Source of the DNA: Alphaproteobacteria bacterium
Lineage (GTDB): Bacteria; Pseudomonadota; Alphaproteobacteria; Reyranellales; Reyranellaceae
Assembly: GCA_019635875.1 (NCBI GenBank)
Contig: JAHBYP010000001.1
Location: 558,001 to 622,000 of the forward strand
Direction: 5' to 3'
DNA length: 64,000 nt
Below are positions 1 to 64,000 of this stretch, in pieces (positions within the stretch are counted from its first letter, which is position 1; each line of letters opens with the position of its first letter). Position numbers and translations under genes: made by a program. The notes below the pieces were generated by a model. That model did not search any database. It saw only the letters and a list, made by a program, of their open reading frames with translations, and had not been told where the DNA came from.

Positions 1-1910
1 ATGTCGGCGCGCTCGACGCCCTGCGCGCCTCCGGCCTGGCCATCGCCGGCATCGAGGATCTCGGCCACGGCTCGACAGTCGCCACCAACGCCGTGCTCGA
101 GCGCAAGGGCGCCAAGGTCGCGTTCGTCGCGACCGCGGGGTTCCGCGACATGCTGTTCCTGCAGCGCCACGACCGCCGCAACATCTACGACCTCGCCTAC
201 CGCAAGCCGCAGCCGCCGGTGCATCGAGCCGATTGCTTCGAGGCCGTCGAGCGCATGGCGGCCGACGGCAGCGTGATGACGCAGCTCGACGAACGCGCGG
301 TGCGCGAGCAGCTGGTGCCGGCGCTGAAAGCCGGCGGTCACGCGGCGGTAGCGATCTGCCTGCTCAACGCCTACGCCAACCCCGCGCACGAGCTGAAGCT
401 CGCCGAGCTCCTGCGCGCCGCGCTGCCCGGCGTTCTGGTGCAGTGCTCGCACGAAGTCGTGCGCGAGTTCCGCGAGTTCGAGCGTGCCTCGACCACGGTG
501 CTGTCGGCCTATGTGCAGCCGGTGATCGACGGCTATCTGCAGCGCTTCGAGAACACGCTGCAGGGCGACGGCTTCAAGGGCCGCTTCACGGTGATGCAGT
601 CCAATGGCGGCCGATTGCCGGCCGATGCCATGCGCCGCAGCGCCATCACCGCGCTGTACTCGGGCCCGGCCGCCGGCGTGGTCGGCGCGTTGCGCCAGGT
701 GGCGCGCTCGGGCTTCGGCAACCTCGTGACCTTCGACATGGGCGGCACCAGCACCGATGTCTGCCTGGTCGAGAACGGACGACCGGCGCTGGCCTCGGAG
801 ACCGAGATCGACGGCCTGCCGATCCGCACGCCGGTGCTCGACATCGTCTCGGTCGGCGCCGGCGGCGGCAGCATCGCCTGGGTCGACGATGGCGGCATGC
901 TGCGCGTAGGCCCGCAGAGCGCCGGCGCGGATCCCGGCCCGGCCTGCTACGGCAAGGGCGGCACGCAGCCGACGACTACCGACGCGCATGTCGTGATCGG
1001 CACCATCCGGCCAGGCTCGTTCCTGGGCGGCCGCATGACCCTGGAGGCGGTGGCCGCACGCGAGGCCTTCGAGCCATTGGCCGCTCGATTCGAGATGTCG
1101 GTCGAGGACGCGGCCGCCAGCGCCCTGCGCCTGGCCAACGCCAACATCATGCGCGCCATCCAGCTGGTCTCGACCGAACGCGGCCGCGATCCGCGCGACT
1201 ACGTCCTGGTACCCTTCGGCGGCGCCGGCCCGCTGCACGCGGCGAAAGTGGCCGAGGATCTCGGCATCGACACCATCGTCGTGCCGCCGAATCCCGGCGT
1301 GATCTCCGCCTACGGTCTCCTGGCGTCGGACTTCACCAAGTTCGACAGCATCACGCGCAAGATGCGGCTCGACGACACGGCGGCGAAGGACGCCACGGCA
1401 CGCTTCGCCGAGATGCGCGCGCGGCTGGCGGCGCAGTTCGACGGCATGGGGCTGAAGGGCGAGCTCGCCTTCACCCATACGCTGGAGATGCGCTTCGTCG
1501 GCCAGGCCTTCGAGGTGCCGGTCGAGGTGCCGGAGGATCGCGTCGCTTCGCTCGATGCCGCCTATCTCGCGGAGCGCTTCGGCGAGGCGCATCACCGCAT
1601 GTTCCTGCACGGCGCCAATCTCGACCGCGCGGTCGAGATCGTCTCGCTGCGCGTGGGCGCCACCCTGCCGATCGAATCCCTGCCCAGGCTGGAGCGCGAG
1701 CGCGCCGCGCCGCGCTCGCCCGAGCAGGCGCGCATCCACGATGGCGGCGCCTGGATCGTATGCGCCCGCCATGCCGCCGAGGCGATTCCGGAGGGCCAGG
1801 CGATCGCCGGCCCGGCCGTGATCGAGGGCTATACCGCCACGACCTATGTGCCGCCGGGCTGGACGGCGAGCATCGATGCGGCGGACAATATGGTGCTGCG
1901 ACGGGTTTGA
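1..1910 (+). CDS. hyuA: Hydantoinase/5-oxoprolinase A subunit, 5' end outside the window
   Basis: ATP-dependent opening of hydantoin or 5-oxoproline-type rings; the A subunit carries the ATPase-like fold and works with the B subunit encoded next. The reading frame is already open at base 3, so the start lies off the left edge. Visible signatures are HGSTVATNAVLER near the truncated N-terminus, the phosphate-binding segment SGPAAGVVGA followed by TFDMGGTSTDVCLV, and GGAGPLHA in the C-terminal half. About 635 residues remain of a family that is usually near 690, so only a short piece is missing. The exact substrate (hydantoin, oxoproline, N-methylhydantoin or acetone-type) cannot be told from sequence. 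Confidence 0.93.
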   Translation, partial: VGALDALRASGLAIAGIEDLGHGSTVATNAVLERKGAKVAFVATAGFRDMLFLQRHDRRNIYDLAYRKPQPPVHRADCFEAVERMAADGSVMTQLDERAVREQLVPALKAGGHAAVAICLLNAYANPAHELKLAELLRAALPGVLVQCSHEVVREFREFERASTTVLSAYVQPVIDGYLQRFENTLQGDGFKGRFTVMQSNGGRLPADAMRRSAITALYSGPAAGVVGALRQVARSGFGNLVTFDMGGTSTDVCLVENGRPALASETEIDGLPIRTPVLDIVSVGAGGGSIAWVDDGGMLRVGPQSAGADPGPACYGKGGTQPTTTDAHVVIGTIRPGSFLGGRMTLEAVAAREAFEPLAARFEMSVEDAAASALRLANANIMRAIQLVSTERGRDPRDYVLVPFGGAGPLHAAKVAEDLGIDTIVVPPNPGVISAYGLLASDFTKFDSITRKMRLDDTAAKDATARFAEMRARLAAQFDGMGLKGELAFTHTLEMRFVGQAFEVPVEVPEDRVASLDAAYLAERFGEAHHRMFLHGANLDRAVEIVSLRVGATLPIESLPRLERERAAPRSPEQARIHDGGAWIVCARHAAEAIPEGQAIAGPAVIEGYTATTYVPPGWTASIDAADNMVLRRV

Positions 1911-1911
1911 C

Positions 1912-1949
1912 TGGGAGCGCCGGCGTCCCGCCGGCATCTTGTGCTCCCA
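1912..1949. repeat. Palindromic hairpin between hyuA and hyuB
   Basis: Outer arms TGGGAGC (1912-1918) and GCTCCCA (1943-1949) enclose a 7-bp stem GCCGGCG/CGCCGGC with a TCC loop. It fills the short gap between the two subunit genes. Its compact imperfect palindrome form resembles a REP-like dispersed element; it could also act as an mRNA structure that sets subunit ratio. I see no second full copy in this window. Confidence 0.5.
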
Positions 1950-1966
1950 ACGAGGAGTTTGATCCG

Positions 1967-3628
1967 ATGAGCGTGAATCCGATCGACTATGCCGTGATCA
2001 GCCAGGCGCTGATCGCGGCGGCGCGCGAGATGGGCGCCAAGCTGATCCGCTCGGCCTACTCGACCATCCTGCGCGAGGCGCGTGACGGCTCGGCCGGCCT
2101 GATGGATCGCCACGGCAACACGGTGGCGCAGGCCGAGCTGATCCCGATGCAGCTCGGGCCGATCGGCATGACGCTCCGCGCCTGCCTCAAGCGCCACCCG
2201 ATCGAGACGCTCAAGGAAGGCGACTTCCTGATCAACAACGATCCGTTCGAGGGCGGTCAGCACATCCCCGACGTCTTCATCTTCACGCCGATCTTCGTCG
2301 ATGGGCAAGTCGTGGGCTTCGGAGCCTCGGTGGCGCATCACCTCGATCTTGGCGGTGGCGCGCCGGGGCTCAACATCCACGCCTCCGACGTCTACCAGGA
2401 AGGCCTGCGCATCCCGCCCTCGCGCTACAGCTACATCACCGACTGGAACGGCGGCGCCTTCGAGCGCCTGGTCACCGCCAATGTGCGCGTGCCCGATCTC
2501 ACCATCGGCGACTTCAACGCCCAGTTCGCTGCCAACGCCATCGGTGTTGGCCGCGTGCGTGAGCTCTGCGCGCGCTACGGCGCCGAGGCGGTGATGGAGG
2601 TGATGCGCGAGATGCAGGATTACTCGGAGCGCCGCGTGCGTGCCGCGATCGCCCAGGCGCCCAAGGGCGTTTATTACGGCGAGGACGCGGTCGACGACGA
2701 CGGACTTTCCGATGAGCCGCTCGCCATCAAGACCAAGGTCACGATCTCCGACGACGGCGTCGAGGTTGACTTCGAAGGCACCTGTGCGCAGGTCAAGCGC
2801 AACCTCAACTGCCCATACTCCTCGACGCTCTCGGCGGTGCTCTCCTGCGTGAAGTCGGTGCTGACCAGCCCCGACATTCCCTACAACGAGGGCATGGCGC
2901 GGCCGATCTCGGTGAAGGTGCCCTATGGCAGCCTGATGAACCCGCGCCCGCCGGCGCCGGTACGCGCGCGCATGGTGCCGGCCTTCCGCGCCTACAACGC
3001 GGTGATGAAGGCGCTGGCCCAGGCGCTGCCCGACCGCGTGATCGCCTGTGGCTACGACACGACGACGGCGTTCTGCCTCTCGCGCCTGGGCGAGAAGGGC
3101 TACAGCGTCTATCTGGAAATCTTCGGCGGCGGCTATGGTGGCTCGAAGGAGGCCGACGGCTGCGATGCGGTCGACGGTCCGCTCAGCAACTGCAGCAACG
3201 CGCCGGTCGAATCACTCGACCTCGACTATGACTTTTTCCGCGTCGCGGCTTACGCGCTCGATCCTGACTCCTTCGGCATGGGCGCACGCCGCGGCGGCGC
3301 CGGCTTCGGCCGCCGCTACGAGATCACGCAGGACGACGTGCAACTCGCGATCTACTCCGACCGCTTCCGCCGCCCGCCCGAGGGCCTGTTCGGCGGCGAG
3401 CCCGGCAAGATGGGTTACTGCCGCGTCCACCGCGTCGACGGCACGACCGAGGAGCTGCGCTCGAAGGCCGCCGTCGACCTGAAGAAGGGCGACGTGGTCG
3501 ACATCTTCGTCGGTGGCGGCGGTGGCTACGGCGATCCACGCGACCGCCCCGCCGCCATGCTCGACCGCGACCTCGCCGACGGCATGCTCAGCCGCGATCC
3601 CAGGGCGCGGAAGCTGGCGGCGGAGTAG
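1967..3628 (+). CDS. hyuB: Hydantoinase/5-oxoprolinase B subunit
   Basis: Partner of the upstream A subunit; the 553-residue length is normal for HyuB. Family signatures are AYSTILREARDGSAG near residue 30, the segment INNDPFEGGQHIPD and a C-terminal glycine-rich stretch FVGGGGGYGDP. The ATG at 1967 is chosen because GAGGAG lies just upstream; the same frame is open far further upstream but only as the shadow of hyuA. Translation of the two subunits is probably linked, as the genes are 56 bp apart on one strand. Substrate is unknown. Confidence 0.93.
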   Translation: MSVNPIDYAVISQALIAAAREMGAKLIRSAYSTILREARDGSAGLMDRHGNTVAQAELIPMQLGPIGMTLRACLKRHPIETLKEGDFLINNDPFEGGQHIPDVFIFTPIFVDGQVVGFGASVAHHLDLGGGAPGLNIHASDVYQEGLRIPPSRYSYITDWNGGAFERLVTANVRVPDLTIGDFNAQFAANAIGVGRVRELCARYGAEAVMEVMREMQDYSERRVRAAIAQAPKGVYYGEDAVDDDGLSDEPLAIKTKVTISDDGVEVDFEGTCAQVKRNLNCPYSSTLSAVLSCVKSVLTSPDIPYNEGMARPISVKVPYGSLMNPRPPAPVRARMVPAFRAYNAVMKALAQALPDRVIACGYDTTTAFCLSRLGEKGYSVYLEIFGGGYGGSKEADGCDAVDGPLSNCSNAPVESLDLDYDFFRVAAYALDPDSFGMGARRGGAGFGRRYEITQDDVQLAIYSDRFRRPPEGLFGGEPGKMGYCRVHRVDGTTEELRSKAAVDLKKGDVVDIFVGGGGGYGDPRDRPAAMLDRDLADGMLSRDPRARKLAAE

Positions 3629-3655
3629 CAGTCGCCCCTTCAAGGGAAACCAGCC

Positions 3656-4747
3656 ATGCCCGTACGCGTGATCGGCATGATCGGCGTGACGCCGCCGGGA
3701 GGCAGCGCGTCGTTGCATGTGATCAAGGGTGGCATCTCGCCGGCCTATCTGCGCGATTTCGCCAGGGCACATGACGATGCGGGCTTCGATCTGGCGCTGG
3801 TCGGCTATACCGCCTCGTCGGCCGAAGGCTTCCTCGTGGCCCAGCATGCCGCCGCGTTCACGAAGCGGCTTGGCTTCCTGATCGCGCATCGGCCGGGCTT
3901 CGTTGCGCCGACGCTCGCGGCCCGCAAGATCGCGACGTTCGACTGTCTCTGCCAGGGGCGGCTGGCGATCCACATCATCGCCGGCGCCAGCGACGCGGAG
4001 CAGCATGGTGACGGCGACTTCGCGACCAAGGAGCAGCGCTACCGGCGTGCCAGCGAGTATATCCAGGTGATGAAGCTCGCCTGGACCAAAGAGGAGCGCT
4101 TCGACTATTTCGGCAAGTTCTATCGAGTGCGCGGTGCGCGCTCCGATATCCGGCCGCTGCAGAAGCCGCATCCACAGCTGTTCTTCGGCGGATCGTCGGA
4201 AGGCGCCCTGGTGATGGGTGCGCGGCATTGCGATGTGTTTGCGATGTTCGGCGAGCCGCTGGCGCCGACGAAGCAGCGCATCGCCGAGTTTCGCGTGCGG
4301 GCGGCGCGGCATGGTCGATCTCCTGCGTTCAACATGTCGTTCCGGCCGATCATCGCTGGAACCGAGGGCGCGGCGTGGGACAAGGCACGCAAGTACCTCG
4401 CGGCGATCCAGTCGCAGAGCGATCCATCGGGGCTCGGTGGCTCGAGAAAGTCGCCGCTCGATCAGTCGGCGCGGCGCATCCTCGATTTCGCGGCCGAAGG
4501 CGAGATCCATGACGAGCGGCTGTGGATGCCGATCGCCGAAGCCAGCGGCGCGGTGGGCAACACCACCTGCCTGGTCGGAACGCCCGAGCAGGTAAGTAAC
4601 GCACTCCTGGAATACTATCGGCTGGGCGTGCACTCATTCCTGATTCGCGGCTTCGATCCATACAACGATGCGATCGAGTTCGGTCGCGAGCTGATCCCAA
4701 GATTGCGAGCAGGAGCTCTGGAACTCGACAAGGCGGTGGCGGCCTGA
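3656..4747 (+). CDS. LLM-class flavin-dependent monooxygenase, SsuD-like
   Basis: Predicted FMNH2-dependent oxygenase of the bacterial luciferase/alkanesulfonate monooxygenase type, using reduced flavin delivered by a separate reductase. The 363-residue protein has the long TIM-barrel pattern of this family: an N-terminal strand, LGFLIAHRPGFVAPTLAARK around residues 70-90, GRLAIHIIAGAS near residue 102, and PQLFFGGSSEGA near residue 170. A C-terminal GTPEQV motif is also typical. It lies 27 bp after hyuB and 41 bp before a glutathione transferase gene, suggesting a catabolic cluster for a heterocyclic or sulfonated compound (inference). Confidence 0.85.
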   Translation: MPVRVIGMIGVTPPGGSASLHVIKGGISPAYLRDFARAHDDAGFDLALVGYTASSAEGFLVAQHAAAFTKRLGFLIAHRPGFVAPTLAARKIATFDCLCQGRLAIHIIAGASDAEQHGDGDFATKEQRYRRASEYIQVMKLAWTKEERFDYFGKFYRVRGARSDIRPLQKPHPQLFFGGSSEGALVMGARHCDVFAMFGEPLAPTKQRIAEFRVRAARHGRSPAFNMSFRPIIAGTEGAAWDKARKYLAAIQSQSDPSGLGGSRKSPLDQSARRILDFAAEGEIHDERLWMPIAEASGAVGNTTCLVGTPEQVSNALLEYYRLGVHSFLIRGFDPYNDAIEFGRELIPRLRAGALELDKAVAA

Positions 4748-4788
4748 GAGAGTCCGGCCCGCACGACAACCCCTGGAGGGAAATTCCC

Positions 4789-5409
4789 ATGAAGCTCTAT
4801 TTCGCCCCCGGCGCCTGCTCGATCGGCATCCATGTGCTGATGGAGGAGATCGGCAAGCCGTTCGAGCGCCACAAGATGAATTTCGCCGAGCGCGAGCAGT
4901 ACGGCGACGCCTTCGTGAAGAAGAATCCCAAGTCGAAGGTGCCGACCCTCGAGAAGGATGACGGCTCGGTGCTCACCGAGTTCCCCGCCATCGCGACGTA
5001 TCTGGCGATGAGCAACCCCGACAAGAAGCTGCTGCCCGCGAGCGCCGACGACATGGCCAAAGCGCTGGAGGTGATGGACTACTGCGTTGCCACGCTGCAC
5101 ATGCAGGGCTTCTCGCGCATGTTCAGGCCCGAGAATTACGCGCCGACCAAGGACGATCACGACGCGGTCAAGGCGCGCGGCAAGGAGATCTATGAGAAGG
5201 GCCTGGCGCTGCTCAACGAGAAGATGGCCGGCAAGGACTACGTGCTGGGCAGCCAGTTCTCGATCGCCGACGCGGCGCTCTTCTACATCGAGTTCTGGGC
5301 CGGCCGCGTGAAGATCCCGCTGCCCGCCAACCTGCAGGCACATTTCGATCGCATGAAGGCGCGTCCCGCCGTGCAGCGCACTTTCGCGGCCGAGGGCCTG
5401 CCGGCCTGA
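4789..5409 (+). CDS. Glutathione S-transferase, beta class
   Basis: Cytosolic glutathione transferase of 206 residues. The N-terminal thioredoxin-fold domain has APGACS with Cys10, the residue that binds glutathione in bacterial beta-class enzymes, then the cis-proline segment KVPTLEKDDG near residue 50 and LTEFPAI. The all-alpha C-terminal domain contains the conserved FSIADAALF near residue 160. A clear GGAGGG ribosome site precedes the ATG. It ends the hyuAB-monooxygenase run and likely handles electrophiles made there. Confidence 0.9.
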   Translation: MKLYFAPGACSIGIHVLMEEIGKPFERHKMNFAEREQYGDAFVKKNPKSKVPTLEKDDGSVLTEFPAIATYLAMSNPDKKLLPASADDMAKALEVMDYCVATLHMQGFSRMFRPENYAPTKDDHDAVKARGKEIYEKGLALLNEKMAGKDYVLGSQFSIADAALFYIEFWAGRVKIPLPANLQAHFDRMKARPAVQRTFAAEGLPA

Positions 5410-5420
5410 TTTGACTGTGG

Positions 5421-5450
5421 GCGACGCGCGCTACTTGAAGCGCGCGTCGC
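5421..5450. terminator. Bidirectional hairpin between convergent genes
   Basis: A perfect 12-bp stem (5421-5432 with 5439-5450) around the loop ACTTGA, sitting between the convergent glutathione transferase and enoyl-CoA hydratase genes and overlapping the last codons of the latter. There is no T tract on either side, so termination is plausible but not certain. Confidence 0.45.
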
Positions 5451-6236
5451 GCCACGCCAGGGCGGCCTTGACGCCCTGTTCCTTGCGAATGCGTGCGAAC
5501 TCGCGCTTTTCCGGGCTCGAGCCGGCGTTGAGCAGCACGTCCATGTCGAGCGCCGCATCCATCGCCCGCGAGAATCCCATCGCTTCGTACTGCGCATTGA
5601 CCGCGCGCTTGGTGAAGCGGACCGAGCGCTCGGCCGCCTTCGACATCGTGCGCGCGATGCTCATGCCCTTGTCGAAGGCCTGATCGGCGGGCACGACGTG
5701 GTTGACGATGCCCATGCGCAGGGCGTCGGCGGCATCGATGCGATCGTCACCGGTCAGCAGCAGCTCCTTGGCCTGCTTGGGTCCGGTGATCCACGGCAGC
5801 AGCATGGCGACGATGCCGGTGCCGAAGCGCACTTCCGGCTCGCCGAAGCGCGTGCCTTCGGCGGCGACGGTGACGTCGCAGGCCAGCATCAGCTCGAAAG
5901 CTCCGGCCAGGCAATAGCCGTGGACGACGGCGATCGTCGGCTTGGCGCTGTGCCAGAACTGCATGATGAAGTCGAACTGGAGCTTCATCTGCATCTCCCA
6001 GTCCGACACGTCCTCCATCACGCGTTCCGCCGAGGCCTTCAGATCGAAGCCGGCGGAGAAGGCGCGGCCGGCACCGCGCACGACGATGACGCGCGTCGAC
6101 TCGGCCGCGTTGAGCGCGGCGACGGCGTCAAGCGTCTCGCGCATCAGCTCGTTGTTGAAGGCGTTGAGGATGGCGGGGCGGTTGAAGGTCAGAACCGCGA
6201 CCGCCCCGTCATGCTCGACGGTGATGTGGCTGTAGC

Positions 6237-6240
<4 letters not shown>
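5431..6240 (-). CDS. Enoyl-CoA hydratase/isomerase family protein
   Basis: Crotonase-fold enzyme of 269 residues acting on a CoA thioester. The oxyanion-hole segments are AFSAGFDLK near residue 61 and a second region VVHGYCLAGAFELMLACD near residue 107, where the usual first catalytic glutamate position has a serine/alanine-type context, so hydratase versus isomerase activity is open. The start is a GTG that overlaps the stop of the upstream amidohydrolase gene as GTGA, which implies translational coupling. Substrate unknown. Confidence 0.88.
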
Positions 6241-7961
<1,721 letters not shown>

Positions 7962-8046
7962 GGGTTCCTCCGGGCTTGTGAACAGCAGCTTACCTGTGGC
8001 GGCAGGCCTTGCCGACCCGCCGTTTTCGCGGGGCGGCTTTGTCCGG

Positions 8047-9534
8047 CTACGGCGTGTTAATCCGGTCCAGCGGGTAGACCGGTCGGCGCACATTGCGGAA
8101 ATCGAGCATGGAATAGTCAGAGGTGCAGACGCCGACGCCGGCGCATTCAACCTCGCCGCCGATGATCGGCCGGAAGGCGGCACGCCAGTGCACGCGGCTC
8201 TTCAGCACCAGGTACTTCTTCGATGTCGGGTCGATGCCGACCGAGCGGAAGCACTCCAGGTCGTTGGGCTCCTGGTGACGCGAGATCACCACTATCTCGA
8301 CCTTGCCGGTGTCGAGCACGACCGTGGAGCCCATGTCCATCAGCACGCCCTTCGACATCGGTCCCCTGTTGCGGTACTGGCCGTTGCTGATCAGCTTCAC
8401 TACGCCGGTGACCGTGCGCGACTCGCCCTTGCGCTTGATCGAGGGCAGGTCGTACTTGCCGCCAAGCTTGATGGTGACCCTGGCGCCGATGCCTGCCTTG
8501 ATCATCTCCTGCACCGCCTGCGGATCGTGGATGGCGAAGACCGCGACATTGTCGAGGCCGGCATCGAGCACGCCGCCCAGCACCGCCATGGTGTCCATGG
8601 TGCCGCCCGAGGCCGAGTTGTCGTAGTGGTCGAGCAGCACGATGGGCTTGCCCTGGCCCGACATCGACTTGCCGCGCGCCAGCGATTCGTTGAGCGGCTC
8701 GATCCTGTAGACGAAGGCCTCGCGGTTCTTCCAGGCGTGGTCGAGCAGCTCGTCGCGGAAGCCCTCGGCCTTCATCCTGTCGGCATCGGCGACGATCACC
8801 GAGGAGAGGCCGGCCAGGCTGATGTCGGCATGCGGGAAGCCGACGAACAGGCTGGCGGCCAGCGCACCCTCGCTCTCCATCGCGCGGCAGCGCTGCTGCA
8901 GCCACTTATTGGGCTCGTCATCGCTGCCCTGGCGCATGACGTGCGGCAGCATCGGCTTGTTGCCCCAGGCCATCACCGGGCGTGCCTTGCCCTCGAGCAT
9001 GGCGAGGATCGGCTTTCCGGCTCGGATACCGGTCTCGTAGAGATCGATGTGCGGATAGGTCTGGTAGCCGGCGATCACGTCGCAATTCTCGACCATAGCC
9101 GGGTAGAGGTTGGTGTGCATGTCGAGGGACACGCCGATTGGTGTGTTCGGCGCCAGCTTGCGCACGCGCCTGAGCAGCTCGCCTTCGCCGTCCTCGAGGC
9201 TCTGGGTCACCATCGCGCCGTGCAGGTCGAGCAGGATGGCGTCGCAGCCCTTGGCTACGGCATCGCAGATGCGCTCGCTCATGTACTCGAAGGCTTCGTC
9301 CTCGACCGCACCGCTGGGTGGCGCGCCGGCGGCGATCGGCGTGACGAGCTCCGCGCCGATGCCCTCGGCCAGCTCGATGAAGGCGCCCATGCCGGTGCCG
9401 GTGTTCCTGAACGCCTCGTAGGCATCCTTGCCCTCCGGCGGCAGCGGTCGGCCGCGCGCGAAGCGGCCGATCGGCGTCGGCACCGGCGAGAAGGTGTTGG
9501 TCTCGTGCTTCATCTGCGCGATGACGATACGCAT
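8047..9534 (-). CDS. M81 family metallopeptidase, MlrC-like
   Basis: Member of the microcystin-degradation MlrC family, predicted zinc peptidase or amidase, 495 residues. Signatures are QMKHETNTFSP at residues 6-16, LLDLHGAMV near residue 100 and SLDMHTNLYP near 132, each carrying likely metal ligands. The ATG at 9534 has GAGGGAG upstream. Most family members do not act on microcystin, and nothing here points to it. It precedes the D-aminoacylase-like gene on the same strand by 85 bp and may belong to the same degradative operon. Confidence 0.87.
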   Translation of the reverse strand: MRIVIAQMKHETNTFSPVPTPIGRFARGRPLPPEGKDAYEAFRNTGTGMGAFIELAEGIGAELVTPIAAGAPPSGAVEDEAFEYMSERICDAVAKGCDAILLDLHGAMVTQSLEDGEGELLRRVRKLAPNTPIGVSLDMHTNLYPAMVENCDVIAGYQTYPHIDLYETGIRAGKPILAMLEGKARPVMAWGNKPMLPHVMRQGSDDEPNKWLQQRCRAMESEGALAASLFVGFPHADISLAGLSSVIVADADRMKAEGFRDELLDHAWKNREAFVYRIEPLNESLARGKSMSGQGKPIVLLDHYDNSASGGTMDTMAVLGGVLDAGLDNVAVFAIHDPQAVQEMIKAGIGARVTIKLGGKYDLPSIKRKGESRTVTGVVKLISNGQYRNRGPMSKGVLMDMGSTVVLDTGKVEIVVISRHQEPNDLECFRSVGIDPTSKKYLVLKSRVHWRAAFRPIIGGEVECAGVGVCTSDYSMLDFRNVRRPVYPLDRINTP

Positions 9535-9689
9535 GGCTGCTCCCTCGCTATGCGCTGAACAGAACAGGCCGGCGGTCGGCATACAAGCCCCTTGATCACG
9601 TCACCTCACCAGGCGGTGAAGACGAAATCCGTCCCCAACGGGCACCGCGTCTAACCGGCGTGCGGCAAGCGTCCGCTGGAGGGGATCGC

Positions 9690-10475
9690 ATGACCATCAA
9701 GGCTTCACTGGCCCGTTTCACGGGCGCTTCTCTGCTGGCGCTGATGACCGGCATCGCATCGGCGCAGGCCGGTACCGTCGTCGGGCTGACCGCCGACGGC
9801 AAGCTGGTCACCATCGACACCGCGGCCATGACCGCCTCGGCGCCGATGGCGGTCAGCGGCGACAGGCTCGTCGGCATCGACGTGCGCCCGGCCGACGGCA
9901 AGCTCTACGGCGTGTCGATCAACGGCCAGATCGTCACCGTCGATCCGAAGACCGGGGCCACGACCAAGGTCAGCATGATCTCCGAGAAGGTGACGATGGG
10001 CGATCGACCGGTGGTCGACTTCAACCCGGCCGCCGACCGTCTGCGCGTGATCGCGGCCGGTGGTGTGAGCCTGCGCATCAATGTCGAGACCGGCGCGACA
10101 ATCGTCGACAAGCCGCTGAGCTTCGATCCAGCCGATGCCAATGCGTCGAGGAAGCCTGCCGTGGTAGCGGGTGCCTACACCAACGCGTTGAATGGCGCGA
10201 AGGCAACCGATCTCTTTCACATCGATGGCGGCACCGGCGCGTGGGTGCTGCAGAGCCCACCCAACGACGGCATCCTCAAGACCCGTGGCGCGATTGGCGT
10301 CGCCAACCTCGCCGACGCCGTGGTCGACATCGCCACCGAGGGCGAGAAGAACACTGCCTGGATGATCGCCGGCGGCACGCTCTACACGATCGATATCGCG
10401 AGCGGAAAGGCGACCTCGGTCGGTGCGATCAAGGGCATCAGCGGCAAGCTGATCGACATCGCGGTCTGGCAGTGA
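9690..10475 (+). CDS. Secreted DUF4394 protein
   Basis: Protein of 261 residues with a signal peptide (basic MTIKASLARF, then a hydrophobic stretch ending in SAQA near residue 27). The mature part shows repeated strand motifs such as GLTADGKLVTIDT, GIDVRPADGKLYGV, DFNPAADRLRVI and GTLYTIDIASGKAT, as in DUF4394, a beta-propeller-like domain of unknown function. A GGAGGGG site precedes the ATG; an upstream in-frame ATG at 9660 is less likely because it lacks such a site. Exported role unknown. Confidence 0.85.
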   Translation: MTIKASLARFTGASLLALMTGIASAQAGTVVGLTADGKLVTIDTAAMTASAPMAVSGDRLVGIDVRPADGKLYGVSINGQIVTVDPKTGATTKVSMISEKVTMGDRPVVDFNPAADRLRVIAAGGVSLRINVETGATIVDKPLSFDPADANASRKPAVVAGAYTNALNGAKATDLFHIDGGTGAWVLQSPPNDGILKTRGAIGVANLADAVVDIATEGEKNTAWMIAGGTLYTIDIASGKATSVGAIKGISGKLIDIAVWQ

Positions 10476-10515
10476 AGCCTTTTTGGGACCGGCGGCGAGT
10501 CGTCCCCGGTCCCGA

Positions 10516-11391
10516 TCAGGGCAACGGCACCAGCTCGACCTCGACGCCATAGGTGTGGTGGCCGCCGCCGAGGATGATGCCACGCACCGGGCTGACATCG
10601 CCGAAGTCCCGGCCCCAGGCGACGATCACGTGCTCGTCATGAGCGACCAGATCGTTGGTGGGGTCGAGATGCACCCAGCCGGCCTCAGGTCCGCACCACA
10701 CGGCCACCCAGGCGTGGCTGGCATCGGCGCCCCGCAGCTCGGCCTGCCCGGGATCGCGATGGGTGCGAATATAGCCCGAGACATAGGCGGCCGGCAGCCC
10801 CAGCGACCGCAGGGCGGCGATCTGCACGTGGGCGAAATCCTGGCAGACGCCGACGCGGCGGGCGAAGACCTCGGCCAGCGGCGTGGAGATATCGGTGGCG
10901 CCGGGCGTGTAGACGAAGTCGGCACGGATACGGCGCGTCAGATCGCGCGCACCCTCCAGGATCGTCGCGCCCTCGGGAAATGAGGGGCGCGCATAGGCGA
11001 GCGCCGCATCGTCCGGCACGACCAGCGGCGAGGCATGCACGAATTCTTCCGGCTCGATCTGCGAGGGGAACGGCGCGGCGAAGGCCTCGCGCATCGCCTG
11101 CCATGACGGCGTGGCTTCGGCTGCCGGCGGCGCCGGCAGCGACACATCGACATCGGCGCACATCTCGACCACCAGCTCCTCGTGCGCCGTGTCGATGCGG
11201 AAGCTGTCGACCGTGTTGCCGAAATGATCGACGTGCATGGCGCGCTCGTCGGCCGCCGGTTCGACGGCGACATCGCACTGCGTGACGGTCTGTCCGGGCA
11301 ATGTGCGCGGGCGCAGATGCGCGAGATGCTGCGCCAGGTCGACGGGGCTGGAATAGCGATAGGTCGTGCGATGCGAGACGCGGTAGCGCAT
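10516..11391 (-). CDS. Transglutaminase-like cysteine peptidase
   Basis: Protein of 291 residues with an N-terminal bacterial transglutaminase beta domain (MRYRVSHRTTYRY) and a papain-like core. The catalytic triad is visible: Cys183 in GVCQDFAH, His226 in ASHAW, Asp243 in HLDPTND. Last gene of a three-gene minus-strand operon, only 3 bp after the ATP-grasp/alpha-E gene. In this conserved cluster the enzyme is thought to cut or exchange an amide or isopeptide bond made by the ATP-grasp ligase (known prediction for the family, not shown here). Confidence 0.9.
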   Translation of the reverse strand: MRYRVSHRTTYRYSSPVDLAQHLAHLRPRTLPGQTVTQCDVAVEPAADERAMHVDHFGNTVDSFRIDTAHEELVVEMCADVDVSLPAPPAAEATPSWQAMREAFAAPFPSQIEPEEFVHASPLVVPDDAALAYARPSFPEGATILEGARDLTRRIRADFVYTPGATDISTPLAEVFARRVGVCQDFAHVQIAALRSLGLPAAYVSGYIRTHRDPGQAELRGADASHAWVAVWCGPEAGWVHLDPTNDLVAHDEHVIVAWGRDFGDVSPVRGIILGGGHHTYGVEVELVPLP

Positions 11392-11394
11392 GGC

Positions 11395-13893
11395 CTACTC
11401 CGCCGGGGCGCCGAGCCGCCGCGCTGTCGGCACCAGCGAGAAGTGCGTGCGCGTCAGCTCGTCGGACAGGCGCGTGAAGATGTCGACGGTGTCGCCGAGC
11501 GTGTCGCGCAGGCGGGTTAGCGCCAGCCCTTGATGTCGCCAGGCCCGCTCGTCGGTCTGGAACAGCCCGACCACCGCGCGCATGTCGGCAAGCAACGCGG
11601 TGTCGTCGAAGGCGACACGCGAACCCGTGGTGCGCGCCAGCACGTCGAGATGGCGGTCGATGGCGTGGACCTGGAAGGCGAGCGAGCGCGGGTTGCTCTC
11701 GTCGAGCAGGGTCAGGTCGAGCGTCGGCGCCGGCTCGAGCGCGCCGAGATAGCGGCCGCGATAGGTGATGGTGGAATCGCAGAGCTCCAGCGCCAGCCGC
11801 ATCGCCGATTCCCAGATCACCGGCGTCTGGGTGAAGGCGAAATGCGCGCCGCTGCAGACATAGTAGGCGCGCTCCAGCCGGCGGCCGAGATCGAGAAAGC
11901 GCCAGCCGGCACCGCGCGTCATGTTCTCCTGCGACAGGCCGGCGACGGTGGCAACCATGCGGATGGTGTCGTCGAGCAGCGCCAGCAGCACGTCGACGTT
12001 GCCGGTGGATGTCTCCAGCCGTCGCGACATCGCGCCCAGCAGCGTGTCGAGCGTCGCGCTCATGTCGGCCGACAGGCGATCGCGCAGGGTCATCACCAGA
12101 CGGCTGATGGCGCGCAGCGCCGCGCCGAAGGCGCGCTCGTCGCCGGCGAAGCGGGTCAGCGCGCGCAACAAGGCCGCACTGTCGGGCGGCGACATCGCGT
12201 CCTGGGCCGAGATCAGGCGCGCCTCGGCCGAGGCCAGCGCCAGCAGGCGCACCTCGACGAGGTCGCGCGGCCCCAGCGGCTGTCGGGCGAGGCGTGAGAG
12301 GGCGCCGCGGATCAGGCGCGCGGCGTTGTCCAGACGCTCGGTGTAGCGGCCGAGCCAGAAGAGATTGTCGGCGACCCTGCTCTGCACGTCGCCGCCGCGC
12401 TGGATCGGCACGCCGCGGAAGCGCGCCGTCGACGGGATCACGACCTCGGAGTCGTCCTCGGCCAGCACCCAGACGTCGCGCAGCCGGCCATCGATGCGGC
12501 CCAGCCGCGAGAGCGGCGAGGCCGGCGCCGTGCGTCCCAGCCCGCCCGGCATGGCGCGAAACCCGTCGCCATCGGCGACAAGATACACGCGCATGACGAC
12601 CGGGTCGGGCCGCAATCCCTCGGGCGACCAGGACGGGGCGACCGAAGCGGTTACCGGCCGCTGCGCGACATAGGCCCAGGGCTGCCGGTTGATCTGCGCC
12701 ATGAGCGCCGTGCGGCGATCGCCCGGCAGCTCGCGCACGGTTATCGGCTCGCGATCGGCACCCGTCAGGCTGCGAATGACCATCGAATCGAAACGCGCCA
12801 GCACCTCACGCCGCGCCGGCTCCTCGCCCAGCCACCAGACGTCGAGCGCCGGCAGCGCGAGCTCCTCGCCCAGCACGAGCGGCGCCAGCGTCGGCAGGAA
12901 GGGCGACAACGCCGCCGATTCCGCCAGCATGCTGCCCAGCGCGTTGGCGATGGCGACGGTGCCGGTACGTTCGGCGCCGGCCAGGCCGCTGACGCCCAAC
13001 GTCGAGTCGGCGCGCAGCTCCAGCGGATCGCACCAGGCACCGTCGAGACGGCGCAGCAAGACGTCGACCGGCTTGAGACCTTCCAGGGTCTTCAGCGACA
13101 CGCCGTCGGCACGCACCGTGAGATCGCCGCCTTCGACCAGGGAAATGCCCAGTGTGCGCGCGAGGAAGACCTGCTCGAAATATGTATGGGCAAACGCGCC
13201 CGAGGTCAGCAGCGCCACGCGCGGATTGTCGCCGCCCGACGGCGCGCAATCGCGCAGCGCCGCCTGCCAGTGGTCGAAGAACGGCGCGATCTCGCACACC
13301 GGGATCGAGCGGAAGGCCTCGGGCAGCGCACGCGCCATGGCGCGGCGCAGGAACAGCGCATAGCCCGCGCCGGTCGGCGCGCCGGTGTAGTCCGCCAGCA
13401 CGGACCACGAGCCGTCGGCGCCGCGCACCACGTCGGCGGCGTAGTGGACGAGCCGGCGCCTCGGGCCTCCGCCGTCCATGCGACGGCAGGGCCGCATGAA
13501 GCGCGGATCGGCGTGCAGCAGGACGGGCGGCAGCCGGTGCTCGGCGAGCAGGCGCTGGGGGCCGTAGACGTCGGCGAGGATCGCGTCGAGCAGACGGGCG
13601 CGCTGGATCAGGCCCGCCGACAGCGTCTCCCATTCCAGCGGCGTGATGATCAGCGGCAGCGGCTCGAAGGTCCATTCGGTGGCGGAGCCGTCGGGCGCCA
13701 CCGCCCGTGTGCCGCCGCCTTCCGCCAGCTGACGCCGCGCGCGCTCGACGCGGTCGCGCAGCGCCTCCTCGGGCAGCGCGCGCATCGTGCCGAGCAGGCC
13801 CTGCCAGTGGTAGCGGATCTGATGACGGCCGGTGACCAGCTCGTCATAGGGAGCCGGCGCAGCCGAATGACCCGAAAGGCGCAGCGATTCCAT
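11395..13893 (-). CDS. Circularly permuted ATP-grasp fused to alpha-E domain
   Basis: Two proteins that are often separate are joined here in 832 residues. Residues about 60-480 form the circularly permuted ATP-grasp (formerly DUF404/DUF407), with LHADPRFMRPCRR near residue 127 and LADYTGAPTGAGYAL near 168; residues from about 500 begin the alpha-E domain (formerly DUF403) with VADNLFWLGRYTERLDNAA. The domain pair is predicted to act as an amidoligase making a peptide or peptide tag. Flanked by two transglutaminase-domain genes in the same operon. Substrate unknown. Confidence 0.9.
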   Translation of the reverse strand: MESLRLSGHSAAPAPYDELVTGRHQIRYHWQGLLGTMRALPEEALRDRVERARRQLAEGGGTRAVAPDGSATEWTFEPLPLIITPLEWETLSAGLIQRARLLDAILADVYGPQRLLAEHRLPPVLLHADPRFMRPCRRMDGGGPRRRLVHYAADVVRGADGSWSVLADYTGAPTGAGYALFLRRAMARALPEAFRSIPVCEIAPFFDHWQAALRDCAPSGGDNPRVALLTSGAFAHTYFEQVFLARTLGISLVEGGDLTVRADGVSLKTLEGLKPVDVLLRRLDGAWCDPLELRADSTLGVSGLAGAERTGTVAIANALGSMLAESAALSPFLPTLAPLVLGEELALPALDVWWLGEEPARREVLARFDSMVIRSLTGADREPITVRELPGDRRTALMAQINRQPWAYVAQRPVTASVAPSWSPEGLRPDPVVMRVYLVADGDGFRAMPGGLGRTAPASPLSRLGRIDGRLRDVWVLAEDDSEVVIPSTARFRGVPIQRGGDVQSRVADNLFWLGRYTERLDNAARLIRGALSRLARQPLGPRDLVEVRLLALASAEARLISAQDAMSPPDSAALLRALTRFAGDERAFGAALRAISRLVMTLRDRLSADMSATLDTLLGAMSRRLETSTGNVDVLLALLDDTIRMVATVAGLSQENMTRGAGWRFLDLGRRLERAYYVCSGAHFAFTQTPVIWESAMRLALELCDSTITYRGRYLGALEPAPTLDLTLLDESNPRSLAFQVHAIDRHLDVLARTTGSRVAFDDTALLADMRAVVGLFQTDERAWRHQGLALTRLRDTLGDTVDIFTRLSDELTRTHFSLVPTARRLGAPAE

Positions 13894-13972
13894 CGCTTCG
13901 GGTGAGGCTTTCCTAGAGGGGACCGGAGCCTGACACAGAGCCCGCCGACGGTCTACCGCCGCGGACCTTGCC

Positions 13973-16900
13973 TCACGCTCGCCGCAGATCGAGTGTCAGC
14001 GGATGGTCGGGGTTGTCGAGGCGCCGGGGTGGCTTCATGTTGCCCTGGCTGTGACCCATCGGGGCGTAGCGGGCACGGCGGCGCGCCTCGGCCTCGTTGG
14101 CGTTGACCGGGAAGCGGTCGTAGCTGCGCCCGCCGGGATGCGAGACGTGGTAGGTGCAGCCGCCGATCGAGCGGCCGCTCCACGCATCGTGGATGTCGAA
14201 CACCAGCGGTGTGTGCACGCCGATGGTCGGGTGCAATGCGTTGGGCGGCTGCCAGGCGCGGAAGCGCACCCCGGCGACGAACTCGCCGGGCACGCCGGTC
14301 GCGCGCATCGGCACGGCGTAGCCGTTGCAGACGATGGAGTGGCGCGCGTCGTTGAGGCCCTGTGCCTTGACCTGCAGGCGCTCGAGCGAGGAGTCGACAT
14401 AGCGCGCCGTGCCGCCGGCGCCGGCTTCCTCGCCCAGCACATGCCAGGGCTCGAGCGCATGGCGCAGCTCCAGCTCGATGCCGCGTTGCGCGATGCCGCC
14501 GATCTCGGGGAAACGGAACTCGAAGTGCGGCAGGAACCAGTCGGCGCAGACGCCGATGCAGTCTAGCCTGAGATCCTCGACGACATCGGTGAAGTCCTGC
14601 CAGACAAAGTGCGGCAGCATGAAATCGTCGTGCAGGCGCGTGCCCCAGCGCGCCAGCGGGCGGTCGTACGGCTTGTCCCAGAAATGCGCCAGCAGGCCGC
14701 GCAATAGAAGCTGTTGAGCCACGCTCATGCGCTGATGCGGCGGCATCTCGAAGGCGCGCAGCTCCAGGAGGCCGCGCCGGCCGCCGGCGCCGTCGGGTGA
14801 GTACAGCTTGTCGATGCAGAACTCTGAACGGTGTGTGTTGCCGGTGCCGTCGACCAGGATGTTGCGGAACAGCCGATCGACCAGCCAGGGCGGCGCCTCG
14901 CGGCCGGCGGCAACCTGCCTGAAGGCGATCTCGAGCTCGAAGAGCTGGTCGTTGCGCGCCTCGTCGACGCGCGGATGCTGGCTGGTCGGGCCGATGAACA
15001 GGCCGGAAAACAGGTAGCTGAGCGAGGGATGATTGTGCCAGTAGCCGACCAGGCTCTTGAGCAGGTCGGGCCGGCGCAGCAGCGGCGAGTCGGCGGGCGT
15101 GACGCCGCCAACGACGATGTGGTTGCCGCCGCCGGTGCCGCTGTGGCGGCCATCGAGCATGAATTTCTGCGCGCCCAAGCGCGTCGCGCGCGCTTCCTCG
15201 TAGACAATCTCGGTCTTCTCGACCAGCTCGCGCCAGCCCAGCGAGGGATGGATATTGACCTCGATCACGCCGGGATCGGGCGTCACCGTGAAGTGGTTGA
15301 GCCGCGGATCGAAGGGCGGCGCGTAGCCCTCGACGAACACCGGCGTGTCGAGCTCTTCGGCGGTATCCTCGACCGCGGCGACAAGCTCGAGATAGTCCTC
15401 GGCGGTCTCGGTCGGCGGCATGAAGACGAACAGATGGCCGTCGCGCGGCTCGAAGGCTATCGCGGTACGCACCAGCCAGCTCGCCGACATGCCCTTGCCC
15501 GGCATCGTGTCGAGCGGCGCCGGGTTGCCCGTGGGGCGGCCATTGCCGGCCGCCGCCCCGGCGCGGTCCATCGGCCGCGCGCTCGCGCTCTGCATCATGA
15601 CTGTCGCGACGCGGCGCATGGTGTCCAGCGGCGGCAACGGCTCGCGCGGCATGGTGGGGTCGGTATCATAGAACTGTGCGCGCTCGCCCGGCGCGGTCCA
15701 CGGCAGCGAGTCAAGCGGCAGGCGCAAGCCGATCGGCGAATCGCCGGGCACGAGGTACATTTTCTCCGGCCGCACGAACCACGGCCCGCTGCGCCAGCGC
15801 GCCCCGTTGCCGTAGACGCGCTGGATCGGCAGCACATGGCCGATCACGCTCTCGAGCCCCTGCTCGAAGATGCGTGCCAGCCGCGCCCGCTCCATCTCGT
15901 CGTCGAGCCGCGAGTCGGCGGGATCGACGTTCACTGGCAGCCGGCGCTCGCGCCAGAGGTAGTACCAGGTGTCCTCGAAGGCCGGCAGAAGGTAGCCGGG
16001 ATCGATCTGTAGCCGCTCGGCGAGGGCGCGGCCGAAGCGGCCGGCGAGTTCCTCGGTGGCGCCGATCGGCTTCTCCTCATGCGCGATCAGGCGCGGTTCG
16101 CGCCAGACCGGCTCGCCATCGCGTCGCCAGTGGCAGCCCAGCGCCCAGCGCGGCAATTGCTCGCCCGGATACCATTTGCCCTGGCCATAGTGCAGCAACG
16201 GCCCCTTGGCGAATCGCGACGCGAGGCGGCGGAACAGCCGGCCGGCGAGACGGCGCTTGTCGGGACCCAGGGCCGCCGTGTTCCACTCGACGCCATCCAT
16301 GTCGTCGATCGACACGAAGGTCGGCTCGCCGCCCATCGACAGGCGCATGTCGGCACGATGCAGCCGGCCGTCGATCGCCTCGCCCAGCGCCACGATCTGG
16401 CGCCAGGTCTCGTCCTCGTATGGCTTGGTGGTGCGCGGCGTCTCGCGCACGCGCGTTACCGCCATGTCGAAGGTGAAGTCGACCTCGGCCTGCTCGACCA
16501 TGCCCTCGATCGGCGCGGCGCTTTGCGGCTCGGGCGTGCAGGCAAGCGGGATGTGGCCTTCGCCGGCCATCAGGCCGGAGGTCGGATCCAGTCCGATCCA
16601 GCCGGCGCCAGGCAGATAGACCTCGCACCAGGCATGCAGGTCGGTGAAGTCGTGCGTCGGTCCCTCGGGTCCGTCGAGCGGCTTCTCGTCGGGCATCAGC
16701 TGGATCAGGTAGCCCGAGACAAAGCGCGCGGCGAAACCCAGATGGCGCAGGATGTTGACCAGCAGCCAGCCGGTGTCGCGGCAGGAGCCCTTCGCCAGAC
16801 CGAGCGTCTGCTCGAAAGTCTGCACGCCGGGCTCCATACGGATGACATAGCCGACCTCGCTCTGCAGGCGCTGGTTCAGGCGCACCAGGAAATCGACCGT

Positions 16901-17323
16901 GCGTGGATTGCCGCCGCGATCGACCCTGGTCAGCCAGGCCGCGAGCAGCGGGCCGGGCGGTGCGGTCTTTCGGAAGGGCGCGAGGTCCTCCGAAAGCTCG
17001 GCGTCGTAGGCGAAGGGATAGTGCTCGGCGTCAGGCTCGAGGAAAAAGTCGAACGGATTGACCACCGCCATGTCGGCCACGAGATCGACGCTGACCGCGA
17101 AGCGGTCGGTCCTTTCGGGAAACACCAGGCGTGCCAGCCAGTTGCCCTGCGGATCCTGCTGCCAGTTGATGAAGTGCTCCGCCGGCTCGATCTTCAGGGA
17201 ATAGGACAGGATCGGCGTCCGGCAATGCGCCGCCGGCCGCAGTCGCACCACCTGCGGACCGACGGCGATGGTGCGGTCGTAGCGGTATGTGGTGCGATGA
17301 TGCAGGGCGACGTGGATACTCAT
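13973..17323 (-). CDS. Transglutaminase plus DUF2126 protein
   Basis: First gene of the operon, 1116 residues. Residues 1-290 are a transglutaminase N-domain and core with Cys181 in GSCRDTGW, His230 in DLHAW and Asp246 in GLDPTSG. The remainder is DUF2126, recognised by LGPDKRRLAGRLF, LLHYGQGKWYPGEQLPRWAL and GGGNHIVVGG. DUF2126 is found almost only with circularly permuted ATP-grasp and alpha-E genes; it has been proposed to take part in peptide synthesis and carries features of a ligase or carrier. Cytoplasmic, since no signal peptide is seen. Confidence 0.9.
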   Translation of the reverse strand: MSIHVALHHRTTYRYDRTIAVGPQVVRLRPAAHCRTPILSYSLKIEPAEHFINWQQDPQGNWLARLVFPERTDRFAVSVDLVADMAVVNPFDFFLEPDAEHYPFAYDAELSEDLAPFRKTAPPGPLLAAWLTRVDRGGNPRTVDFLVRLNQRLQSEVGYVIRMEPGVQTFEQTLGLAKGSCRDTGWLLVNILRHLGFAARFVSGYLIQLMPDEKPLDGPEGPTHDFTDLHAWCEVYLPGAGWIGLDPTSGLMAGEGHIPLACTPEPQSAAPIEGMVEQAEVDFTFDMAVTRVRETPRTTKPYEDETWRQIVALGEAIDGRLHRADMRLSMGGEPTFVSIDDMDGVEWNTAALGPDKRRLAGRLFRRLASRFAKGPLLHYGQGKWYPGEQLPRWALGCHWRRDGEPVWREPRLIAHEEKPIGATEELAGRFGRALAERLQIDPGYLLPAFEDTWYYLWRERRLPVNVDPADSRLDDEMERARLARIFEQGLESVIGHVLPIQRVYGNGARWRSGPWFVRPEKMYLVPGDSPIGLRLPLDSLPWTAPGERAQFYDTDPTMPREPLPPLDTMRRVATVMMQSASARPMDRAGAAAGNGRPTGNPAPLDTMPGKGMSASWLVRTAIAFEPRDGHLFVFMPPTETAEDYLELVAAVEDTAEELDTPVFVEGYAPPFDPRLNHFTVTPDPGVIEVNIHPSLGWRELVEKTEIVYEEARATRLGAQKFMLDGRHSGTGGGNHIVVGGVTPADSPLLRRPDLLKSLVGYWHNHPSLSYLFSGLFIGPTSQHPRVDEARNDQLFELEIAFRQVAAGREAPPWLVDRLFRNILVDGTGNTHRSEFCIDKLYSPDGAGGRRGLLELRAFEMPPHQRMSVAQQLLLRGLLAHFWDKPYDRPLARWGTRLHDDFMLPHFVWQDFTDVVEDLRLDCIGVCADWFLPHFEFRFPEIGGIAQRGIELELRHALEPWHVLGEEAGAGGTARYVDSSLERLQVKAQGLNDARHSIVCNGYAVPMRATGVPGEFVAGVRFRAWQPPNALHPTIGVHTPLVFDIHDAWSGRSIGGCTYHVSHPGGRSYDRFPVNANEAEARRRARYAPMGHSQGNMKPPRRLDNPDHPLTLDLRRA

Positions 17324-17434
17324 CGGTCCGACTCTGCTTGCGGCGAGGCTGGCCCGGCCAGCCGGCGCAGCCCTGTATGGCCAGATCAGAAAATAAGCAA
17401 GAAGCGCACCACCCTCTGCCGCCTTCGTCCAGCC

Positions 17435-20400
17435 CTATCGGCCGATCTCCCCGGCCACCCGTCGCAGCTCGCCGGCAAGCGAGCCCAGCCCGTCCTGGCA
17501 GCCGGCGCGGTCGCCGGTACGGCCCGCCTGTTCGAGGGCGGTCACGATCTCGGCCAGCCGCCGCGCGCCGATCGCCAGGGCCGACCCCTTCAGCCGATGC
17601 GCCGTCGCCGCCAGCGCCGGCAGATTGCCCGCGCTCAATGACGCGCCGATGTCGCGCTCTGCCTGGCGCGCGTCGCGCAGGAAATCCTGCAGCAGTTCGG
17701 CGACCGCGTCGGGGTCGTCGCCCAGCCACGCGCGCAGCGTCAATTCGTTGATCGCGGGCGTCTCGGTGGCGTCCGCCATCTCGTCGTCGTCCTGGCCGAT
17801 CGGCAACCAGCGCGACAGCGCCGCGCGCAGCCGCTCGAAGGTCACCGGCTTGGCGAGATAGGCGTCCATGCCGGCGGCGAGGCAGCGTTCTTCCTCGCCG
17901 CGCATGGCGTTGGCGGTGACGGCGATCAGCGGCGTGTGGCGCGCCTCGGTCGCTGCCGCACCTTCCTCCCGGCGGATCGTGCCCGCCAGCTCGTAGCCGT
18001 CCATGCGTGGCATGTGGATGTCGGCGAGCACGGCGGCATAGGCGGCCATGCGCCACATCGAAAGTGCTTCGATCCCATCGGCTGCTGTGTCGGCGGCGAT
18101 GCCCAGGAGCCCGAGCTGCTTGACCAGCACCTTGCGGTTCACGGGATGGTCGTCGACCACCAGCACCCGGCCGGCAAGCGCAGCCGGCTGCGTCCGTCGC
18201 GCGCGCACCGCCAGCGGCGCGATGGCGCGCAGCGGAGAGTCGTCCGGCGCAGCGCGCAGCACCAGCGTCACGCGGAAGGTGGTGCCGGCCCCGGGCTTGC
18301 TGTCGACCGAGACGTCGCCACCCATCAGCTGTGCCAGGCGGCGCACGATCGACAGGCCAAGCCCGGTGCCGCCGTAGCGGCGCGTGGTCGAGCTGTCGGC
18401 CTGGGCGAAGGGTTCGAACAGCCGCGCGAGCAGCGCTTCGTCCATGCCGATGCCGCTGTCGGCGACCGACAGCAGAACGCGAATGCGGCCGTCGCCCAAC
18501 GGCGCGGTCGATGCCGCGATGCGCACAAAGCCGCGCTCGGTGAACTTCACCGCGTTGCCCACGAGGTTGAGCAGGATCTGGCGCACGCGCACCGGATCGC
18601 CCTCCAGCGCGTCGGACGAGCCGGGGTCGATGTCGGTCGAGAGCGGCAGGCTCTTGTCGATCGCCTGCGGGCGAACCGCCGCCATGGCGCCCTCGATCAC
18701 GCCGGAGAGGGAGAACGCCGTCGATTCCAGCTCCAGCCGCCCGGCCTCGATCTTCGAGAAGTCCAGCACGTCGTCGATGATGCGCAGCAGGGCCTGAGCC
18801 GACTCGCGCATCGTCTCGACGGTCGACTGCTGCTCATCGTCGATGCCCTGGCGCTCGAGGATCTCCATCATGCCCAGCACGCCGTTCATCGGTGTGCGGA
18901 TCTCGTGGCTCATGGTCGCGAGGAAGGTGCTCTTGGCCTGGTTGGCCGTCTCGGCCTCGTCGCGCGCCTGCTCGAGCTCGGCTTCGCGGCGCTTGAGCTC
19001 GGAGATGTCGGTGTAAATGCCGGCCAGCCCGCCTTCGCGCGTGCGCCGCTCGCCAATGACGATCCAGCGGCCATTGGGCTGGCGTGTCTCCATCGGCGCG
19101 CCGGGGTTGCCGCGCATGGCCATGCGCGTCTCGACCCAGTCCTCGACGCTCTTGCTGCCGGTCGAGACCGCGCCGCGGATCGCACCCTGGGTCAGCATCT
19201 CGCGCACATGCACGCCGGGAACGGTGATGTCGGCGATCTCGGCGTAGTACTCGAGGAAGCGCTGGTTGGTCAGCACCAGGCGATCCTCGGCGTCGAACAG
19301 GACGAAGCCGTTGGGCAGCGCCTCGATGGCGTCGACGAGTCGCGTGCGGGCGTTGGCGGCGTCGCGGCCGGCTGCCTCCGCCGCGTCGCGCGCCTGCTCC
19401 AGCTCGCGCTGGCGGCGCTTCTGCTCGGAGATGTCGGCGTAGACCGAAACCAGGCCACCGCTCGCGGTCCGCCTGTCGATCACCTGCAGCGAGAGGTCGC
19501 CGCGCAGGCGATGCTCGCGTGGCGCCGTGCGGGGATTGGCGCGCATCCGCAGGGTCGCGGCGAGGAAGGCGTCGCGATCCTCGGGCGCGTCGACGAACAG
19601 CCCGGCGTCGAAGCCCGCGGCGAGGATCTCGGCGAAACGCAGGCCCGGCTCGACCTTCAGCGGGACACCGCCGTAGTAGCGCCGGTAGCCGTCGTTGCAG
19701 ACGATCAGCCGGTCCTCCTCGTCCCACAGCGCGAAGCCGTCTGGCGTCGAGTCGATGGCGTCCTGCAGCAGGGCGCGGGCCGCAGTGGCCTCGCGACCGG
19801 CGGCCTCGGCGGCCGCCAGCGCGCGCTCGAGGTCGCGCTGGCGTCGGCGTTCCTGCGACACGTCGGTGATCAGGATGACCGCGCGCCCATCCTCGCCCCG
19901 GCGCATCAGCACGCGCGCCCATTGCTGCGGACCATAGGGGATGAGGGTGAGCTCGCCGGCGCGCAAGGCGGCCATCGTCGCGACGGTCCATTCGGCGGCC
20001 CTTCCCGGCGGGGCGGCGCCGACCAGGCCGGCATGCGCGACCGCGTCCGCCAGCTTCGTGCCCGGCGTGACGATCTCGGGCATGCCGCGCATGAAGCCGC
20101 GATAGGCCTCGTTGCACAGCAGCAGGCGCTCGTCCGTGTCGAGGAAGGCGATGCCGTCGGCCATGCTTTCCATGGCCGAAACCAGCCGCCGGCGCGCTTC
20201 GGTGGCCTCGTCGCGTGCCCGGGCCAGCGCCTCCTCGTGCCGCTTGGCCTCGGTCGTGTCGACATAGGTACACAGGAAGCTGCCATCCGCCAGGACGGTC
20301 GAGTTGAAGTCGATGTGCCGGCCGCTCGGCATCTGCCGCTGGTAGTGCAGTCCCCCAGCCTGCTGCATGAGCCGGAAGAAGGTGGCGGTACGCTCCTCGA

Positions 20401-23299
20401 AATCGCTGCCGGGGAAGTCGCCGCGCTCCCACAGCGCGCGCATGGAATCGACATAGGATCGGCCTTCGCTGCCGAATTCCGCCGGCAGGTCGAGCAACTC
20501 CGTGAACCGCGCGTTCGACAGGCGGATGCGGCGGTCCGCGCCGACCAGGGCTGAGCCGACCGGCATGGTCTCGATGATCGTCCGCGCCGTCGACAGCGCG
20601 TCCTCGGCGTCGGCGCGCGCGCGCGCCAGCGCCTCCTGCTGGCGCCTGCTCTCAGTGATGTCGACATAGCTGCCAAGCACCCCGCCATCGGCCAGCGCCG
20701 TGAAGCGGAACTCGACATGCCGTCCGCTGGGCATCCGCCGTTCGTAGCGCAGATCGCGCTCGTCGCGGATGCGGGTGAAGAACTCGCGGACGCGGTCGTC
20801 GAACGGGGCGTCGCCGGGGAAGTCGCCGCGCCGCCAAATGTGGCGCATGGCATCGACGTAGGGCCGGCCCTCGGCGCCCAGCTCGTCGGGCAGCTCAAGC
20901 AGCTCAGTCAGGCGGCGATTGGACAGGCGGATGCGGTTGTCGGCGCTGATCAGCGCGGCGCCGATCGGCATGGTCTCGATGATGGTGCGCGCGGTCGACA
21001 GCGCGCCCTCGGCGTCGGCCCGCGCGCGCGCCAGCTCGCGCTCGCGCGCCTTGGCTTCGGTCAGGTCGGTGACCAGTGTGACGACGCCGCCGTCGCGCGT
21101 CGGGTGCTTGGAGATGCGGATCCAGCGCTCGTCCGCAGTCGCCATCTCGCGGTCGCCGAAGGAACTGCGGTGGTGGGCGGCCATCTCGGCGATCCACGCT
21201 TCGCCGCGGTCGCGGTGCTCGGGGCGCACTCTGCCGCGCCGCTGCATCTCGCGCAGCAGATCCTCGTAGCGCCCGCCGATCTTCAGCAGGCCGGGGGTGT
21301 TGCCGAAGAAGCGTTCGTAAGGGTCGTTGAAGACGATGAGGCGAGCCTCGTCGTCGTGCAGCGAGAATCCCGACGGCAGGGCGCGGATGGCGTCCTCCAG
21401 CCGGTTGCGCGCCTGCTCGGCCTCGGCCTGGGTGCGCTTGAGCTCGGTGATGTCGCGATAGGTCGCGACGATCTCGCCATTGGGCAGTGGCCGCGAGGTG
21501 TACTCGACGAAGCGCCCGGATCGCGTCCAGCGGCCATACGTGAAGTGGCCGATCGAGCGACGCCGCTCGAGCCAGCCGCGCACGTCGGCCTCGACATCCT
21601 CGATGTCACCGAAATCGCCGCGTTCGACCTGGAAGCGCTGGATGTCGGCGCTGGCGGCGCCGAGATGGGCGACTTCCTTCGGCAGATCCAGCAGGTCGCG
21701 GACCTTCTGGTTGTCGATCGCCCAGCGCAGCTCGCGGTCGAACAGCATGACGCCGTCGCTCATGTTCTCGATCACGACCTGCAGCCGCTCCAGCGCCTGC
21801 GCGGTCTCGGCGCGCGCGCGTTCGGCCTCTTCCTTGGCGGCCGCCAGCTCGTCCTCGTGCCGTTTCAGGTCGGTGATGTCGCGATGCGTCATCACGATGC
21901 TGCCGTCGGGCAGGGGATGGTAGCGGTAGTCGAGCCAGCGCCCGGTCACCGTCCGTCCCATGCGGTCCGCCTCGCCGCGCCAGAAGCGCTCGATCAGGCG
22001 GTCCACGGACGCCTCGGGATCCTTCAGCGGGCCGTAATCGCCGCGCCGGGCCTGGTAGAGGAAGATGTCGCGGATCGTCGGCAGCTTGGCGAGGGTTTCC
22101 TCGTCGACCTGGTAGACGTCGCGGATGGCGCGGTTGGTGTAGCGACAGCGGCCCGCGCGGTCGATCAGGATGACGCCGTCGTCCATCGCATCGAGCACGG
22201 TGCGCATGACGTTCTGCGCCGTCTCGGCTGCGAGCCGCGAGGCCTCGGCCTCCTCCTTGGCGGCGGCCAGCTCGGCCTCGCGCTCCTTGAGCCGCGTGAT
22301 GTCGCGGTGCATCGACAGCACGCCGCCGTCCGGCAGCTGCTTGAAGCGCAGTTCGACGGTCCGACCGGTCACCGTAGGACGCTGGATGACCGCCGCCGGG
22401 TCGTGCAGGACGGCCGCACGGCGGTCGATCTCGGCATCACGGTCGGCGGCCGGGCCGAACTCGCCGCGGTCGAAGCGCCAGGCGATCATGTCGCGCGCCG
22501 TGGCCGTGCGCGCATAGACGCCCTCGGGGATGTCGTGCAACCGGCGGATCGCGGCGTTGCCGAAGATCCGCCGGTCGGCTGAGTCATAGAGCTCGACGCC
22601 GTCGTCGAGATTGTCGAGCACCGTGTTCAGCGTACGCCGGCCGCGCTTGAGCTCATCCTGCAGGTCGGCGTTGTGCGCCAGCGCCGCGCGCAGCTCGGCC
22701 TCGACCGTGTATCGTTCGCGCAGACGACGGTGGACGCCGCGCGTCCACAGCGCCAGCGCGACGAGATAGGCGAGGGAGCCGACACCCAGCCCGCGCGCGA
22801 TGGCATCGTCCTGGAACGCCAGACCGATCGCTTGCGGCAGCAGCGCCGGAACGAAGAATCCGAGCGCCGTCGGCAGATGCAGCGCCCGCGCATAGGCGGC
22901 GTTCACCGTCATCACGCCCAGCGCCACCAGCGGCAGCACCCAGACGAAGCTCGGCACCGTGCCCAAGAGGACGAGAGTCTGCGCGGTCCACCCCAGCCCG
23001 ATGCCGATGGAGATCACCACATAGACCCGCAGCCAGGCCTCCAGGCGATCGTCGGCGGGCTTTCGCCGGACATAAAGGAAGTGGAAGCCGTAGCGGATGG
23101 CGGCCATCGTGCCGTAGGCGATCGCCAGCACGAGCGCGCGCGGCGGTGGCACCGAGTTCCAGATCGAGACCATGACGATCAGCCAGATGGCATCGACGCC
23201 ATAGGGTGAGGACACCATTGAATCGAGCAGCGTTCGGCGCATCGCCGTATCGATGGAATGCGCCGCCGCGGGCGAAGCGGCTGAGACGGGCGTCGTCAT
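17435..23299 (-). CDS. Giant hybrid histidine kinase with nine PAS units
   Basis: Membrane sensor of 1954 residues. Residues about 25-195 hold roughly six hydrophobic segments. From about residue 222 to 1440 there are nine PAS repeats of about 135 residues, each ending in a D-I/T-T/S motif followed by a charged helix such as [10 protein letters not shown]. Then come a HisKA domain (SHEIRTP, phospho-His1465), an ATPase domain (GGTGLGLS), a receiver (phospho-Asp1760 in [11 protein letters not shown]) and an HPt domain (His1901 in AHRLKGSA). The ATG at 23299 is preferred over an upstream in-frame ATG because AGAGGAAC precedes it and the upstream part is proline-rich shadow. A response regulator is encoded divergently. 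Confidence 0.93.
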
Positions 23300-23592
23300 G
23301 GGTTCCTCTGACCGGACCGGCCAGCCTCGCACCCCTCTGTCACGCCCATGTCTCGCGCCGAGGGGACGATTGTAACGTCTGTAACGCGATGGAGGCGGCG
23401 GCACCGGGGGAGGGGGCGGCTGCCGGCCGCACGCCAGGCCGTTGCCTCCGGGGTGTTGCATGCGCGACGGCATGCGCTTTGGCCGTGCGCACGGAACCAT
23501 GGCGTACAACCGCCCGGTGGTGCTACTGATTCCGGCTCGCATGAGTCCGCCCGCGCCTTGCAGGCTGGCGCTCAGCCAAGGGGGGAGTGGGC
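23300..23592. other. Divergent gap between hybrid kinase and response regulator
   Basis: About 290 bp with no supported gene. It must hold the promoters for the minus-strand kinase and the plus-strand regulator. I see no clear sigma-70 boxes or strong palindrome; a run of GGGGGAG-type sequence near 23400 is just GC-rich. Confidence 0.4.
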
Positions 23593-24315
23593 GTGGCCGC
23601 GGAAGACCGACCGCATCTGATCGTTGTCGAGGACGACGGCACGCAGCGTCGCCTGCTGCTCCAGTACCTGGAGAAGCAGGGCTTCCGCGTCACCGGGGTC
23701 GACGGCGGTACCGGTCTGCGTCGCACCGTCGAACGCGAGGTGGTGGCCCTGGTGCTGCTCGATGTCGGCCTGCCCGGCGAGGATGGGCTGACGCTGGCGC
23801 GCTGGCTGCGCTCGCGCGATCCGCATGTCGGCATCGTCATGGTCACCGCCGCCGGCGACACCGTCGACCGCGTGGTCGGCCTGGAGACCGGCGCCGACGA
23901 CTACATCGCCAAGCCCTACGAACCGCGCGAGCTGTTGGCGCGCGTGCGCAGCGTGCTGCGCCGCGCGCCGCGTGCGGCAGCGCGGCCGGTCAACGACGGC
24001 AAGCGCGTGCGCATGGGCCGCTGCGAACTCGATCTCGATTCGCGCGCTCTGGTCGATACCGCCAGCGGCGAGTCCGAGACCCTGGCGGCCAGCGAGTTCG
24101 ACCTGCTCAAGCTTTTCGTCGACAATCCCAACCGGCCGCTGGCGCGCGACTGGCTGCTGGAAAGCACAGCGCATCGCGGGCTCGAGGCCTTCGATCGCGC
24201 CATGGACCAGCGCATCCTGCGCCTGCGCAAGAAGATCGAGATCGATCCGGCCCATCCCGAGACCATCCGCACGGTGCGCGGCGTCGGCTACATGTTCGTG
24301 CCGCCGAGGGACTGA
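23593..24315 (+). CDS. OmpR-family response regulator
   Basis: DNA-binding response regulator of 240 residues: receiver domain with acidic pair in VVEDDG, phospho-acceptor Asp57 in LLDVGLPGEDG, the Thr of MVTAAGD and Lys of IAKPYEPRE, then a winged-helix domain with LRKKIE and RTVRGVGYMF. The start is a GTG; 23593 is preferred to the GTG at 23587 because it is better spaced from AAGGGGGG. Encoded divergently from the nine-PAS hybrid kinase, but hybrid kinases signal through their HPt domain, so pairing is plausible and unproven. Confidence 0.9.
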   Translation: MAAEDRPHLIVVEDDGTQRRLLLQYLEKQGFRVTGVDGGTGLRRTVEREVVALVLLDVGLPGEDGLTLARWLRSRDPHVGIVMVTAAGDTVDRVVGLETGADDYIAKPYEPRELLARVRSVLRRAPRAAARPVNDGKRVRMGRCELDLDSRALVDTASGESETLAASEFDLLKLFVDNPNRPLARDWLLESTAHRGLEAFDRAMDQRILRLRKKIEIDPAHPETIRTVRGVGYMFVPPRD

Positions 24316-24349
24316 TGTATGGTCGCTCCGGCAGGAACTGGAGGGAACC

Positions 24350-25159
24350 ATGGCGGGCGGAAAGCTGCTGCTGGTGGGATGCGGCAAGATGGGCGGCGCG
24401 ATGCTCGAGGGCTGGCTGGAGCGCGGCCTCAAGCCCGCTGATCTCGCGGTGATCGAGCCGGTCGAGGCCATCCAGCCGAAGATCGCCGGCGCCTCGATTG
24501 TCGGTTCGATTGACGCCCTGCCGGCCTCCTTTGCCCCCGACCTCGTGGTCCTGGCGGTGAAGCCGCAGACCATGGATGTCGCGTTGCCCGGGCTGCGCCG
24601 ATTCGCCGACGCCGGTGCCACCTTCCTGTCGATCGCCGCCGGCAAGACGCTCGCCTATTTCCGTCGCCATCTCGGCGACAATGCGAAGCTGGTGCGCGCC
24701 ATGCCGAACACGCCGGCGGCGGTGCGGCGCGGGGTGACCGTGTGCGTCGCCGGCTCCGGTGTCGGCCAAGCCGAACGCGCACGCTGCCAGGATCTGCTGT
24801 CGGCGGTGGGCAGTGTCGACTGGGTCGACGACGAGGGCCTGATGGACGCGGTGACCGCCGTCTCGGGCAGCGGCCCGGCCTATGTCTTCCTGCTCGCCGA
24901 GGCGATGGCGGCGGCCGGCGTGAAGGCCGGGTTGCCGGCCGAGCTGGCGACCCGGCTGGCGCGTGGAACCGTGTCGGGTTCGGGCGAGCTGCTGGCGCGC
25001 TCCGACGACAGCGCCGCACAATTGCGCGTCAACGTCACCAGCCCGGGCGGCACGACCGCCGAGGCATTGAAGGTGCTGATGGCCGGCGACGCGATCCAGC
25101 CGCTGTTCGACCGCGCCATCGACGCCGCGACCCGACGCAGCCGGGAGCTCGCCGGCTGA
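24350..25159 (+). CDS. proC: Pyrroline-5-carboxylate reductase
   Basis: Last step of proline synthesis: NAD(P)H-dependent reduction of pyrroline-5-carboxylate in the cytoplasm. The 269-residue protein has the Rossmann start LLLVGCGKMGGAM (residues 6-18), VLAVKPQ, AMPNTPA and the C-terminal catalytic and dimer segment AVSGSGPAYVF plus VTSPGGTT. A GGAGGG site lies before the ATG. Its stop overlaps the start of the next TetR gene (TGATG). Confidence 0.96.
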   Translation: MAGGKLLLVGCGKMGGAMLEGWLERGLKPADLAVIEPVEAIQPKIAGASIVGSIDALPASFAPDLVVLAVKPQTMDVALPGLRRFADAGATFLSIAAGKTLAYFRRHLGDNAKLVRAMPNTPAAVRRGVTVCVAGSGVGQAERARCQDLLSAVGSVDWVDDEGLMDAVTAVSGSGPAYVFLLAEAMAAAGVKAGLPAELATRLARGTVSGSGELLARSDDSAAQLRVNVTSPGGTTAEALKVLMAGDAIQPLFDRAIDAATRRSRELAG

Positions 25160-25803
25160 TGTCGGAGCAGCGCGCCGCCATCGTCGCCACCGCGCTGAGG
25201 CTGATCGCCGCGCACGGCTGGCGCGACGTCACCTTGCGCGCCATCGCGACCGAGGCGGCGGTGCCTTTCGCCGAGCTCTACGCGATCTTCCCGACCAAGG
25301 CGGCGATCGTTGGCGCCTTCCTGGCCGAAATCGATCGCCAGGTGCTCGCGGGTGTCGAGGCGGTGCCCGACCCCGACGAGACCGTCCGCGATCGCCTGTT
25401 CGACACCATGATGCGCCGCTACGATGCGCTCAGGCCGCACCGCGACACAATCGCCGCCCTGGCCGAGGGGCTGGCGCGCGATCCGTTGGCGGCGCTCGCC
25501 CTGCGACCGGCACTGATGCGCTCTATGGCCGTCGTCCTGGAGGCATCCGGCCTGACGGCCGAGGGTTTCGTTGGTGCGTTGCGGCAAAAGTCGCTGGCTG
25601 CCTTGCACGCTTCCGTCCTGCGGACGTGGCTGCACGATGACAGCGCCGATCTCGGCAAGACCATGGTGGCGCTGGATTCGCGCCTGAAGGGGCTCGAGGG
25701 CTGGGCACAACGCCTTGATAGATTTGGCAAAAGCATCCCACGGCGACGTCGGCGACAGAGCCCGGAACCGCCTGCGGCCGAGGCCGAGCCGACAGGCACC
25801 TGA
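25159..25803 (+). CDS. TetR/AcrR family transcriptional regulator
   Basis: Protein of 214 residues with an N-terminal helix-turn-helix: ALRLIAAHGWRDVTLRAIA and EAAVPFAELYAIFPTKAAI. The rest is helical, with a basic tail (RRRRRQ) and a proline-rich end, unusual for TetR and possibly an extra DNA or membrane contact. Coupled to proC by a one-base overlap, yet a proline-related role is not implied. It ends just upstream of a palindrome-bearing promoter for the phasin gene. Confidence 0.8.
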   Translation: MSEQRAAIVATALRLIAAHGWRDVTLRAIATEAAVPFAELYAIFPTKAAIVGAFLAEIDRQVLAGVEAVPDPDETVRDRLFDTMMRRYDALRPHRDTIAALAEGLARDPLAALALRPALMRSMAVVLEASGLTAEGFVGALRQKSLAALHASVLRTWLHDDSADLGKTMVALDSRLKGLEGWAQRLDRFGKSIPRRRRRQSPEPPAAEAEPTGT

Positions 25804-25826
25804 CCGCAAGCGTTGATGGCCGCGTA

Positions 25827-25909
25827 TTGTGCGGTGCACAAAATCACCTTGACGCAACACGCCCCAAGGCCTTACATGGTCATCGTGTTGCAGCGCACAA
25901 AACTGCAAC
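25827..25909 (+). promoter_or_regulatory. Phasin promoter with paired PhaR-like operators
   Basis: A good sigma-70 promoter, TTGACG (25849-25854), 17 bp, TTACAT (25872-25877). It is bracketed by two similar sites with the core TGC-N3-GCA: TTGTGCGGTGCACAA, a perfect palindrome at 25827-25841, and TGCAGCGCA at 25889-25897. A further inverted repeat GTTGCAG/CTGCAAC spans 25887-25909. TGC-N-GCA sites are bound by the polyhydroxyalkanoate regulator PhaR in other alphaproteobacteria, which fits the phasin gene that follows. Confidence 0.6.
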
Positions 25910-25979
25910 CATGATCAATTAGACCTCGATGGCGGCGTCTCCCGGTTGCGCCCTCGGAGTCAGGCACGAGGAGACCCCG

Positions 25980-26531
25980 ATGGCTGCTCGCAAAGCTTCC
26001 GCCAGGGGCGCCAGCGCCGCCAAGCCCACCGTGACCGCGGCCGCCGCGACGGCCCCCGCAATGGAGAGACCGATGACGCAGACCTTCAAGTTCCCCTTCG
26101 CCGATGTCGACTTCACCAAGGTGTGGGGCGAGTTCAAGATGCCGACCGCCGCCGATTTCAAGTTCCCGGCCGCGTTCAACGTCGAGGCCCTCGCCGAGGC
26201 GCAGCGCAAGAACATCGCCGTCATCACCACGGCCAACCAGGCCGCCTTCGAGGCGTTCAAGGCGCTGGCCGAGCGCCAGGCCGACATGGTCAAGGCGATG
26301 ACCGAGGAGTTCAGCAAGTCGGCCAGCGAGATCATGGCCGCCGCCTCCTTCGAGGAGAAGGCCGCCAAGCAGGCCGACGCCGCCAAGAAGACCTACGAGA
26401 CGGCGATCGCCAATCTGCGCGAGCTGTCGGAGATGGTCGCCAAGAGCAACGCGCAGACGCTCGATGCCGTCAACGCCCGCGTCGCCGAGGTGATCGAAGA
26501 GATCAAGGCGATGATCGCCAAGAAGAACTAG
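25980..26531 (+). CDS. Phasin family protein
   Basis: Small polyhydroxybutyrate granule-coat protein of 183 residues. After an Ala-rich, basic leader, the phasin region includes EALAEAQRKNIAVITTANQAAFE and ERQADMVKAMTEEF, followed by a long amphipathic coiled coil (residues 115-183) ending in KAMIAKKN. The ATG at 25980 has GAGGAG upstream; the frame is open 17 codons earlier without such a site. Regulated most likely by the promoter and operator pair upstream, and closed by a strong terminator downstream. The start of PHA metabolism genes is not in the window. Confidence 0.92.
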   Translation: MAARKASARGASAAKPTVTAAAATAPAMERPMTQTFKFPFADVDFTKVWGEFKMPTAADFKFPAAFNVEALAEAQRKNIAVITTANQAAFEAFKALAERQADMVKAMTEEFSKSASEIMAAASFEEKAAKQADAAKKTYETAIANLRELSEMVAKSNAQTLDAVNARVAEVIEEIKAMIAKKN

Positions 26532-26597
26532 GCGCTTTCAGCATTTGGAAATCGTCGGGCCGGCAGCTCCTCCTCCCCCGTTTGCCGGTTCGACTGA

Positions 26598-26624
26598 GGG
26601 CCGCTCCCTTGGAGCGGCCCTTTT
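26598..26624 (+). terminator. Rho-independent terminator after the phasin gene
   Basis: Perfect 10-bp stem GGGCCGCTCC/GGAGCGGCCC with loop CTT, followed by TTTT. Confidence 0.9.
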
Positions 26625-26649
26625 CGCGTCTTCAGGCTATGCTGCTGCC

Positions 26650-26991
26650 ATGACAGAGACCATCGCCTGGGCCGATTTCGAGAAGGTCGACATCCGTGTC
26701 GGCACCATCATCGAGGCGCGCCCTTTCGAAGGCGCGCGCAAGCCCGCCATCCAGCTGGTGATCGATTTCGGCGCCGAGCTGGGCACACGCAAATGCTCCG
26801 CCCAGCTCACGGTGCATTACACGCCCGAGGCGCTGGTCGGCCGCCAGGTGGCCGCTGTCGTGAACTTCCCGCCGCGCCAGATCGGCAAGTTCATGTCGCA
26901 GGTGCTGACGCTGGGCTTTCCCGACGAGTCCGGCGGCGTGGTGCTGATCGCGCCCGACAAATCCGTGCCCAACGGCGGCAAGCTGTTTTAG
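26650..26991 (+). CDS. csaA: CsaA-type tRNA-binding OB-fold protein
   Basis: Protein of 113 residues with the EMAPII-like tRNA-binding OB fold: FEKVDIRVGTIIEA (residues 10-23), ARKPAIQLVIDFG, NFPPRQIGKFMSQVL and GFPDESGGVVLI. CsaA is described as a chaperone-like protein that helps secretion in Bacillus, while its fold binds tRNA; its role in proteobacteria is little known. Single gene, followed by a convergent LysR gene. The length matches the family. Confidence 0.9.
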   Translation: MTETIAWADFEKVDIRVGTIIEARPFEGARKPAIQLVIDFGAELGTRKCSAQLTVHYTPEALVGRQVAAVVNFPPRQIGKFMSQVLTLGFPDESGGVVLIAPDKSVPNGGKLF

Positions 26992-27000
26992 AGCTCATCG

Positions 27001-27025
27001 GTCAACCCGAGCGGAGCGAGGGATC
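27001..27025. repeat. Degenerate half copy of a palindromic repeat
   Basis: GTCAACCCGAGCGGAGCGAG followed by GGATC matches one arm of the large palindromes at 51314 and 62561 with two changes. It lies between the convergent csaA and LysR genes, the usual setting for this repeat. Confidence 0.5.
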
Positions 27026-27037
27026 AAGGGACGCGCT

Positions 27038-27931
27038 TCAGAGGCCGCGTGCCTTCAGCTCGCGCGCAATGTGGGCGACGAAGGCCCTGACCTTCGCCGG
27101 CACCTGGCGGTTGGACGGGAACACGGCATAGATGCCCCGCTCCGGCGTGGTCCAGTCGGCCAGCACCGGCACCAGGCGGCCGGCGGCGATGTCGTCGCCG
27201 ACCGCCCAGTTCGGCAAGGGCGCAAGACCGAGACCGGCACGCGCGCCCGTCAGCAGAGATTCGCCCGTGTCGCACAGCAGGCGCGGCACGACATCGATTC
27301 GCCGGGTCTCGCCGTTCCGGCTGAGCGTCCACAGGCGGCCCCATTCCAACGGTGAGAATCCGAGGCAGGCATGCCTGGTGATGTCCTCGGGAGCGCGCGG
27401 TGCGCCGCGCTCGGCGAGGTAGGCGGGCGCGGCGCAGATGGTGACGCGCGACGAGGCCATGCGCCGCGCGATCACCGCGGGCTCCAGCGAACCTGCGATG
27501 CGGATCGACAGATCGAGCTCTTCCCCGACGAGATTGGCCGGACGCGCCGATTCGATCAGCTCGACCGACAGCGACGGATGGCGCCGCAGGAACGCGGCCA
27601 GCGCCGGCACCAGGAAGACCCGTGCGAACATCTCCGGCGCGCCGACGCGCAGCCTTCCGGCGGGATCGCGGCTGAGCGCCTGCGCTTCGCGGCGCGCGGC
27701 GTCGGCCTCCTCGATGGTGCGCTTGCTCCGCGCATAGAAGGCGCGCCCGGCCTCGGTGACGCCGACCCGGCGCGTCGTACGCTGAAGAAGGCGTACGCCC
27801 AGCATCTCCTCGAGCTCGCGCACCTTCTCGCTCGCCGAGGAGCGCGACAGGCGCAGGGCGGCCGCGGCGCGCGTGAAGCTCGCCTCGTCGACCACGCGCA
27901 CGAAGACGCGCATGACGTCGAGCAGATCCAT
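27038..27931 (-). CDS. LysR-type transcriptional regulator
   Basis: Protein of 297 residues: an N-terminal winged helix-turn-helix (DEASFTRAAAALRLSRSSASEK, residues about 14-36, then LEEMLGVRLLQRTTR) and a periplasmic-binding-like effector domain of the DhbR/AphB group. The ATG at 27931 is chosen as most family members begin MDLL; another ATG lies at 27949, but that codon sits inside the palindrome at 27940-27960. Encoded divergently from a cupin gene that it likely controls. Confidence 0.9.
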   Translation of the reverse strand: MDLLDVMRVFVRVVDEASFTRAAAALRLSRSSASEKVRELEEMLGVRLLQRTTRRVGVTEAGRAFYARSKRTIEEADAARREAQALSRDPAGRLRVGAPEMFARVFLVPALAAFLRRHPSLSVELIESARPANLVGEELDLSIRIAGSLEPAVIARRMASSRVTICAAPAYLAERGAPRAPEDITRHACLGFSPLEWGRLWTLSRNGETRRIDVVPRLLCDTGESLLTGARAGLGLAPLPNWAVGDDIAAGRLVPVLADWTTPERGIYAVFPSNRQVPAKVRAFVAHIARELKARGL

Positions 27932-27939
27932 AGTAGAGT

Positions 27940-27960
27940 TTGTTCGCATTTTCCGAACAA
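27940..27960. promoter_or_regulatory. LysR-type operator in the LysR/cupin divergon
   Basis: Perfect inverted repeat TTGTTCG-CATTTTC-CGAACAA. Its T-N11-A spacing and dyad symmetry match LysR-family binding sites, and it sits between the divergent regulator and cupin genes. Confidence 0.6.
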
Positions 27961-28035
27961 TCTGTCCATCACCGGCCGGCTACCTGTCGCGGCCGATCGG
28001 ACTTACCTCTGCGAAACCTCGAGGAGGAGTTCGAC

Positions 28036-28467
28036 ATGTCTCAGCAGATCGCCGTCGTCGGCCCGAAGGAAGGACAGCACCTCAACGTCCTGGGTGCGCA
28101 CATGCTGGTGAAGAGTGCCGGTGCGTTCTTCGTCGCCGACCATCCGATGCCCGCCGGCTACGCCGTTCCGCCGCACGTCCACGAGGATGACGACGAGGCG
28201 TTCTTCGTCATCGAGGGCGCCCTGACCCTCGACACCGATGAAGGTCCGAGCGTTGCCGAAGCGGGCTCGTTCATCCACCTGCCGGCCGGGGTGCGTCACG
28301 GCTTCCGCAACGAGACTGACGGTGTCACGCGGCTGCTGGTGCTGGGTGCCGCGCAGTCCAAGCTGGCGCCGATGTTCAAGGATCTCGATCGGCTGACCGA
28401 GCGCGGCGGCTTCGCGGCCGAGGACATCGGCGCGGTCTGCGCCGCGCACGGCGTCACGATCGGCTAG
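28036..28467 (+). CDS. Cupin-domain protein
   Basis: Small beta-barrel protein of 143 residues with the cupin 1 motif region PPHVHEDDDEAFFVIEG (metal ligands His and Glu) near residues 52-68 and the cupin 2 region GSFIHLPAGVRHGF near residues 83-96. GAGGAGGAG precedes the ATG at 28036. Likely the target of the divergent LysR regulator. It may be a quercetinase- or pirin-like oxygenase or an isomerase, but no function can be fixed. Confidence 0.88.
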   Translation: MSQQIAVVGPKEGQHLNVLGAHMLVKSAGAFFVADHPMPAGYAVPPHVHEDDDEAFFVIEGALTLDTDEGPSVAEAGSFIHLPAGVRHGFRNETDGVTRLLVLGAAQSKLAPMFKDLDRLTERGGFAAEDIGAVCAAHGVTIG

Positions 28468-28489
28468 CCCGGGAGTCTGCCTGGGATCG

Positions 28490-29908
28490 CTACACCGGCA
28501 CCCTGATCCGCGCGCGCAGGCCGCCCAGTGGCGAGTCCTCGAGATGGACGTCGCCGCCGTGGCTGCGCGCCACGTCGCGCGCGATGGTCAGGCCCAGACC
28601 GACGCCGCCGGTGCGCGGGTTGCGCGAGCCGTCCAGCCGGTGGAAGGGTCGGAACATCTCCTCGCGCCGCCCCGGCGGGATGCCCGGCCCGTCATCGTCG
28701 ACGATCACCTCGACCGCCGCCTTGCGGCGCACCAGAGCCACCTGGACCCGCCTGCCGTGGCGCTGGGCGTTGGACACGAGATTGCCGATGGCGCGCTTCA
28801 TCGCCAGTGGACGCACCCTGGCGCGAGGTTCGCCGTCGGACGCAGTCGAGACGCCGGCGCCGGCGCGGCGGGCGCCCTCGACGACATCGGCGATGAGGTG
28901 CGACAGGTCGGTCTCGACCGCCTGCTCGTCGCCCTCGCCGCGGGCGAAGGCGAGATAGCCCTCGACCATGCGCTCCATATCGGCGACATCGGCCTCGAGC
29001 TCGCGCTTCTCCGGCAGGTCGTCGAGCATGGCGAGGCTGAGCTTCATGCGGGTGAGCGGCGTGCGCAGATCGTGGCTGACGCCGGCCAGCATCTCGGTGC
29101 GCTGCTGGATCTGGCGACCCAGGCGATCGCGCATGGTGAGGAAGGCGCTGGCGGTCTGACGCGCCTCGATCGAGCCCTCTGGACGGAAGTCCGGCACCTC
29201 GCGTCCCTTGCCCAGCGCCTCGGCGATCATGCCGATCTTCATCACCGGCCTGAGCTCGCGGCGCACGAAGAGGATGGCCAGGCCGAACAGAATCAGGCTC
29301 ATACCGGCGATCAGCACGACGAACAGCCAGCTTGTGCGCGTCCACAGGCGGCTGAGCGGCGCCACCATCCGCAGCGTGCCATCGGGCAGCTGGACGGCGA
29401 TGATGACCTTCTTCTCCTGCGAGTCGGCGTCGATGGCGTAGGGACGCTGCAGATAGAGATCGAGCATGCCGGCGAGCTCGCGCTGCATGATGCTGAACGT
29501 CGGTGGCCCGGGCCATGGCGCGAGCTTCTCGCCCTTGGTGAATGTCATGGCGCCGCGGAAGTCGGTCTCGGCGCGTTCCAGCAGCCAGTGGACGCGCGGA
29601 TCGTCGGGGCCGAATTGCTCGTGCGCGGCGATCACCAGGTTGATGTCGCCGACCAGCGATCGGGCCATGCGCCTCGTCACATTGTCCCACAGGATTTCGT
29701 AGAACAGAAAGGTGACGAAGATCTGCAGCGCCAGCGTCGGCACCATGATGGCGAGCGTGGCGCGGCCGAACAGGGTACGCGGCACCAAGGTGCCGACGGC
29801 CTGTCGCGGGCGCAGGTCGCGCAGGTAGTGCAGCGCGCGCACGAGGGCGTTGCGCAGCGTCGCCAGCGGGCGTGCGACGCCGGCCCGGCCCAGGTCGCCG
29901 ATGCTCAT
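28490..29908 (-). CDS. EnvZ-like sensor histidine kinase
   Basis: Inner-membrane kinase of 472 residues. Two membrane segments (about 52-72 and 193-215) flank a roughly 120-residue periplasmic domain; a HAMP-like linker follows, then the phospho-acceptor His279 in GVSHDLRTPLTRMK and the ATPase domain with N box NLVSNAQRH, DDGPGIP and GGVGLGLTI. Third gene of an operon with a MarR gene and an OmpR-type regulator, 28 bp behind the latter. The stimulus is unknown. Confidence 0.92.
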   Translation of the reverse strand: MSIGDLGRAGVARPLATLRNALVRALHYLRDLRPRQAVGTLVPRTLFGRATLAIMVPTLALQIFVTFLFYEILWDNVTRRMARSLVGDINLVIAAHEQFGPDDPRVHWLLERAETDFRGAMTFTKGEKLAPWPGPPTFSIMQRELAGMLDLYLQRPYAIDADSQEKKVIIAVQLPDGTLRMVAPLSRLWTRTSWLFVVLIAGMSLILFGLAILFVRRELRPVMKIGMIAEALGKGREVPDFRPEGSIEARQTASAFLTMRDRLGRQIQQRTEMLAGVSHDLRTPLTRMKLSLAMLDDLPEKRELEADVADMERMVEGYLAFARGEGDEQAVETDLSHLIADVVEGARRAGAGVSTASDGEPRARVRPLAMKRAIGNLVSNAQRHGRRVQVALVRRKAAVEVIVDDDGPGIPPGRREEMFRPFHRLDGSRNPRTGGVGLGLTIARDVARSHGGDVHLEDSPLGGLRARIRVPV

Positions 29909-29936
29909 CGCCGCTCTCCGCTGTCACGTCCTGCGG

Positions 29937-30626
29937 TCATTCGCCCACCAACCGGTAGCCCGCGCCGCGCGCCGTCAGCAGGTAGCGCGGAAAGCGCGGA
30001 TCGGGCTCGATCTTGCGCCGAAGCCGGGTGACATGCACGTCGATCGTGCGCGCGTTGACGTCGCCCCCCAACTCGCGCGCCAGTGCCTCACGGTCGACCG
30101 GATCGCCGCCGCGGGTGGCCAGCGCGCGCAGCAGCACGACCTCGGCCTCGGTCAGGCGGATGCGCTCGCCGTCCTCGCGCAGCAGCTCGCCGCGCCCCAA
30201 GTCGAACTGCATGTCGCCCAGCGCCACCTTCTCGGCCGGCGGCGGCGTGCGCTGCAGCGCCACGCGCCGCAGCAGGGCCTGCAGGCGCAGCAGCAGCTCG
30301 CGCGGCTCGAAGGGCTTGGCGAGGTAGTCGTCGACGCCGCTTTCCAGCCCGGCGATGCGGTCGCGCGGCTCGTTCATCGCCGTCAGCATCAGGATCGGCA
30401 AGGCACGGTCCTTGGTGCGCAGGGTCGTGGCGAAGTCGATGCCGCTCTCGCCCGGCATCATGACATCGAGCACCATCAGGTCGAACTGCATCGCCGCCAT
30501 GCTGTGGCGCGCCTCGGCCGCGTCGGCCGCGAGCGTGACGCGAAAGCCGTTGCGCGAGAGATAGCCGCGCAACAGCTCGCGCAGACGCTGGTCGTCGTCG
30601 ACCACGAGGATGTGCGGTTCGTCCAT
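29937..30626 (-). CDS. petR: OmpR-family response regulator, PetR-like
   Basis: Response regulator of 229 residues: receiver with VVDDDQRLRELL and phospho-acceptor Asp54 in MVLDVMMPGE, Lys in AKPFEPREL, and a winged-helix output domain (RTIDVHVTRLRRKIE, RGAGYRLV). The gene directly follows a MarR-family gene by 5 bp, as petR follows petP in Rhodobacter and other alphaproteobacteria, where the pair influences cytochrome and electron-transport genes. The naming rests on that order and the family. Confidence 0.85.
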   Translation of the reverse strand: MDEPHILVVDDDQRLRELLRGYLSRNGFRVTLAADAAEARHSMAAMQFDLMVLDVMMPGESGIDFATTLRTKDRALPILMLTAMNEPRDRIAGLESGVDDYLAKPFEPRELLLRLQALLRRVALQRTPPPAEKVALGDMQFDLGRGELLREDGERIRLTEAEVVLLRALATRGGDPVDREALARELGGDVNARTIDVHVTRLRRKIEPDPRFPRYLLTARGAGYRLVGE

Positions 30627-30631
30627 GCCTT

Positions 30632-31135
30632 CTAGCGGCGCACGCCGATGTGCCGCTCGATCTCCGGTCGCTGCTCGCGGTCGAGCATGCCCAGCATGAC
30701 GCGGCGGAAGCCAGCCATGGCGTCGGCGCCGGCCTCGCCGAAGGCGCGCGCGAAGCGCGCCCGCTGGCGGCCGGTCAGCTCGCGCTCGAGCTCCTCGCCC
30801 TTGGCGGTCAGCGCCAGCAGGCGCTGGCGGCGATCGTTGCGGCCGGTGTCCTGCGAGACGTAGCCGCCGTCGATCAGCTCGCGCAGCACGCGCGACAGCG
30901 ACTGCTTGGTGATCTTCAGGATACGCAGCAGGCCGCCGACGGTGATGCCGGGGTTGCGGCCGATGAAATAGATCGCGCGATGATGGGCGCGGCCGAAACC
31001 GACGGCCACCAGCATCTGGTCGGCCTCGCCGGTGAAATCGCGGTAGGCGAAGAACAGCAACTCGATGCTCTGGCGCAGGTCGTCGTCGCGCACGAAGGGC
31101 GGGATGGGAGGGGGCGCTGGACGTGCGTCGGACAT
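30632..31135 (-). CDS. petP: MarR-family regulator, PetP-like
   Basis: Protein of 167 residues with a MarR winged helix-turn-helix: NPGITVGGLLRILKITKQSL (about residues 80-99), then VLRELIDGGYVSQ and the wing DRRQRLLALT. First gene of a three-gene operon with petR and a sensor kinase. Upstream lie a perfect palindrome and a promoter of the divergent ilvE gene, a probable binding site of this regulator (inference). Confidence 0.82.
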   Translation of the reverse strand: MSDARPAPPPIPPFVRDDDLRQSIELLFFAYRDFTGEADQMLVAVGFGRAHHRAIYFIGRNPGITVGGLLRILKITKQSLSRVLRELIDGGYVSQDTGRNDRRQRLLALTAKGEELERELTGRQRARFARAFGEAGADAMAGFRRVMLGMLDREQRPEIERHIGVRR

Positions 31136-31242
31136 TCTCAGCCTGATGATCGACAGGGATTGTGGCGATCCTAGGCGATAGGACCGATGCGGGAAAGGCC
31201 CGAAACGGGATTTGTCATGGTTGCTGTCGTGGATCCATATAA

Positions 31243-31281
31243 GTCAATATTATTGACATAGTCTGTATCACTGACATTATG
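31243..31281 (+). promoter_or_regulatory. ilvE promoter overlapped by a palindromic operator
   Basis: GTCAATATTATTGAC at 31243-31257 is a perfect 15-bp palindrome. Its right arm contains the start of a consensus -35 box TTGACA (31253-31258). A -10 like CATTAT (31275-31280) follows at a 16-bp spacing. A second, imperfect GTC-N9-GAC site lies in the spacer at 31261-31275. This AT-rich patch stands out in the surrounding GC-rich DNA. A MarR-type repressor bound here would block the promoter. Confidence 0.6.
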
Positions 31282-31346
31282 GTTCAAAGTTGCTCCTGGA
31301 CCCTTCCAAACGGAATGACTGGGACAATTCCAGAGGGAGAATTGTC

Positions 31347-32279
31347 ATGACCGAGACGATGGATGACCGTGACGGCTGGATCTGGCTGAACGGTGGGCTG
31401 GTGCCGTGGCGCGAGGCGCGGGCTCATGCACTGACGCATGCGCTGCACTACGGCTCCTCGGTCTTCGAGGGTGAGCGCATCTACGGCGGCCGGGTTTTCC
31501 GGCTGGCTGCGCACAGCGCGCGCCTGCTGCGCTCGGCACGGCTGGTCGACCTGGAGATCCCCTGGACCCGCCGGCAGATCGACGAGGCTACACGCGCGGT
31601 GGTCAGGGCCAACGGGCTGAGCGAGGGCTACGTGCGGCCGATCGCCTGGCGCGGCTCGGAGGCGCTGGGCGTCTCGGGGATCGGCACGGCGACCCATCTC
31701 GCCATCGCGCCCTGGGCCTGGCCGAACTATTTCAGCGGTGAGGCGCGGCTTCTCGGCGTGCGCCTGCGCATGGCCCGGTTTCGCCGGCCGGCGCCGGAAA
31801 GCGCGCCGGGCGAGAGCAAATGCGGCGGGCTCTACGTGATCTGCACCCTGGAGAAGGATCGCGCCATCGCCGCCGGCTTCGACGACGCGCTGATGCTGGA
31901 CTGGAAAGGGCGCATCGCCGAGGCCACCGGCGCCAACATCTTCTTGTCGATCGACGGCAGGCTGGTGACGCCAACGCCCGACAACTTCCTCGACGGCATC
32001 ACGCGCCGCGCCGTGATCGGTGTCGCCCGCGCGCGCGGGCTGGAGGTCGAAGAGCGTGAAGTGTGGCCCGAGGATCTGGCGCGCGCCACCGACGTCTTCC
32101 TCACCGGCTCGGCCTCCGAGATCACGCCGGTGCGCGAGATCGAGGGCCGGCACTACCAGGTCGGGCCGCTGGCGAGGACGCTGATCGACGACTTCGCCGC
32201 GCTGGTGCTGCGCGACGATTGCGAGGGCTTCGGCGAGAACGACCACCTCGTCGACGAAGCGATGGAACGCGCCGCGTGA
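31347..32279 (+). CDS. ilvE: Branched-chain amino acid aminotransferase
   Basis: Class IV PLP aminotransferase of 310 residues, final step of Val, Leu and Ile synthesis. The family marks are SVFEGERIYGG (residues 38-48), the PLP lysine Lys158 in ESKCGGLY, and the PLP-phosphate motif EATGANIFLS with TPTPDNFLDGITRR. AGAGGGA precedes the ATG at 31347. A D-amino-acid or aminodeoxychorismate-lyase role is less likely given the length and motifs. Coupled by a GTGA overlap to the next small gene. Confidence 0.88.
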   Translation: MTETMDDRDGWIWLNGGLVPWREARAHALTHALHYGSSVFEGERIYGGRVFRLAAHSARLLRSARLVDLEIPWTRRQIDEATRAVVRANGLSEGYVRPIAWRGSEALGVSGIGTATHLAIAPWAWPNYFSGEARLLGVRLRMARFRRPAPESAPGESKCGGLYVICTLEKDRAIAAGFDDALMLDWKGRIAEATGANIFLSIDGRLVTPTPDNFLDGITRRAVIGVARARGLEVEEREVWPEDLARATDVFLTGSASEITPVREIEGRHYQVGPLARTLIDDFAALVLRDDCEGFGENDHLVDEAMERAA

Positions 32280-32644
32280 GCGGCGCGATCTCCGCGCGCG
32301 TGGCGAGATGGCGCGAGGCCTGGCACAGCGGCGACGCCGCGCAGGTCGCGGCGCTCTACGCCGCCGACGGCAGGCATGACAGCGCCAGGGTTGCGGTAGC
32401 GATGCCCGAGCTCGGCGGCCGTACTTCGCTCGAGGGTCGCGACGAGGTGCTCGCCTACGCGCGCAGGGCATTCGCGCGCGCGGGTTGGCTGCGCTTCGAG
32501 TTCCTCAACGTCGTCGAATGCGAGAGCCTGTTGGCGTTGGAGTACCTGCGCAGGTCGGGCATCGACGCCACGGCGCATCGCGTTGCCGAGATCCTCGAAT
32601 GGGACGGTGAATTGCTGAGGGCGGTGCGGGTCTACCATCCGTGA
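32276..32644 (+). CDS. NTF2/SnoaL-like domain protein
   Basis: Protein of 122 residues, starting at a GTG that overlaps the ilvE stop. The cone-shaped NTF2-like fold is suggested by RWREAWHSGDAAQVAALYAADG at the N-terminus, then LEGRDEVLAYARRAF and the closing strands. Such domains serve as small-molecule pockets or polyketide-cyclase-like enzymes; no catalytic residues can be assigned. Likely translated together with ilvE. Confidence 0.75.
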   Translation: MSGAISARVARWREAWHSGDAAQVAALYAADGRHDSARVAVAMPELGGRTSLEGRDEVLAYARRAFARAGWLRFEFLNVVECESLLALEYLRRSGIDATAHRVAEILEWDGELLRAVRVYHP

Positions 32645-32651
32645 GCGCGCT

Positions 32652-33119
32652 TTAGCGCTCCCACTTCTTCGCTGCCTGGTCATCGCCCTCGTGCGCGCCG
32701 ACCCATTGCTCGCCGCCGGGCGTGTCCTCGACCTTCCAGAACGGGGCCTTGGTCTTGAGCCAGTCGATCAGGAAGTGGCAGGCCTCGAACGCCGCCTCGC
32801 GGTGCGGCGAGGCGACGGCCACCAGCACGATGCGGTCGCCGGGCTCGAGGCGGCCGTGGCGATGGATGATCAGCGAGGCCTCCAGCGGCCAGCGTCTGTT
32901 CGCCTCGGCCTCGATCTCCTCGAGCGCCGTCTCGGTCATGCCGGGATAGTGCTCGAGCGTCATCGCGTCGATCGCGTCTCGATGATAGCCCTCGCGCACG
33001 TGCAGGTCGCGCACCAGGCCGACGAAGCTGGTGATGGCGCCGACGCGCCGGTTGCCGGCGGCGAGACCGGCGAGCTCGGCGCCGACGTCGAAATCCTCGC
33101 GTTGGACACGGACGGTCAT
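32652..33119 (-). CDS. moaE: Molybdopterin synthase catalytic subunit
   Basis: Large subunit of molybdopterin synthase, which with MoaD adds the dithiolene sulfurs to precursor Z in molybdenum cofactor synthesis. The 155-residue protein has GAITSFVGLVRD, LEHYPGMTE, IIHRHGRLEPGD and the active-site lysine segment WLKTKAPFWKVE. It lies 75 bp after moaD on the same strand, the gap being filled by a hairpin. Confidence 0.95.
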   Translation of the reverse strand: MTVRVQREDFDVGAELAGLAAGNRRVGAITSFVGLVRDLHVREGYHRDAIDAMTLEHYPGMTETALEEIEAEANRRWPLEASLIIHRHGRLEPGDRIVLVAVASPHREAAFEACHFLIDWLKTKAPFWKVEDTPGGEQWVGAHEGDDQAAKKWER

Positions 33120-33138
33120 CTCGCACCGACTACGAAAG

Positions 33139-33182
33139 CACTGTCATCTTCGGCGTCGCGGACGGCCCCGAGGATGACAGTG
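33139..33182. repeat. 15-bp hairpin between moaD and moaE
   Basis: Arms 33139-33153 and 33168-33182 pair over 15 positions with one G-T wobble, around a 14-nt loop. Its arm (CACTGTCATCTTCGG) resembles the outer part of the GTCATCCCGAG palindromes seen elsewhere in the window. It may stop or weaken transcription between the two subunit genes. Confidence 0.5.
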
Positions 33183-33194
33183 GGCAGGGCATGA

Positions 33195-33446
33195 TCAGCC
33201 ACCCGTGAAGGGCGGGAAGAAGGCGACTTCGCCGGCGCCCGCGATCGGCGTGGCGAAGGTCGCGACCTTTTTGTCGATCGCCGCCCCGAACACCTTGGCC
33301 TCGGCGAAGGCATCGGCATGGCGGGCGCTCTGCGCGGACAGCCAGGTCACCAGATCCTGCACCGTCGCGACCTCGGGCGGCGGCGTGACGTCCTCCTCGG
33401 ACAGGCCGACCTTCTGCCGCAGCCAGGCGAAATACTTCACCTTCAT
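33195..33446 (-). CDS. moaD: Molybdopterin synthase sulfur carrier subunit
   Basis: Ubiquitin-like sulfur carrier of 83 residues ending in the required double glycine (FFPPFTGG), which is adenylated by MoeB and thiocarboxylated before use by MoaE. Starts MKVKYFAWLRQKVG, typical of the family. It lies 7 bp behind pgsA, giving a uvrC-pgsA-moaD-moaE run that is common in alphaproteobacteria. Confidence 0.95.
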   Translation of the reverse strand: MKVKYFAWLRQKVGLSEEDVTPPPEVATVQDLVTWLSAQSARHADAFAEAKVFGAAIDKKVATFATPIAGAGEVAFFPPFTGG

Positions 33447-33453
33447 CGCGTCC

Positions 33454-34080
33454 TCACGCCGCCGAGTCGGCGGGCTTGCCGGCGACCTTGGGTTTCGCCT
33501 CGCGCGGCGGCGGTGGTTCGGTCTCGGTCATGTGCGCCAGCCCGGAGCGCAGATAGTCGTAGCCGGTGATCAAGGTCAGGCCGGCGGCGGCCCACAGCAG
33601 CACGAGGCCGGCGGTCATCGTCCACGAGGGCCCGGCATCGCCGACCAGCAGGACGCTCAGCGCCACCATCTGGATCGCGGTCTTCCACTTCGCCAGCTTG
33701 CTCACCGGCATGCCGACGCGCAGCTCGGCCAGGAATTCGCGCAGGCCCGACACCAGTACCTCGCGGCACAGGATGATCAGCGCAGCCAGGATGTGCACGC
33801 CGCGCAGCGTGTCGAAGCCGCACAGCATCATCAGCACGGCGGCGACCAGCAGCTTGTCGGCGATCGGGTCGAGGAAGCGACCGAGCTTGGAGATCTGCTG
33901 CCAGCGCCTGGCCAGCCAGCCGTCGAAATAGTCGGTGATGCTGGCCAGCGCGAACAGGAACGCCGCCACCCAACGCGCGCCGTCGTAGCCGATCCAGCCG
34001 TCGAGCCAGAAGCAGCCGATGATCACCGGGATCGCGGCGATGCGCGAGAGCGTGAGGACGTTGGGCAGGTTGAAGGGCAT
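33454..34080 (-). CDS. pgsA: Phosphatidylglycerophosphate synthase
   Basis: Membrane enzyme making phosphatidylglycerophosphate from CDP-diacylglycerol and glycerol 3-phosphate. The 208-residue protein carries the CDP-alcohol phosphotransferase motif D-G-x2-A-R-x8-G-x3-D-x3-D as DGWLARRWQQISKLGRFLD plus PIAD, and about five membrane segments. The start at 34080 gives the common MPFNLPNVLTLSR. The C-terminus has an extra proline- and lysine-rich tail. Confidence 0.93.
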   Translation of the reverse strand: MPFNLPNVLTLSRIAAIPVIIGCFWLDGWIGYDGARWVAAFLFALASITDYFDGWLARRWQQISKLGRFLDPIADKLLVAAVLMMLCGFDTLRGVHILAALIILCREVLVSGLREFLAELRVGMPVSKLAKWKTAIQMVALSVLLVGDAGPSWTMTAGLVLLWAAAGLTLITGYDYLRSGLAHMTETEPPPPREAKPKVAGKPADSAA

Positions 34081-34099
34081 GGCGCGTACCGCGGCGACT

Positions 34100-36127
34100 C
34101 TATCCGCCGCCCCTGAAATGATCATGAACTTTCTTGGCCATCGTCCTGGAAACGCCCGGCGCCGCCTCCAGATCCCCCAGCGACGCCGCCGCGACGGCTC
34201 GTGCCGAACCGAAATGGTGCAGCAGCGCGCGCTTGCGCGCCGCACCGATGCCGGCAATCTCGTCGAGAGCCGATCGGGTCAGCCCGGCCGAACGCCGGGC
34301 GCGATGTGTGCCGATGGCGAAGCGATGCGCCTCGTCGCGCAGGCGCTGCAGGAAGTACAGCACCGGATCGCGCGGCTGCAGGGAAAATGGCGGCTTGTCG
34401 GGCTGGAAGAAGCGTTCGCGCCCGGCATCGCGGTCCGGCCCCTTGGCGATCGACACCAGCGCCACGTCGGTGACGCCCAGTTCAGCGAACACCCCCTGCG
34501 CCTGGGTGAGCTGGCCGGCGCCGCCGTCGATCAGTACGAGGTCGGGCCAATTGCCGCCTTCCCGGTTCGGGTCCTCCTTCAGCGCGCGCTGGAAGCGCCG
34601 CGTCAGCACTTCGCGCATCATGCCGTAATCGTCACCGGCGCTGATCGCGCCGTCCTGCGGGCCGCCGGCCTCGTTGGCGGCGTCCTGCTGCGCCGGCGCC
34701 AGCGCGGTGCGGATGTTGAACTTGCGGTAGGCATTCCTGATGAAGCCCTCCGGTCCCGCGACGATCATCGCGCCGATCGCGTCGCTGCCCTGGATGTGAC
34801 TATTGTCGTAAACCTCGATGCGCGACGGCGGCGCCTCGAGCCCGAAGACGCGCGCCACGCCCTCCAGCAGCTTGCGCTGCGAGCTGCCCTCGGCCAGGCG
34901 GCGGCCCAGCGCCTCGCGCGCATTGGTCAGCGCGTGGTCCATCAGCTCGCGCCGCGTGCCTCGCTTGGGGCAGACGATCTCGACCTTGCGCTCGCCGGCA
35001 GCGATCGACAGCGCGCCGGCCAGCAGCTCGGCCTCAGGCAGCTCGTGGCTCACCAGGATTTCGCTGGGCGGCGGGCGGCCGTCGTAGAACTGGCCGATGA
35101 AGCTCTCCAGCACCTCGGGCACCGACAGCTCGCGGCCGTGCATTGGGAAATAGGCGCGGTTGCCGAGGTTCTGGCCGGCGCGCACGAAGAAGACCTGCAC
35201 GCCGATCTGGCCTTCCTGCTCGTAGGCGGCAAAGACGTCGGCTTCGTCGATGCCAGAGATCTCGATGGTCTGGTGCGCCTGGATCGCGGTCAGCGCGCGG
35301 ATGCGGTCGCGGAACACCGCGGCCTTCTCGAAATCGAGGGCCGTGGCGGCCTCTTCCATGCGCCGCGACAGCGTCTCCTGCACCTGCCGCGTGCGCCCGG
35401 AGAGGAAGTCACGCACCTCGCCGACCAGGGTCTCGTACTCCTCCGGCGTGATGCGACCGACGCAGGGCGCGACGCAGCGCTTGATCTGGTGCTGCAGGCA
35501 GGGCCGCGTGCGGGAGGCGAAGATCGAGTCCGAGCACGAGCGCAGCGGAAAGGCGCGCTGCAGGGTATAGAGCGTGTGCGTCACGGCGCCGGCCGAGGCG
35601 AAGGGGCCGAAATACTCGTCGTGCTGGTTGCGCGCGCCGCGGTGCTTGGCCAGCTGCGGCCAGGGATGGTCGCGGCGGATGACGATGTAGGGGAACGACT
35701 TGTCGTCGCGCAGCAGCACGTTGAAGCGCGGCCGGAAGCGCTTGATCAGATTGTTCTCGAGCAGCAGCGCCTCGGCCTCGCTGCCGGTGACGACGAACTC
35801 CATCGTCGCCGTTGAGGAGACCATGCGCATCAGCCGGGTCGAGAGCCGCGTCGGTTGGGTGTAGCTGCCCACGCGGCTCTTCAGTGAGCGCGCCTTGCCG
35901 ACGTAGAGCACCTCGCCCTTGCGATCGACCATGCGGTAGACGCCGGGCTTGCGCGGCAGCGTCTTGACGTAGCCGGCGATGGTCGCCGTGCCGGCCGCCA
36001 GCGAGCCCTCCGCCGGCGCCGTCGTCTCTAGTCCGACGTCGACCATCTCCTCGACAGCCGGGTCCGCCGTCGCCTCCGGCGACGACGTGTCAGCCCCGGG
36101 TGGGGGTGGGATCAGCGGATCGGGCAT
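34100..36127 (-). CDS. uvrC: Excinuclease ABC subunit C
   Basis: Nucleotide excision repair endonuclease that cuts both sides of a lesion with UvrA and UvrB. The 675-residue protein has an acidic, low-complexity N-terminal extension (about 45 residues), the GIY-YIG domain (KPGVYRMVDRKGEVLYVGKA), the Cys cluster and UvrB-contact region, the RNase H-like domain (EVYDNSHIQGSDA) and C-terminal helix-hairpin-helix motifs. pgsA follows after 19 bp. Confidence 0.96.
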   Translation of the reverse strand: MPDPLIPPPPGADTSSPEATADPAVEEMVDVGLETTAPAEGSLAAGTATIAGYVKTLPRKPGVYRMVDRKGEVLYVGKARSLKSRVGSYTQPTRLSTRLMRMVSSTATMEFVVTGSEAEALLLENNLIKRFRPRFNVLLRDDKSFPYIVIRRDHPWPQLAKHRGARNQHDEYFGPFASAGAVTHTLYTLQRAFPLRSCSDSIFASRTRPCLQHQIKRCVAPCVGRITPEEYETLVGEVRDFLSGRTRQVQETLSRRMEEAATALDFEKAAVFRDRIRALTAIQAHQTIEISGIDEADVFAAYEQEGQIGVQVFFVRAGQNLGNRAYFPMHGRELSVPEVLESFIGQFYDGRPPPSEILVSHELPEAELLAGALSIAAGERKVEIVCPKRGTRRELMDHALTNAREALGRRLAEGSSQRKLLEGVARVFGLEAPPSRIEVYDNSHIQGSDAIGAMIVAGPEGFIRNAYRKFNIRTALAPAQQDAANEAGGPQDGAISAGDDYGMMREVLTRRFQRALKEDPNREGGNWPDLVLIDGGAGQLTQAQGVFAELGVTDVALVSIAKGPDRDAGRERFFQPDKPPFSLQPRDPVLYFLQRLRDEAHRFAIGTHRARRSAGLTRSALDEIAGIGAARKRALLHHFGSARAVAAASLGDLEAAPGVSRTMAKKVHDHFRGGG

Positions 36128-36507
36128 CGGCGAACGGAAGTGGACATGAGGTGGATATATTGGCGACTGGGCGTTCCGAAAGTAGCGTCATGGGGCGTCG
36201 AACGGTCCTGCCTGCGTTGTGGACAAGCCTGTTGATGGTTTTTCATCGTCGATGTGCGACGCAGCAATTAGGTCAGAAGGGCTGACTCCTGCGGCCGACC
36301 TCAGAGCGCTGGACGCCCGCTTCAAATCATTGAATTGTCTGGGTGATTCATGAAGTATGATTCGCCACTGAACATGAAATTACAACCGGCCGGATGAGAA
36401 TGCGTTGGCACCCAATGGCAGCACGCGCTGTGCATGACTGTGACCTGACCGCGGGTCACGCATCCTTGAGGGGCGCCCGGCGGCCGAATCCGCGAAGATC
36501 GAGGGCG
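36128..36507. other. Gap between uvrC and the DsbD N-domain gene
   Basis: 380 bp between divergent genes, more AT-rich than its surroundings around 36170-36400. It presumably holds the promoters of both. I see no convincing small gene, RNA gene or strong palindrome; a short open frame at 36394 continues into the next gene but lacks a ribosome site. Confidence 0.4.
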
Positions 36508-37323
36508 ATGACGAAGCGCTTCAACCTGTGGTTCCACGGCTTGGCGCTGTGCGCGGGTCTGGCCGCCGGCGGGGCGGGCGCCGAGACGGTGTCCGCGCCG
36601 GTGGTCACGCCGCATGTCCGTGCGCAGCTGGTGGCACTGGATCGGGTCGATGACCGGCGAATCTCGCTCGGCCTGCGCATGAGCGTGACACCGGGCTGGC
36701 ACACCTACTGGCGCAACCCCGGCGATTCCGGCGAGCCGCCGACGCTGCGCCTGTCGCAGCCCGATGGCGCCACGACGGCGATCGTCGGCTGGCCGGCGCC
36801 GGAGCGCATCGATATCGCCGGCATCGTCTCCTATGGCCACCACGGCGATGTGCTCTTCGTCGCCAATGCCAACCTGCCGTCGGGTGCGACCGAGATCGAG
36901 GCCGAGGCGACCTGGCTGGTGTGCGAGAAGGTCTGCGTGCCGGAGTCCGGAAAGTTCCGGCTCGACCTGAGCGCGGTCGAACCACCCGGCAGCGCGACCG
37001 TGGCCCTGAAGCCGGTGCTGCCGCCCGCGGTCGAGGCCACGCTGGCGCGCACCGGCGACAAGCTGCGCCTGAACTTCGACGTCGCCAGGCTCGGCGGTAC
37101 GCCGGTGGCGGCGTACTTCTTTCCCTACCAGAACGATGTCGTCGATCACTCCGCGAAGCAGCGCTTTCGCATCGACGAGGGAGCGCTGTCGATCGCACTC
37201 GCGCCGTTCGACCCGCGCGCCAGGACACCACTGGAACTCTCCGGCCTGCTCGAGATCGAGATCGCCGCCGACGGCGGACGACAGACGCGACGCTTTGAGG
37301 TGCTGGCCCGCTTCGGGGGCTGA
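36508..37323 (+). CDS. Stand-alone DsbD N-terminal-like periplasmic domain
   Basis: Exported protein of 271 residues. A signal peptide (MTKRFNLWFHGLALCAGLAA, cut near residue 28) is followed by a DsbD alpha-like domain: the signature SVTPGWHTYWRNPGDSGEPP near residue 56, and the cysteine pair in VCEKVCVPESG near residue 135. The same domain forms the N-terminus of the full DsbD at 45678 in this window (GWKIYWRSPGDAG; YLTCDDVCIPY). Probably passes electrons to a partner in the periplasm, alongside the redoxin and DUF3500 genes that follow. Confidence 0.87.
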   Translation: MTKRFNLWFHGLALCAGLAAGGAGAETVSAPVVTPHVRAQLVALDRVDDRRISLGLRMSVTPGWHTYWRNPGDSGEPPTLRLSQPDGATTAIVGWPAPERIDIAGIVSYGHHGDVLFVANANLPSGATEIEAEATWLVCEKVCVPESGKFRLDLSAVEPPGSATVALKPVLPPAVEATLARTGDKLRLNFDVARLGGTPVAAYFFPYQNDVVDHSAKQRFRIDEGALSIALAPFDPRARTPLELSGLLEIEIAADGGRQTRRFEVLARFGG

Positions 37324-37377
37324 GACCGGCGTCGTGTCCGCACGCGTTCCCTGCTCCATTCGCAACAGGAGTTTCGC

Positions 37378-38013
37378 ATGACTTCCGCACCGATCCTCAC
37401 CCGTCGCACCTCCCTGATCCTCGCCGGCGGCGCGCTGCTCTTGCCGAGTGCGGTCTCGGCAAAGCCGGTCGTCGCCCAGCCGGCGCCGGTCTTCACCGGC
37501 CTCGACAGCAATGGCAGGAAGCAGTCCCTCGCCGATTACCGGGGCAAGACCGTGGTCCTGGAATGGACGAACCACGAGTGCCCGTATGTCGGCAAGCACT
37601 ACCGCTCGTCCAACATGCAGGCGATCCAGAAGGATGTCGTGAAGGCAGGCGGTGTCTGGCTGTCCATCATCTCCTCGGAGCCGGGCTCGCAGGGCTTCGT
37701 CAGCCCGGCCAAGGCCAACGATCTGACCAGGAGCCGCGACGCCTCGCCGACCGCCGTGATCCTCGATCCCGACGGCGTCATCGGCCGCGCCTACGACGCG
37801 CGCGTGACACCGCACATGTTCATCATCGATGCCAGGGGCACCCTGGTCTACATGGGTGGCATCGACAGCATCCGCTCGACCGGTGTAGACGACGTGCCCA
37901 AGGCCAAGCCGTACGTGCGTGACGCGCTGAAGGAGCTGGCCGCCGGCAAGCCGATCACGACGCCGGTGACCAACGCTTACGGCTGCACCATCAAGTTCAA
38001 GCCGACGGCGTAG
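37378..38013 (+). CDS. Exported redoxin (AhpC/TSA-like) protein
   Basis: Protein of 211 residues with a signal peptide bearing a twin-arginine-like RRTSLIL start. The thioredoxin-fold core has PAPVFTGLDSNGRKQSLADY and LEWTNHECPYVGKH, a single active cysteine in ECPY, then TPHMFIIDARGTLVYMGGID. A one-cysteine redoxin of this sort may act as a peroxidase or a thiol shuttle. It lies in a same-strand run with the DsbD N-domain gene and a DUF3500 gene. Confidence 0.82.
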   Translation: MTSAPILTRRTSLILAGGALLLPSAVSAKPVVAQPAPVFTGLDSNGRKQSLADYRGKTVVLEWTNHECPYVGKHYRSSNMQAIQKDVVKAGGVWLSIISSEPGSQGFVSPAKANDLTRSRDASPTAVILDPDGVIGRAYDARVTPHMFIIDARGTLVYMGGIDSIRSTGVDDVPKAKPYVRDALKELAAGKPITTPVTNAYGCTIKFKPTA

Positions 38014-38025
38014 CGCGCCAGTCCG

Positions 38026-39114
38026 ATGCCGCATGACGGGATCGTCGGTCCGCACCATCACCACGACGATGCGGACCACGATCGTCACCACCAGCATCAC
38101 GGCCACCCCCATCGCACCACGCGCCGCGCCCTGATCGGCGCCGCCGCGTCGGGATTGGTGGTGGGCCTGTCGCCGCGCGTCAGCCGCGCCCGGATCGTCG
38201 AGCGCATGACGCACACGGCGCAGGCGCTGGTCGCCGCCTCCGACGAGCGCCAGCGCCGCGTCCTGGTGCTGCCCTTCGATGCCCAGCGCGAGGATTGGCA
38301 CTACATTCCGCGCCGTCGTGCCGGCCTGCCCTTCGGCACCATGAGCGCCGCGGTCAGCGCCGCGGCGATGGCCCTGTTGCAGGCCGGGCTGGGCGAAACC
38401 GGCATGCGCCGTGTCGAGGGTACGCGCCGGCTGGAGGCGATCCTGCGCGAGCGACAGGGCGACTGGCGCGACCCCGACAACTACGCCGTGGCGATCTGGG
38501 GCGTGCCGGGCACGGTGCCCTGGGGCTGGCGCCTCGAGGGCCATCACCTGTCGCTGAACTTCACCGTGCTCGGCCCCGATCGCGTTGCCGTCACGCCGGC
38601 CTTCTGGGGCGCCAACCCGGCGCGCGCGAATGACGGCTTCCGACTGATGGGTGCGGTCGAGGATGCGGGGCGAGGCCTGATCCGCGCGCTGCCCGACGCC
38701 CTGCGGCGCGAGGCGCTGATCGCCGAGCGCGCCTTCGGCGACATCGTTGCCGGTCCCGGTCGGGCGCGCGACATCGGCACGCCGCGCGGGCTGCCGTTCG
38801 CGCGCATGGGCGCGGCCGATCGCGAGGCCGCGATGCGCATCGCCTCCGGCTTCCTCGAGGCGCTGTCGCCCGATCTTGCGGCGCTGCAGACCCGCCGCCT
38901 GCGCGAAGGCGGCATCGATGAGCTGCGCTTTGCCTGGGCTGGGCCGATCGCCGACGGCCAGCCGTACTACTTCCGCCTGCACGGGCCAGTGACCCTGATC
39001 GAGCTCGACAACACCCAGAACAATGCCAACCATGTGCATTCGGTATGGCGTGACCTCGCCGCCGATTTCGGCCGCGACATGCTGGCCGACCACTACAGGC
39101 GACAGCACCGGTAG
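38026..39114 (+). CDS. DUF3500 protein with a histidine-rich N-terminus
   Basis: Protein of 362 residues. Residues 10-29 contain 11 histidines and several Asp, a probable metal-binding segment, followed by a twin-arginine-like signal (TTRRALIGAAASGLVVGL). The body is DUF3500: AIWGVPGTVPWGWRLEGHH, LSLNFTVLG, FWGANPA and the final NNANHVHSVWRDLAADFG. The family has no proven function. Genes with redox and rhodanese domains flank it, so copper or another metal in the periplasm is a reasonable guess. Confidence 0.82.
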   Translation: MPHDGIVGPHHHHDDADHDRHHQHHGHPHRTTRRALIGAAASGLVVGLSPRVSRARIVERMTHTAQALVAASDERQRRVLVLPFDAQREDWHYIPRRRAGLPFGTMSAAVSAAAMALLQAGLGETGMRRVEGTRRLEAILRERQGDWRDPDNYAVAIWGVPGTVPWGWRLEGHHLSLNFTVLGPDRVAVTPAFWGANPARANDGFRLMGAVEDAGRGLIRALPDALRREALIAERAFGDIVAGPGRARDIGTPRGLPFARMGAADREAAMRIASGFLEALSPDLAALQTRRLREGGIDELRFAWAGPIADGQPYYFRLHGPVTLIELDNTQNNANHVHSVWRDLAADFGRDMLADHYRRQHR

Positions 39115-39120
39115 ATCCAC

Positions 39121-39516
39121 ATGTTCCAGAAGATGAAGGCGATGATGGGCATGGGCAGCCCGATCTCTGCCGGTACCACGGTCACGCCCGTCGAGGCGCA
39201 TCGCCGGCAGATTGCTGGCACCTTGCTGATCGACGTGCGCCATGGGCCGGAACGGGCACAGGTCGGCGCACCTGTCGGCGCCGCCTGGATCGACTGGACC
39301 GGCGACGCCCAAGCCTTTCTTGCCGCGACCAGGGCGCTGACTGGCGGCGACACGGGCCGGCCGATCGCGCTGATCTGCAGGTCGGGCATCCGCTCCGGCC
39401 AGGCGCAGGCGGTGCTGCAGGGCGCGGGCTATGCCGACGTGGTCAACGTCGTGGGCGGCTTCGACGCCGGCCCGCAGAACTGGCGCGCCAGTGGCCTGCC
39501 GGAAGAGCGGGTCTGA
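39121..39516 (+). CDS. Rhodanese-like domain protein
   Basis: Single rhodanese domain of 131 residues with LLIDVRHGPE, and the active-site loop CRSGIRSG (Cys86), then VVNVVGGF and a C-terminal end WRASGLPEERV. It may move sulfur or sense oxidants. Last gene of the redox/metal run 36508-39516, 7 bp after the DUF3500 gene. Confidence 0.86.
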   Translation: MFQKMKAMMGMGSPISAGTTVTPVEAHRRQIAGTLLIDVRHGPERAQVGAPVGAAWIDWTGDAQAFLAATRALTGGDTGRPIALICRSGIRSGQAQAVLQGAGYADVVNVVGGFDAGPQNWRASGLPEERV

Positions 39517-39553
39517 TTTCCTCGCCCGTCCCTTTGCGGCAGCGCAACTTTCA

Positions 39554-39724
39554 ATGGTTTGCCATGGTCGACGCAGCGCGACCGCGCCGTGGTAGGCGGG
39601 TCGGCTTTCTATGGTTTGCCATGGTCGACGCGGCTCGATCGCCCCGTGGCCGGCTGGTCGGGCTTCTATGGATTGCCATGGTCTACGTGGGGTGTTCGAA
39701 CCGTGGCAGGCAGGTCGAGGACTC
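39554..39724. repeat. Three tandem 57-bp repeats
   Basis: Copies begin at 39554, 39611 and 39668; each starts ATGGTTTGCCATGGTCGACG or a close variant and later carries a CCGTGG block. The period is exactly 57 (19 codons). The third copy is the most diverged. Each copy contains the short palindrome ATGG-TTTG-CCAT. It stands between the rhodanese gene and the convergent YHS gene; no function is known. Confidence 0.8.
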
Positions 39725-39887
39725 ATCGATGGGCCGAGGGGCTAGAATCTTGTCCTCCGCGATGATTCCACGGACCGGCAGTACCGGCTATTTCCACCCC
39801 TACGAATGTCGGAACACCTCGGACCGGGAACAGGTGGGCTGGCGGCCTGCCGTGGTACAAGCCCGACGGCAGGCCGCTCCCGGGTTG

Positions 39888-40358
39888 TTACTGGTTGAGC
39901 TTTGTCCAGTTCAACTTGGCGCGCGCGAGCATGCCGGGGATGTCGGCTTCCCAGGTGCGCTGGATGTCGGCGTTGAAGTTCATATAGAGCTTGCCGTCGA
40001 CGACCTTCCAGCCGTTGACCGGGTCGACGTCGAACAGCTTGCCCTGGGCCACGCCCCATGAGCAGAAGCCGCCGAACTGCGGCGCGTACTTCTCCGGATT
40101 GGCCTTGAACGTCGCGAGGTGCTGGGCGGTGGCGAAACGCCAGGTCACGCCGTTCCACAGCTGCTCGTGCTCGGCCTTGCCCAACGTCGGCTTGCCGACG
40201 GTCTGGTAGGCGACGACATCGTAGCCCTTGGCGCCCAGCCCGGCGTAGAGGCTGTTGTGCGTGCCGCCGGTGCGCTCGATGGCCTGCGCCGCCGCCAGCG
40301 GCAGCGCCACGGCGAGCCCGGCGAGCACGGCGCGGCGGGCGAAAGTCGCGATTGTCAT
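39888..40358 (-). CDS. Secreted YHS-domain protein
   Basis: Protein of 156 residues with a signal peptide (MTIATFARRAVLAGLAVALP, cut near AQA at residue 26). A YHS-like domain follows: GYDVVAYQTVGKPTLG, NGVTWRFATAQHLATFKANP and APQFGGFCSWGVAQG, with a Tyr, His, Cys set suggestive of metal binding. GAGGAGGGGA precedes the ATG. Divergent from a TetR gene across a palindrome, so probably a TetR-controlled target. Confidence 0.85.
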   Translation of the reverse strand: MTIATFARRAVLAGLAVALPLAAAQAIERTGGTHNSLYAGLGAKGYDVVAYQTVGKPTLGKAEHEQLWNGVTWRFATAQHLATFKANPEKYAPQFGGFCSWGVAQGKLFDVDPVNGWKVVDGKLYMNFNADIQRTWEADIPGMLARAKLNWTKLNQ

Positions 40359-40391
40359 GCGGATCCCCTCCTCGAAACGTCGATCGGAATA

Positions 40392-40407
40392 TACCGAACG
40401 ATCGGTA
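40392..40407. promoter_or_regulatory. Operator-like palindrome between YHS and TetR genes
   Basis: Perfect inverted repeat TACCGA-ACGA-TCGGTA, 34 bp upstream of the YHS start. The 6-4-6 layout is typical for TetR-family binding sites. Confidence 0.6.
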
Positions 40408-40534
40408 CAATACGAGCTGGAGCGGTTGTCGCAACCCGCATCGCTTCACGTCGTCGTGGGCGGCGCGTGAGGTTGACAGCCCGACACGTGGCCGCCTAAT
40501 GGACCGACTGGTCCAACAGCGACGGAACGAGGCG

Positions 40535-41095
40535 ATGCCCGCTGCCCTGATGCCGCGCGAAGAGGTGGTTCGCCGCCTGCTGGAAGTGTTCCGCAGCCAC
40601 GGCTTCGACGGCGCCTCGCTGGCGCAGCTGTCGAAGGCCAGCGGGCTGGGGAAATCGAGCCTCTACCACTACTTTCCGGGCGGCAAGGAGGACATGGCGC
40701 GGGCCGTGCTCGAGGAGGTCGAGCGCTGGATGGCCGCGAACGTGCTGGCGCCACTTGCCGCGCCGGGCACCCCGGCGCGTCGCCTGGCGCGCATGGCGAG
40801 GTCGCTCGACGAACTCTACGACTGCGGCCGCGCCGCCTGCCTGCTGGGCAACATGCTGGTGGGCGAGGCTCGGCACCTGTTCCGCCAACCGATCAAGGCC
40901 GCCTTTGGTGCCTGGGTCGCGGCCCTTGCGGCGGTGGCCCGCGATGCCGGCATGGGCGCGGCGCCGGCGCGGCTATGGGCCGAGGAGACGGTGCTGTCGA
41001 TCGAGGGCGCGCTGGTGCTGGCGCGCGGGCTCGACGATCCCGAGCCCTTCCGCCGGGTGCTGCGCCGGCTGCCGGGCACGCTGGCGCGATCGTGA
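40535..41095 (+). CDS. TetR-family regulator
   Basis: Protein of 186 residues with helix-turn-helix FRSHGFDGASLAQLSKASGL and SSLYHYFPGGKEDMA, then a TetR C-terminal domain of the YxaF/LfrR-like group. The ATG at 40535 is preferred; an in-frame ATG at 40499 adds 12 basic and polar residues but has no ribosome site. Likely represses itself and the divergent YHS gene through the palindrome at 40392. Confidence 0.85.
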   Translation: MPAALMPREEVVRRLLEVFRSHGFDGASLAQLSKASGLGKSSLYHYFPGGKEDMARAVLEEVERWMAANVLAPLAAPGTPARRLARMARSLDELYDCGRAACLLGNMLVGEARHLFRQPIKAAFGAWVAALAAVARDAGMGAAPARLWAEETVLSIEGALVLARGLDDPEPFRRVLRRLPGTLARS

Positions 41096-41175
41096 AGCGC
41101 GCTTGATCTCAATGTGAAGCGCATCGGCGCACGGGCCGATGCACCATGCCGCCGCCAATCGAGCGGGGAGGGACC

Positions 41176-41784
41176 ATGCTGTCGCGGCGGAGCGTGCTGA
41201 TCGGCTCGGGCATCGCCCTGCTGTCGCCCTGGGCCACCAGCGCCACCCCCGCGGATCTTGCGGCGACGCTGCGGGCCGGCGGCCTCAACATCTACTTCCG
41301 CCACAGCCTGACGCTGCGGCAGGGCCAGCCCGACGACGATCTCTCGAGTTGCGAGCGCCAGCGCAATCTCACAGACGCCGGCCGGCAGCTGGCCAGCCGT
41401 ATCGGCGCGGCGTTTCGCGCGCTCGCGATCCCGGTCGGCGCGGTGCGCTCCAGCCCCTACTGCCGTTGTGTCGATACCGCGCGGCTGGCCTTTGGCCGCG
41501 TCGAGGTCGTGCCGTGGCTGGAGACCGATGGCGACGAGTCGGGCGAGCCGGAACGCGCCAGGCTGGTGCGGCTGCGCGATGCGCTGGCGGCGGCGCCGGC
41601 GCGTGGAGTCAACGACATCTTCGTCGGCCATGGCAACAACCTCGGCGGCCTGGCCAAGCTGCACGGCTACCCGGCGCTGCCGATCGCGGAGGCCGAGTCT
41701 GTGGTGTTCCGCCCGGGCACGTCGCCGGCTTCGGTGCTGGCGCGGCGCACCGGCCCGCAATGGGTCGAGCTGGCCGGCGATTGA
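41176..41784 (+). CDS. Histidine phosphatase superfamily protein
   Basis: Protein of 202 residues with an N-terminal signal-like segment starting LSRRSVLIGSG. The phosphohistidine position is His43 in NIYFRHSL, where the usual RHG is RHS; the second catalytic histidine is in FVGHGNNLGG. SSPYCRCVDTA matches the RxxxT region. Probably an exported phosphatase of unknown substrate. GGGGAGGG precedes the ATG at 41176. Confidence 0.83.
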   Translation: MLSRRSVLIGSGIALLSPWATSATPADLAATLRAGGLNIYFRHSLTLRQGQPDDDLSSCERQRNLTDAGRQLASRIGAAFRALAIPVGAVRSSPYCRCVDTARLAFGRVEVVPWLETDGDESGEPERARLVRLRDALAAAPARGVNDIFVGHGNNLGGLAKLHGYPALPIAEAESVVFRPGTSPASVLARRTGPQWVELAGD

Positions 41785-41794
41785 GCCTCGCGCG

Positions 41795-42256
41795 TCAGAA
41801 CAGGCCGGCCTCGAGGCCGGCGGCCACCGCCATGCCGAGTTCCTCGACCTGCGCCACGAAACCCTCCTGCCAGGCGCCCCGTAGCACCAGCGGCTCCTGC
41901 ACCGACTTCCAGCGCAGACCCGTGGTGATGCTCTCGATGGCGCGGCGCGTGCCGGTGCCGTCCTGGCCGGCGCGGATGTAGCAGGCGAAGGGCAGCGCGT
42001 CGGTCTTCTCGAGGCAGGGGTAGTAGCTGCGATCGAAGAAGTCCTTCAGCGCGCCGCTCATGTAGCCGAGGTTCTCGGTGGTGCCGAGGATCACCGCCCG
42101 CGCCGCCAGCACGTCGTCCGGGCCCGCCGACAGCGGCGCCTTCACCACCACCTCGACACCGCCGATATCCGGATGCCGGGCGCCGCGCGCGCAGGCCTCG
42201 CGCAGCGCCTCGGTGTTGGGCGAGGGAGCGTGGGCGACGATCAGCAGGCGCTTCAC
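41795..42256 (-). CDS. Flavodoxin-fold / NAD(P)H-dependent reductase-like protein
   Basis: Protein of 153 residues starting at a GTG overlapping the stop of the gene upstream (GTGA). The flavodoxin-like fold shows in KRLLIVAHAPSPNTEAL at the N-terminus, AVILGTTENLGYMSGALKDFFDRSY near residue 60 and ACYIRAGQDGTGTRRAIE. The first loop differs from a classical flavodoxin phosphate-binding loop, so FMN binding is probable but not sure. Last gene of a three-gene overlapping set with an amidohydrolase. Confidence 0.75.
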   Translation of the reverse strand: MKRLLIVAHAPSPNTEALREACARGARHPDIGGVEVVVKAPLSAGPDDVLAARAVILGTTENLGYMSGALKDFFDRSYYPCLEKTDALPFACYIRAGQDGTGTRRAIESITTGLRWKSVQEPLVLRGAWQEGFVAQVEELGMAVAAGLEAGLF

Positions 42257-42735
42257 GCCGGACGCGGACGGATGGCGGCGGCGACTTTCACGTCGAGCTC
42301 GTAGGTGTCGTCGAAGAACGTCGACGGCTTCTCGGTGAAGAATCGCCCCTCGACGCGATCGGCGGTGATGCTCACGCCCTCGCTCTTGATGCTGCCCGAC
42401 ACCGATAGCGGGCTGCGCTTGAGACCGGGATGAGCGACCTCGGTGCCGACCAGCCGCACATCCGGCCGCGTCAGCGAAAACGTCAACGCGGCGCCGAGCT
42501 TGCCGAAGCCGGCATCGAACCAAGGCCGCTTCGAGGCGCTCTGGTCCTTCTCGGTCAGCACGATGATGATCGTCTCCTTGCCGCTGAACGGATCGCGCGG
42601 CCAGGCGCTGGCGAAGGCGAGCTTGGCCTCCTTGCCGTTGCCGACGAAGCGGCCGGAGACCGTGTCGGCGGCAAAGCCGCGGGCAGGCAGCAGCACCAGT
42701 CCCGCCGTGGCGAGCACGAACGAACGACGAATCAT
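42253..42735 (-). CDS. Secreted protein of unknown function
   Basis: Protein of 160 residues, with a clear signal peptide (MIRRSFVLATAGLVLLPARG, cut after FAA near residue 23). The mature part is beta-rich with alternating charged and hydrophobic residues (VSGRFVGNGKEAKLAF, ETIIIVLTEKD). I do not recognise the family. The start overlaps the stop of the amidohydrolase gene (ATGA) and its stop overlaps the flavodoxin-like gene (GTGA), so the three are translated together. GGGGGAG lies upstream of the ATG. Confidence 0.75.
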   Translation of the reverse strand: MIRRSFVLATAGLVLLPARGFAADTVSGRFVGNGKEAKLAFASAWPRDPFSGKETIIIVLTEKDQSASKRPWFDAGFGKLGAALTFSLTRPDVRLVGTEVAHPGLKRSPLSVSGSIKSEGVSITADRVEGRFFTEKPSTFFDDTYELDVKVAAAIRPRPA

Positions 42736-43688
42736 GATATCTCCCCCAATTCCTTGAGCCGATAGAATACGGCCGCATTCTTCCAGAAGAAACACGCCTG
42801 GTCGTCGGCGGAGAAGTCCTCGATCATGCGCCGCACGGCGCGCACCAGCGTATCGTACTCGACGCGCAGGCCGGCGACCGGGAAATTGCTGGCGAACAGG
42901 CAGCGCTCGATGCCGAAGATGGCGATGGCGTCGCGCACGATGCGGCGGTTGGCGGCGTAGTCCCAGGGCTGATCGCGCAGGCCGAACTCCGAGACTTTGA
43001 GATGCACGTTGGGGCAGCGCGCGATCGCCTCCATCGCCTTGCGCCAAGCCGTAAGGCCTTCCTCGCTGCGGTCCCACGGAAAGCCGGTGTGGTTGAGCAC
43101 GATCGGCGTTTTCGGGAATTGCTGCGCGACGTCGGCCGCTTCGAGGAGGTGCCACATCGGCACGCGCAGATCCCACGACAGGCCGTACTTCTCCAGCAGC
43201 GCGAATCCCTTGAGCCACGCCGGATCCTGCATCGTGCCCTCGACACGATCGGGCTTCCGGTCAGGCGTCAGCGAGGTCACCGGCTTGGACCGGATGCCGC
43301 GTACCATCGGAAAGCTCGCCTGCCGGGCGATGATCTCCTCTGAATTTGGTCGATGGAACCAGGCATGCCCGACGATCGCGCCGGGCAGGCCCGCGTTTGT
43401 CTTCGCGAGGTCGCTCAGCCATTGCGTCTCGCCGACCTGGTCGTCGCGATCCCACTCGGCCTCGCAATGCACGGTCATCAGCACGTTGTGATTCGCCGCG
43501 TCGCGCCGATAGTCCTCGGGCATGTAGTCGCGCTTCAGCGGGCTGTAGTCGCCGAGGAAGAAATGCGGCTCGACCGGGCCGCTGAGCCATGGATGGCGGC
43601 CGCGCGAGAGGTCCCAGAGATGATGATGCGCGTCGATCAGCGTGACCGCTGACGGATCGTCGTTCCAGTGGCCGTGGATGGTTTGCAT
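42732..43688 (-). CDS. Amidohydrolase 2 family TIM-barrel hydrolase
   Basis: Protein of 318 residues of the COG3618 type. The N-terminal metal site IDAHHHLWDLSRGRHPWL, then CEAEWDR, VGHAWFH, VLNHTGFPW and the final CLFASNFPVAGL are family hallmarks; known members are lactonases or dicarboxylate-lactone hydrolases of sugar or aromatic degradation. First gene of the three-gene set reading to 41795. Substrate unknown. Confidence 0.88.
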   Translation of the reverse strand: MQTIHGHWNDDPSAVTLIDAHHHLWDLSRGRHPWLSGPVEPHFFLGDYSPLKRDYMPEDYRRDAANHNVLMTVHCEAEWDRDDQVGETQWLSDLAKTNAGLPGAIVGHAWFHRPNSEEIIARQASFPMVRGIRSKPVTSLTPDRKPDRVEGTMQDPAWLKGFALLEKYGLSWDLRVPMWHLLEAADVAQQFPKTPIVLNHTGFPWDRSEEGLTAWRKAMEAIARCPNVHLKVSEFGLRDQPWDYAANRRIVRDAIAIFGIERCLFASNFPVAGLRVEYDTLVRAVRRMIEDFSADDQACFFWKNAAVFYRLKELGEIS

Positions 43689-43701
43689 GTATGACTTGTA
43701 A

Positions 43702-43847
43702 CCCCTCGCCCCGCTTGCGGGGAGAGGGAGGGGCCCGTCGCGCGTAGCGCGATGGGAGGGTGAGGGGTTCGTGCGACTCGCTGCGGCCGCGGTCAGGTGA
43801 TTTCCAGCCCCTCACCCCGACCCTCTCCCCGCAGGCGGGGAGAGGGA
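43702..43847. repeat. Compound palindromic repeat, CCCCTCNCCC type
   Basis: An intergenic block with hairpins CCCCGCTTGCGGGGAGAGGG near the left end and CTCTCCCCGCAGGCGGGGAG near the right end, plus GGGTGAGGGG pairing with CCCCTCACCC. It fills the space between the amidohydrolase gene and the end of the PhoH gene, both on the minus strand. Such CTCTCCCC/GGGGAGAG repeats are widespread in GC-rich genomes; no protein is encoded. Confidence 0.65.
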
Positions 43848-43849
43848 GA

Positions 43850-44590
43850 TCAGAGAACGCCCAGCATCCTGCCGACCAGCGGGTGACGCACGACGTCGGC
43901 CTGCGTGAGCCGCACGACGGCGACGTCGTCGACCGCCTCGAGGCGGCGGGCGATGTCGTTCAGGCCGGAGAGCTCGGGCAGCAGGTCGGTCTGGTCGGGA
44001 TCGCCGGTCAGCACCATGGTCGAGTGCCAGCCCAGCCGCGTCAGCAGCATCTTGAGCTGGCCGTAGGTGCAGTTCTGCGCCTCGTCGATCAGCACGAAGG
44101 CGTTGTTGAGCGTCCTGCCGCGCATGAACGCCACCGGCGCGATCTCGATCGTGCCGTCGTCGAGCGCGGCGCGCAGGCGCTTGGGACCCATGCGGTCGTT
44201 GAGCGCGTCGTAGAGCGGGCGCAGGTAGGGATCGAGCTTCTCGCGCATGTTGCCCGGCAGGTAGCCGAGATTCTCGCCGGCCTCGACCGCGGGCCGCGAC
44301 AGCACGATGCGCGCGATCCGCCCGTCCTCCAGCGCCTCGACCGCCGCGGTGATGGCGAGATAGGTCTTGCCGGTGCCGGCCGGCCCCAGCGCCAGGGTCA
44401 GCGCCTGCCTGCCGATCGCCTCCATCAGGAGGCGCTGGTTATCGCTGCGCGGGCGGACCTTCCGAAGGTAACGCTGGTCGCGATCGGCGTCGTTGGCCGC
44501 CCCCTGTCGGTCGGCGTCGAACACCAGCGTGTGGATGCGGGCGGTTTCGACGGTCTCGGTGCGGGCACGACGGGTGGCGCGCTTGGCCAT
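43850..44590 (-). CDS. PhoH family ATPase
   Basis: Protein of 246 residues with Walker A GPAGTGKTYLA near residue 70 and Walker B VLIDEAQNCTYGQ near 170, the PhoH (P-loop NTPase related to helicases) pattern. The shorter type without the KH or YbeY-linked context. A role in RNA metabolism is suspected for the family. It stands alone, isolated by a terminator upstream and a palindromic repeat block downstream. Confidence 0.92.
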   Translation of the reverse strand: MAKRATRRARTETVETARIHTLVFDADRQGAANDADRDQRYLRKVRPRSDNQRLLMEAIGRQALTLALGPAGTGKTYLAITAAVEALEDGRIARIVLSRPAVEAGENLGYLPGNMREKLDPYLRPLYDALNDRMGPKRLRAALDDGTIEIAPVAFMRGRTLNNAFVLIDEAQNCTYGQLKMLLTRLGWHSTMVLTGDPDQTDLLPELSGLNDIARRLEAVDDVAVVRLTQADVVRHPLVGRMLGVL

Positions 44591-44640
44591 GGTCTACTCC
44601 GGGAGCGACAGAGAGGCGAAAGCCCGCCCGAAAACACAAA

Positions 44641-44660
44641 CGCCCCCGCGAGCGGGGGCG
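44641..44660 (-). terminator. Intrinsic terminator, minus strand, between algH and phoH
   Basis: CGCCCCCGC-GA-GCGGGGGCG is a perfect 9-bp stem; reading the minus strand it is followed by TTTGTGTTTT, so it should end transcripts coming from the algH side. Confidence 0.75.
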
Positions 44661-44919
44661 TTGGCGATCGGACGGACGGGAAGGAACGAAGGCAGGTCGC
44701 AGACTGGGGTAAGGCCGATCCCCGCTACGGCCCGACACGGCGGCCGCTCGTTGCTCGGTGCCTGTACCCACGCAAGGACCCTGAGGGGAATCCGGGCCTC
44801 CTTCGTTACATGGAAACCCTAACATCGCCCCTGCAACGAATCACTGATTTTGTGGGTCGTTACAGAAAATTCACACAAGCTATTGAATTTAGGCCCAGAA
44901 CGGTCCGAGACGCGTGCCG
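44661..44919. other. Gap between algH and the terminator
   Basis: Together with the terminator this makes a 329-bp stretch without a gene. It is the likely promoter region for phoH and the 3' tail of algH. The AT-rich part near 44840-44890 stands out, but I see no convincing palindrome or RNA gene. Confidence 0.35.
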
Positions 44920-45525
44920 TCAGGCGCGACCCGAGAGATGCGACATCATCCCGGGGTCGATGCCCAGGCGGTCATCGACCTTGGCCAGGGCGCGGCCCCA
45001 CTTGGCCTGCAGGTCGTCGCCGAAGACCAGGTCGAGATCGGTTGGCACGACCAGCCAGGCATTGTCGATCAGCTCGCGGTCGAGCTGGCCCGGCCCCCAG
45101 CCGCTGTGGCCCAGGGTCAGCAGAGCCTGCTTCGGGCCGGTGCCGGCCGACAGGTCGCGCATGATGTCGAGCGAGCCGGTGATGCCCATCTGGCCGTCGG
45201 CCAGGCTGAGCGTCTCCTCGCGCTTGTAGTCGCCGGAATGCAGCACGAAACCGCGCTGGACCTCGACCGGGCCGCCCAGGATCACTGGCCGGGCCTCGGC
45301 CCCGGGCGCCGGCGAGATGTCGAGCTGCTTGTAGAGGTCGGCCTCGGTCATGTCCTCGACGGTGCGGTTGACGACCAGGCCCAGCGCGCCGTCGGCGTCG
45401 TGGCGGCACATGTAGATCACGGTGCGGCGGAACCGCTCGTCAGGCATGGCCGGCGTGGCCACCAGCAGGTAACCGGTGATGTAGCCCGAGTCGGAGGGGC
45501 CGGAGGGGGTCGTCTGGGTTGGCAT
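44920..45525 (-). CDS. algH: YqgE/AlgH family protein
   Basis: Protein of 201 residues: GYLLVATPAMPDERFRRTVIYM at residues 14-35, GALGLVVNRTV, VILGGPVEVQRGFVLHS and LTLGHSGWGPGQLDREL are hallmarks of the AlgH (UPF0301) fold, which has been linked to regulation of exopolysaccharide in Pseudomonas but is of unsettled function. The ATG at 45525 has GGGAG upstream and is preferred to much longer in-frame openings. Divergent from dsbD-like gene. Confidence 0.92.
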   Translation of the reverse strand: MPTQTTPSGPSDSGYITGYLLVATPAMPDERFRRTVIYMCRHDADGALGLVVNRTVEDMTEADLYKQLDISPAPGAEARPVILGGPVEVQRGFVLHSGDYKREETLSLADGQMGITGSLDIMRDLSAGTGPKQALLTLGHSGWGPGQLDRELIDNAWLVVPTDLDLVFGDDLQAKWGRALAKVDDRLGIDPGMMSHLSGRA

Positions 45526-45677
45526 GGTGCAACGCTCCCGCCATCGCATCGCGGCCGCATGCGCGCCGTGCGACCGGAGAGCGCGACACGCGCTTGTGAC
45601 TGCCAGCGAGCGCCAAGGCCGCGTATCCGGACACTGGTCGGCAGGCACCGACCGCTCGCATACTATATCGGAAGACG

Positions 45678-47879
45678 ATGCGCCTTCGCCAAGACATAGC
45701 CGCGCCTGTCCCCGTGAATTCGGTGGACGCCCTTTCTCCCCGAGCGGGGGAAAGTGCAGCGACGCTCGCGCGACTGGTTCTCGCTCTCGCACTGTTGATG
45801 TCCGTCCTCGGTGCCGGCGCTCCCGCCCGTGCCGCCGGCTCCGACTGGGTGAAGACAGAGCAGACCGAGCTGCGGCTGGTCTCGGCGGTCGACGCGGTGG
45901 GCGATTCGCGAACCGTGACGCTCGGCCTGCATTTCCGCATGAAGCCGGGCTGGAAGATCTACTGGCGCTCGCCCGGCGACGCAGGCTACCCGCCCTCGAT
46001 CGACTGGAAAGGCTCGGCCAATCTGGAAAAGGCCAGCCTGCTGTGGCCGGCGCCCTACCGCTTCGATGTCTCCGGCCTGACCACCCTGGGCTACAAGGAC
46101 GAGGTCGTGCTGCCGCTCGCCGCCACCCTGGTCAAGGCGGGCGACGCGCTCTCGCTGCGCGCCTCGGTCGACTACCTCACCTGCGACGACGTCTGCATTC
46201 CCTACACCGCGAAGCTGGAGCTCGACCTGCCGGCGGGGGCGGGCTCGCCGTCGGCGGAAGCGCCGATGATCGGTGACTTCCTCGCGCGCCAGCCCGCGAC
46301 CACGGGCTTGAGCATCGAGCGGGCGAGCCTGCGCGACGTGCCGAGGAAGGATGGCAAGCCGGGCGAGGCCATCGTCGAGGCTACCGTCAGCGCGCGGGGC
46401 GAGCGCGCCTTCGTCAAGCCCGACATCGTCGCCGAGCACGCCGCCATCGCCGTTTCCGACCCGCCGCGGGTCAGGCTCGACGATGGCGGCCGGCGCGCGG
46501 TGTTCACCTTCACGCTGGCCGGCGACAAGCTCACCGCGGCGAGCCTCGCGGGACAGAAGCTGGTGCTGACCGTGCTCGACGCGCCGCTGGCGGTCGAGGT
46601 CGAGGCGATCGCCTCGCTCGGCGCGCCGCCGCCGACGTCGTCGGCCTTCGGCGAGCTCGCGGCGATGCTGCTGGTGGCGCTGCTCGGCGGCCTGATCCTC
46701 AACGTCATGCCCTGCGTCCTGCCGGTGCTGTCGCTGAAGGTGATCGGCGCGGTGAGCCATGGCGGCCAGGCCTCATCGCGCGTGCGCGCCGGCTTCCTTG
46801 CCTCGTCGGCCGGCATCCTCGTCTCGTTCCTGGTGCTGGCCGGCGGCGCGGTCGCGCTCAAGGCCGCCGGCGCCACGGTCGGCTGGGGCATCCAGTTCCA
46901 GCAGCCGGTGTTCCTCGCCTTCATCATCGCGGTGGTGCTGCTCTTCGCGCTCAACCTCGCGGGCCTGTTCGATATCGCCTTGCCGGCATGGCTCGCCGGC
47001 GCGGCGGTGGCGGGCGAGCAACGCGCGGCGCGCTCCGAGCTCTCGGGTCATTTCGCGTCGGGCGCCTTCGCGGCCCTGCTGGCGACGCCGTGCTCGGCGC
47101 CCTTTGTCGGCACGGCGCTGACCTTTGCGCTCTCGCGCGGATCGCTGGAGACGGTGGCGATCTTCACGGCGCTGGGACTGGGTCTCGCCGCGCCGTTCCT
47201 GCTGGTGGCGGCGTTCCCCAAGCTCGCGACACGATTGCCCAAGCCCGGCGCGTGGATGCTGTGGGTGAAGCGCGTCATGGCGCTGGCCCTGTTCGCGACG
47301 GCGGTGTGGCTGTTCACCGTGCTGGGCGGCGCGGCGGGCTGGAACGCGGTCGCGGCGGTGGCCGCGATCCTGGCGGTGATGGCGCTCGCCATCGGCCTGC
47401 GCCGGCGACTCGGCGGCTTCGCGGTGCCTGTGGCCATCGCCGCCGCGGCGCTCGCCATGGCGGCGCCGCTGGTGGTGCAGGCGCCGGCGCCGGCCTCGGC
47501 GGCGGTGGCCTCCGGTCGCTGGCTGCCGCTCGATCCGGCGCGCGATATCCGGGCGCAGATCGAGGAGCGGCTGGCCGGCGGCAGGATCGTGATCGTCGAC
47601 GTCACCGCCGACTGGTGCCTCACCTGCCAGGTCAACAAGAAGCTGGTGCTCGACGCCGCCGATGTCGCCGCGAGGCTCGACCGCGACGGCGTGCTGGCGG
47701 TGCGCGCCGACTGGACCCGGCCCTCGCCGGCGATCGCGGCCTATCTCAAGGCCAATCAGCGCTTCGGCATCCCGTTCAACATCGTCTACGGCCCGGGCGC
47801 GCCGCAGGGCGTTCCGCTGCCCGAGTTGTTGAGCGTCGATCTCGTGATGGGCGCCCTCGACAAGGCCGGGCGCAAGTAG
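45678..47879 (+). CDS. Protein-disulfide reductase, DsbD/ScsB type
   Basis: Membrane protein of 733 residues that moves electrons from cytoplasmic thioredoxin to the periplasm. In order: signal peptide, DsbD alpha-like N-domain (GWKIYWRSPGDAG; cysteines in YLTCDDVCIPY), a second beta domain, a membrane domain with the two redox cysteines in NVMPCVLPVLS and ATPCSAPFVG, and a C-terminal thioredoxin-like domain with DWCLTCQVNKK. The start at 45678 follows GGAAG. Residues about 14-27 come from a short palindrome (45732-45754), lengthening the N-terminus before the signal peptide. The small DsbD-like protein at 36508 may be a partner or relative. Confidence 0.93.
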   Translation: MRLRQDIAAPVPVNSVDALSPRAGESAATLARLVLALALLMSVLGAGAPARAAGSDWVKTEQTELRLVSAVDAVGDSRTVTLGLHFRMKPGWKIYWRSPGDAGYPPSIDWKGSANLEKASLLWPAPYRFDVSGLTTLGYKDEVVLPLAATLVKAGDALSLRASVDYLTCDDVCIPYTAKLELDLPAGAGSPSAEAPMIGDFLARQPATTGLSIERASLRDVPRKDGKPGEAIVEATVSARGERAFVKPDIVAEHAAIAVSDPPRVRLDDGGRRAVFTFTLAGDKLTAASLAGQKLVLTVLDAPLAVEVEAIASLGAPPPTSSAFGELAAMLLVALLGGLILNVMPCVLPVLSLKVIGAVSHGGQASSRVRAGFLASSAGILVSFLVLAGGAVALKAAGATVGWGIQFQQPVFLAFIIAVVLLFALNLAGLFDIALPAWLAGAAVAGEQRAARSELSGHFASGAFAALLATPCSAPFVGTALTFALSRGSLETVAIFTALGLGLAAPFLLVAAFPKLATRLPKPGAWMLWVKRVMALALFATAVWLFTVLGGAAGWNAVAAVAAILAVMALAIGLRRRLGGFAVPVAIAAAALAMAAPLVVQAPAPASAAVASGRWLPLDPARDIRAQIEERLAGGRIVIVDVTADWCLTCQVNKKLVLDAADVAARLDRDGVLAVRADWTRPSPAIAAYLKANQRFGIPFNIVYGPGAPQGVPLPELLSVDLVMGALDKAGRK

Positions 47880-47912
47880 ACAAGATCGCCTCCGATCTGG
47901 GAGGCGACTTGC

Positions 47913-49250
47913 ATGCTCAGTCGCGAGGACAACGACATCCTGACGCTCACCGGCCCGGGCACGGCGATGGGCGACTATTTCCGGCGCTACTGGATTCCCT
48001 TCGCGCTGGCGTGCGAGCTGCCCGAGCGCGACGGCCCGCCGGTGCGCGTCGAGATCCTGGGCGAGAAGCTGCTGGCGTTTCGCGACAGCGAGGGCCGCGT
48101 CGGCCTGATCGAGGGCAGGTGCCCGCATCGCGGCGCCGATCTGTACTGGGGCCGCAACGAGGCATGCGGCATCCGCTGCGTCTTCCACGGCTTCAAGTTC
48201 GACGTCGAGGGCAACTGCGTCGACATGCCGATCATGGTCGAGACCGAGGCGCTGCGCGCGCGGGCGAGGATCCTCGCCTATCCGACGCTCGAGCGCGGCG
48301 GGCTGCTGTGGGCCTACATGGGTCCGGCCGAGCTGAGGCCGGCGCCGCCCGATCTCGAGTTCACGCTGGTGCCCGAAGGCCACGCCTACGTCTCGAAGAA
48401 GCTGCAGGAGTGCAACTGGGCGCAGGCGGTCGAGGGCGCGCTCGACACCGCGCATTTCTCGTTCCTGCACAACGTCATCACCACCGATGAGGCCGAAGCG
48501 AAGAAGCTGATGCGCGGGGCGGCGATCTCCCAGCAATCGGTGGCCAACGACCGCATCCGCTGGGTGCGCGACGATCGCATGCCGCGCTTCACCCTGCTGC
48601 CGCACGATGCCGGCATGACCATCGGCGCATCGCGCCGGACCGACGACAGCGACCTCTACTGGCGCATCGCGCAGTTCCTGCTGCCCAACCACGCGCTGGT
48701 GCCGAGCTCGTTCCCGGGCGAGGTCTATCACGGCCAATGCTGGGTGCCGATCGGCGACACGCATTGCTGGATCTACACCTACACCTGGCATCCCGACCGG
48801 CCGCTCAGCGATGCGGAGATCGAAGGCTACCGGACGGGCCACTCGATCCATGCCGAGGTCGACGAGAACTTCGTGCCGCTGCGCCATCGCGGCAACGAGT
48901 ACCTGATCGACCGGCAGGAGCAGAAGAGCAAGACCTATACCGGCATCAAGGGCGTGTCCGAGCAGGATTCCTGCATCCAGGACAGCCAGGGCTTCATCGC
49001 CGATCGTCAGCGCGAATTGCTCGGGCCGACCGATATCGGCGTCGTGCGCTTCCGGCAGATGATGCTGCAGGGCGCCAAGGGGCTGCGCGAGGGCCGCGAG
49101 CCGGATGCCGCCGGCAAGCCTGCCGCCTATCGTGTTCGCGGCGGCGGCTGGGTCGCGTCGGGCGGCAAGGGGCTGGAAGAGGTGATGGTCGAGCGCTTCG
49201 GCCATCCGCGGGGACTGGTCGAGGCAACCGGCCGGCAGGCGGCGGAGTAG
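47913..49250 (+). CDS. Rieske oxygenase alpha subunit, phthalate dioxygenase-like
   Basis: Aromatic ring-hydroxylating or demethylating oxygenase of 445 residues. The Rieske [2Fe-2S] site is Cys70-x-His72 in CPHRGADLYW and Cys89-x2-His92 in CVFHGF; the mononuclear iron is bound by Asp178, His181 and His186 in DTAHFSFLH. A reductase partner is not adjacent. Similar to phthalate 4,5-dioxygenase and vanillate demethylase-type enzymes, substrate unknown. It is 33 bp downstream of the dsbD-like gene, without a clear functional link. Confidence 0.9.
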   Translation: MLSREDNDILTLTGPGTAMGDYFRRYWIPFALACELPERDGPPVRVEILGEKLLAFRDSEGRVGLIEGRCPHRGADLYWGRNEACGIRCVFHGFKFDVEGNCVDMPIMVETEALRARARILAYPTLERGGLLWAYMGPAELRPAPPDLEFTLVPEGHAYVSKKLQECNWAQAVEGALDTAHFSFLHNVITTDEAEAKKLMRGAAISQQSVANDRIRWVRDDRMPRFTLLPHDAGMTIGASRRTDDSDLYWRIAQFLLPNHALVPSSFPGEVYHGQCWVPIGDTHCWIYTYTWHPDRPLSDAEIEGYRTGHSIHAEVDENFVPLRHRGNEYLIDRQEQKSKTYTGIKGVSEQDSCIQDSQGFIADRQRELLGPTDIGVVRFRQMMLQGAKGLREGREPDAAGKPAAYRVRGGGWVASGGKGLEEVMVERFGHPRGLVEATGRQAAE

Positions 49251-49343
49251 GGTGGCACGGATGGACAAATCCCGCGCGCGACCCTAGGTAGGGGATGGCC
49301 GTCCGGTCGTGGCGGCTGCTGTTCCGTCAAGGAGACAACATCA

Positions 49344-49826
49344 ATGGTCAAGGTCGGCGACAAGGTGCCGAGCGCGACGTTGAGGTATCTGGGGCCGGAA
49401 GGGCCCAAGACGATCTCGACCGACGAGCTCTTCGCATCGGGCAAGAAAGTGGTGGCCTTCGCGCTTCCCGGCGCGTTCACTCCCACCTGAAGCGCCAAGC
49501 ATGTGCCAGGTTTTCTGGCCAACCACGACGCGCTGAAGGGTAAAGGTATCGACACGATCGCCTGCATTTCCGTCAACGACGCCTTCGTCATGGGCGCCTG
49601 GGCCAAGAGCACGGGCACCGGCGAGAAGGTGATGATGCTGGGCGACGGCAATGGCGAGTTCACTGAGAAGATGGGGCTGACGCTCGACGCCACCCGCAAC
49701 GGCCTGGGCAAGCGTTCGCAGCGCTACGCCATGGTGGTCGAGGACGGCGTCATCAAGCAGCTCCATGTCGAGGCGCCGGGCGCCTTCGAGGTCTCGAGCG
49801 CCGAGGCTGTTCTCAAGGGTCTCTGA
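49344..49826 (+). CDS. Selenocysteine-containing peroxiredoxin, Prx5/type II (UGA-recoded)
   Basis: A single frame of 160 sense codons with one internal TGA at 49488-49490 (codon 49). The TGA stands exactly at the peroxidatic cysteine: [16 protein letters not shown], where the next gene's otherwise similar protein has Cys48 in PGAFTPTCSAKH. The frame remains open and well conserved on both sides, ending with [10 protein letters not shown] as in the paralogue, and the second cysteine (Cys74) of type II peroxiredoxins is kept. The 49488 TGA is followed at once by a bacterial SECIS-like stem-loop. It should reduce peroxides with a selenol; selenium genes (selA, selB, selC, selD) are not in the window. 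GGAGA lies upstream of the ATG. If not recoded it would be a 48-residue fragment. Confidence 0.85.
49491..49534 (+). promoter_or_regulatory. Bacterial SECIS-like stem-loop after the in-frame TGA
   Basis: Begins at the first base after the TGA. The lower stem AGCGC (49491-49495) pairs with GCGCT (49530-49534). The upper stem GCCAG (49505-49509) pairs with CTGGC (49515-49519) and the apical loop is GTTTT, so a G and U open the loop. From TGA to the loop is 19 nt, within the known range for bacterial elements bound by SelB. The interior loops allow further G-C and U-A pairs beside the upper stem. Confidence 0.7.
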
Positions 49827-49901
49827 ACGGGGTGGCATCGGCCCTCGCCGCCCCGATAAGATGGAGCGGTGAGGGCCGATGTGCTCCGAGGAGAGACCGA
49901 G

Positions 49902-50381
49902 ATGATCAAGGTAGGCGACCGCATTCCGACGGCGACGCTGCGCGAGAAGACCGCCGAGGGCGTCAAGCCCGTCACCACGGACGAGCTGTTCAAGGGCAGG
50001 AAGGTGGCGCTGTTCGCGCTGCCCGGCGCCTTTACGCCGACATGCTCGGCCAAGCACGTGCCGAGCTTCGTCAACAACGCCGACGCGCTGAAGGCCAAGG
50101 GCATCAGCGACATCGTCTGCGTCTCGGTCAACGACGCCTTCGTCATGGAGGCCTGGGGCAAGGACCAGAAGGCCGAGGGCAAGGTGCGCATGCTGGCCGA
50201 CGGCAATGGCGAGTTCTCCGAGGCGCTCGGGCTGACCTTCGACGCCTCCGGCTTCGGCATGGGCAAGCGCTCGCAGCGCTACGCCATGGTGGTCGATGAC
50301 GGCGTGGTCAAGGCGCTGAACGTCGAGAAGCCCGGTGCCTTCGAGGTGTCGAGCGGCGACGCGGTGCTCAAGGCGCTCTGA
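49902..50381 (+). CDS. Peroxiredoxin, Prx5/type II, cysteine form
   Basis: Thiol peroxidase of 159 residues with peroxidatic Cys48 in PGAFTPTCSAKHVPSF and a second Cys73 in IVCVSVND, as in plant type II and human Prx5 enzymes. It is strongly similar to the selenocysteine form encoded 75 bp upstream. The ATG at 49902 follows GAGGAGAG. The two genes probably arose by duplication. Confidence 0.95.
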   Translation: MIKVGDRIPTATLREKTAEGVKPVTTDELFKGRKVALFALPGAFTPTCSAKHVPSFVNNADALKAKGISDIVCVSVNDAFVMEAWGKDQKAEGKVRMLADGNGEFSEALGLTFDASGFGMGKRSQRYAMVVDDGVVKALNVEKPGAFEVSSGDAVLKAL

Positions 50382-50442
50382 GCTCCACGACGATGACAGG
50401 AGAGCAGGGGCGGCCGGCAACGAGCCGCCCCTGTCGCTTGTG

Positions 50443-51306
50443 ATGGACCGAATCGCCGACCTGCCGTGCTGGCGCGGCCGCATCGAGATCGCGCCGCTCG
50501 CCGGCGGCATGACCAACAGCAATTTCCTGGTGACCGATTCCGGCCGGCGCTACGTCGTGCGCCTGGGCGAGGATATCCCGCTGCACGGCGTGATGCGCTT
50601 CAACGAGCTGGCCGCCTCGCGCGCCGCGCACGAGGCCGGCCTGTCGCCGGCCGTGATCCACGCCGAGCCGGGCGCGATGGTGCTGGACTACATCGACGGC
50701 CGCGCCCTCACGCCCGGGGATGTGCGCGATCCCGCCCGCCTGGCGCCGATCGTCGAGCTGATCCGCCGCTGCCATCGCGACATTCCGCGCTTCCTGCGCG
50801 GGCCCCTGCTGGCGTTCAACGTCTTCCACGTCCTGCGCGACTACATGGCGACATTGCTCGATGGCGGGTCGCCTTACGTGACGCAGATCGCCGGCTGGAC
50901 CGACCGCGCCATGCTGCTTGAGGCGGCGGTGGGCCCGATCGACCTGGTCTTCGGCCACAACGATCTGCTGGCCGGCAACCTGCTCGACGATGGCAATCGG
51001 CTGTGGCTGATCGACTGGGACTACGCCGGCTTCAACTCGCCGCTGTTCGATCTCGGCGGCCTGGCGTCGAACAACGGCTTCGACGCCGCGCACGAACGCG
51101 CGCTGCTGACGCGCTATTTCGGCCAGGCGCCCGATGACCTGATGATGCGCCGCTACGCGGCGATGAAGTGCGCCTCGCTGATGCGCGAGACGCTGTGGAG
51201 CATGGTCTCGGAGCTGACGTCCAGGGTGAGCGACGTCGATTTCGCCGCCTACACCCGCGAGAACCGCGCCCGCTTCGAGGCCGCGTGGGCCGCGTTCGGC
51301 GATTAG
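50443..51306 (+). CDS. Choline/aminoglycoside kinase-like phosphotransferase
   Basis: Protein of 287 residues with the protein-kinase-like phosphotransferase fold: AGGMTNSNFLVTDSGRRYVVRLG (first 45 residues), the catalytic loop VFGHNDLLAGNLLDD and metal site LWLIDWDYAGFN. These match the choline/ethanolamine kinase and APH family, substrate likely choline, an amino alcohol or an antibiotic-like molecule. Start ATG 50443 or GTG 50440; no strong ribosome site. Ends at a large palindromic repeat. Confidence 0.85.
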   Translation: MDRIADLPCWRGRIEIAPLAGGMTNSNFLVTDSGRRYVVRLGEDIPLHGVMRFNELAASRAAHEAGLSPAVIHAEPGAMVLDYIDGRALTPGDVRDPARLAPIVELIRRCHRDIPRFLRGPLLAFNVFHVLRDYMATLLDGGSPYVTQIAGWTDRAMLLEAAVGPIDLVFGHNDLLAGNLLDDGNRLWLIDWDYAGFNSPLFDLGGLASNNGFDAAHERALLTRYFGQAPDDLMMRRYAAMKCASLMRETLWSMVSELTSRVSDVDFAAYTRENRARFEAAWAAFGD

Positions 51307-51313
51307 GTCACAG

Positions 51314-51381
51314 CTGTCATCCCGAGCGCAGCGAGGGATCCAGGGTAATCGCTAGATCCCTCGCTGCGCTCGGGATGACAG
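51314..51381. repeat. Perfect 27-bp-arm palindrome (GTCATCCCGAGCGCAGCG type)
   Basis: Arms 51314-51340 and 51355-51381 are exact inverted copies beginning CTGTCATCCCGAGCGCAGCG, with a 14-nt loop. It lies between the convergent kinase-like gene and rnhA, 7 bp and 4 bp from their ends. A second copy is at 62561-62630 and a half copy at 27001-27025. Confidence 0.85.
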
Positions 51382-51384
51382 GCG

Positions 51385-51849
51385 TCAGAGATCCGACAGC
51401 TTCGCCAGCGCGCGCAGTCGCTTGACCTCGGCGCGCGCCAGCGCGTCGGCGCGCTCGTTCTCGGGGTGGCCGGAATGGCCCTTCACCCACAGCCATTCAA
51501 CGCGGTGCGGCGCCATTGCGGTCTCGAGCCGGCGCCAAAGGTCTTCGTTCTTCACCGGCTTCCTGTCGGCCGTCTTCCAGCCGTTGCGGCGCCAGCCATG
51601 GATCCACTTGGTGATGCCGTCGCGCAGATAGCCGCTGTCGGTGTGCAGGCGCACCTTGGTTGGTCGCTTCAGCGCCTCGAGCGCCTGGATCGCCGCCATC
51701 ATCTCCATGCGGTTGTTGGTGGTCGCCGCCTCGCCGCCGGAGATCTCCTTCTCGACCGTGCCCTTGCGCAGCAACGCGCCCCAGCCGCCTGGCCCGGGAT
51801 TTCCGCTGCAGGCGCCGTCGGTGAAAATGTCGACCACGTCGCCGCTCAC
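51385..51849 (-). CDS. rnhA: Ribonuclease HI
   Basis: Removes RNA from RNA-DNA hybrids. The 154-residue protein has the full set of metal-binding residues Asp11 ([11 protein letters not shown]), Glu49 (NNRMEMMA), Asp70 (LHTDSGYL) and Asp134 (NERADALA), and His124 in KGHSGHPEN. Its start overlaps the stop of thrB by ATGA. ispH-thrB-rnhA order is conserved in alphaproteobacteria. Confidence 0.97.
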
Positions 51850-52805
51850 AGCCCGTATCCCGAGGCCGAGCCGACATTGCGGTGGAAGCGCAGGCGCGCG
51901 AGGTACTCCAGCGGATCCTTGCGCTTGACCATCGCGCCCGCCGGCGTGTGCAGCCAGTCGTAGAGGCGTGTCAGCAGGAAGCGCAGCGCCGAGCCGCGCG
52001 CCAAGGTCGGCAGCGCGTCGCGCTCAGCCTGGCTCAGGGGGCGTACGCGCTGATAGCCGGCGAGCAGGGCACGGGCCTTGGTAACGTTGAAGCTCCTGTC
52101 GGGCTCGAAGCACCAGGCGTTGAGGCAAATGGCGACGTCGTAGGCCAGGAGGTCGTTGCAGGCGAAGTAGAAGTCGAAGATGCCGCTGAGCTTGCCGTCG
52201 AGGAAGAAAACGTTGTCCTGGAACAGGTCGGCATGGATCACGCCCTCGGGCAGAGCGCGCGGCCAGTTGCGATCGAAGAAATCGAGTTCACCTGCGAGTT
52301 CCTCGGCGAGGCCGTGCATCACTTCGTGTGCGCGTGCCTTGCTGCCGTCGTACAGCGGCCGCCAGCCCGGAACCGACAATGCATTGGGGCGCCGCAGGGT
52401 GAAGCCCTCGCCGGCGAGGTGGAGCTTCGCCATCGCCTCGCCGACCGGTCCGCAATGGGCGGTTTCGATGCGTCGTGGCCACAGACCGGAGAGAAAGGTC
52501 ACCATCGCTGCCGGCCGGCCGGCGATGGTGCGCAGCGCCTTTCCGTCGCGGCCGTGGATCGGCGTCGGGCAGGGAATGCCGCGCGCCGCGAGATGCTCCA
52601 TCAGGCCGAGGAAGAACGGCAGGTCGTTCGGATCGACGCGCTTCTCGTACAGCGTCAGCATGAAGGTGCCGCGCTCGGTGGTCAGCACGTAGTTCGAGTT
52701 CTCGACGCCTTCTGCGATGCCCTTCAGCGAGGTCGCGTGACCGATGTCGTACTGGGCCAGGAACGCATCCACATCCTCGTCGGAGACTTCCGTGTAGACC
52801 GCCAT
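51846..52805 (-). CDS. thrB: Homoserine kinase
   Basis: Alphaproteobacterial type (kinase-like fold, not GHMP) homoserine kinase for threonine synthesis, 319 residues. [20 protein letters not shown] at the start, [21 protein letters not shown], the catalytic loop [14 protein letters not shown] and metal segment [14 protein letters not shown] are typical. The ATG at 52805 gives the usual start. Between it and ispH is a palindromic repeat block. Confidence 0.95.
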
Positions 52806-52828
52806 GACGCGCCTTATGTGGCCTTCAT

Positions 52829-52956
52829 CTTCCCCCGGAGGGGGAAGGTGGCAGCGCGAAGCGCTGACGGAAGGGGGATGTCGAAGACGAACAGAGGAGC
52901 CCGTTTTCGACATCCCCCTTCCGCCCTCCGGGCACCTTCCCCGTCCGGGGGAAGGG
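52829..52956. repeat. Compound CTTCCCCCGG palindromic repeat
   Basis: Outer arms CTTCCCCCGGAGGGGGAAGG and a mirrored copy near 52935-52955; an inner pair GGAAGGGGGATGTCGAA / TTCGACATCCCCCTTCC. It fills the gap between ispH and thrB. A related block of 129 bp is at 61132-61260, inside a coding region. Confidence 0.75.
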
Positions 52957-52974
52957 AATACACGAACACGCCCA

Positions 52975-53946
52975 TCAAGCCACCAGCGCGCGCGGCAGCT
53001 TGAAGACCACGCTCTCCTCGGTCACGCGCACTTCCTCGATGACGACATCGAAGCGCGCGCGGCAGGCGGCGATCAGCTCGTCCACCAGCACTTCGGGGGC
53101 CGAAGCGCCGGCGGTGACGCCAAGGCGCGACACGCCCTGCAGCCAGTTCCAGTCGAGATCGGCGGCGCGTCGCACCAGCGTCGCCCTGGGGCAGCCGTAG
53201 GTCTTCGCCACCTCGACCAGGCGCATCGAGTTCGAGGAATTGGGCGCGCCGATCACCACCAGCGCCTCGCAGCGTGGCGCGATCGCCTTCACCGCCGCCT
53301 GGCGGTTGGTGGTGGCGTAGCAGATGTCCTCGATCTTGGGCCCCTGCATGCGCGGGAAACGCCGCTGCAGGATGGCGACGATGCCGGCGGTGTCGTCGAC
53401 CGACAGCGTGGTCTGGGTGGCGAAGGCGAGATTCTCGGGATCGGGCACCTGCACCGTCTCGGCCTGGGCGGCGTCCTCGACCAGGATCACGGCGCCTTCG
53501 GGCAGCTGGCCCATGGTGCCGATCACTTCGGGATGGCCGCGATGGCCGATCAGCAGGATGGTGCGGCCCGCGGCATGATGGCGCTCGGATTCGCGGTGCA
53601 CCTTGGAGACCAGCGGGCAGGTGGCGTCGACATAGAGCAGGGTGCGGCGTTGCGCCTCAGCCGGTACCGACTTGGGCACGCCATGGGCGCTGAACACGAC
53701 TGGCCGGTCGTCGGGCACGGCGTCGAGCTCGTCGACGAACACCGCGCCCTTGGCCTCGAGATTTTCGACCACGAAGCGGTTGTGCACGATCTCGTGGCGC
53801 ACATAGACCGGCCGTCCGTACTTCTCCAGCGCGCGCTCGACGATCTGGATGGCACGGTCGACGCCGGCGCAGAAGCCGCGCGGGCTGGCCAGCAGCAGTG
53901 TGAGAAGCGGCCGCTGGGCGGGGGAAGGGGGCTGGACGACATTCAT
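52975..53946 (-). CDS. ispH: 4-hydroxy-3-methylbut-2-enyl diphosphate reductase
   Basis: Last enzyme of the MEP isoprenoid pathway, a [4Fe-4S] protein making IPP and DMAPP. The 323-residue protein has Cys26 in GFCAGV, the second Cys in DATCPLV and the third in [10 protein letters not shown], plus [17 protein letters not shown] and NSSNSMRL. The start ATG is at 53946. Confidence 0.97.
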
Positions 53947-54023
53947 GGGCGATCCCTAGGATCGCACCTATGGCGCAGCGGGCGTGACCCTGTCAAAGCG
54001 CCCCCTGGCGAAGGATGAAACCC

Positions 54024-54263
54024 ATGACCAGCCCTGTAGCAGCCGGCACGGCGCCGATCAAAGTCAGCCTCGAGAGTGGCAAGGATTACTGGTGGTGCGC
54101 CTGCGGGCGCTCGGCCAAGCAGCCGTTCTGCGACGGCTCGCACAAGGCCGTCGGCCTGGCGCCGCTGAAATACACGGCGCAGCGGGACGGCGACCACTGG
54201 CTCTGCATGTGCAAGGGCACGAAGAATTCTCCGCTGTGCGACGGCACCCACAAGACGCTATGA
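54024..54263 (+). CDS. Double CDGSH iron-sulfur protein
   Basis: Small protein of 79 residues with two CDGSH motifs, CACGRSAKQPFCDGSH and CMCKGTKNSPLCDGTH, each expected to bind a [2Fe-2S] cluster by three Cys and one His. The role is in iron-sulfur or redox homeostasis. ATG 54024 follows AAGGA at 8 nt; an in-frame ATG at 54015 lacks one. Divergent from ispH, itself an iron-sulfur enzyme. Confidence 0.93.
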   Translation: MTSPVAAGTAPIKVSLESGKDYWWCACGRSAKQPFCDGSHKAVGLAPLKYTAQRDGDHWLCMCKGTKNSPLCDGTHKTL

Positions 54264-54291
54264 GGACGCCGTCCTTCGGTCTGCTGCGGTG

Positions 54292-54837
54292 ATGTCCATG
54301 GTCCTGCGTCCTCTTCTGCCGGCGGCGCTGCTGGCCGCGCTGGCGGCCTGCGGCCCCTCGACCACCGAACGCGTCACGGCGGCGCAGCTCTGCCCGAAGG
54401 CGCTGCGCGTTCAGGACGCCGCGACGCTCACGCGCTTCCAGCCCGGCCGCGGCCGCGACGCCACCGACACCATCGTCCAGGCGTCGCTGAGCGATATCGA
54501 CATCGCCTGCGGCGCGCGGCGCGATCGCGTCGACCTCGACATCGTCTTCGAGGTCCGCGTCGCCGAGGGGCCGGCGCTGGCGCGCGTCGCGCCCGACCGC
54601 AAGGTGGCGCTGGAGTACTTCGTCGCCATCATCGATCCGCAGCGCAAGGTCGTGGCGCGGCGCACCTTCAACGCCGATTTCCAGTTCAGCGGCAATCGCA
54701 CCAAGCTCGCCAGCAAGGAAGAGCTGAGCCAGCGCATCCCGCTTGCCAGCCCCGACACCGGCGGCGCCTACCAGATCGCGGTGGGCTTCGTGATGACGCC
54801 GGACGAGGTCGAGTTCAACCGCCGCGGCAGGCGCTGA
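54292..54837 (+). CDS. Putative lipoprotein of unknown function
   Basis: Protein of 181 residues starting with a lipoprotein signal peptide: VLRPLLPAALLAALAAC, with a lipobox cysteine near residue 21. The mature part has ATDTIVQASLSDIDIAC and a long beta-rich region (VDLDIVFEVRVAEG, ALEYFVAIIDPQRKVVARRTF). I do not recognise the family; similar alphaproteobacterial lipoproteins are conserved but uncharacterised. Several start codons (54292, 54298) are possible and there is no strong ribosome site. Confidence 0.75.
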   Translation: MSMVLRPLLPAALLAALAACGPSTTERVTAAQLCPKALRVQDAATLTRFQPGRGRDATDTIVQASLSDIDIACGARRDRVDLDIVFEVRVAEGPALARVAPDRKVALEYFVAIIDPQRKVVARRTFNADFQFSGNRTKLASKEELSQRIPLASPDTGGAYQIAVGFVMTPDEVEFNRRGRR

Positions 54838-54865
54838 GGTCGTATCCCGGACGGCCCCGGAAATA

Positions 54866-55441
54866 TCAGGACTTCGGACCGGCCAACACCGCCCAGGCGG
54901 AGTCGACGAAGAGCGGCGCATGGTCCGATAGCGGGCCATTGATTCGGCCGTAGACCTTGAACACGGCGGCCTGCAGGACGATGCCGACCACGGCGGCGGT
55001 CATGCCGTCGAGATCGCGCTTGGCGATCTCGCCCGCGGCCATCGACTGGGCGATCACGTCGCGCACCACATCGACCGGGTTGGCCAGATCCTCTGACAGG
55101 CTGGCGAGGAAATGGTGCTGCGTCAGCAGGTGATAGGCGAAAACAGTCCAGTCGGCGTCGGCCCACTCGCAATAGCAACGCACGATCGCTTCGGTCTTCT
55201 GCCTGAGCTTCTTGTGCGGCTGATGCGCCTGCAAGAGCGCGTCGGCCAGCGCCACGTGATGTCGCGTGAACAGATCGAGGGCGAGCGCGTCTTTGGATGG
55301 GAAGTAGCGATAGATCGTACCTTCGGCGACCGATGCAGCCATGGCGATCTCGCGTGTCGTGGTCTCGGCCACGCCCCGCGCCATGAACAGGGTCAACGCC
55401 GCGCGCTCGACGCGCCGCTTGGTATCGTCTGCCTTCCCCAT
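54866..55441 (-). CDS. TetR-family regulator
   Basis: Protein of 191 residues with helix-turn-helix ALTLFMARGVAETTTREIAM and VAEGTIYRYFPSKDALALDL, then a TetR C-terminal effector domain. A palindrome lies directly before the start. The target is likely itself or a neighbour, as the next genes are 1.2 kb away and the convergent lipoprotein is on the other strand. Confidence 0.88.
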   Translation of the reverse strand: MGKADDTKRRVERAALTLFMARGVAETTTREIAMAASVAEGTIYRYFPSKDALALDLFTRHHVALADALLQAHQPHKKLRQKTEAIVRCYCEWADADWTVFAYHLLTQHHFLASLSEDLANPVDVVRDVIAQSMAAGEIAKRDLDGMTAAVVGIVLQAAVFKVYGRINGPLSDHAPLFVDSAWAVLAGPKS

Positions 55442-55442
55442 T

Positions 55443-55458
55443 GCAGTAAGTCTACTGC
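55443..55458. promoter_or_regulatory. Operator-like palindrome directly before the TetR gene
   Basis: Perfect inverted repeat GCAGTA-AGTC-TACTGC beginning 1 bp upstream of the TetR start codon, with the same 6-4-6 layout as the site at 40392. It would overlap the translation start region, fitting autoregulation. Confidence 0.55.
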
Positions 55459-55998
55459 CCTGAAGCAGAGGTGGAAAGGCGAAACTGGTTTCCCATGTAC
55501 ATAGGTAGAGATATCAGCAGAAGGGATGCGCTATATGTAGTTGCCTGCCCATTTTTTACGATCGCATTGGCAACTAAAAGCGATTGACTGCCCAATCCGC
55601 CCGATCGCTCAGAATGAGAGCACGTGCCCTGCAACTACACAGCTGTCGGTCGCCCGGGAGTGTACAAACGACCAAAATGTGTGTCGACGGGTCCGCCCAG
55701 CCCGTGCGGCAATGGAGGATTCCGTGAGGTCGAGCGAGCCTCTCGGTGACCGCGGGATCGCCGCGCAATCGGCGTAGCCGACGGCCGGAACGAAGCGATG
55801 CGCGACGTCCGCATCGCGTCAGCGTACCGAACGTCACCGAGACGATGATGCAATTGACGCGGATGCATTGACGCGCCGCCACGGCACCAGCGCGTTGTGC
55901 GTGGCGTCATGCGCAGGTTCCGCGCCAGCAGCAGGTTCGCCACGCCGAACGCGTGACTGTGCCGGGCTGCTCGACGACGCTGGAGAGGCGTGCGACGG
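55459..55998. other. Gene-poor stretch upstream of the TetR gene
   Basis: 540 bp without a gene I can support, lower in GC than its neighbours near 55490-55700. ATGTACAT at about 55495 and TTTTTTACG near 55555 are possible promoter elements for the TetR gene. Short open frames on both strands have atypical composition and no ribosome sites. Confidence 0.45.
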
Positions 55999-56157
55999 CT
56001 ACAGCCAGTCGCCGACCAGCCCGCTGGCCAGGAGCAGCGCCCTGAGCCGAAGCCCCGTCGTGGTGAAGCGGTCGTAGCCCTTCATCGCAAGGTCGCGATT
56101 GACCGCACGGTACAGGGCGCGGCGGGACTCCCGATCGGGCCGTGCGCAAGTTCTCAT
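55999..56157 (-). CDS. Possible small protein of 52 residues
   Basis: Short frame with an excellent ribosome site (GGAGGAGGA, 8 nt before the ATG at 56157). The product starts MRTCARPDRESRRALYRAV, has a basic N-terminal half, and ends in LRLRALLLASGLVGDWL, a possible amphipathic or membrane-seeking helix. No family recognised. It is the only frame in this 1-kb region with a good start signal; it may still be accidental. Confidence 0.45.
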   Translation of the reverse strand: MRTCARPDRESRRALYRAVNRDLAMKGYDRFTTTGLRLRALLLASGLVGDWL

Positions 56158-56343
56158 CGGATGGATCCTCCTCCGAAATGTTCCTGGTGAGAGCGCTCGA
56201 TGCGCCATCGCTCGACTCGTCAGCACAGACCCTTCGCCACACCCCCGTCGAGGCGGTCATTGGCGCCATCAAGGGCAGACAGCCCATGCAGCGCTTGTAC
56301 TGAACGGCATTCAATTTACAGACGAGGAGCTTTTCCACTACTG

Positions 56344-56368
56344 AGGAGCAACGCCTGACGTTGCTCCT
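56344..56368. repeat. 10-bp perfect hairpin upstream of the riboswitch
   Basis: AGGAGCAACG-CCTGA-CGTTGCTCCT. No T tract follows on either strand, so it is not a standard terminator. It contains a ribosome-site-like AGGAG and its complement, and stands 45 bp before the glycine riboswitch. Confidence 0.5.
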
Positions 56369-56412
56369 GCTGGGGTGCGTCGCTATGGTGGCCGCCGCCA
56401 GATGATCCCCAT

Positions 56413-56616
56413 GGGAGAGAGCGTTTTCGCCGACGCGAAGTCGCCGCCGAAGGAGCAACCGCCCCGGAAACTCTCAGGCACCCAGGACCGTGGGGGGATG
56501 GCACTCTGGAAAGTGGCCGCGTGCGCGAAAGCGCGGGGCGGCCCACCGACGAGGTAAGTCGGCGGCGCGCTCAATTGCGTCCCGGCCAATCTTTCAGGTC
56601 ACCAGACAGAGGGGGC
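56413..56616 (+). promoter_or_regulatory. Tandem glycine riboswitch
   Basis: Two aptamers in series upstream of gcvT. The first holds GGGAGAGAG, GCCGAAGGAGCAACCGCC, GGAAACTCTCAGGCACCC, AGGACCG and GGCACTCTGG. The second, after a short linker, holds GGCGGCCC, the purine-rich core, CCAATCTTTCAGGTC and CAGACAGAGG. Glycine binding should raise expression of the gcv operon. No terminator hairpin with a T tract follows, so control may be at translation. Confidence 0.85.
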
Positions 56617-56665
56617 GCGGGCGATGCCATCCGGCGTCGCGCGTGCCGATTCTGAAAGGTGACCG

Positions 56666-57793
56666 GTGACCGACGCTCCCTCGTCTGCCTCTCTTCAGCG
56701 TACGCCCCTCTACGATCTGCACCGCGAGCTCGGTGGCAAGATGGTGCCGTTCGCCGGCTACGACATGCCGGTGCAGTATCCGCAGGGTGTGCTCGGGGAG
56801 CATCTGCACACGCGCGCCAGCTGCGGCCTGTTTGACGTCTCGCATATGGGCCAGATCCGGCTCACCGCGAAGCCGGGCCAGGACCTCGTGGGCGCGATGG
56901 AATCGCTGGTGCCCGGCGACATCCGTGGTCTGAAGCCCGGGCAGATGCGCTACACGCAGCTCACCAACGAGACCGGCGGCATCCTCGACGATCTGATGGT
57001 GACCAGCACGGGCGATCACCTGCTGCTCGTGGTCAACGCCGCATGCAAGCACGACGACCTCGCCCATATCCGCAAGGGCATCGGCGACCGCGTCGAGATC
57101 GAGCCGATGTTCGCCCGCGGCCTGCTGGCGCTGCAGGGACCCAGGGCGGTCGATGTGCTGAGCCGCTACGCGTCGCAGGCGCGCACGATGGTGTTCATGA
57201 CCGGCGCCGTGCTGCGCATCGATGGCGTGGAGTGCTACGTCACGCGCTCAGGCTACACCGGCTGCGACGGCTACGAGATCGCCACGCCGGCCGACTCGGC
57301 CACGCATGTCGCCCGCCTGTTGCTCTCGAATGAAGAGGTCAAGCCGATCGGCCTGGGCGCGCGCGACTCGCTGCGCCTGGAGGCCGGTCTCTGCCTCTAC
57401 GGCCACGACATCGACACCACGACCACGCCGATCGAGGCCGGGCTGCTGTGGAGCGTGGGCAAGGAACGCCGCGCGCAGGGCGGCTTCCCCGGCGCCGCTG
57501 TGGTGCAGAAGCAGATCGCCGAGGGCGCGCCGCGCCGGCGCGTCGGGCTGAAGCCCGAGGGCCGCACCATCGCGCGCGAGGGCGCCGAGATCGTCGACGG
57601 CGCCGGCAAAGTGATCGGCAAGGTGACGTCGGGCGGCTTCGGGCCGTCGCTGAACGGGCCGATGGCCATGGGTTATGTCGAGCGCGCGCAGGCCGCCAAC
57701 GGCACGAAGCTTGCGCTTGTCGTGCGCGGCAAACCGGTCGCGGCCGAGGTGGTGCCGATGCCGTTCGTCAAGCACACGTATTTCCGCGGTTAA
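56666..57793 (+). CDS. gcvT: Aminomethyltransferase (glycine cleavage T protein)
   Basis: Transfers the methylene of aminomethyl-lipoyl GcvH to tetrahydrofolate, releasing ammonia. The 375-residue protein begins at a GTG with AAAGG upstream, and has [44 protein letters not shown] and [16 protein letters not shown]. First gene of the gcvT-gcvH-gcvPA-gcvPB operon, controlled by the glycine riboswitch. Confidence 0.97.
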
Positions 57794-57807
57794 GGGGGGA
57801 GGCCTCA

Positions 57808-58179
57808 GTGCTGAAATTCTCGAAGGAGCACGAGTGGGTGCGCGTCGAAGGCGACATCGGCACGGTCGGCATCACCGACTATGCCCAGCAGCAGCTGGGC
57901 GACGTCGTGTTCGTAGAGGTTCCCGAGATCGGCCGCACGGTCGAGAAAGGTGGCGAGATCGCTGTCGTCGAGTCGGTGAAGGCCGCGTCCGACATCTACG
58001 CGCCGGTCGGCGGCGAGGTGGTCGAGGCCAACACCGCGCTCGCCGACTCGCCCGGCGACGTCAACGCCGATCCGATGGGCAAGGCCTGGTTCTTCAAGCT
58101 GAGGATCGCCGACAAGGGCGACCTCGACGACCTGATGGACGAGGCGGCCTATGGCGAATACGTGAAGGGTCTCGAGTAG
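57808..58179 (+). CDS. gcvH: Glycine cleavage H protein
   Basis: Lipoyl carrier of the glycine cleavage system, 123 residues, starting at a GTG with GGGGGAGG before it. The lipoyl lysine is Lys58 in ESVKAASD; the motifs [22 protein letters not shown] and [12 protein letters not shown] are as expected. Confidence 0.97.
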
Positions 58180-58181
58180 CG

Positions 58182-59528
58182 ATGCGCTATCTTCCCCTCA
58201 CCGACGCCGACCGCAGCGAGATGCTGAGCGTCATCGGCGTGCGCTCGGTCGACGAGCTGTTCCGCGACGTGCCGGAAGCGGCGCGCCTGAAGGGCAAGAT
58301 CGATCGCCTCGGCGACCACATGGGCGAGCTCGAGGTCGATCGCGCGCTCTCGGCCATGGCGGCGAAGAACCGCGCGGCGGGCGCGGGGCCGTTCTTCGTC
58401 GGCGCCGGCGCCTACAAGCACCACGTGCCCTCGAGCGTCGATCACCTGATCCAGCGCGGCGAGTTCCTGACCTCGTACACGCCGTACCAGCCCGAGATCA
58501 CCCAGGGCACGCTGCAGTACCTGTTCGAGTTCCAGACGCAGATCGCGCTGTTCACCGGCATGGATGTGGCCAACGCCTCGATGTACGATGCCAGCACCGG
58601 CGCCGCCGAGGCGGTGCTGATGGCCAACCGGGTCACGCGGCGCAGCAAGGCGATCCTGTCGGGCGGCCTGCACCCGCAGTACCGCGCCGTGATCGAGACC
58701 ACCGCGCGCTGGCAGGGCTTCGAGGCCGTCGGTGCGCCGGTCGACGCGACCGGCGTCGAGGACCTCGCCGCGCAGGTCGACAAGGAAACCTCCTGCGTCG
58801 TGGTGCAGAATCCCAGCGTGTTCGGCCATGTGCGCGACTTGTCGCCGCTGGCCAAGGCTTGCCACGACGCCGGCGCGCTCTTGATCGTCGTCGTCACCGA
58901 GATCGTGTCGCTCGGCCTGCTGATGCCGCCGGGCGAGATGGGCGCCGACATCGTCGTCGCCGAGGGCCAGTCTCTCGGCGTCGGCCTGAACTTCGGCGGC
59001 CCCTATGTAGGCCTTTTTGCGACACGCGAGAAATTCGTGCGGCAGATGCCGGGCCGTCTCGTTGGCGAGACCGTCGATGCCGACGGCCAGCGCGGCTTCG
59101 TGCTGACGCTCAGCACGCGTGAGCAGCACATCCGGCGCGAGAAGGCGACCAGCAACATCTGCACCAATTCCGGGCTGTGTGCGCTGGCCTTCACCATCCA
59201 TCTCACCCTGCTGGGCGAGGCGGGCTTCACGCGGCTGGCCGAGCTGAACCATGCGACGGCGGTGAAGACCGCCGACGCCCTGGCGCAGGTCAAAGGCGTG
59301 AGCCTGCTCAACGGCACCTTCTTCAACGAGTTCACGCTGAAGCTGCCAAAGCCCGCGGCGCCGGTCGTCGAGCGGCTCGCGGCCAAGGGCGTGCTGGGCG
59401 GCGTGCCGGTGTCGCGCCTGATGCCCGACGATCCCGCGGTCGCCGACCTGCTGCTGGTCGCGGCCACCGAGACGGTGAGCGATGCCGACATCGCCGCACT
59501 CGCCCGCGCGCTGACGGAGGTGCTGTGA
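58182..59528 (+). CDS. gcvPA: Glycine dehydrogenase (decarboxylating) subunit 1
   Basis: Alpha subunit of the P protein that decarboxylates glycine with PLP; the PLP lysine lies in gcvPB. The 448-residue protein starts [19 protein letters not shown] and includes [31 protein letters not shown] and [20 protein letters not shown]. Its stop overlaps the gcvPB start by one base. Confidence 0.96.
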
Positions 59529-61120
59529 TGGTCCAGTCGCTCGACCGTTCGCAGGGCCGCAGCGGTACGCTGTCCGCCTCCGGCACCACGGCGCCGACCT
59601 TCACCGGCAACCGCGCGTTGCAGCTCGAGGAGAAGCTGATCTTCGAGATGGGCCAGCCCGGCCGCTGCGGTGTCGACCTGCCGGAGCCGCCCAGGGTCGC
59701 CGACCGACTCAACGGCCTGCGCCGGCGCGGTGCCATCGGCCTGCCCGGGCTGGCCGAGCCGCAGGTGGTGCAGCACTACACGCGCCTGTCGCAGAAGAAC
59801 TACGCCATCGACATGGGCGTCTACCCGCTGGGCTCGTGCACCATGAAGCACAACCCCCGGCTCAATGAAAAGATCGCCCGCCTGCCCGGCTTCGCCGACG
59901 TCCATCCGCTGCAGCCGCAATCGACAGTGCAGGGCGCCTTCGAGCTGATCGACGAGCTGGCGCGCTGGCTCAAGACCTTGACCGGCATGCCGGCGGTGGC
60001 GATGTCGCCGGCCGCGGGCGCGCATGGCGAGATGTGCGGCATGATGGCGATCGCCGCCGCGCTGGCCGCGCGCGGCGAGAGCCAGCGCAAGACCGTGCTG
60101 GTGCCGGAATCGGCGCACGGCACCAACCCCGCGACCGCCGCCGCCCTGGGCTTCGTCGTCAAGCCGATTCCGGCCACCGATGACGGCCATGTCGATGTCG
60201 CGGCGCTGAAGGCGGCGCTGGGTTCCGACGTGGCGGCCATCATGCTCACCAACCCCAACACCTGCGGGCTGTTCGAGCGCGACATCCTGGAGGTCGCCGA
60301 CGCGGTGCATGCGGCGGGCGCCTATTTCTACTGCGACGGCGCCAACTACAACGCCATCGTCGGCCGGGTGCGGCCGGGCGATCTCGGCGTCGACTGCATG
60401 CACATCAACCTGCACAAGACCTTCTCGACGCCGCATGGCGGCGGCGGGCCGGGCTCGGGTCCCGTGGTGCTGTCGGATCGCCTCGCCGCCTATGCGCCGC
60501 GGCCGTGGATCGTGCACGACGTCACGGGTTGGCACGCCGCCGAGGAGGGCACCTCGGTCGACGGCCAGCCGCTGGGCCGCCTGAAGGCCTTCCATGGCCA
60601 GATGGGCATGTTCACCCGCGCGCTCGCCTACATGATGAGCCACGGCGCCGACGGCCTGAAGCAGGTCGCCGAGGACGCGGTGCTCAACGCCAACTACGTC
60701 ATGGCCCGGCTGAGCGCCGAGATGACCCCGGCCTTCGGCGGCCCCTGCATGCACGAGGCGTTGTTCGACGACTCCTTCCTCAAGGACACCGGTGTCAGCA
60801 CGCTCGACTTCGCCAAGGCGATGATCGACGAGGGCTTCCACCCCATGACCATGTACTTCCCGCTGGTCGTGCATGGCGCGCTGCTGATCGAGCCGACCGA
60901 GACGCAATCCAAGGAGGCGCTCGATCAGTTCTGCGACGCCCTGCTGCATCTCGCACGCAAGGCCAAGAGCGGCACGGCGGTCGAGGATTTCCGCGCCGCG
61001 CCGACCATGGCGCCGCGCCGCCGTCTCGACGAGACGCTGGCGGCGCGCAAGCCGGTGCTGCGCTGGAAGCCCAGCAACAATCCGCCGACCGACGCGCCCA
61101 CGCGCCAGGCGGCGGAGTAA
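59528..61120 (+). CDS. gcvPB: Glycine dehydrogenase (decarboxylating) subunit 2
   Basis: Beta subunit of the P protein, 530 residues. The PLP-binding lysine is in MHINLHKTFSTPHGGGGPG; other marks are YPLGSCTMKHNP, AGAHGEMCGM, PESAHGTNPATA and NPNTCGLFE. Overlaps gcvPA at TGATG. Its TAA stop overlaps the ATG of the next gene. Confidence 0.97.
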   Translation: MVQSLDRSQGRSGTLSASGTTAPTFTGNRALQLEEKLIFEMGQPGRCGVDLPEPPRVADRLNGLRRRGAIGLPGLAEPQVVQHYTRLSQKNYAIDMGVYPLGSCTMKHNPRLNEKIARLPGFADVHPLQPQSTVQGAFELIDELARWLKTLTGMPAVAMSPAAGAHGEMCGMMAIAAALAARGESQRKTVLVPESAHGTNPATAAALGFVVKPIPATDDGHVDVAALKAALGSDVAAIMLTNPNTCGLFERDILEVADAVHAAGAYFYCDGANYNAIVGRVRPGDLGVDCMHINLHKTFSTPHGGGGPGSGPVVLSDRLAAYAPRPWIVHDVTGWHAAEEGTSVDGQPLGRLKAFHGQMGMFTRALAYMMSHGADGLKQVAEDAVLNANYVMARLSAEMTPAFGGPCMHEALFDDSFLKDTGVSTLDFAKAMIDEGFHPMTMYFPLVVHGALLIEPTETQSKEALDQFCDALLHLARKAKSGTAVEDFRAAPTMAPRRRLDETLAARKPVLRWKPSNNPPTDAPTRQAAE

Positions 61121-62046
61121 TGCCATCAACGACCTTCCCCCGGAGGGGGAAGGTGCCCGAAGGGCGGAAGGGGGATGCCGAAGCCGAACGCAAGAGTCCG
61201 TCTTCGACATCCCCCTTCCGTCGCGCTGGCGCGCGCCACCTTCCCCCTCCGGGGGAAGGTAAACTCCGATACCACTGGCGCACGCGCGGCTACGTCGTCC
61301 TGCCGCGCTTCATGGGATGGCTCGATCGCGAGCGGCTGCGGGCGGCATGCGATCGTGCGGCGCGCGCATGGCGCGCGGGGCTGCCGCCCGAACGGCGCGA
61401 CGGCCCGCTCAGCAACATGGCCTATCTCACCGATCCCCGCTGGTACGACGATCGTCGCGTGCCGGAGGAGATCCTGCGGTTCGTTGCCGATCGCAGCGTG
61501 CTCGACCTGATCGCGGCGATCACCGGCGGCGTGCCGCTGTTCCACAACACGCAGTACTTCATGGAGCAGCACGGCGCCGACTGGGACGGGCAATGGCACC
61601 GCGATACGCAGTTCCTGGCGCCCGACGCCGACAGCGAGAAGCGCGACATCGCGGCCGGCACCGGCGTGCACTTCCGCGTCGCCCTCGCCGACGATCCCTG
61701 GCTGTCGATCGTGCCCGGCTCGCATTGCCGTTGGGATACGGCGCAGGAATGGGCGATCCGCCACGAGGCCGCGAGCGGTGATCCGCCGGACGCGGTGCGC
61801 CTGCCGCTGAAGGCCGGCGACGCGCTGCTGTTCCACGCCTGGTCGATCCATCGCGGTCTCTATCGCTGCGTACCGGCGCGCCGAACGTTCGACGTGGTCT
61901 ACATGACGCGCGGCACGGTCGGGCGTGCGCTGACGCCGCAAGCCTGCATGCCGTCGCTGGTCCGTCTGGCCTCGTTGCCGCGCGACGCGCGCGCCTTCTT
62001 CCAGCGCTTCGCGCGCGCCTATCGCCGCGTCCGGGCGTCGGCCTGA
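61120..62046 (+). CDS. Phytanoyl-CoA dioxygenase-like protein with repeat-derived N-terminus
   Basis: Iron(II)/2-oxoglutarate dioxygenase-like protein of 308 residues. The iron-binding H-x-D is in GQWHRDTQFL near residue 165 and the distal His in AWSIHRGLYR near residue 247. The ATG at 61120 overlaps the gcvPB stop. Codons 5-47 are read straight through a palindromic repeat (61132-61260) of exactly 129 bp, so 43 residues are of repeat origin. The conserved part starts at about RYHWRTRGYVVLPRFMG; an ATG at 61312 gives a shorter alternative. Substrate unknown. Confidence 0.8.
   Translation: MPSTTFPRRGKVPEGRKGDAEAERKSPSSTSPFRRAGARHLPPPGEGKLRYHWRTRGYVVLPRFMGWLDRERLRAACDRAARAWRAGLPPERRDGPLSNMAYLTDPRWYDDRRVPEEILRFVADRSVLDLIAAITGGVPLFHNTQYFMEQHGADWDGQWHRDTQFLAPDADSEKRDIAAGTGVHFRVALADDPWLSIVPGSHCRWDTAQEWAIRHEAASGDPPDAVRLPLKAGDALLFHAWSIHRGLYRCVPARRTFDVVYMTRGTVGRALTPQACMPSLVRLASLPRDARAFFQRFARAYRRVRASA
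61132..61260. repeat. Palindromic repeat inside a coding sequence
   Basis: 129 bp from ACCTTCCCCCGGAGGGGGAA to GGGGGAAGGT, related to the block at 52829-52956: the inner arms GGAAGGGGGATG and CATCCCCCTTCC match. Its length is a multiple of three and it is in frame with the phytanoyl-CoA dioxygenase-like gene. Confidence 0.8.
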
Positions 62047-62522
62047 CGTCGCCGGCGGTCGATCCACGCCATCAGCACCATGGCGAACAGCGCCGAGGCG
62101 CCGAACAGGTAGATGCCGCCTTGGGCGCGGAAGCGCACGAAGAAGTCGCCCTGCAGCGACACGACGATGATCGCCACCACCAGCACGTCGAGCATCGACC
62201 ACTTGCCGATGCTGACGGCGATGGCATGCAGCGGCCCGGTGCGATGATGCGGCGTCAGCCACAGGAAGGCGGCAACCAGCAGCTTGAGCACCGGCAGCGC
62301 CACCGAAAAGGCCGCGATCACGATCGCCAACGGCCAGGAGTCCGAGTACCAGAGGTCGCCGATGCCCGACAGCACGCTGTGCGTGTCATCGAACAGGCGC
62401 ACCTTGGTGACCTTCACCGCCGGCACCACCAGGCCGAGCGCCAGGCTGATCGCGGTGAGCGCCCACAGCACGATCAGCCACGGCGTGTCGCGCGGATGGC
62501 GGGCGGCGAGCGAGGCGGTCAT
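62019..62522 (-). CDS. Paraquat-inducible protein A-like membrane protein
   Basis: Protein of 167 residues with about four membrane segments and the PqiA signature GKWSMLDVLVVAIIV near residue 105, plus WLIVLWALTAISLALGLVV at the N-terminus. PqiA proteins are inner-membrane partners of MCE lipid-transport systems in other bacteria, but no MCE gene lies beside it. It overlaps the convergent dioxygenase-like gene by 28 bp. Confidence 0.8.
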   Translation of the reverse strand: MTASLAARHPRDTPWLIVLWALTAISLALGLVVPAVKVTKVRLFDDTHSVLSGIGDLWYSDSWPLAIVIAAFSVALPVLKLLVAAFLWLTPHHRTGPLHAIAVSIGKWSMLDVLVVAIIVVSLQGDFFVRFRAQGGIYLFGASALFAMVLMAWIDRRRRQADARTRR

Positions 62523-62560
62523 GCGGGCAGTCTAGGGCGGAGTTCGTTCTTGCGTCTCTC

Positions 62561-62630
62561 CTGTCATTCCGAGCGCAGAGAGGAATCCGGGCTGGCTTCT
62601 CTGGATTCCTCGCTGCGCTCGGAATGACAG
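62561..62630. repeat. Second copy of the GTCATTCCGAGCGCAG palindrome
   Basis: 28-bp arms (62561-62588 and 62603-62630) with one mismatch and a 14-nt loop; arms begin CTGTCATTCCGAGCGCAG. Same family as 51314-51381. It lies between the divergent pqiA-like gene and the end of the atp operon. Confidence 0.85.
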
Positions 62631-62641
62631 GCTGGAAGAAG

Positions 62642-62664
62642 AACCCCGCCTCGTGGGCGGGGTT
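62642..62664 (-). terminator. Terminator of the atp operon, minus strand
   Basis: Perfect 9-bp stem AACCCCGCC/GGCGGGGTT with loop TCGTG (plus-strand reading). On the minus strand it is followed by CTTCTTCC, moderately T-rich. It lies 25 bp past the atpF stop. Confidence 0.7.
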
Positions 62665-62689
62665 GATCGTGTGACGGCGTGCGTCTGGG

Positions 62690-63220
62690 CTAGTTCAGCC
62701 GTCTCGGCAGCTCGGTGATCGCCTGGTCGACCAGCTCGGTGCCCTGGCCCGACTGCATGCGCTCCTGCAGGAGCGAGCGGGTGGCGGAGATCGCGGCGTC
62801 GACGGCGGTGGCGCGCACCTCCGCCATGGCCTTGGCCTCGGCCTGGGCGATGCGGTCGAGCGCCTGGCGCTCGCGCAGCTTGATGGTGTTGGCGAGGTCG
62901 GCCTCGGCGCGCGCCTTGAGCGAGACGGCTTCGGCGGTGGCGAGATCGATGATGCCCTTGGCCTCGCTCTCCGCCGCGTCGCGCTTCATCTTGTACTCGG
63001 CGAGCGTCGCCTCGGCCTCGGCGCGCAGCTTCAGCGCGTCGTCGAGCTGCTTGGTGATCGCGACGGCGCGCTGGTCGAGCATGCCGGTGATGCCCTTCCA
63101 TGCCGCCTTGCCGGCCACCCCGAGGAAGATCACGAAGGACACGGCGACCCAGAATGTCGGGTCGGCGAACATCGAGCCGCCCGCGGCGCCCGGTTCGGCG
63201 GCCCATGCGGTGCCGATCAT
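62690..63220 (-). CDS. atpF: ATP synthase F0 subunit b
   Basis: Peripheral stalk subunit of 176 residues: one N-terminal membrane helix (FWVAVSFVIFLGVAGKAAW) followed by a long coiled coil rich in Ala, Glu and Lys. The ATG overlaps the stop of the upstream b' gene (ATGA). Paired b and b' genes are usual in alphaproteobacteria. Confidence 0.94.
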   Translation of the reverse strand: MIGTAWAAEPGAAGGSMFADPTFWVAVSFVIFLGVAGKAAWKGITGMLDQRAVAITKQLDDALKLRAEAEATLAEYKMKRDAAESEAKGIIDLATAEAVSLKARAEADLANTIKLRERQALDRIAQAEAKAMAEVRATAVDAAISATRSLLQERMQSGQGTELVDQAITELPRRLN

Positions 63221-63813
63221 CGCGCGCCTCCCCTCAGCGCCGCGCCGACGAGAGCGTCGACCCGCGCCGCATCGGCCTGGCCGCCGACCAGCTTGCCGTA
63301 GGCCGCCTGCGCCACCTCGACCGCCATCGAGCGGACATTGTCCATGGCCGCCGCGCGCGCCTCGTCGATGCGCTGCTCGGCCGCGGCGATCTCGGCGCCG
63401 ATGCGCTGGCCGACCTCGGCCAGCTTGGCGTTGGTCGCCGCCGAGGCGGCGTCGGCCGCCGCGCGGTTGGCCGCCTGCGCCTCGGCGCGGGCATCGGCGA
63501 TCGACTTCTCGTAATGCGCCAGCGCCGCCTTGGCCTCGTCGCGTGCCTTGGCGGCGGCGTCGAGATCGCCCTGGATCTTGGCGGCGCGCGCCTCGATCGT
63601 GCCGCCCAGGGTCGGCATCACGACCCGCGACATGATCACGTAGAGGATCGCGAAGCAGACGATCAGCCAGAAGATCTGGCTGGGCATCGTGTTCGGATCG
63701 AACTGCGGCATGCCCTTCTTCTCCTGCGCCGCGGCGGAGAAGGAGACGAGGCCCAGCGCCGCCGCCACGAGGGCGGGCGCGAAGCGGTCGTAAAGTGAAC
63801 GCGGCTTGACCAT
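63217..63813 (-). CDS. atpG: ATP synthase F0 subunit b'
   Basis: Second, diverged stalk subunit, 198 residues. An N-terminal signal-like or anchoring segment (FAPALVAAALGLVSFSAAAQ), then MPSQIFWLIVCFAILYVIMS and a long Ala/Glu-rich coiled coil. ATG 63813 is preferred because GGAG lies 8 nt upstream; a GTG at 63822 is also in frame. Confidence 0.92.
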   Translation of the reverse strand: MVKPRSLYDRFAPALVAAALGLVSFSAAAQEKKGMPQFDPNTMPSQIFWLIVCFAILYVIMSRVVMPTLGGTIEARAAKIQGDLDAAAKARDEAKAALAHYEKSIADARAEAQAANRAAADAASAATNAKLAEVGQRIGAEIAAAEQRIDEARAAAMDNVRSMAVEVAQAAYGKLVGGQADAARVDALVGAALRGGAR

Positions 63814-63907
63814 CTCAGTCACTCCGGACGACGCCCTGCGGCGCCGTGTCTGGGTGATGAAGGCCGGGCGTCGCCGTCCCGCCCGCCCTTCTCGGCCGAA
63901 AGAGGGC

Positions 63908-64000
63908 TCAGCCGAACAGCGCGATCAGCGCGACGATCAGCGCGAACAGCGCGATCGCCTCGGTGACGGCGAAGCCGATCCAGATGTTGGCGCCAATCTC
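63908..64000 (-). CDS. atpE: ATP synthase F0 subunit c, C-terminal part
   Basis: Last 30 residues of the proton-binding c-ring subunit, cut by the window edge. The second membrane helix reads GFAVTEAIALFALIVALIAL and holds the essential glutamate (in TEAIAL). Same strand as atpF' and atpF, 94 bp upstream of the b' start. Confidence 0.93.
   Translation of the reverse strand, partial: EIGANIWIGFAVTEAIALFALIVALIALFG

Follow-up and report, generated by a model that had tools for sequence, protein, structure and literature searches.

Selenocysteine in Bacterial Peroxiredoxins

Peroxiredoxins containing selenocysteine (Sec) are known from bacteria; they form the family Prx with the motif TxxU, and PrxU of Eubacterium acidaminophilum is one example (PMC1794560; PMC13188914, Table 1). 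An inventory from 2026, which covers 119 families and subfamilies, files Prx under PF00578 (TxxU), and gives Redoxin, PF08534, with a UxxC motif only (PMC13188914). A review from 2022 places Sec-Prx in COG1225 (PMC9312934). PF08534 and UxxC are also the assignment of the 'Prx-like 3' Redoxin selenoproteins of marine metagenomes, for which the match to pfam08534 is weak, with an E-value above 0.001 (PMC2398784; PMC13188914). When it comes to the Alphaproteobacteria, a survey from 2006 found FdhA to be the only selenoprotein family (PMC1794560).

The gene described here lies in a 64,000-nucleotide stretch of a Reyranellaceae genome (the window). It has one TGA inside its reading frame, at codon 49, and this codon is almost certainly read as selenocysteine at the catalytic position of a peroxiredoxin, here called Sec-Prx5. 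Like Sec-Prx of the PrxU kind, the protein would have a PxxxTxxU motif in which Sec takes the place of the peroxidatic Cys, and would depend on SelB and on a SECIS element within the coding region. Sec-Prx is, however, filed under PF00578 (PMC13188914) or under COG1225/Bcp (PMC9312934), while the window protein belongs to Prx5/PF08534. The NCBI model for PrxU, NF040737, scores it at 25.6 bits, below the curated cut-off of 270, and NCBIfam (June 2026) contains no model that fits it. The Pfam family name PF08534 is shared with Prx-like 3, but the motif of the window protein is TPTU-SAK without a Cys at +3, hence not UxxC, and PF08534 fits it well (122.7 bits, E-value 1.4e-35).

The Cys-containing Prx5 and type II peroxiredoxins, such as human PRDX5, poplar PRX D (1tp9), Vibrio Prx3 (5k2i), and the Burkholderia protein 4f82, have the same fold, the same PGAFTPTC-SxxH active site and a similar length, and differ in having the peroxidatic Cys where the window protein has Sec. 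The residue equivalent to Cys74 of the window protein is Cys in Burkholderia 4f82 and Ala in Vibrio Prx3. The gene resembles fdhA in that a UGA is decoded in the same genome with a SECIS in the same register. Unlike FdhA, Sec-Prx5 is by family a peroxidase and not a formate dehydrogenase, and would thus be a second selenoprotein family in the lineage.

A Sec peroxiredoxin of the Prx5 subfamily is absent from NCBIfam and from the peroxiredoxin entries of the 2026 inventory (PMC13188914). No paper was found in which the terms for Sec-containing proteins and for Prx5 come together, in a search that was thin on subscription papers, and the sole paper found to name both Reyranella and selenocysteine is unrelated. 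An earlier note, made from the DNA letters, had called a Prx5-type selenoprotein poorly described, and this holds within the literature searched. Prx5 forms may nevertheless be present, unnoticed, in large surveys that treat all T/SxxU peroxiredoxins as one group. A peroxidase from a subfamily not listed among known selenoproteins is added by this gene to an alphaproteobacterial lineage in which the 2006 survey had only formate dehydrogenase.

The Sec-Prx5 Gene and Its Product

The features of the locus, all on the forward strand of the window, are as follows.

49329-49334, +: Shine-Dalgarno-like AAGGAG, 9 nt 5' of the ATG (from the sequence)
49344-49826, +: Sec-Prx5 gene, encoding a 160-residue Prx5/AHP1-type peroxiredoxin with probable selenocysteine at position 49 (translation, PF08534 match, AlphaFold2 and Foldseek)
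49488-49490, +: TGA codon for the probable Sec49, the peroxidatic residue in PGAFTPTU (sequence; identical codon in 21 of 21 full-length TGA copies of the family)
49502-49521, +: predicted bacterial SECIS hairpin, UG-[U17]-GCCAG-GUUUU-CUGGC-CA (fold, bSECIS constraints, fdhA register, minimum of synonymous divergence)
49563-49565, +: TGC codon for Cys74, candidate resolving cysteine (Cys in the homologues read and in the alignment)
49828-49888, +: strong hairpin, with a 16-bp core, in the intergenic region that separates the Sec gene from its Cys twin (fold; conservation in the genus)
49902-50381, +: Cys twin, a Prx5-type peroxiredoxin with an ordinary Cys, 68% identical to Sec-Prx5 (open reading frame, profile match)

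Translation confirmed that the frame is intact apart from a single TGA at codon 49, where PGAFTPTC has its catalytic Cys, as the earlier note had stated; the third base of this codon was also correctly placed there, as the A at 49490. The terminal stop is a second TGA (49824-49826), the active-site context is PGAFTPT[U]SAKHVPGF, and the protein ends with AVLKGL. The internal TGA stands in place of the invariant peroxidatic Cys of the Pfam Redoxin family, so that the Redoxin domain and its PGAFTPTC-SxxH active site are both found with Sec replacing Cys. Annotation that takes such a TGA as a stop would shorten genes of this kind or call them broken.

The fold predicted by AlphaFold2 has a pLDDT of 91.7, and its top Foldseek matches (4f82, 3uma, 5k2j, and 1tp9) are all Prx5 or type II peroxiredoxins, with TM-scores of 0.93-0.96. 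The solved structures nearest by sequence belong to the same two groups, and the assignment of the protein as Prx5-type is thus borne out by profile, sequence and predicted fold alike. Cys74, which had been pointed out as a retained second redox cysteine, is invariant in the 55 homologues that were read (55/55), and it is present in Sec-Prx5 as well as in its twin. A purine-rich site of the GGAG type is found 5' of most copies among these homologues.

Distribution of TGA and Cys Copies

A copy with one in-frame TGA is found in 24 of the 75 Reyranellaceae genomes, and most of the others have Cys. The TGA form is present throughout the window's genus and genus g5 (four genomes each) and in the one genome sampled from each of g2 and g4; in the large genus g3 it is found in part of the genomes. 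Of 55 distinct full-length homologues read codon by codon, 32 were Cys copies and 23 were TGA copies, two of the latter being distant and the other 21 from the family. Each of the 23 TGA copies is full length, has Cys74, and contains exactly one stop, at codon 49; in the copies read, position 49 is always Cys or UGA and never Trp. The alternation between TGA and Cys codons that the earlier note had proposed to look for is therefore seen among the relatives, none of the orthologues is decayed, and with 21 distinct full-length family copies that each have TGA49 as their one stop, its argument that a chance nonsense mutation is unlikely stands.

In a sample of 385 Alphaproteobacteria genomes, an internal TGA was confined to members of the family among the matches listed, and the matches listed for genomes from outside the family had no internal stop of any kind. 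A scan of about 85,000 species for the exact degenerate pattern PGAFTPT-TGA-xxxHxP gave 23 carrier species, 21 of them at 71-92% identity to the window protein; the other two are the MAGs with the distant copies L051 and L062 described below. Reyranella and Reyranellaceae appear among the record titles of the close carriers, which also comprise the cultured strains Enhydrobacter aerosaccus ATCC 27094 and Vineibacter terrae CC-CFT640. TGA49 is thus not a sequencing error, being found in separately assembled genomes from 23 species records.

Selenocysteine Machinery

The window's genome (6.2 Mb in 17 contigs, with an estimated completeness of 100%) encodes the complete machinery for Sec insertion, for which a search had been suggested. 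On contig C2 are found selA (265623-266732; SelA, 520.7 bits), selB (263492-265375; SelB, 457 bits) and selD (282513-283421; SelD, 266 bits), and a tRNA-Sec gene, selC, with the anticodon TCA (72.3 bits) adjoins selB. The genome also has a second, classic selenoprotein gene, the formate dehydrogenase alpha gene fdhA, with a single in-frame TGA. Together these genes indicate that decoding of UGA as Sec is available in this cell.

SelA is nearly universal among the family members, and its co-occurrence with the TGA form within the family therefore carries little weight. Four genomes without a strong SelA match (G015, G031, G041, and G050) have no TGA copy, only Cys copies. In two genomes with the TGA form (G004 and G026) SelA was not found, and both of these have SelB. 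The tRNA-Sec gene is nested inside selB in some other Alphaproteobacteria (PMC8124441); at locus L003 (8160-8255 and 8433-10376) it is encoded on the opposite strand, immediately past the 3' end of selB, and is not nested.

Selection and the SECIS Hairpin

The part of the gene downstream of the TGA is under purifying selection, with a median dN/dS of about 0.24 in the TGA copies of the family; this is close to the 0.22 of the Cys copies and agrees with the claim that the downstream half is as well conserved as the upstream half. A UGA at a site held by Cys in homologues, conserved in orthologues with selection acting downstream of it, is what characterizes a selenoprotein gene, and this is what is found here.

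In the TGA copies the synonymous divergence in codons 50-60 is 0.116, compared to 0.385 in the rest of the gene, and only one in 100,000 random codon sets is as low. Across the whole gene, synonymous divergence reaches its minimum in the 11 codons that begin with codon 49. In the Cys copies, codons 50-60 are not conserved (0.378 vs. 0.289 elsewhere). A minimum just past the TGA and only in the TGA copies is the signature of an RNA element.

The conserved DNA at this position, AAGCATGTGCCAGGTTTTCTGGCC, is predicted to fold as UG-[U]-GCCAG-GUUUU-CUGGC-CA with -8.6 kcal/mol. Counting the U of UGA as nucleotide 1, the bulged U is nucleotide 17 (49504), and the loop opens with G23 (49510) and U24 (49511). 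With the loop GUUUU, a 5-bp stem, a length of 19 nt, and this folding energy, the hairpin agrees with all bSECIS constraints as printed in PMC13188914. In fdhA of this genome the SECIS, GG-[U]-GUCCA-GUU-UGGGC-CC, likewise has a bulged U17 and a loop with G23 and U24, and is thus in the same register. The SECIS of Escherichia coli fdhF shares this register. U17, G23, and U24 combined with a 5-bp stem are present in 18 of the 23 TGA copies and in none of the 32 Cys copies. No Rfam family matches the hairpin at the Sec gene.

On its own the window hairpin is modestly stable (z -1.83; its stability is matched by 9 of 200 shuffled and 209 of 2000 synonymous versions), and its helix hardly varies among the copies. 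Since such single-sequence statistics are weak, the argument for a SECIS rests on the comparative synonymous constraint. U17 and G23 are moreover partly dictated by the protein motif HVPG, and the force of the argument therefore lies in this constraint together with U24 and the stem. It is shown by comparison between the copies that UGA has been kept as a sense codon at the catalytic site, with a SECIS just after it. The earlier suggestion of a probable selenoprotein is accordingly supported by the complete Sec machinery, the alternation of TGA and Cys, the conservation of the TGA across species, and a SECIS hairpin under synonymous constraint.

Alternative Explanations and Proposed Mechanism

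If a nonsense mutation had hit one of two tandem Prx copies and the function were covered by the Cys twin, the gene would be a pseudogene. An intact tandem Cys copy does exist in the window's genome and in several relatives. However, several genera whose proteins are 71-92% identical share this TGA at this codon, without any further stop or frameshift, and decay predicts neither the low downstream dN/dS nor a synonymous constraint that is strongest just past the TGA; a pseudogene is therefore very improbable. The TGA might also terminate translation, with a restart at the GTG at 49503 giving a separate polypeptide of 107 residues, and the open frame 49503-49826 indeed begins with this codon. 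But the GTG encodes Val54, a codon common to nearly all Cys homologues, and each product would, going by the predicted structure, be left without half of one compact fold and the peroxidatic residue would be lost. A split gene also leaves the SECIS-type synonymous constraint unexplained, and it can hardly be given any credence.

Read-through of UGA happens to some extent in bacteria, and a near-cognate tRNA for Trp or Cys could in principle decode the codon instead of tRNA-Sec. This has a very small probability given that the Sec machinery is complete, that the SECIS is in the fdhA register, and that Trp is never found at position 49 in the copies read. All three explanations were therefore rejected.

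The explanation we favour is highly probable on the comparative evidence: a Prx5-type peroxiredoxin with a peroxidatic Sec49 inserted by means of SelB and the SECIS, with redox chemistry as expected from its homologues, next to a selenium-independent Cys twin. SelB on the SECIS hairpin would deliver Sec-tRNA-Sec to the UGA so that the ribosome completes the 160-residue enzyme, and there is strong support for this step. Going by its homologues, Sec49 would then attack the peroxide through its selenolate, which would be converted to selenenic acid. Judging from the chemistry of Prx5 and type II peroxiredoxins, this acid would be resolved by Cys74 (as a selenenylsulfide), by glutathione/glutaredoxin, or by thioredoxin, and the enzyme would then be re-reduced.

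The Cys Twin and the Evolution of the Sec Form

About 75 nt separate the Sec gene from the start of the Cys twin, which has TGC at the peroxidatic site, so the neighbouring gene is the Cys form, as was noted earlier. The other sampled genomes of the window's genus share this tandem arrangement, as do g5 and several genomes of g3, and its Cys copy is probably a selenium-independent paralogue. Sec and Cys twins in one genome provide a natural side-by-side test of a long-standing question, why a peroxidase should use selenium if sulfur works.

The stretch between the stop codon and the twin (77-78 nt) folds with -49 kcal/mol here and with -46 to -51 kcal/mol in three genomes of the same genus. 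The arm pair of the 49828-49888 hairpin occurs at one site in the genome only, and it is therefore not a dispersed repeat. In g5 the corresponding stretch has a different hairpin, e.g., AAGGCGGGATC..GATCCCGCCTTTCGTTTT, that resembles an intrinsic terminator. A consensus search of the DNA around the pair gave neither a sigma-70-type promoter nor a U-tract terminator. The DNA near the pair also includes a DsbD-type thiol:disulfide interchange gene, two genes upstream (45678-47879, +).

Two of the 23 TGA copies are distant. L051 (4067-4534), from a MAG labelled Rokubacteria in which SelB is present, is 54% identical to the window protein; L062 (4827-5300), from a marine Rhodospirillaceae MAG in which SelB was not detected, is 57% identical. 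Among its relatives with a match, each stands alone in having the TGA, L051 in 13 genomes and L062 in 70. Either could therefore be a recent conversion or an error, and neither was counted in support of the selenoprotein reading. L051 and the two family copies L081 and L087 have Cys-like DNA downstream of the TGA and lack U24. L081 and L087 cluster with the Cys copies in the tree, L081 further has a ribosome-binding region of the Cys type, and the two are candidates for very recent Cys-to-Sec conversions.

The homologue tree was an unrooted one, built without column 49. Mapping the Sec label on it takes at least three changes (2-4 in the bootstrap), and large Sec clades are found in g1 plus g5 and in g3. 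A more speculative model, which we regard as rather unlikely, is that the Sec/Cys pair and the intergenic hairpin form a selenium-responsive unit. The Sec enzyme would then be made when selenium is present, and without selenium termination at UGA49 would alter the expression of the Cys twin. As a further part of this model, HVPG, by supplying U17 and G23, would pre-adapt Prx5 mRNA as a SECIS and so ease repeated conversion from Cys to Sec, as in L081/L087 and L051.

Elsewhere in the window, tandem glycine riboswitch aptamers (RF00504; 64.6 and 37.7 bits) are found at 56402-56613 (+).
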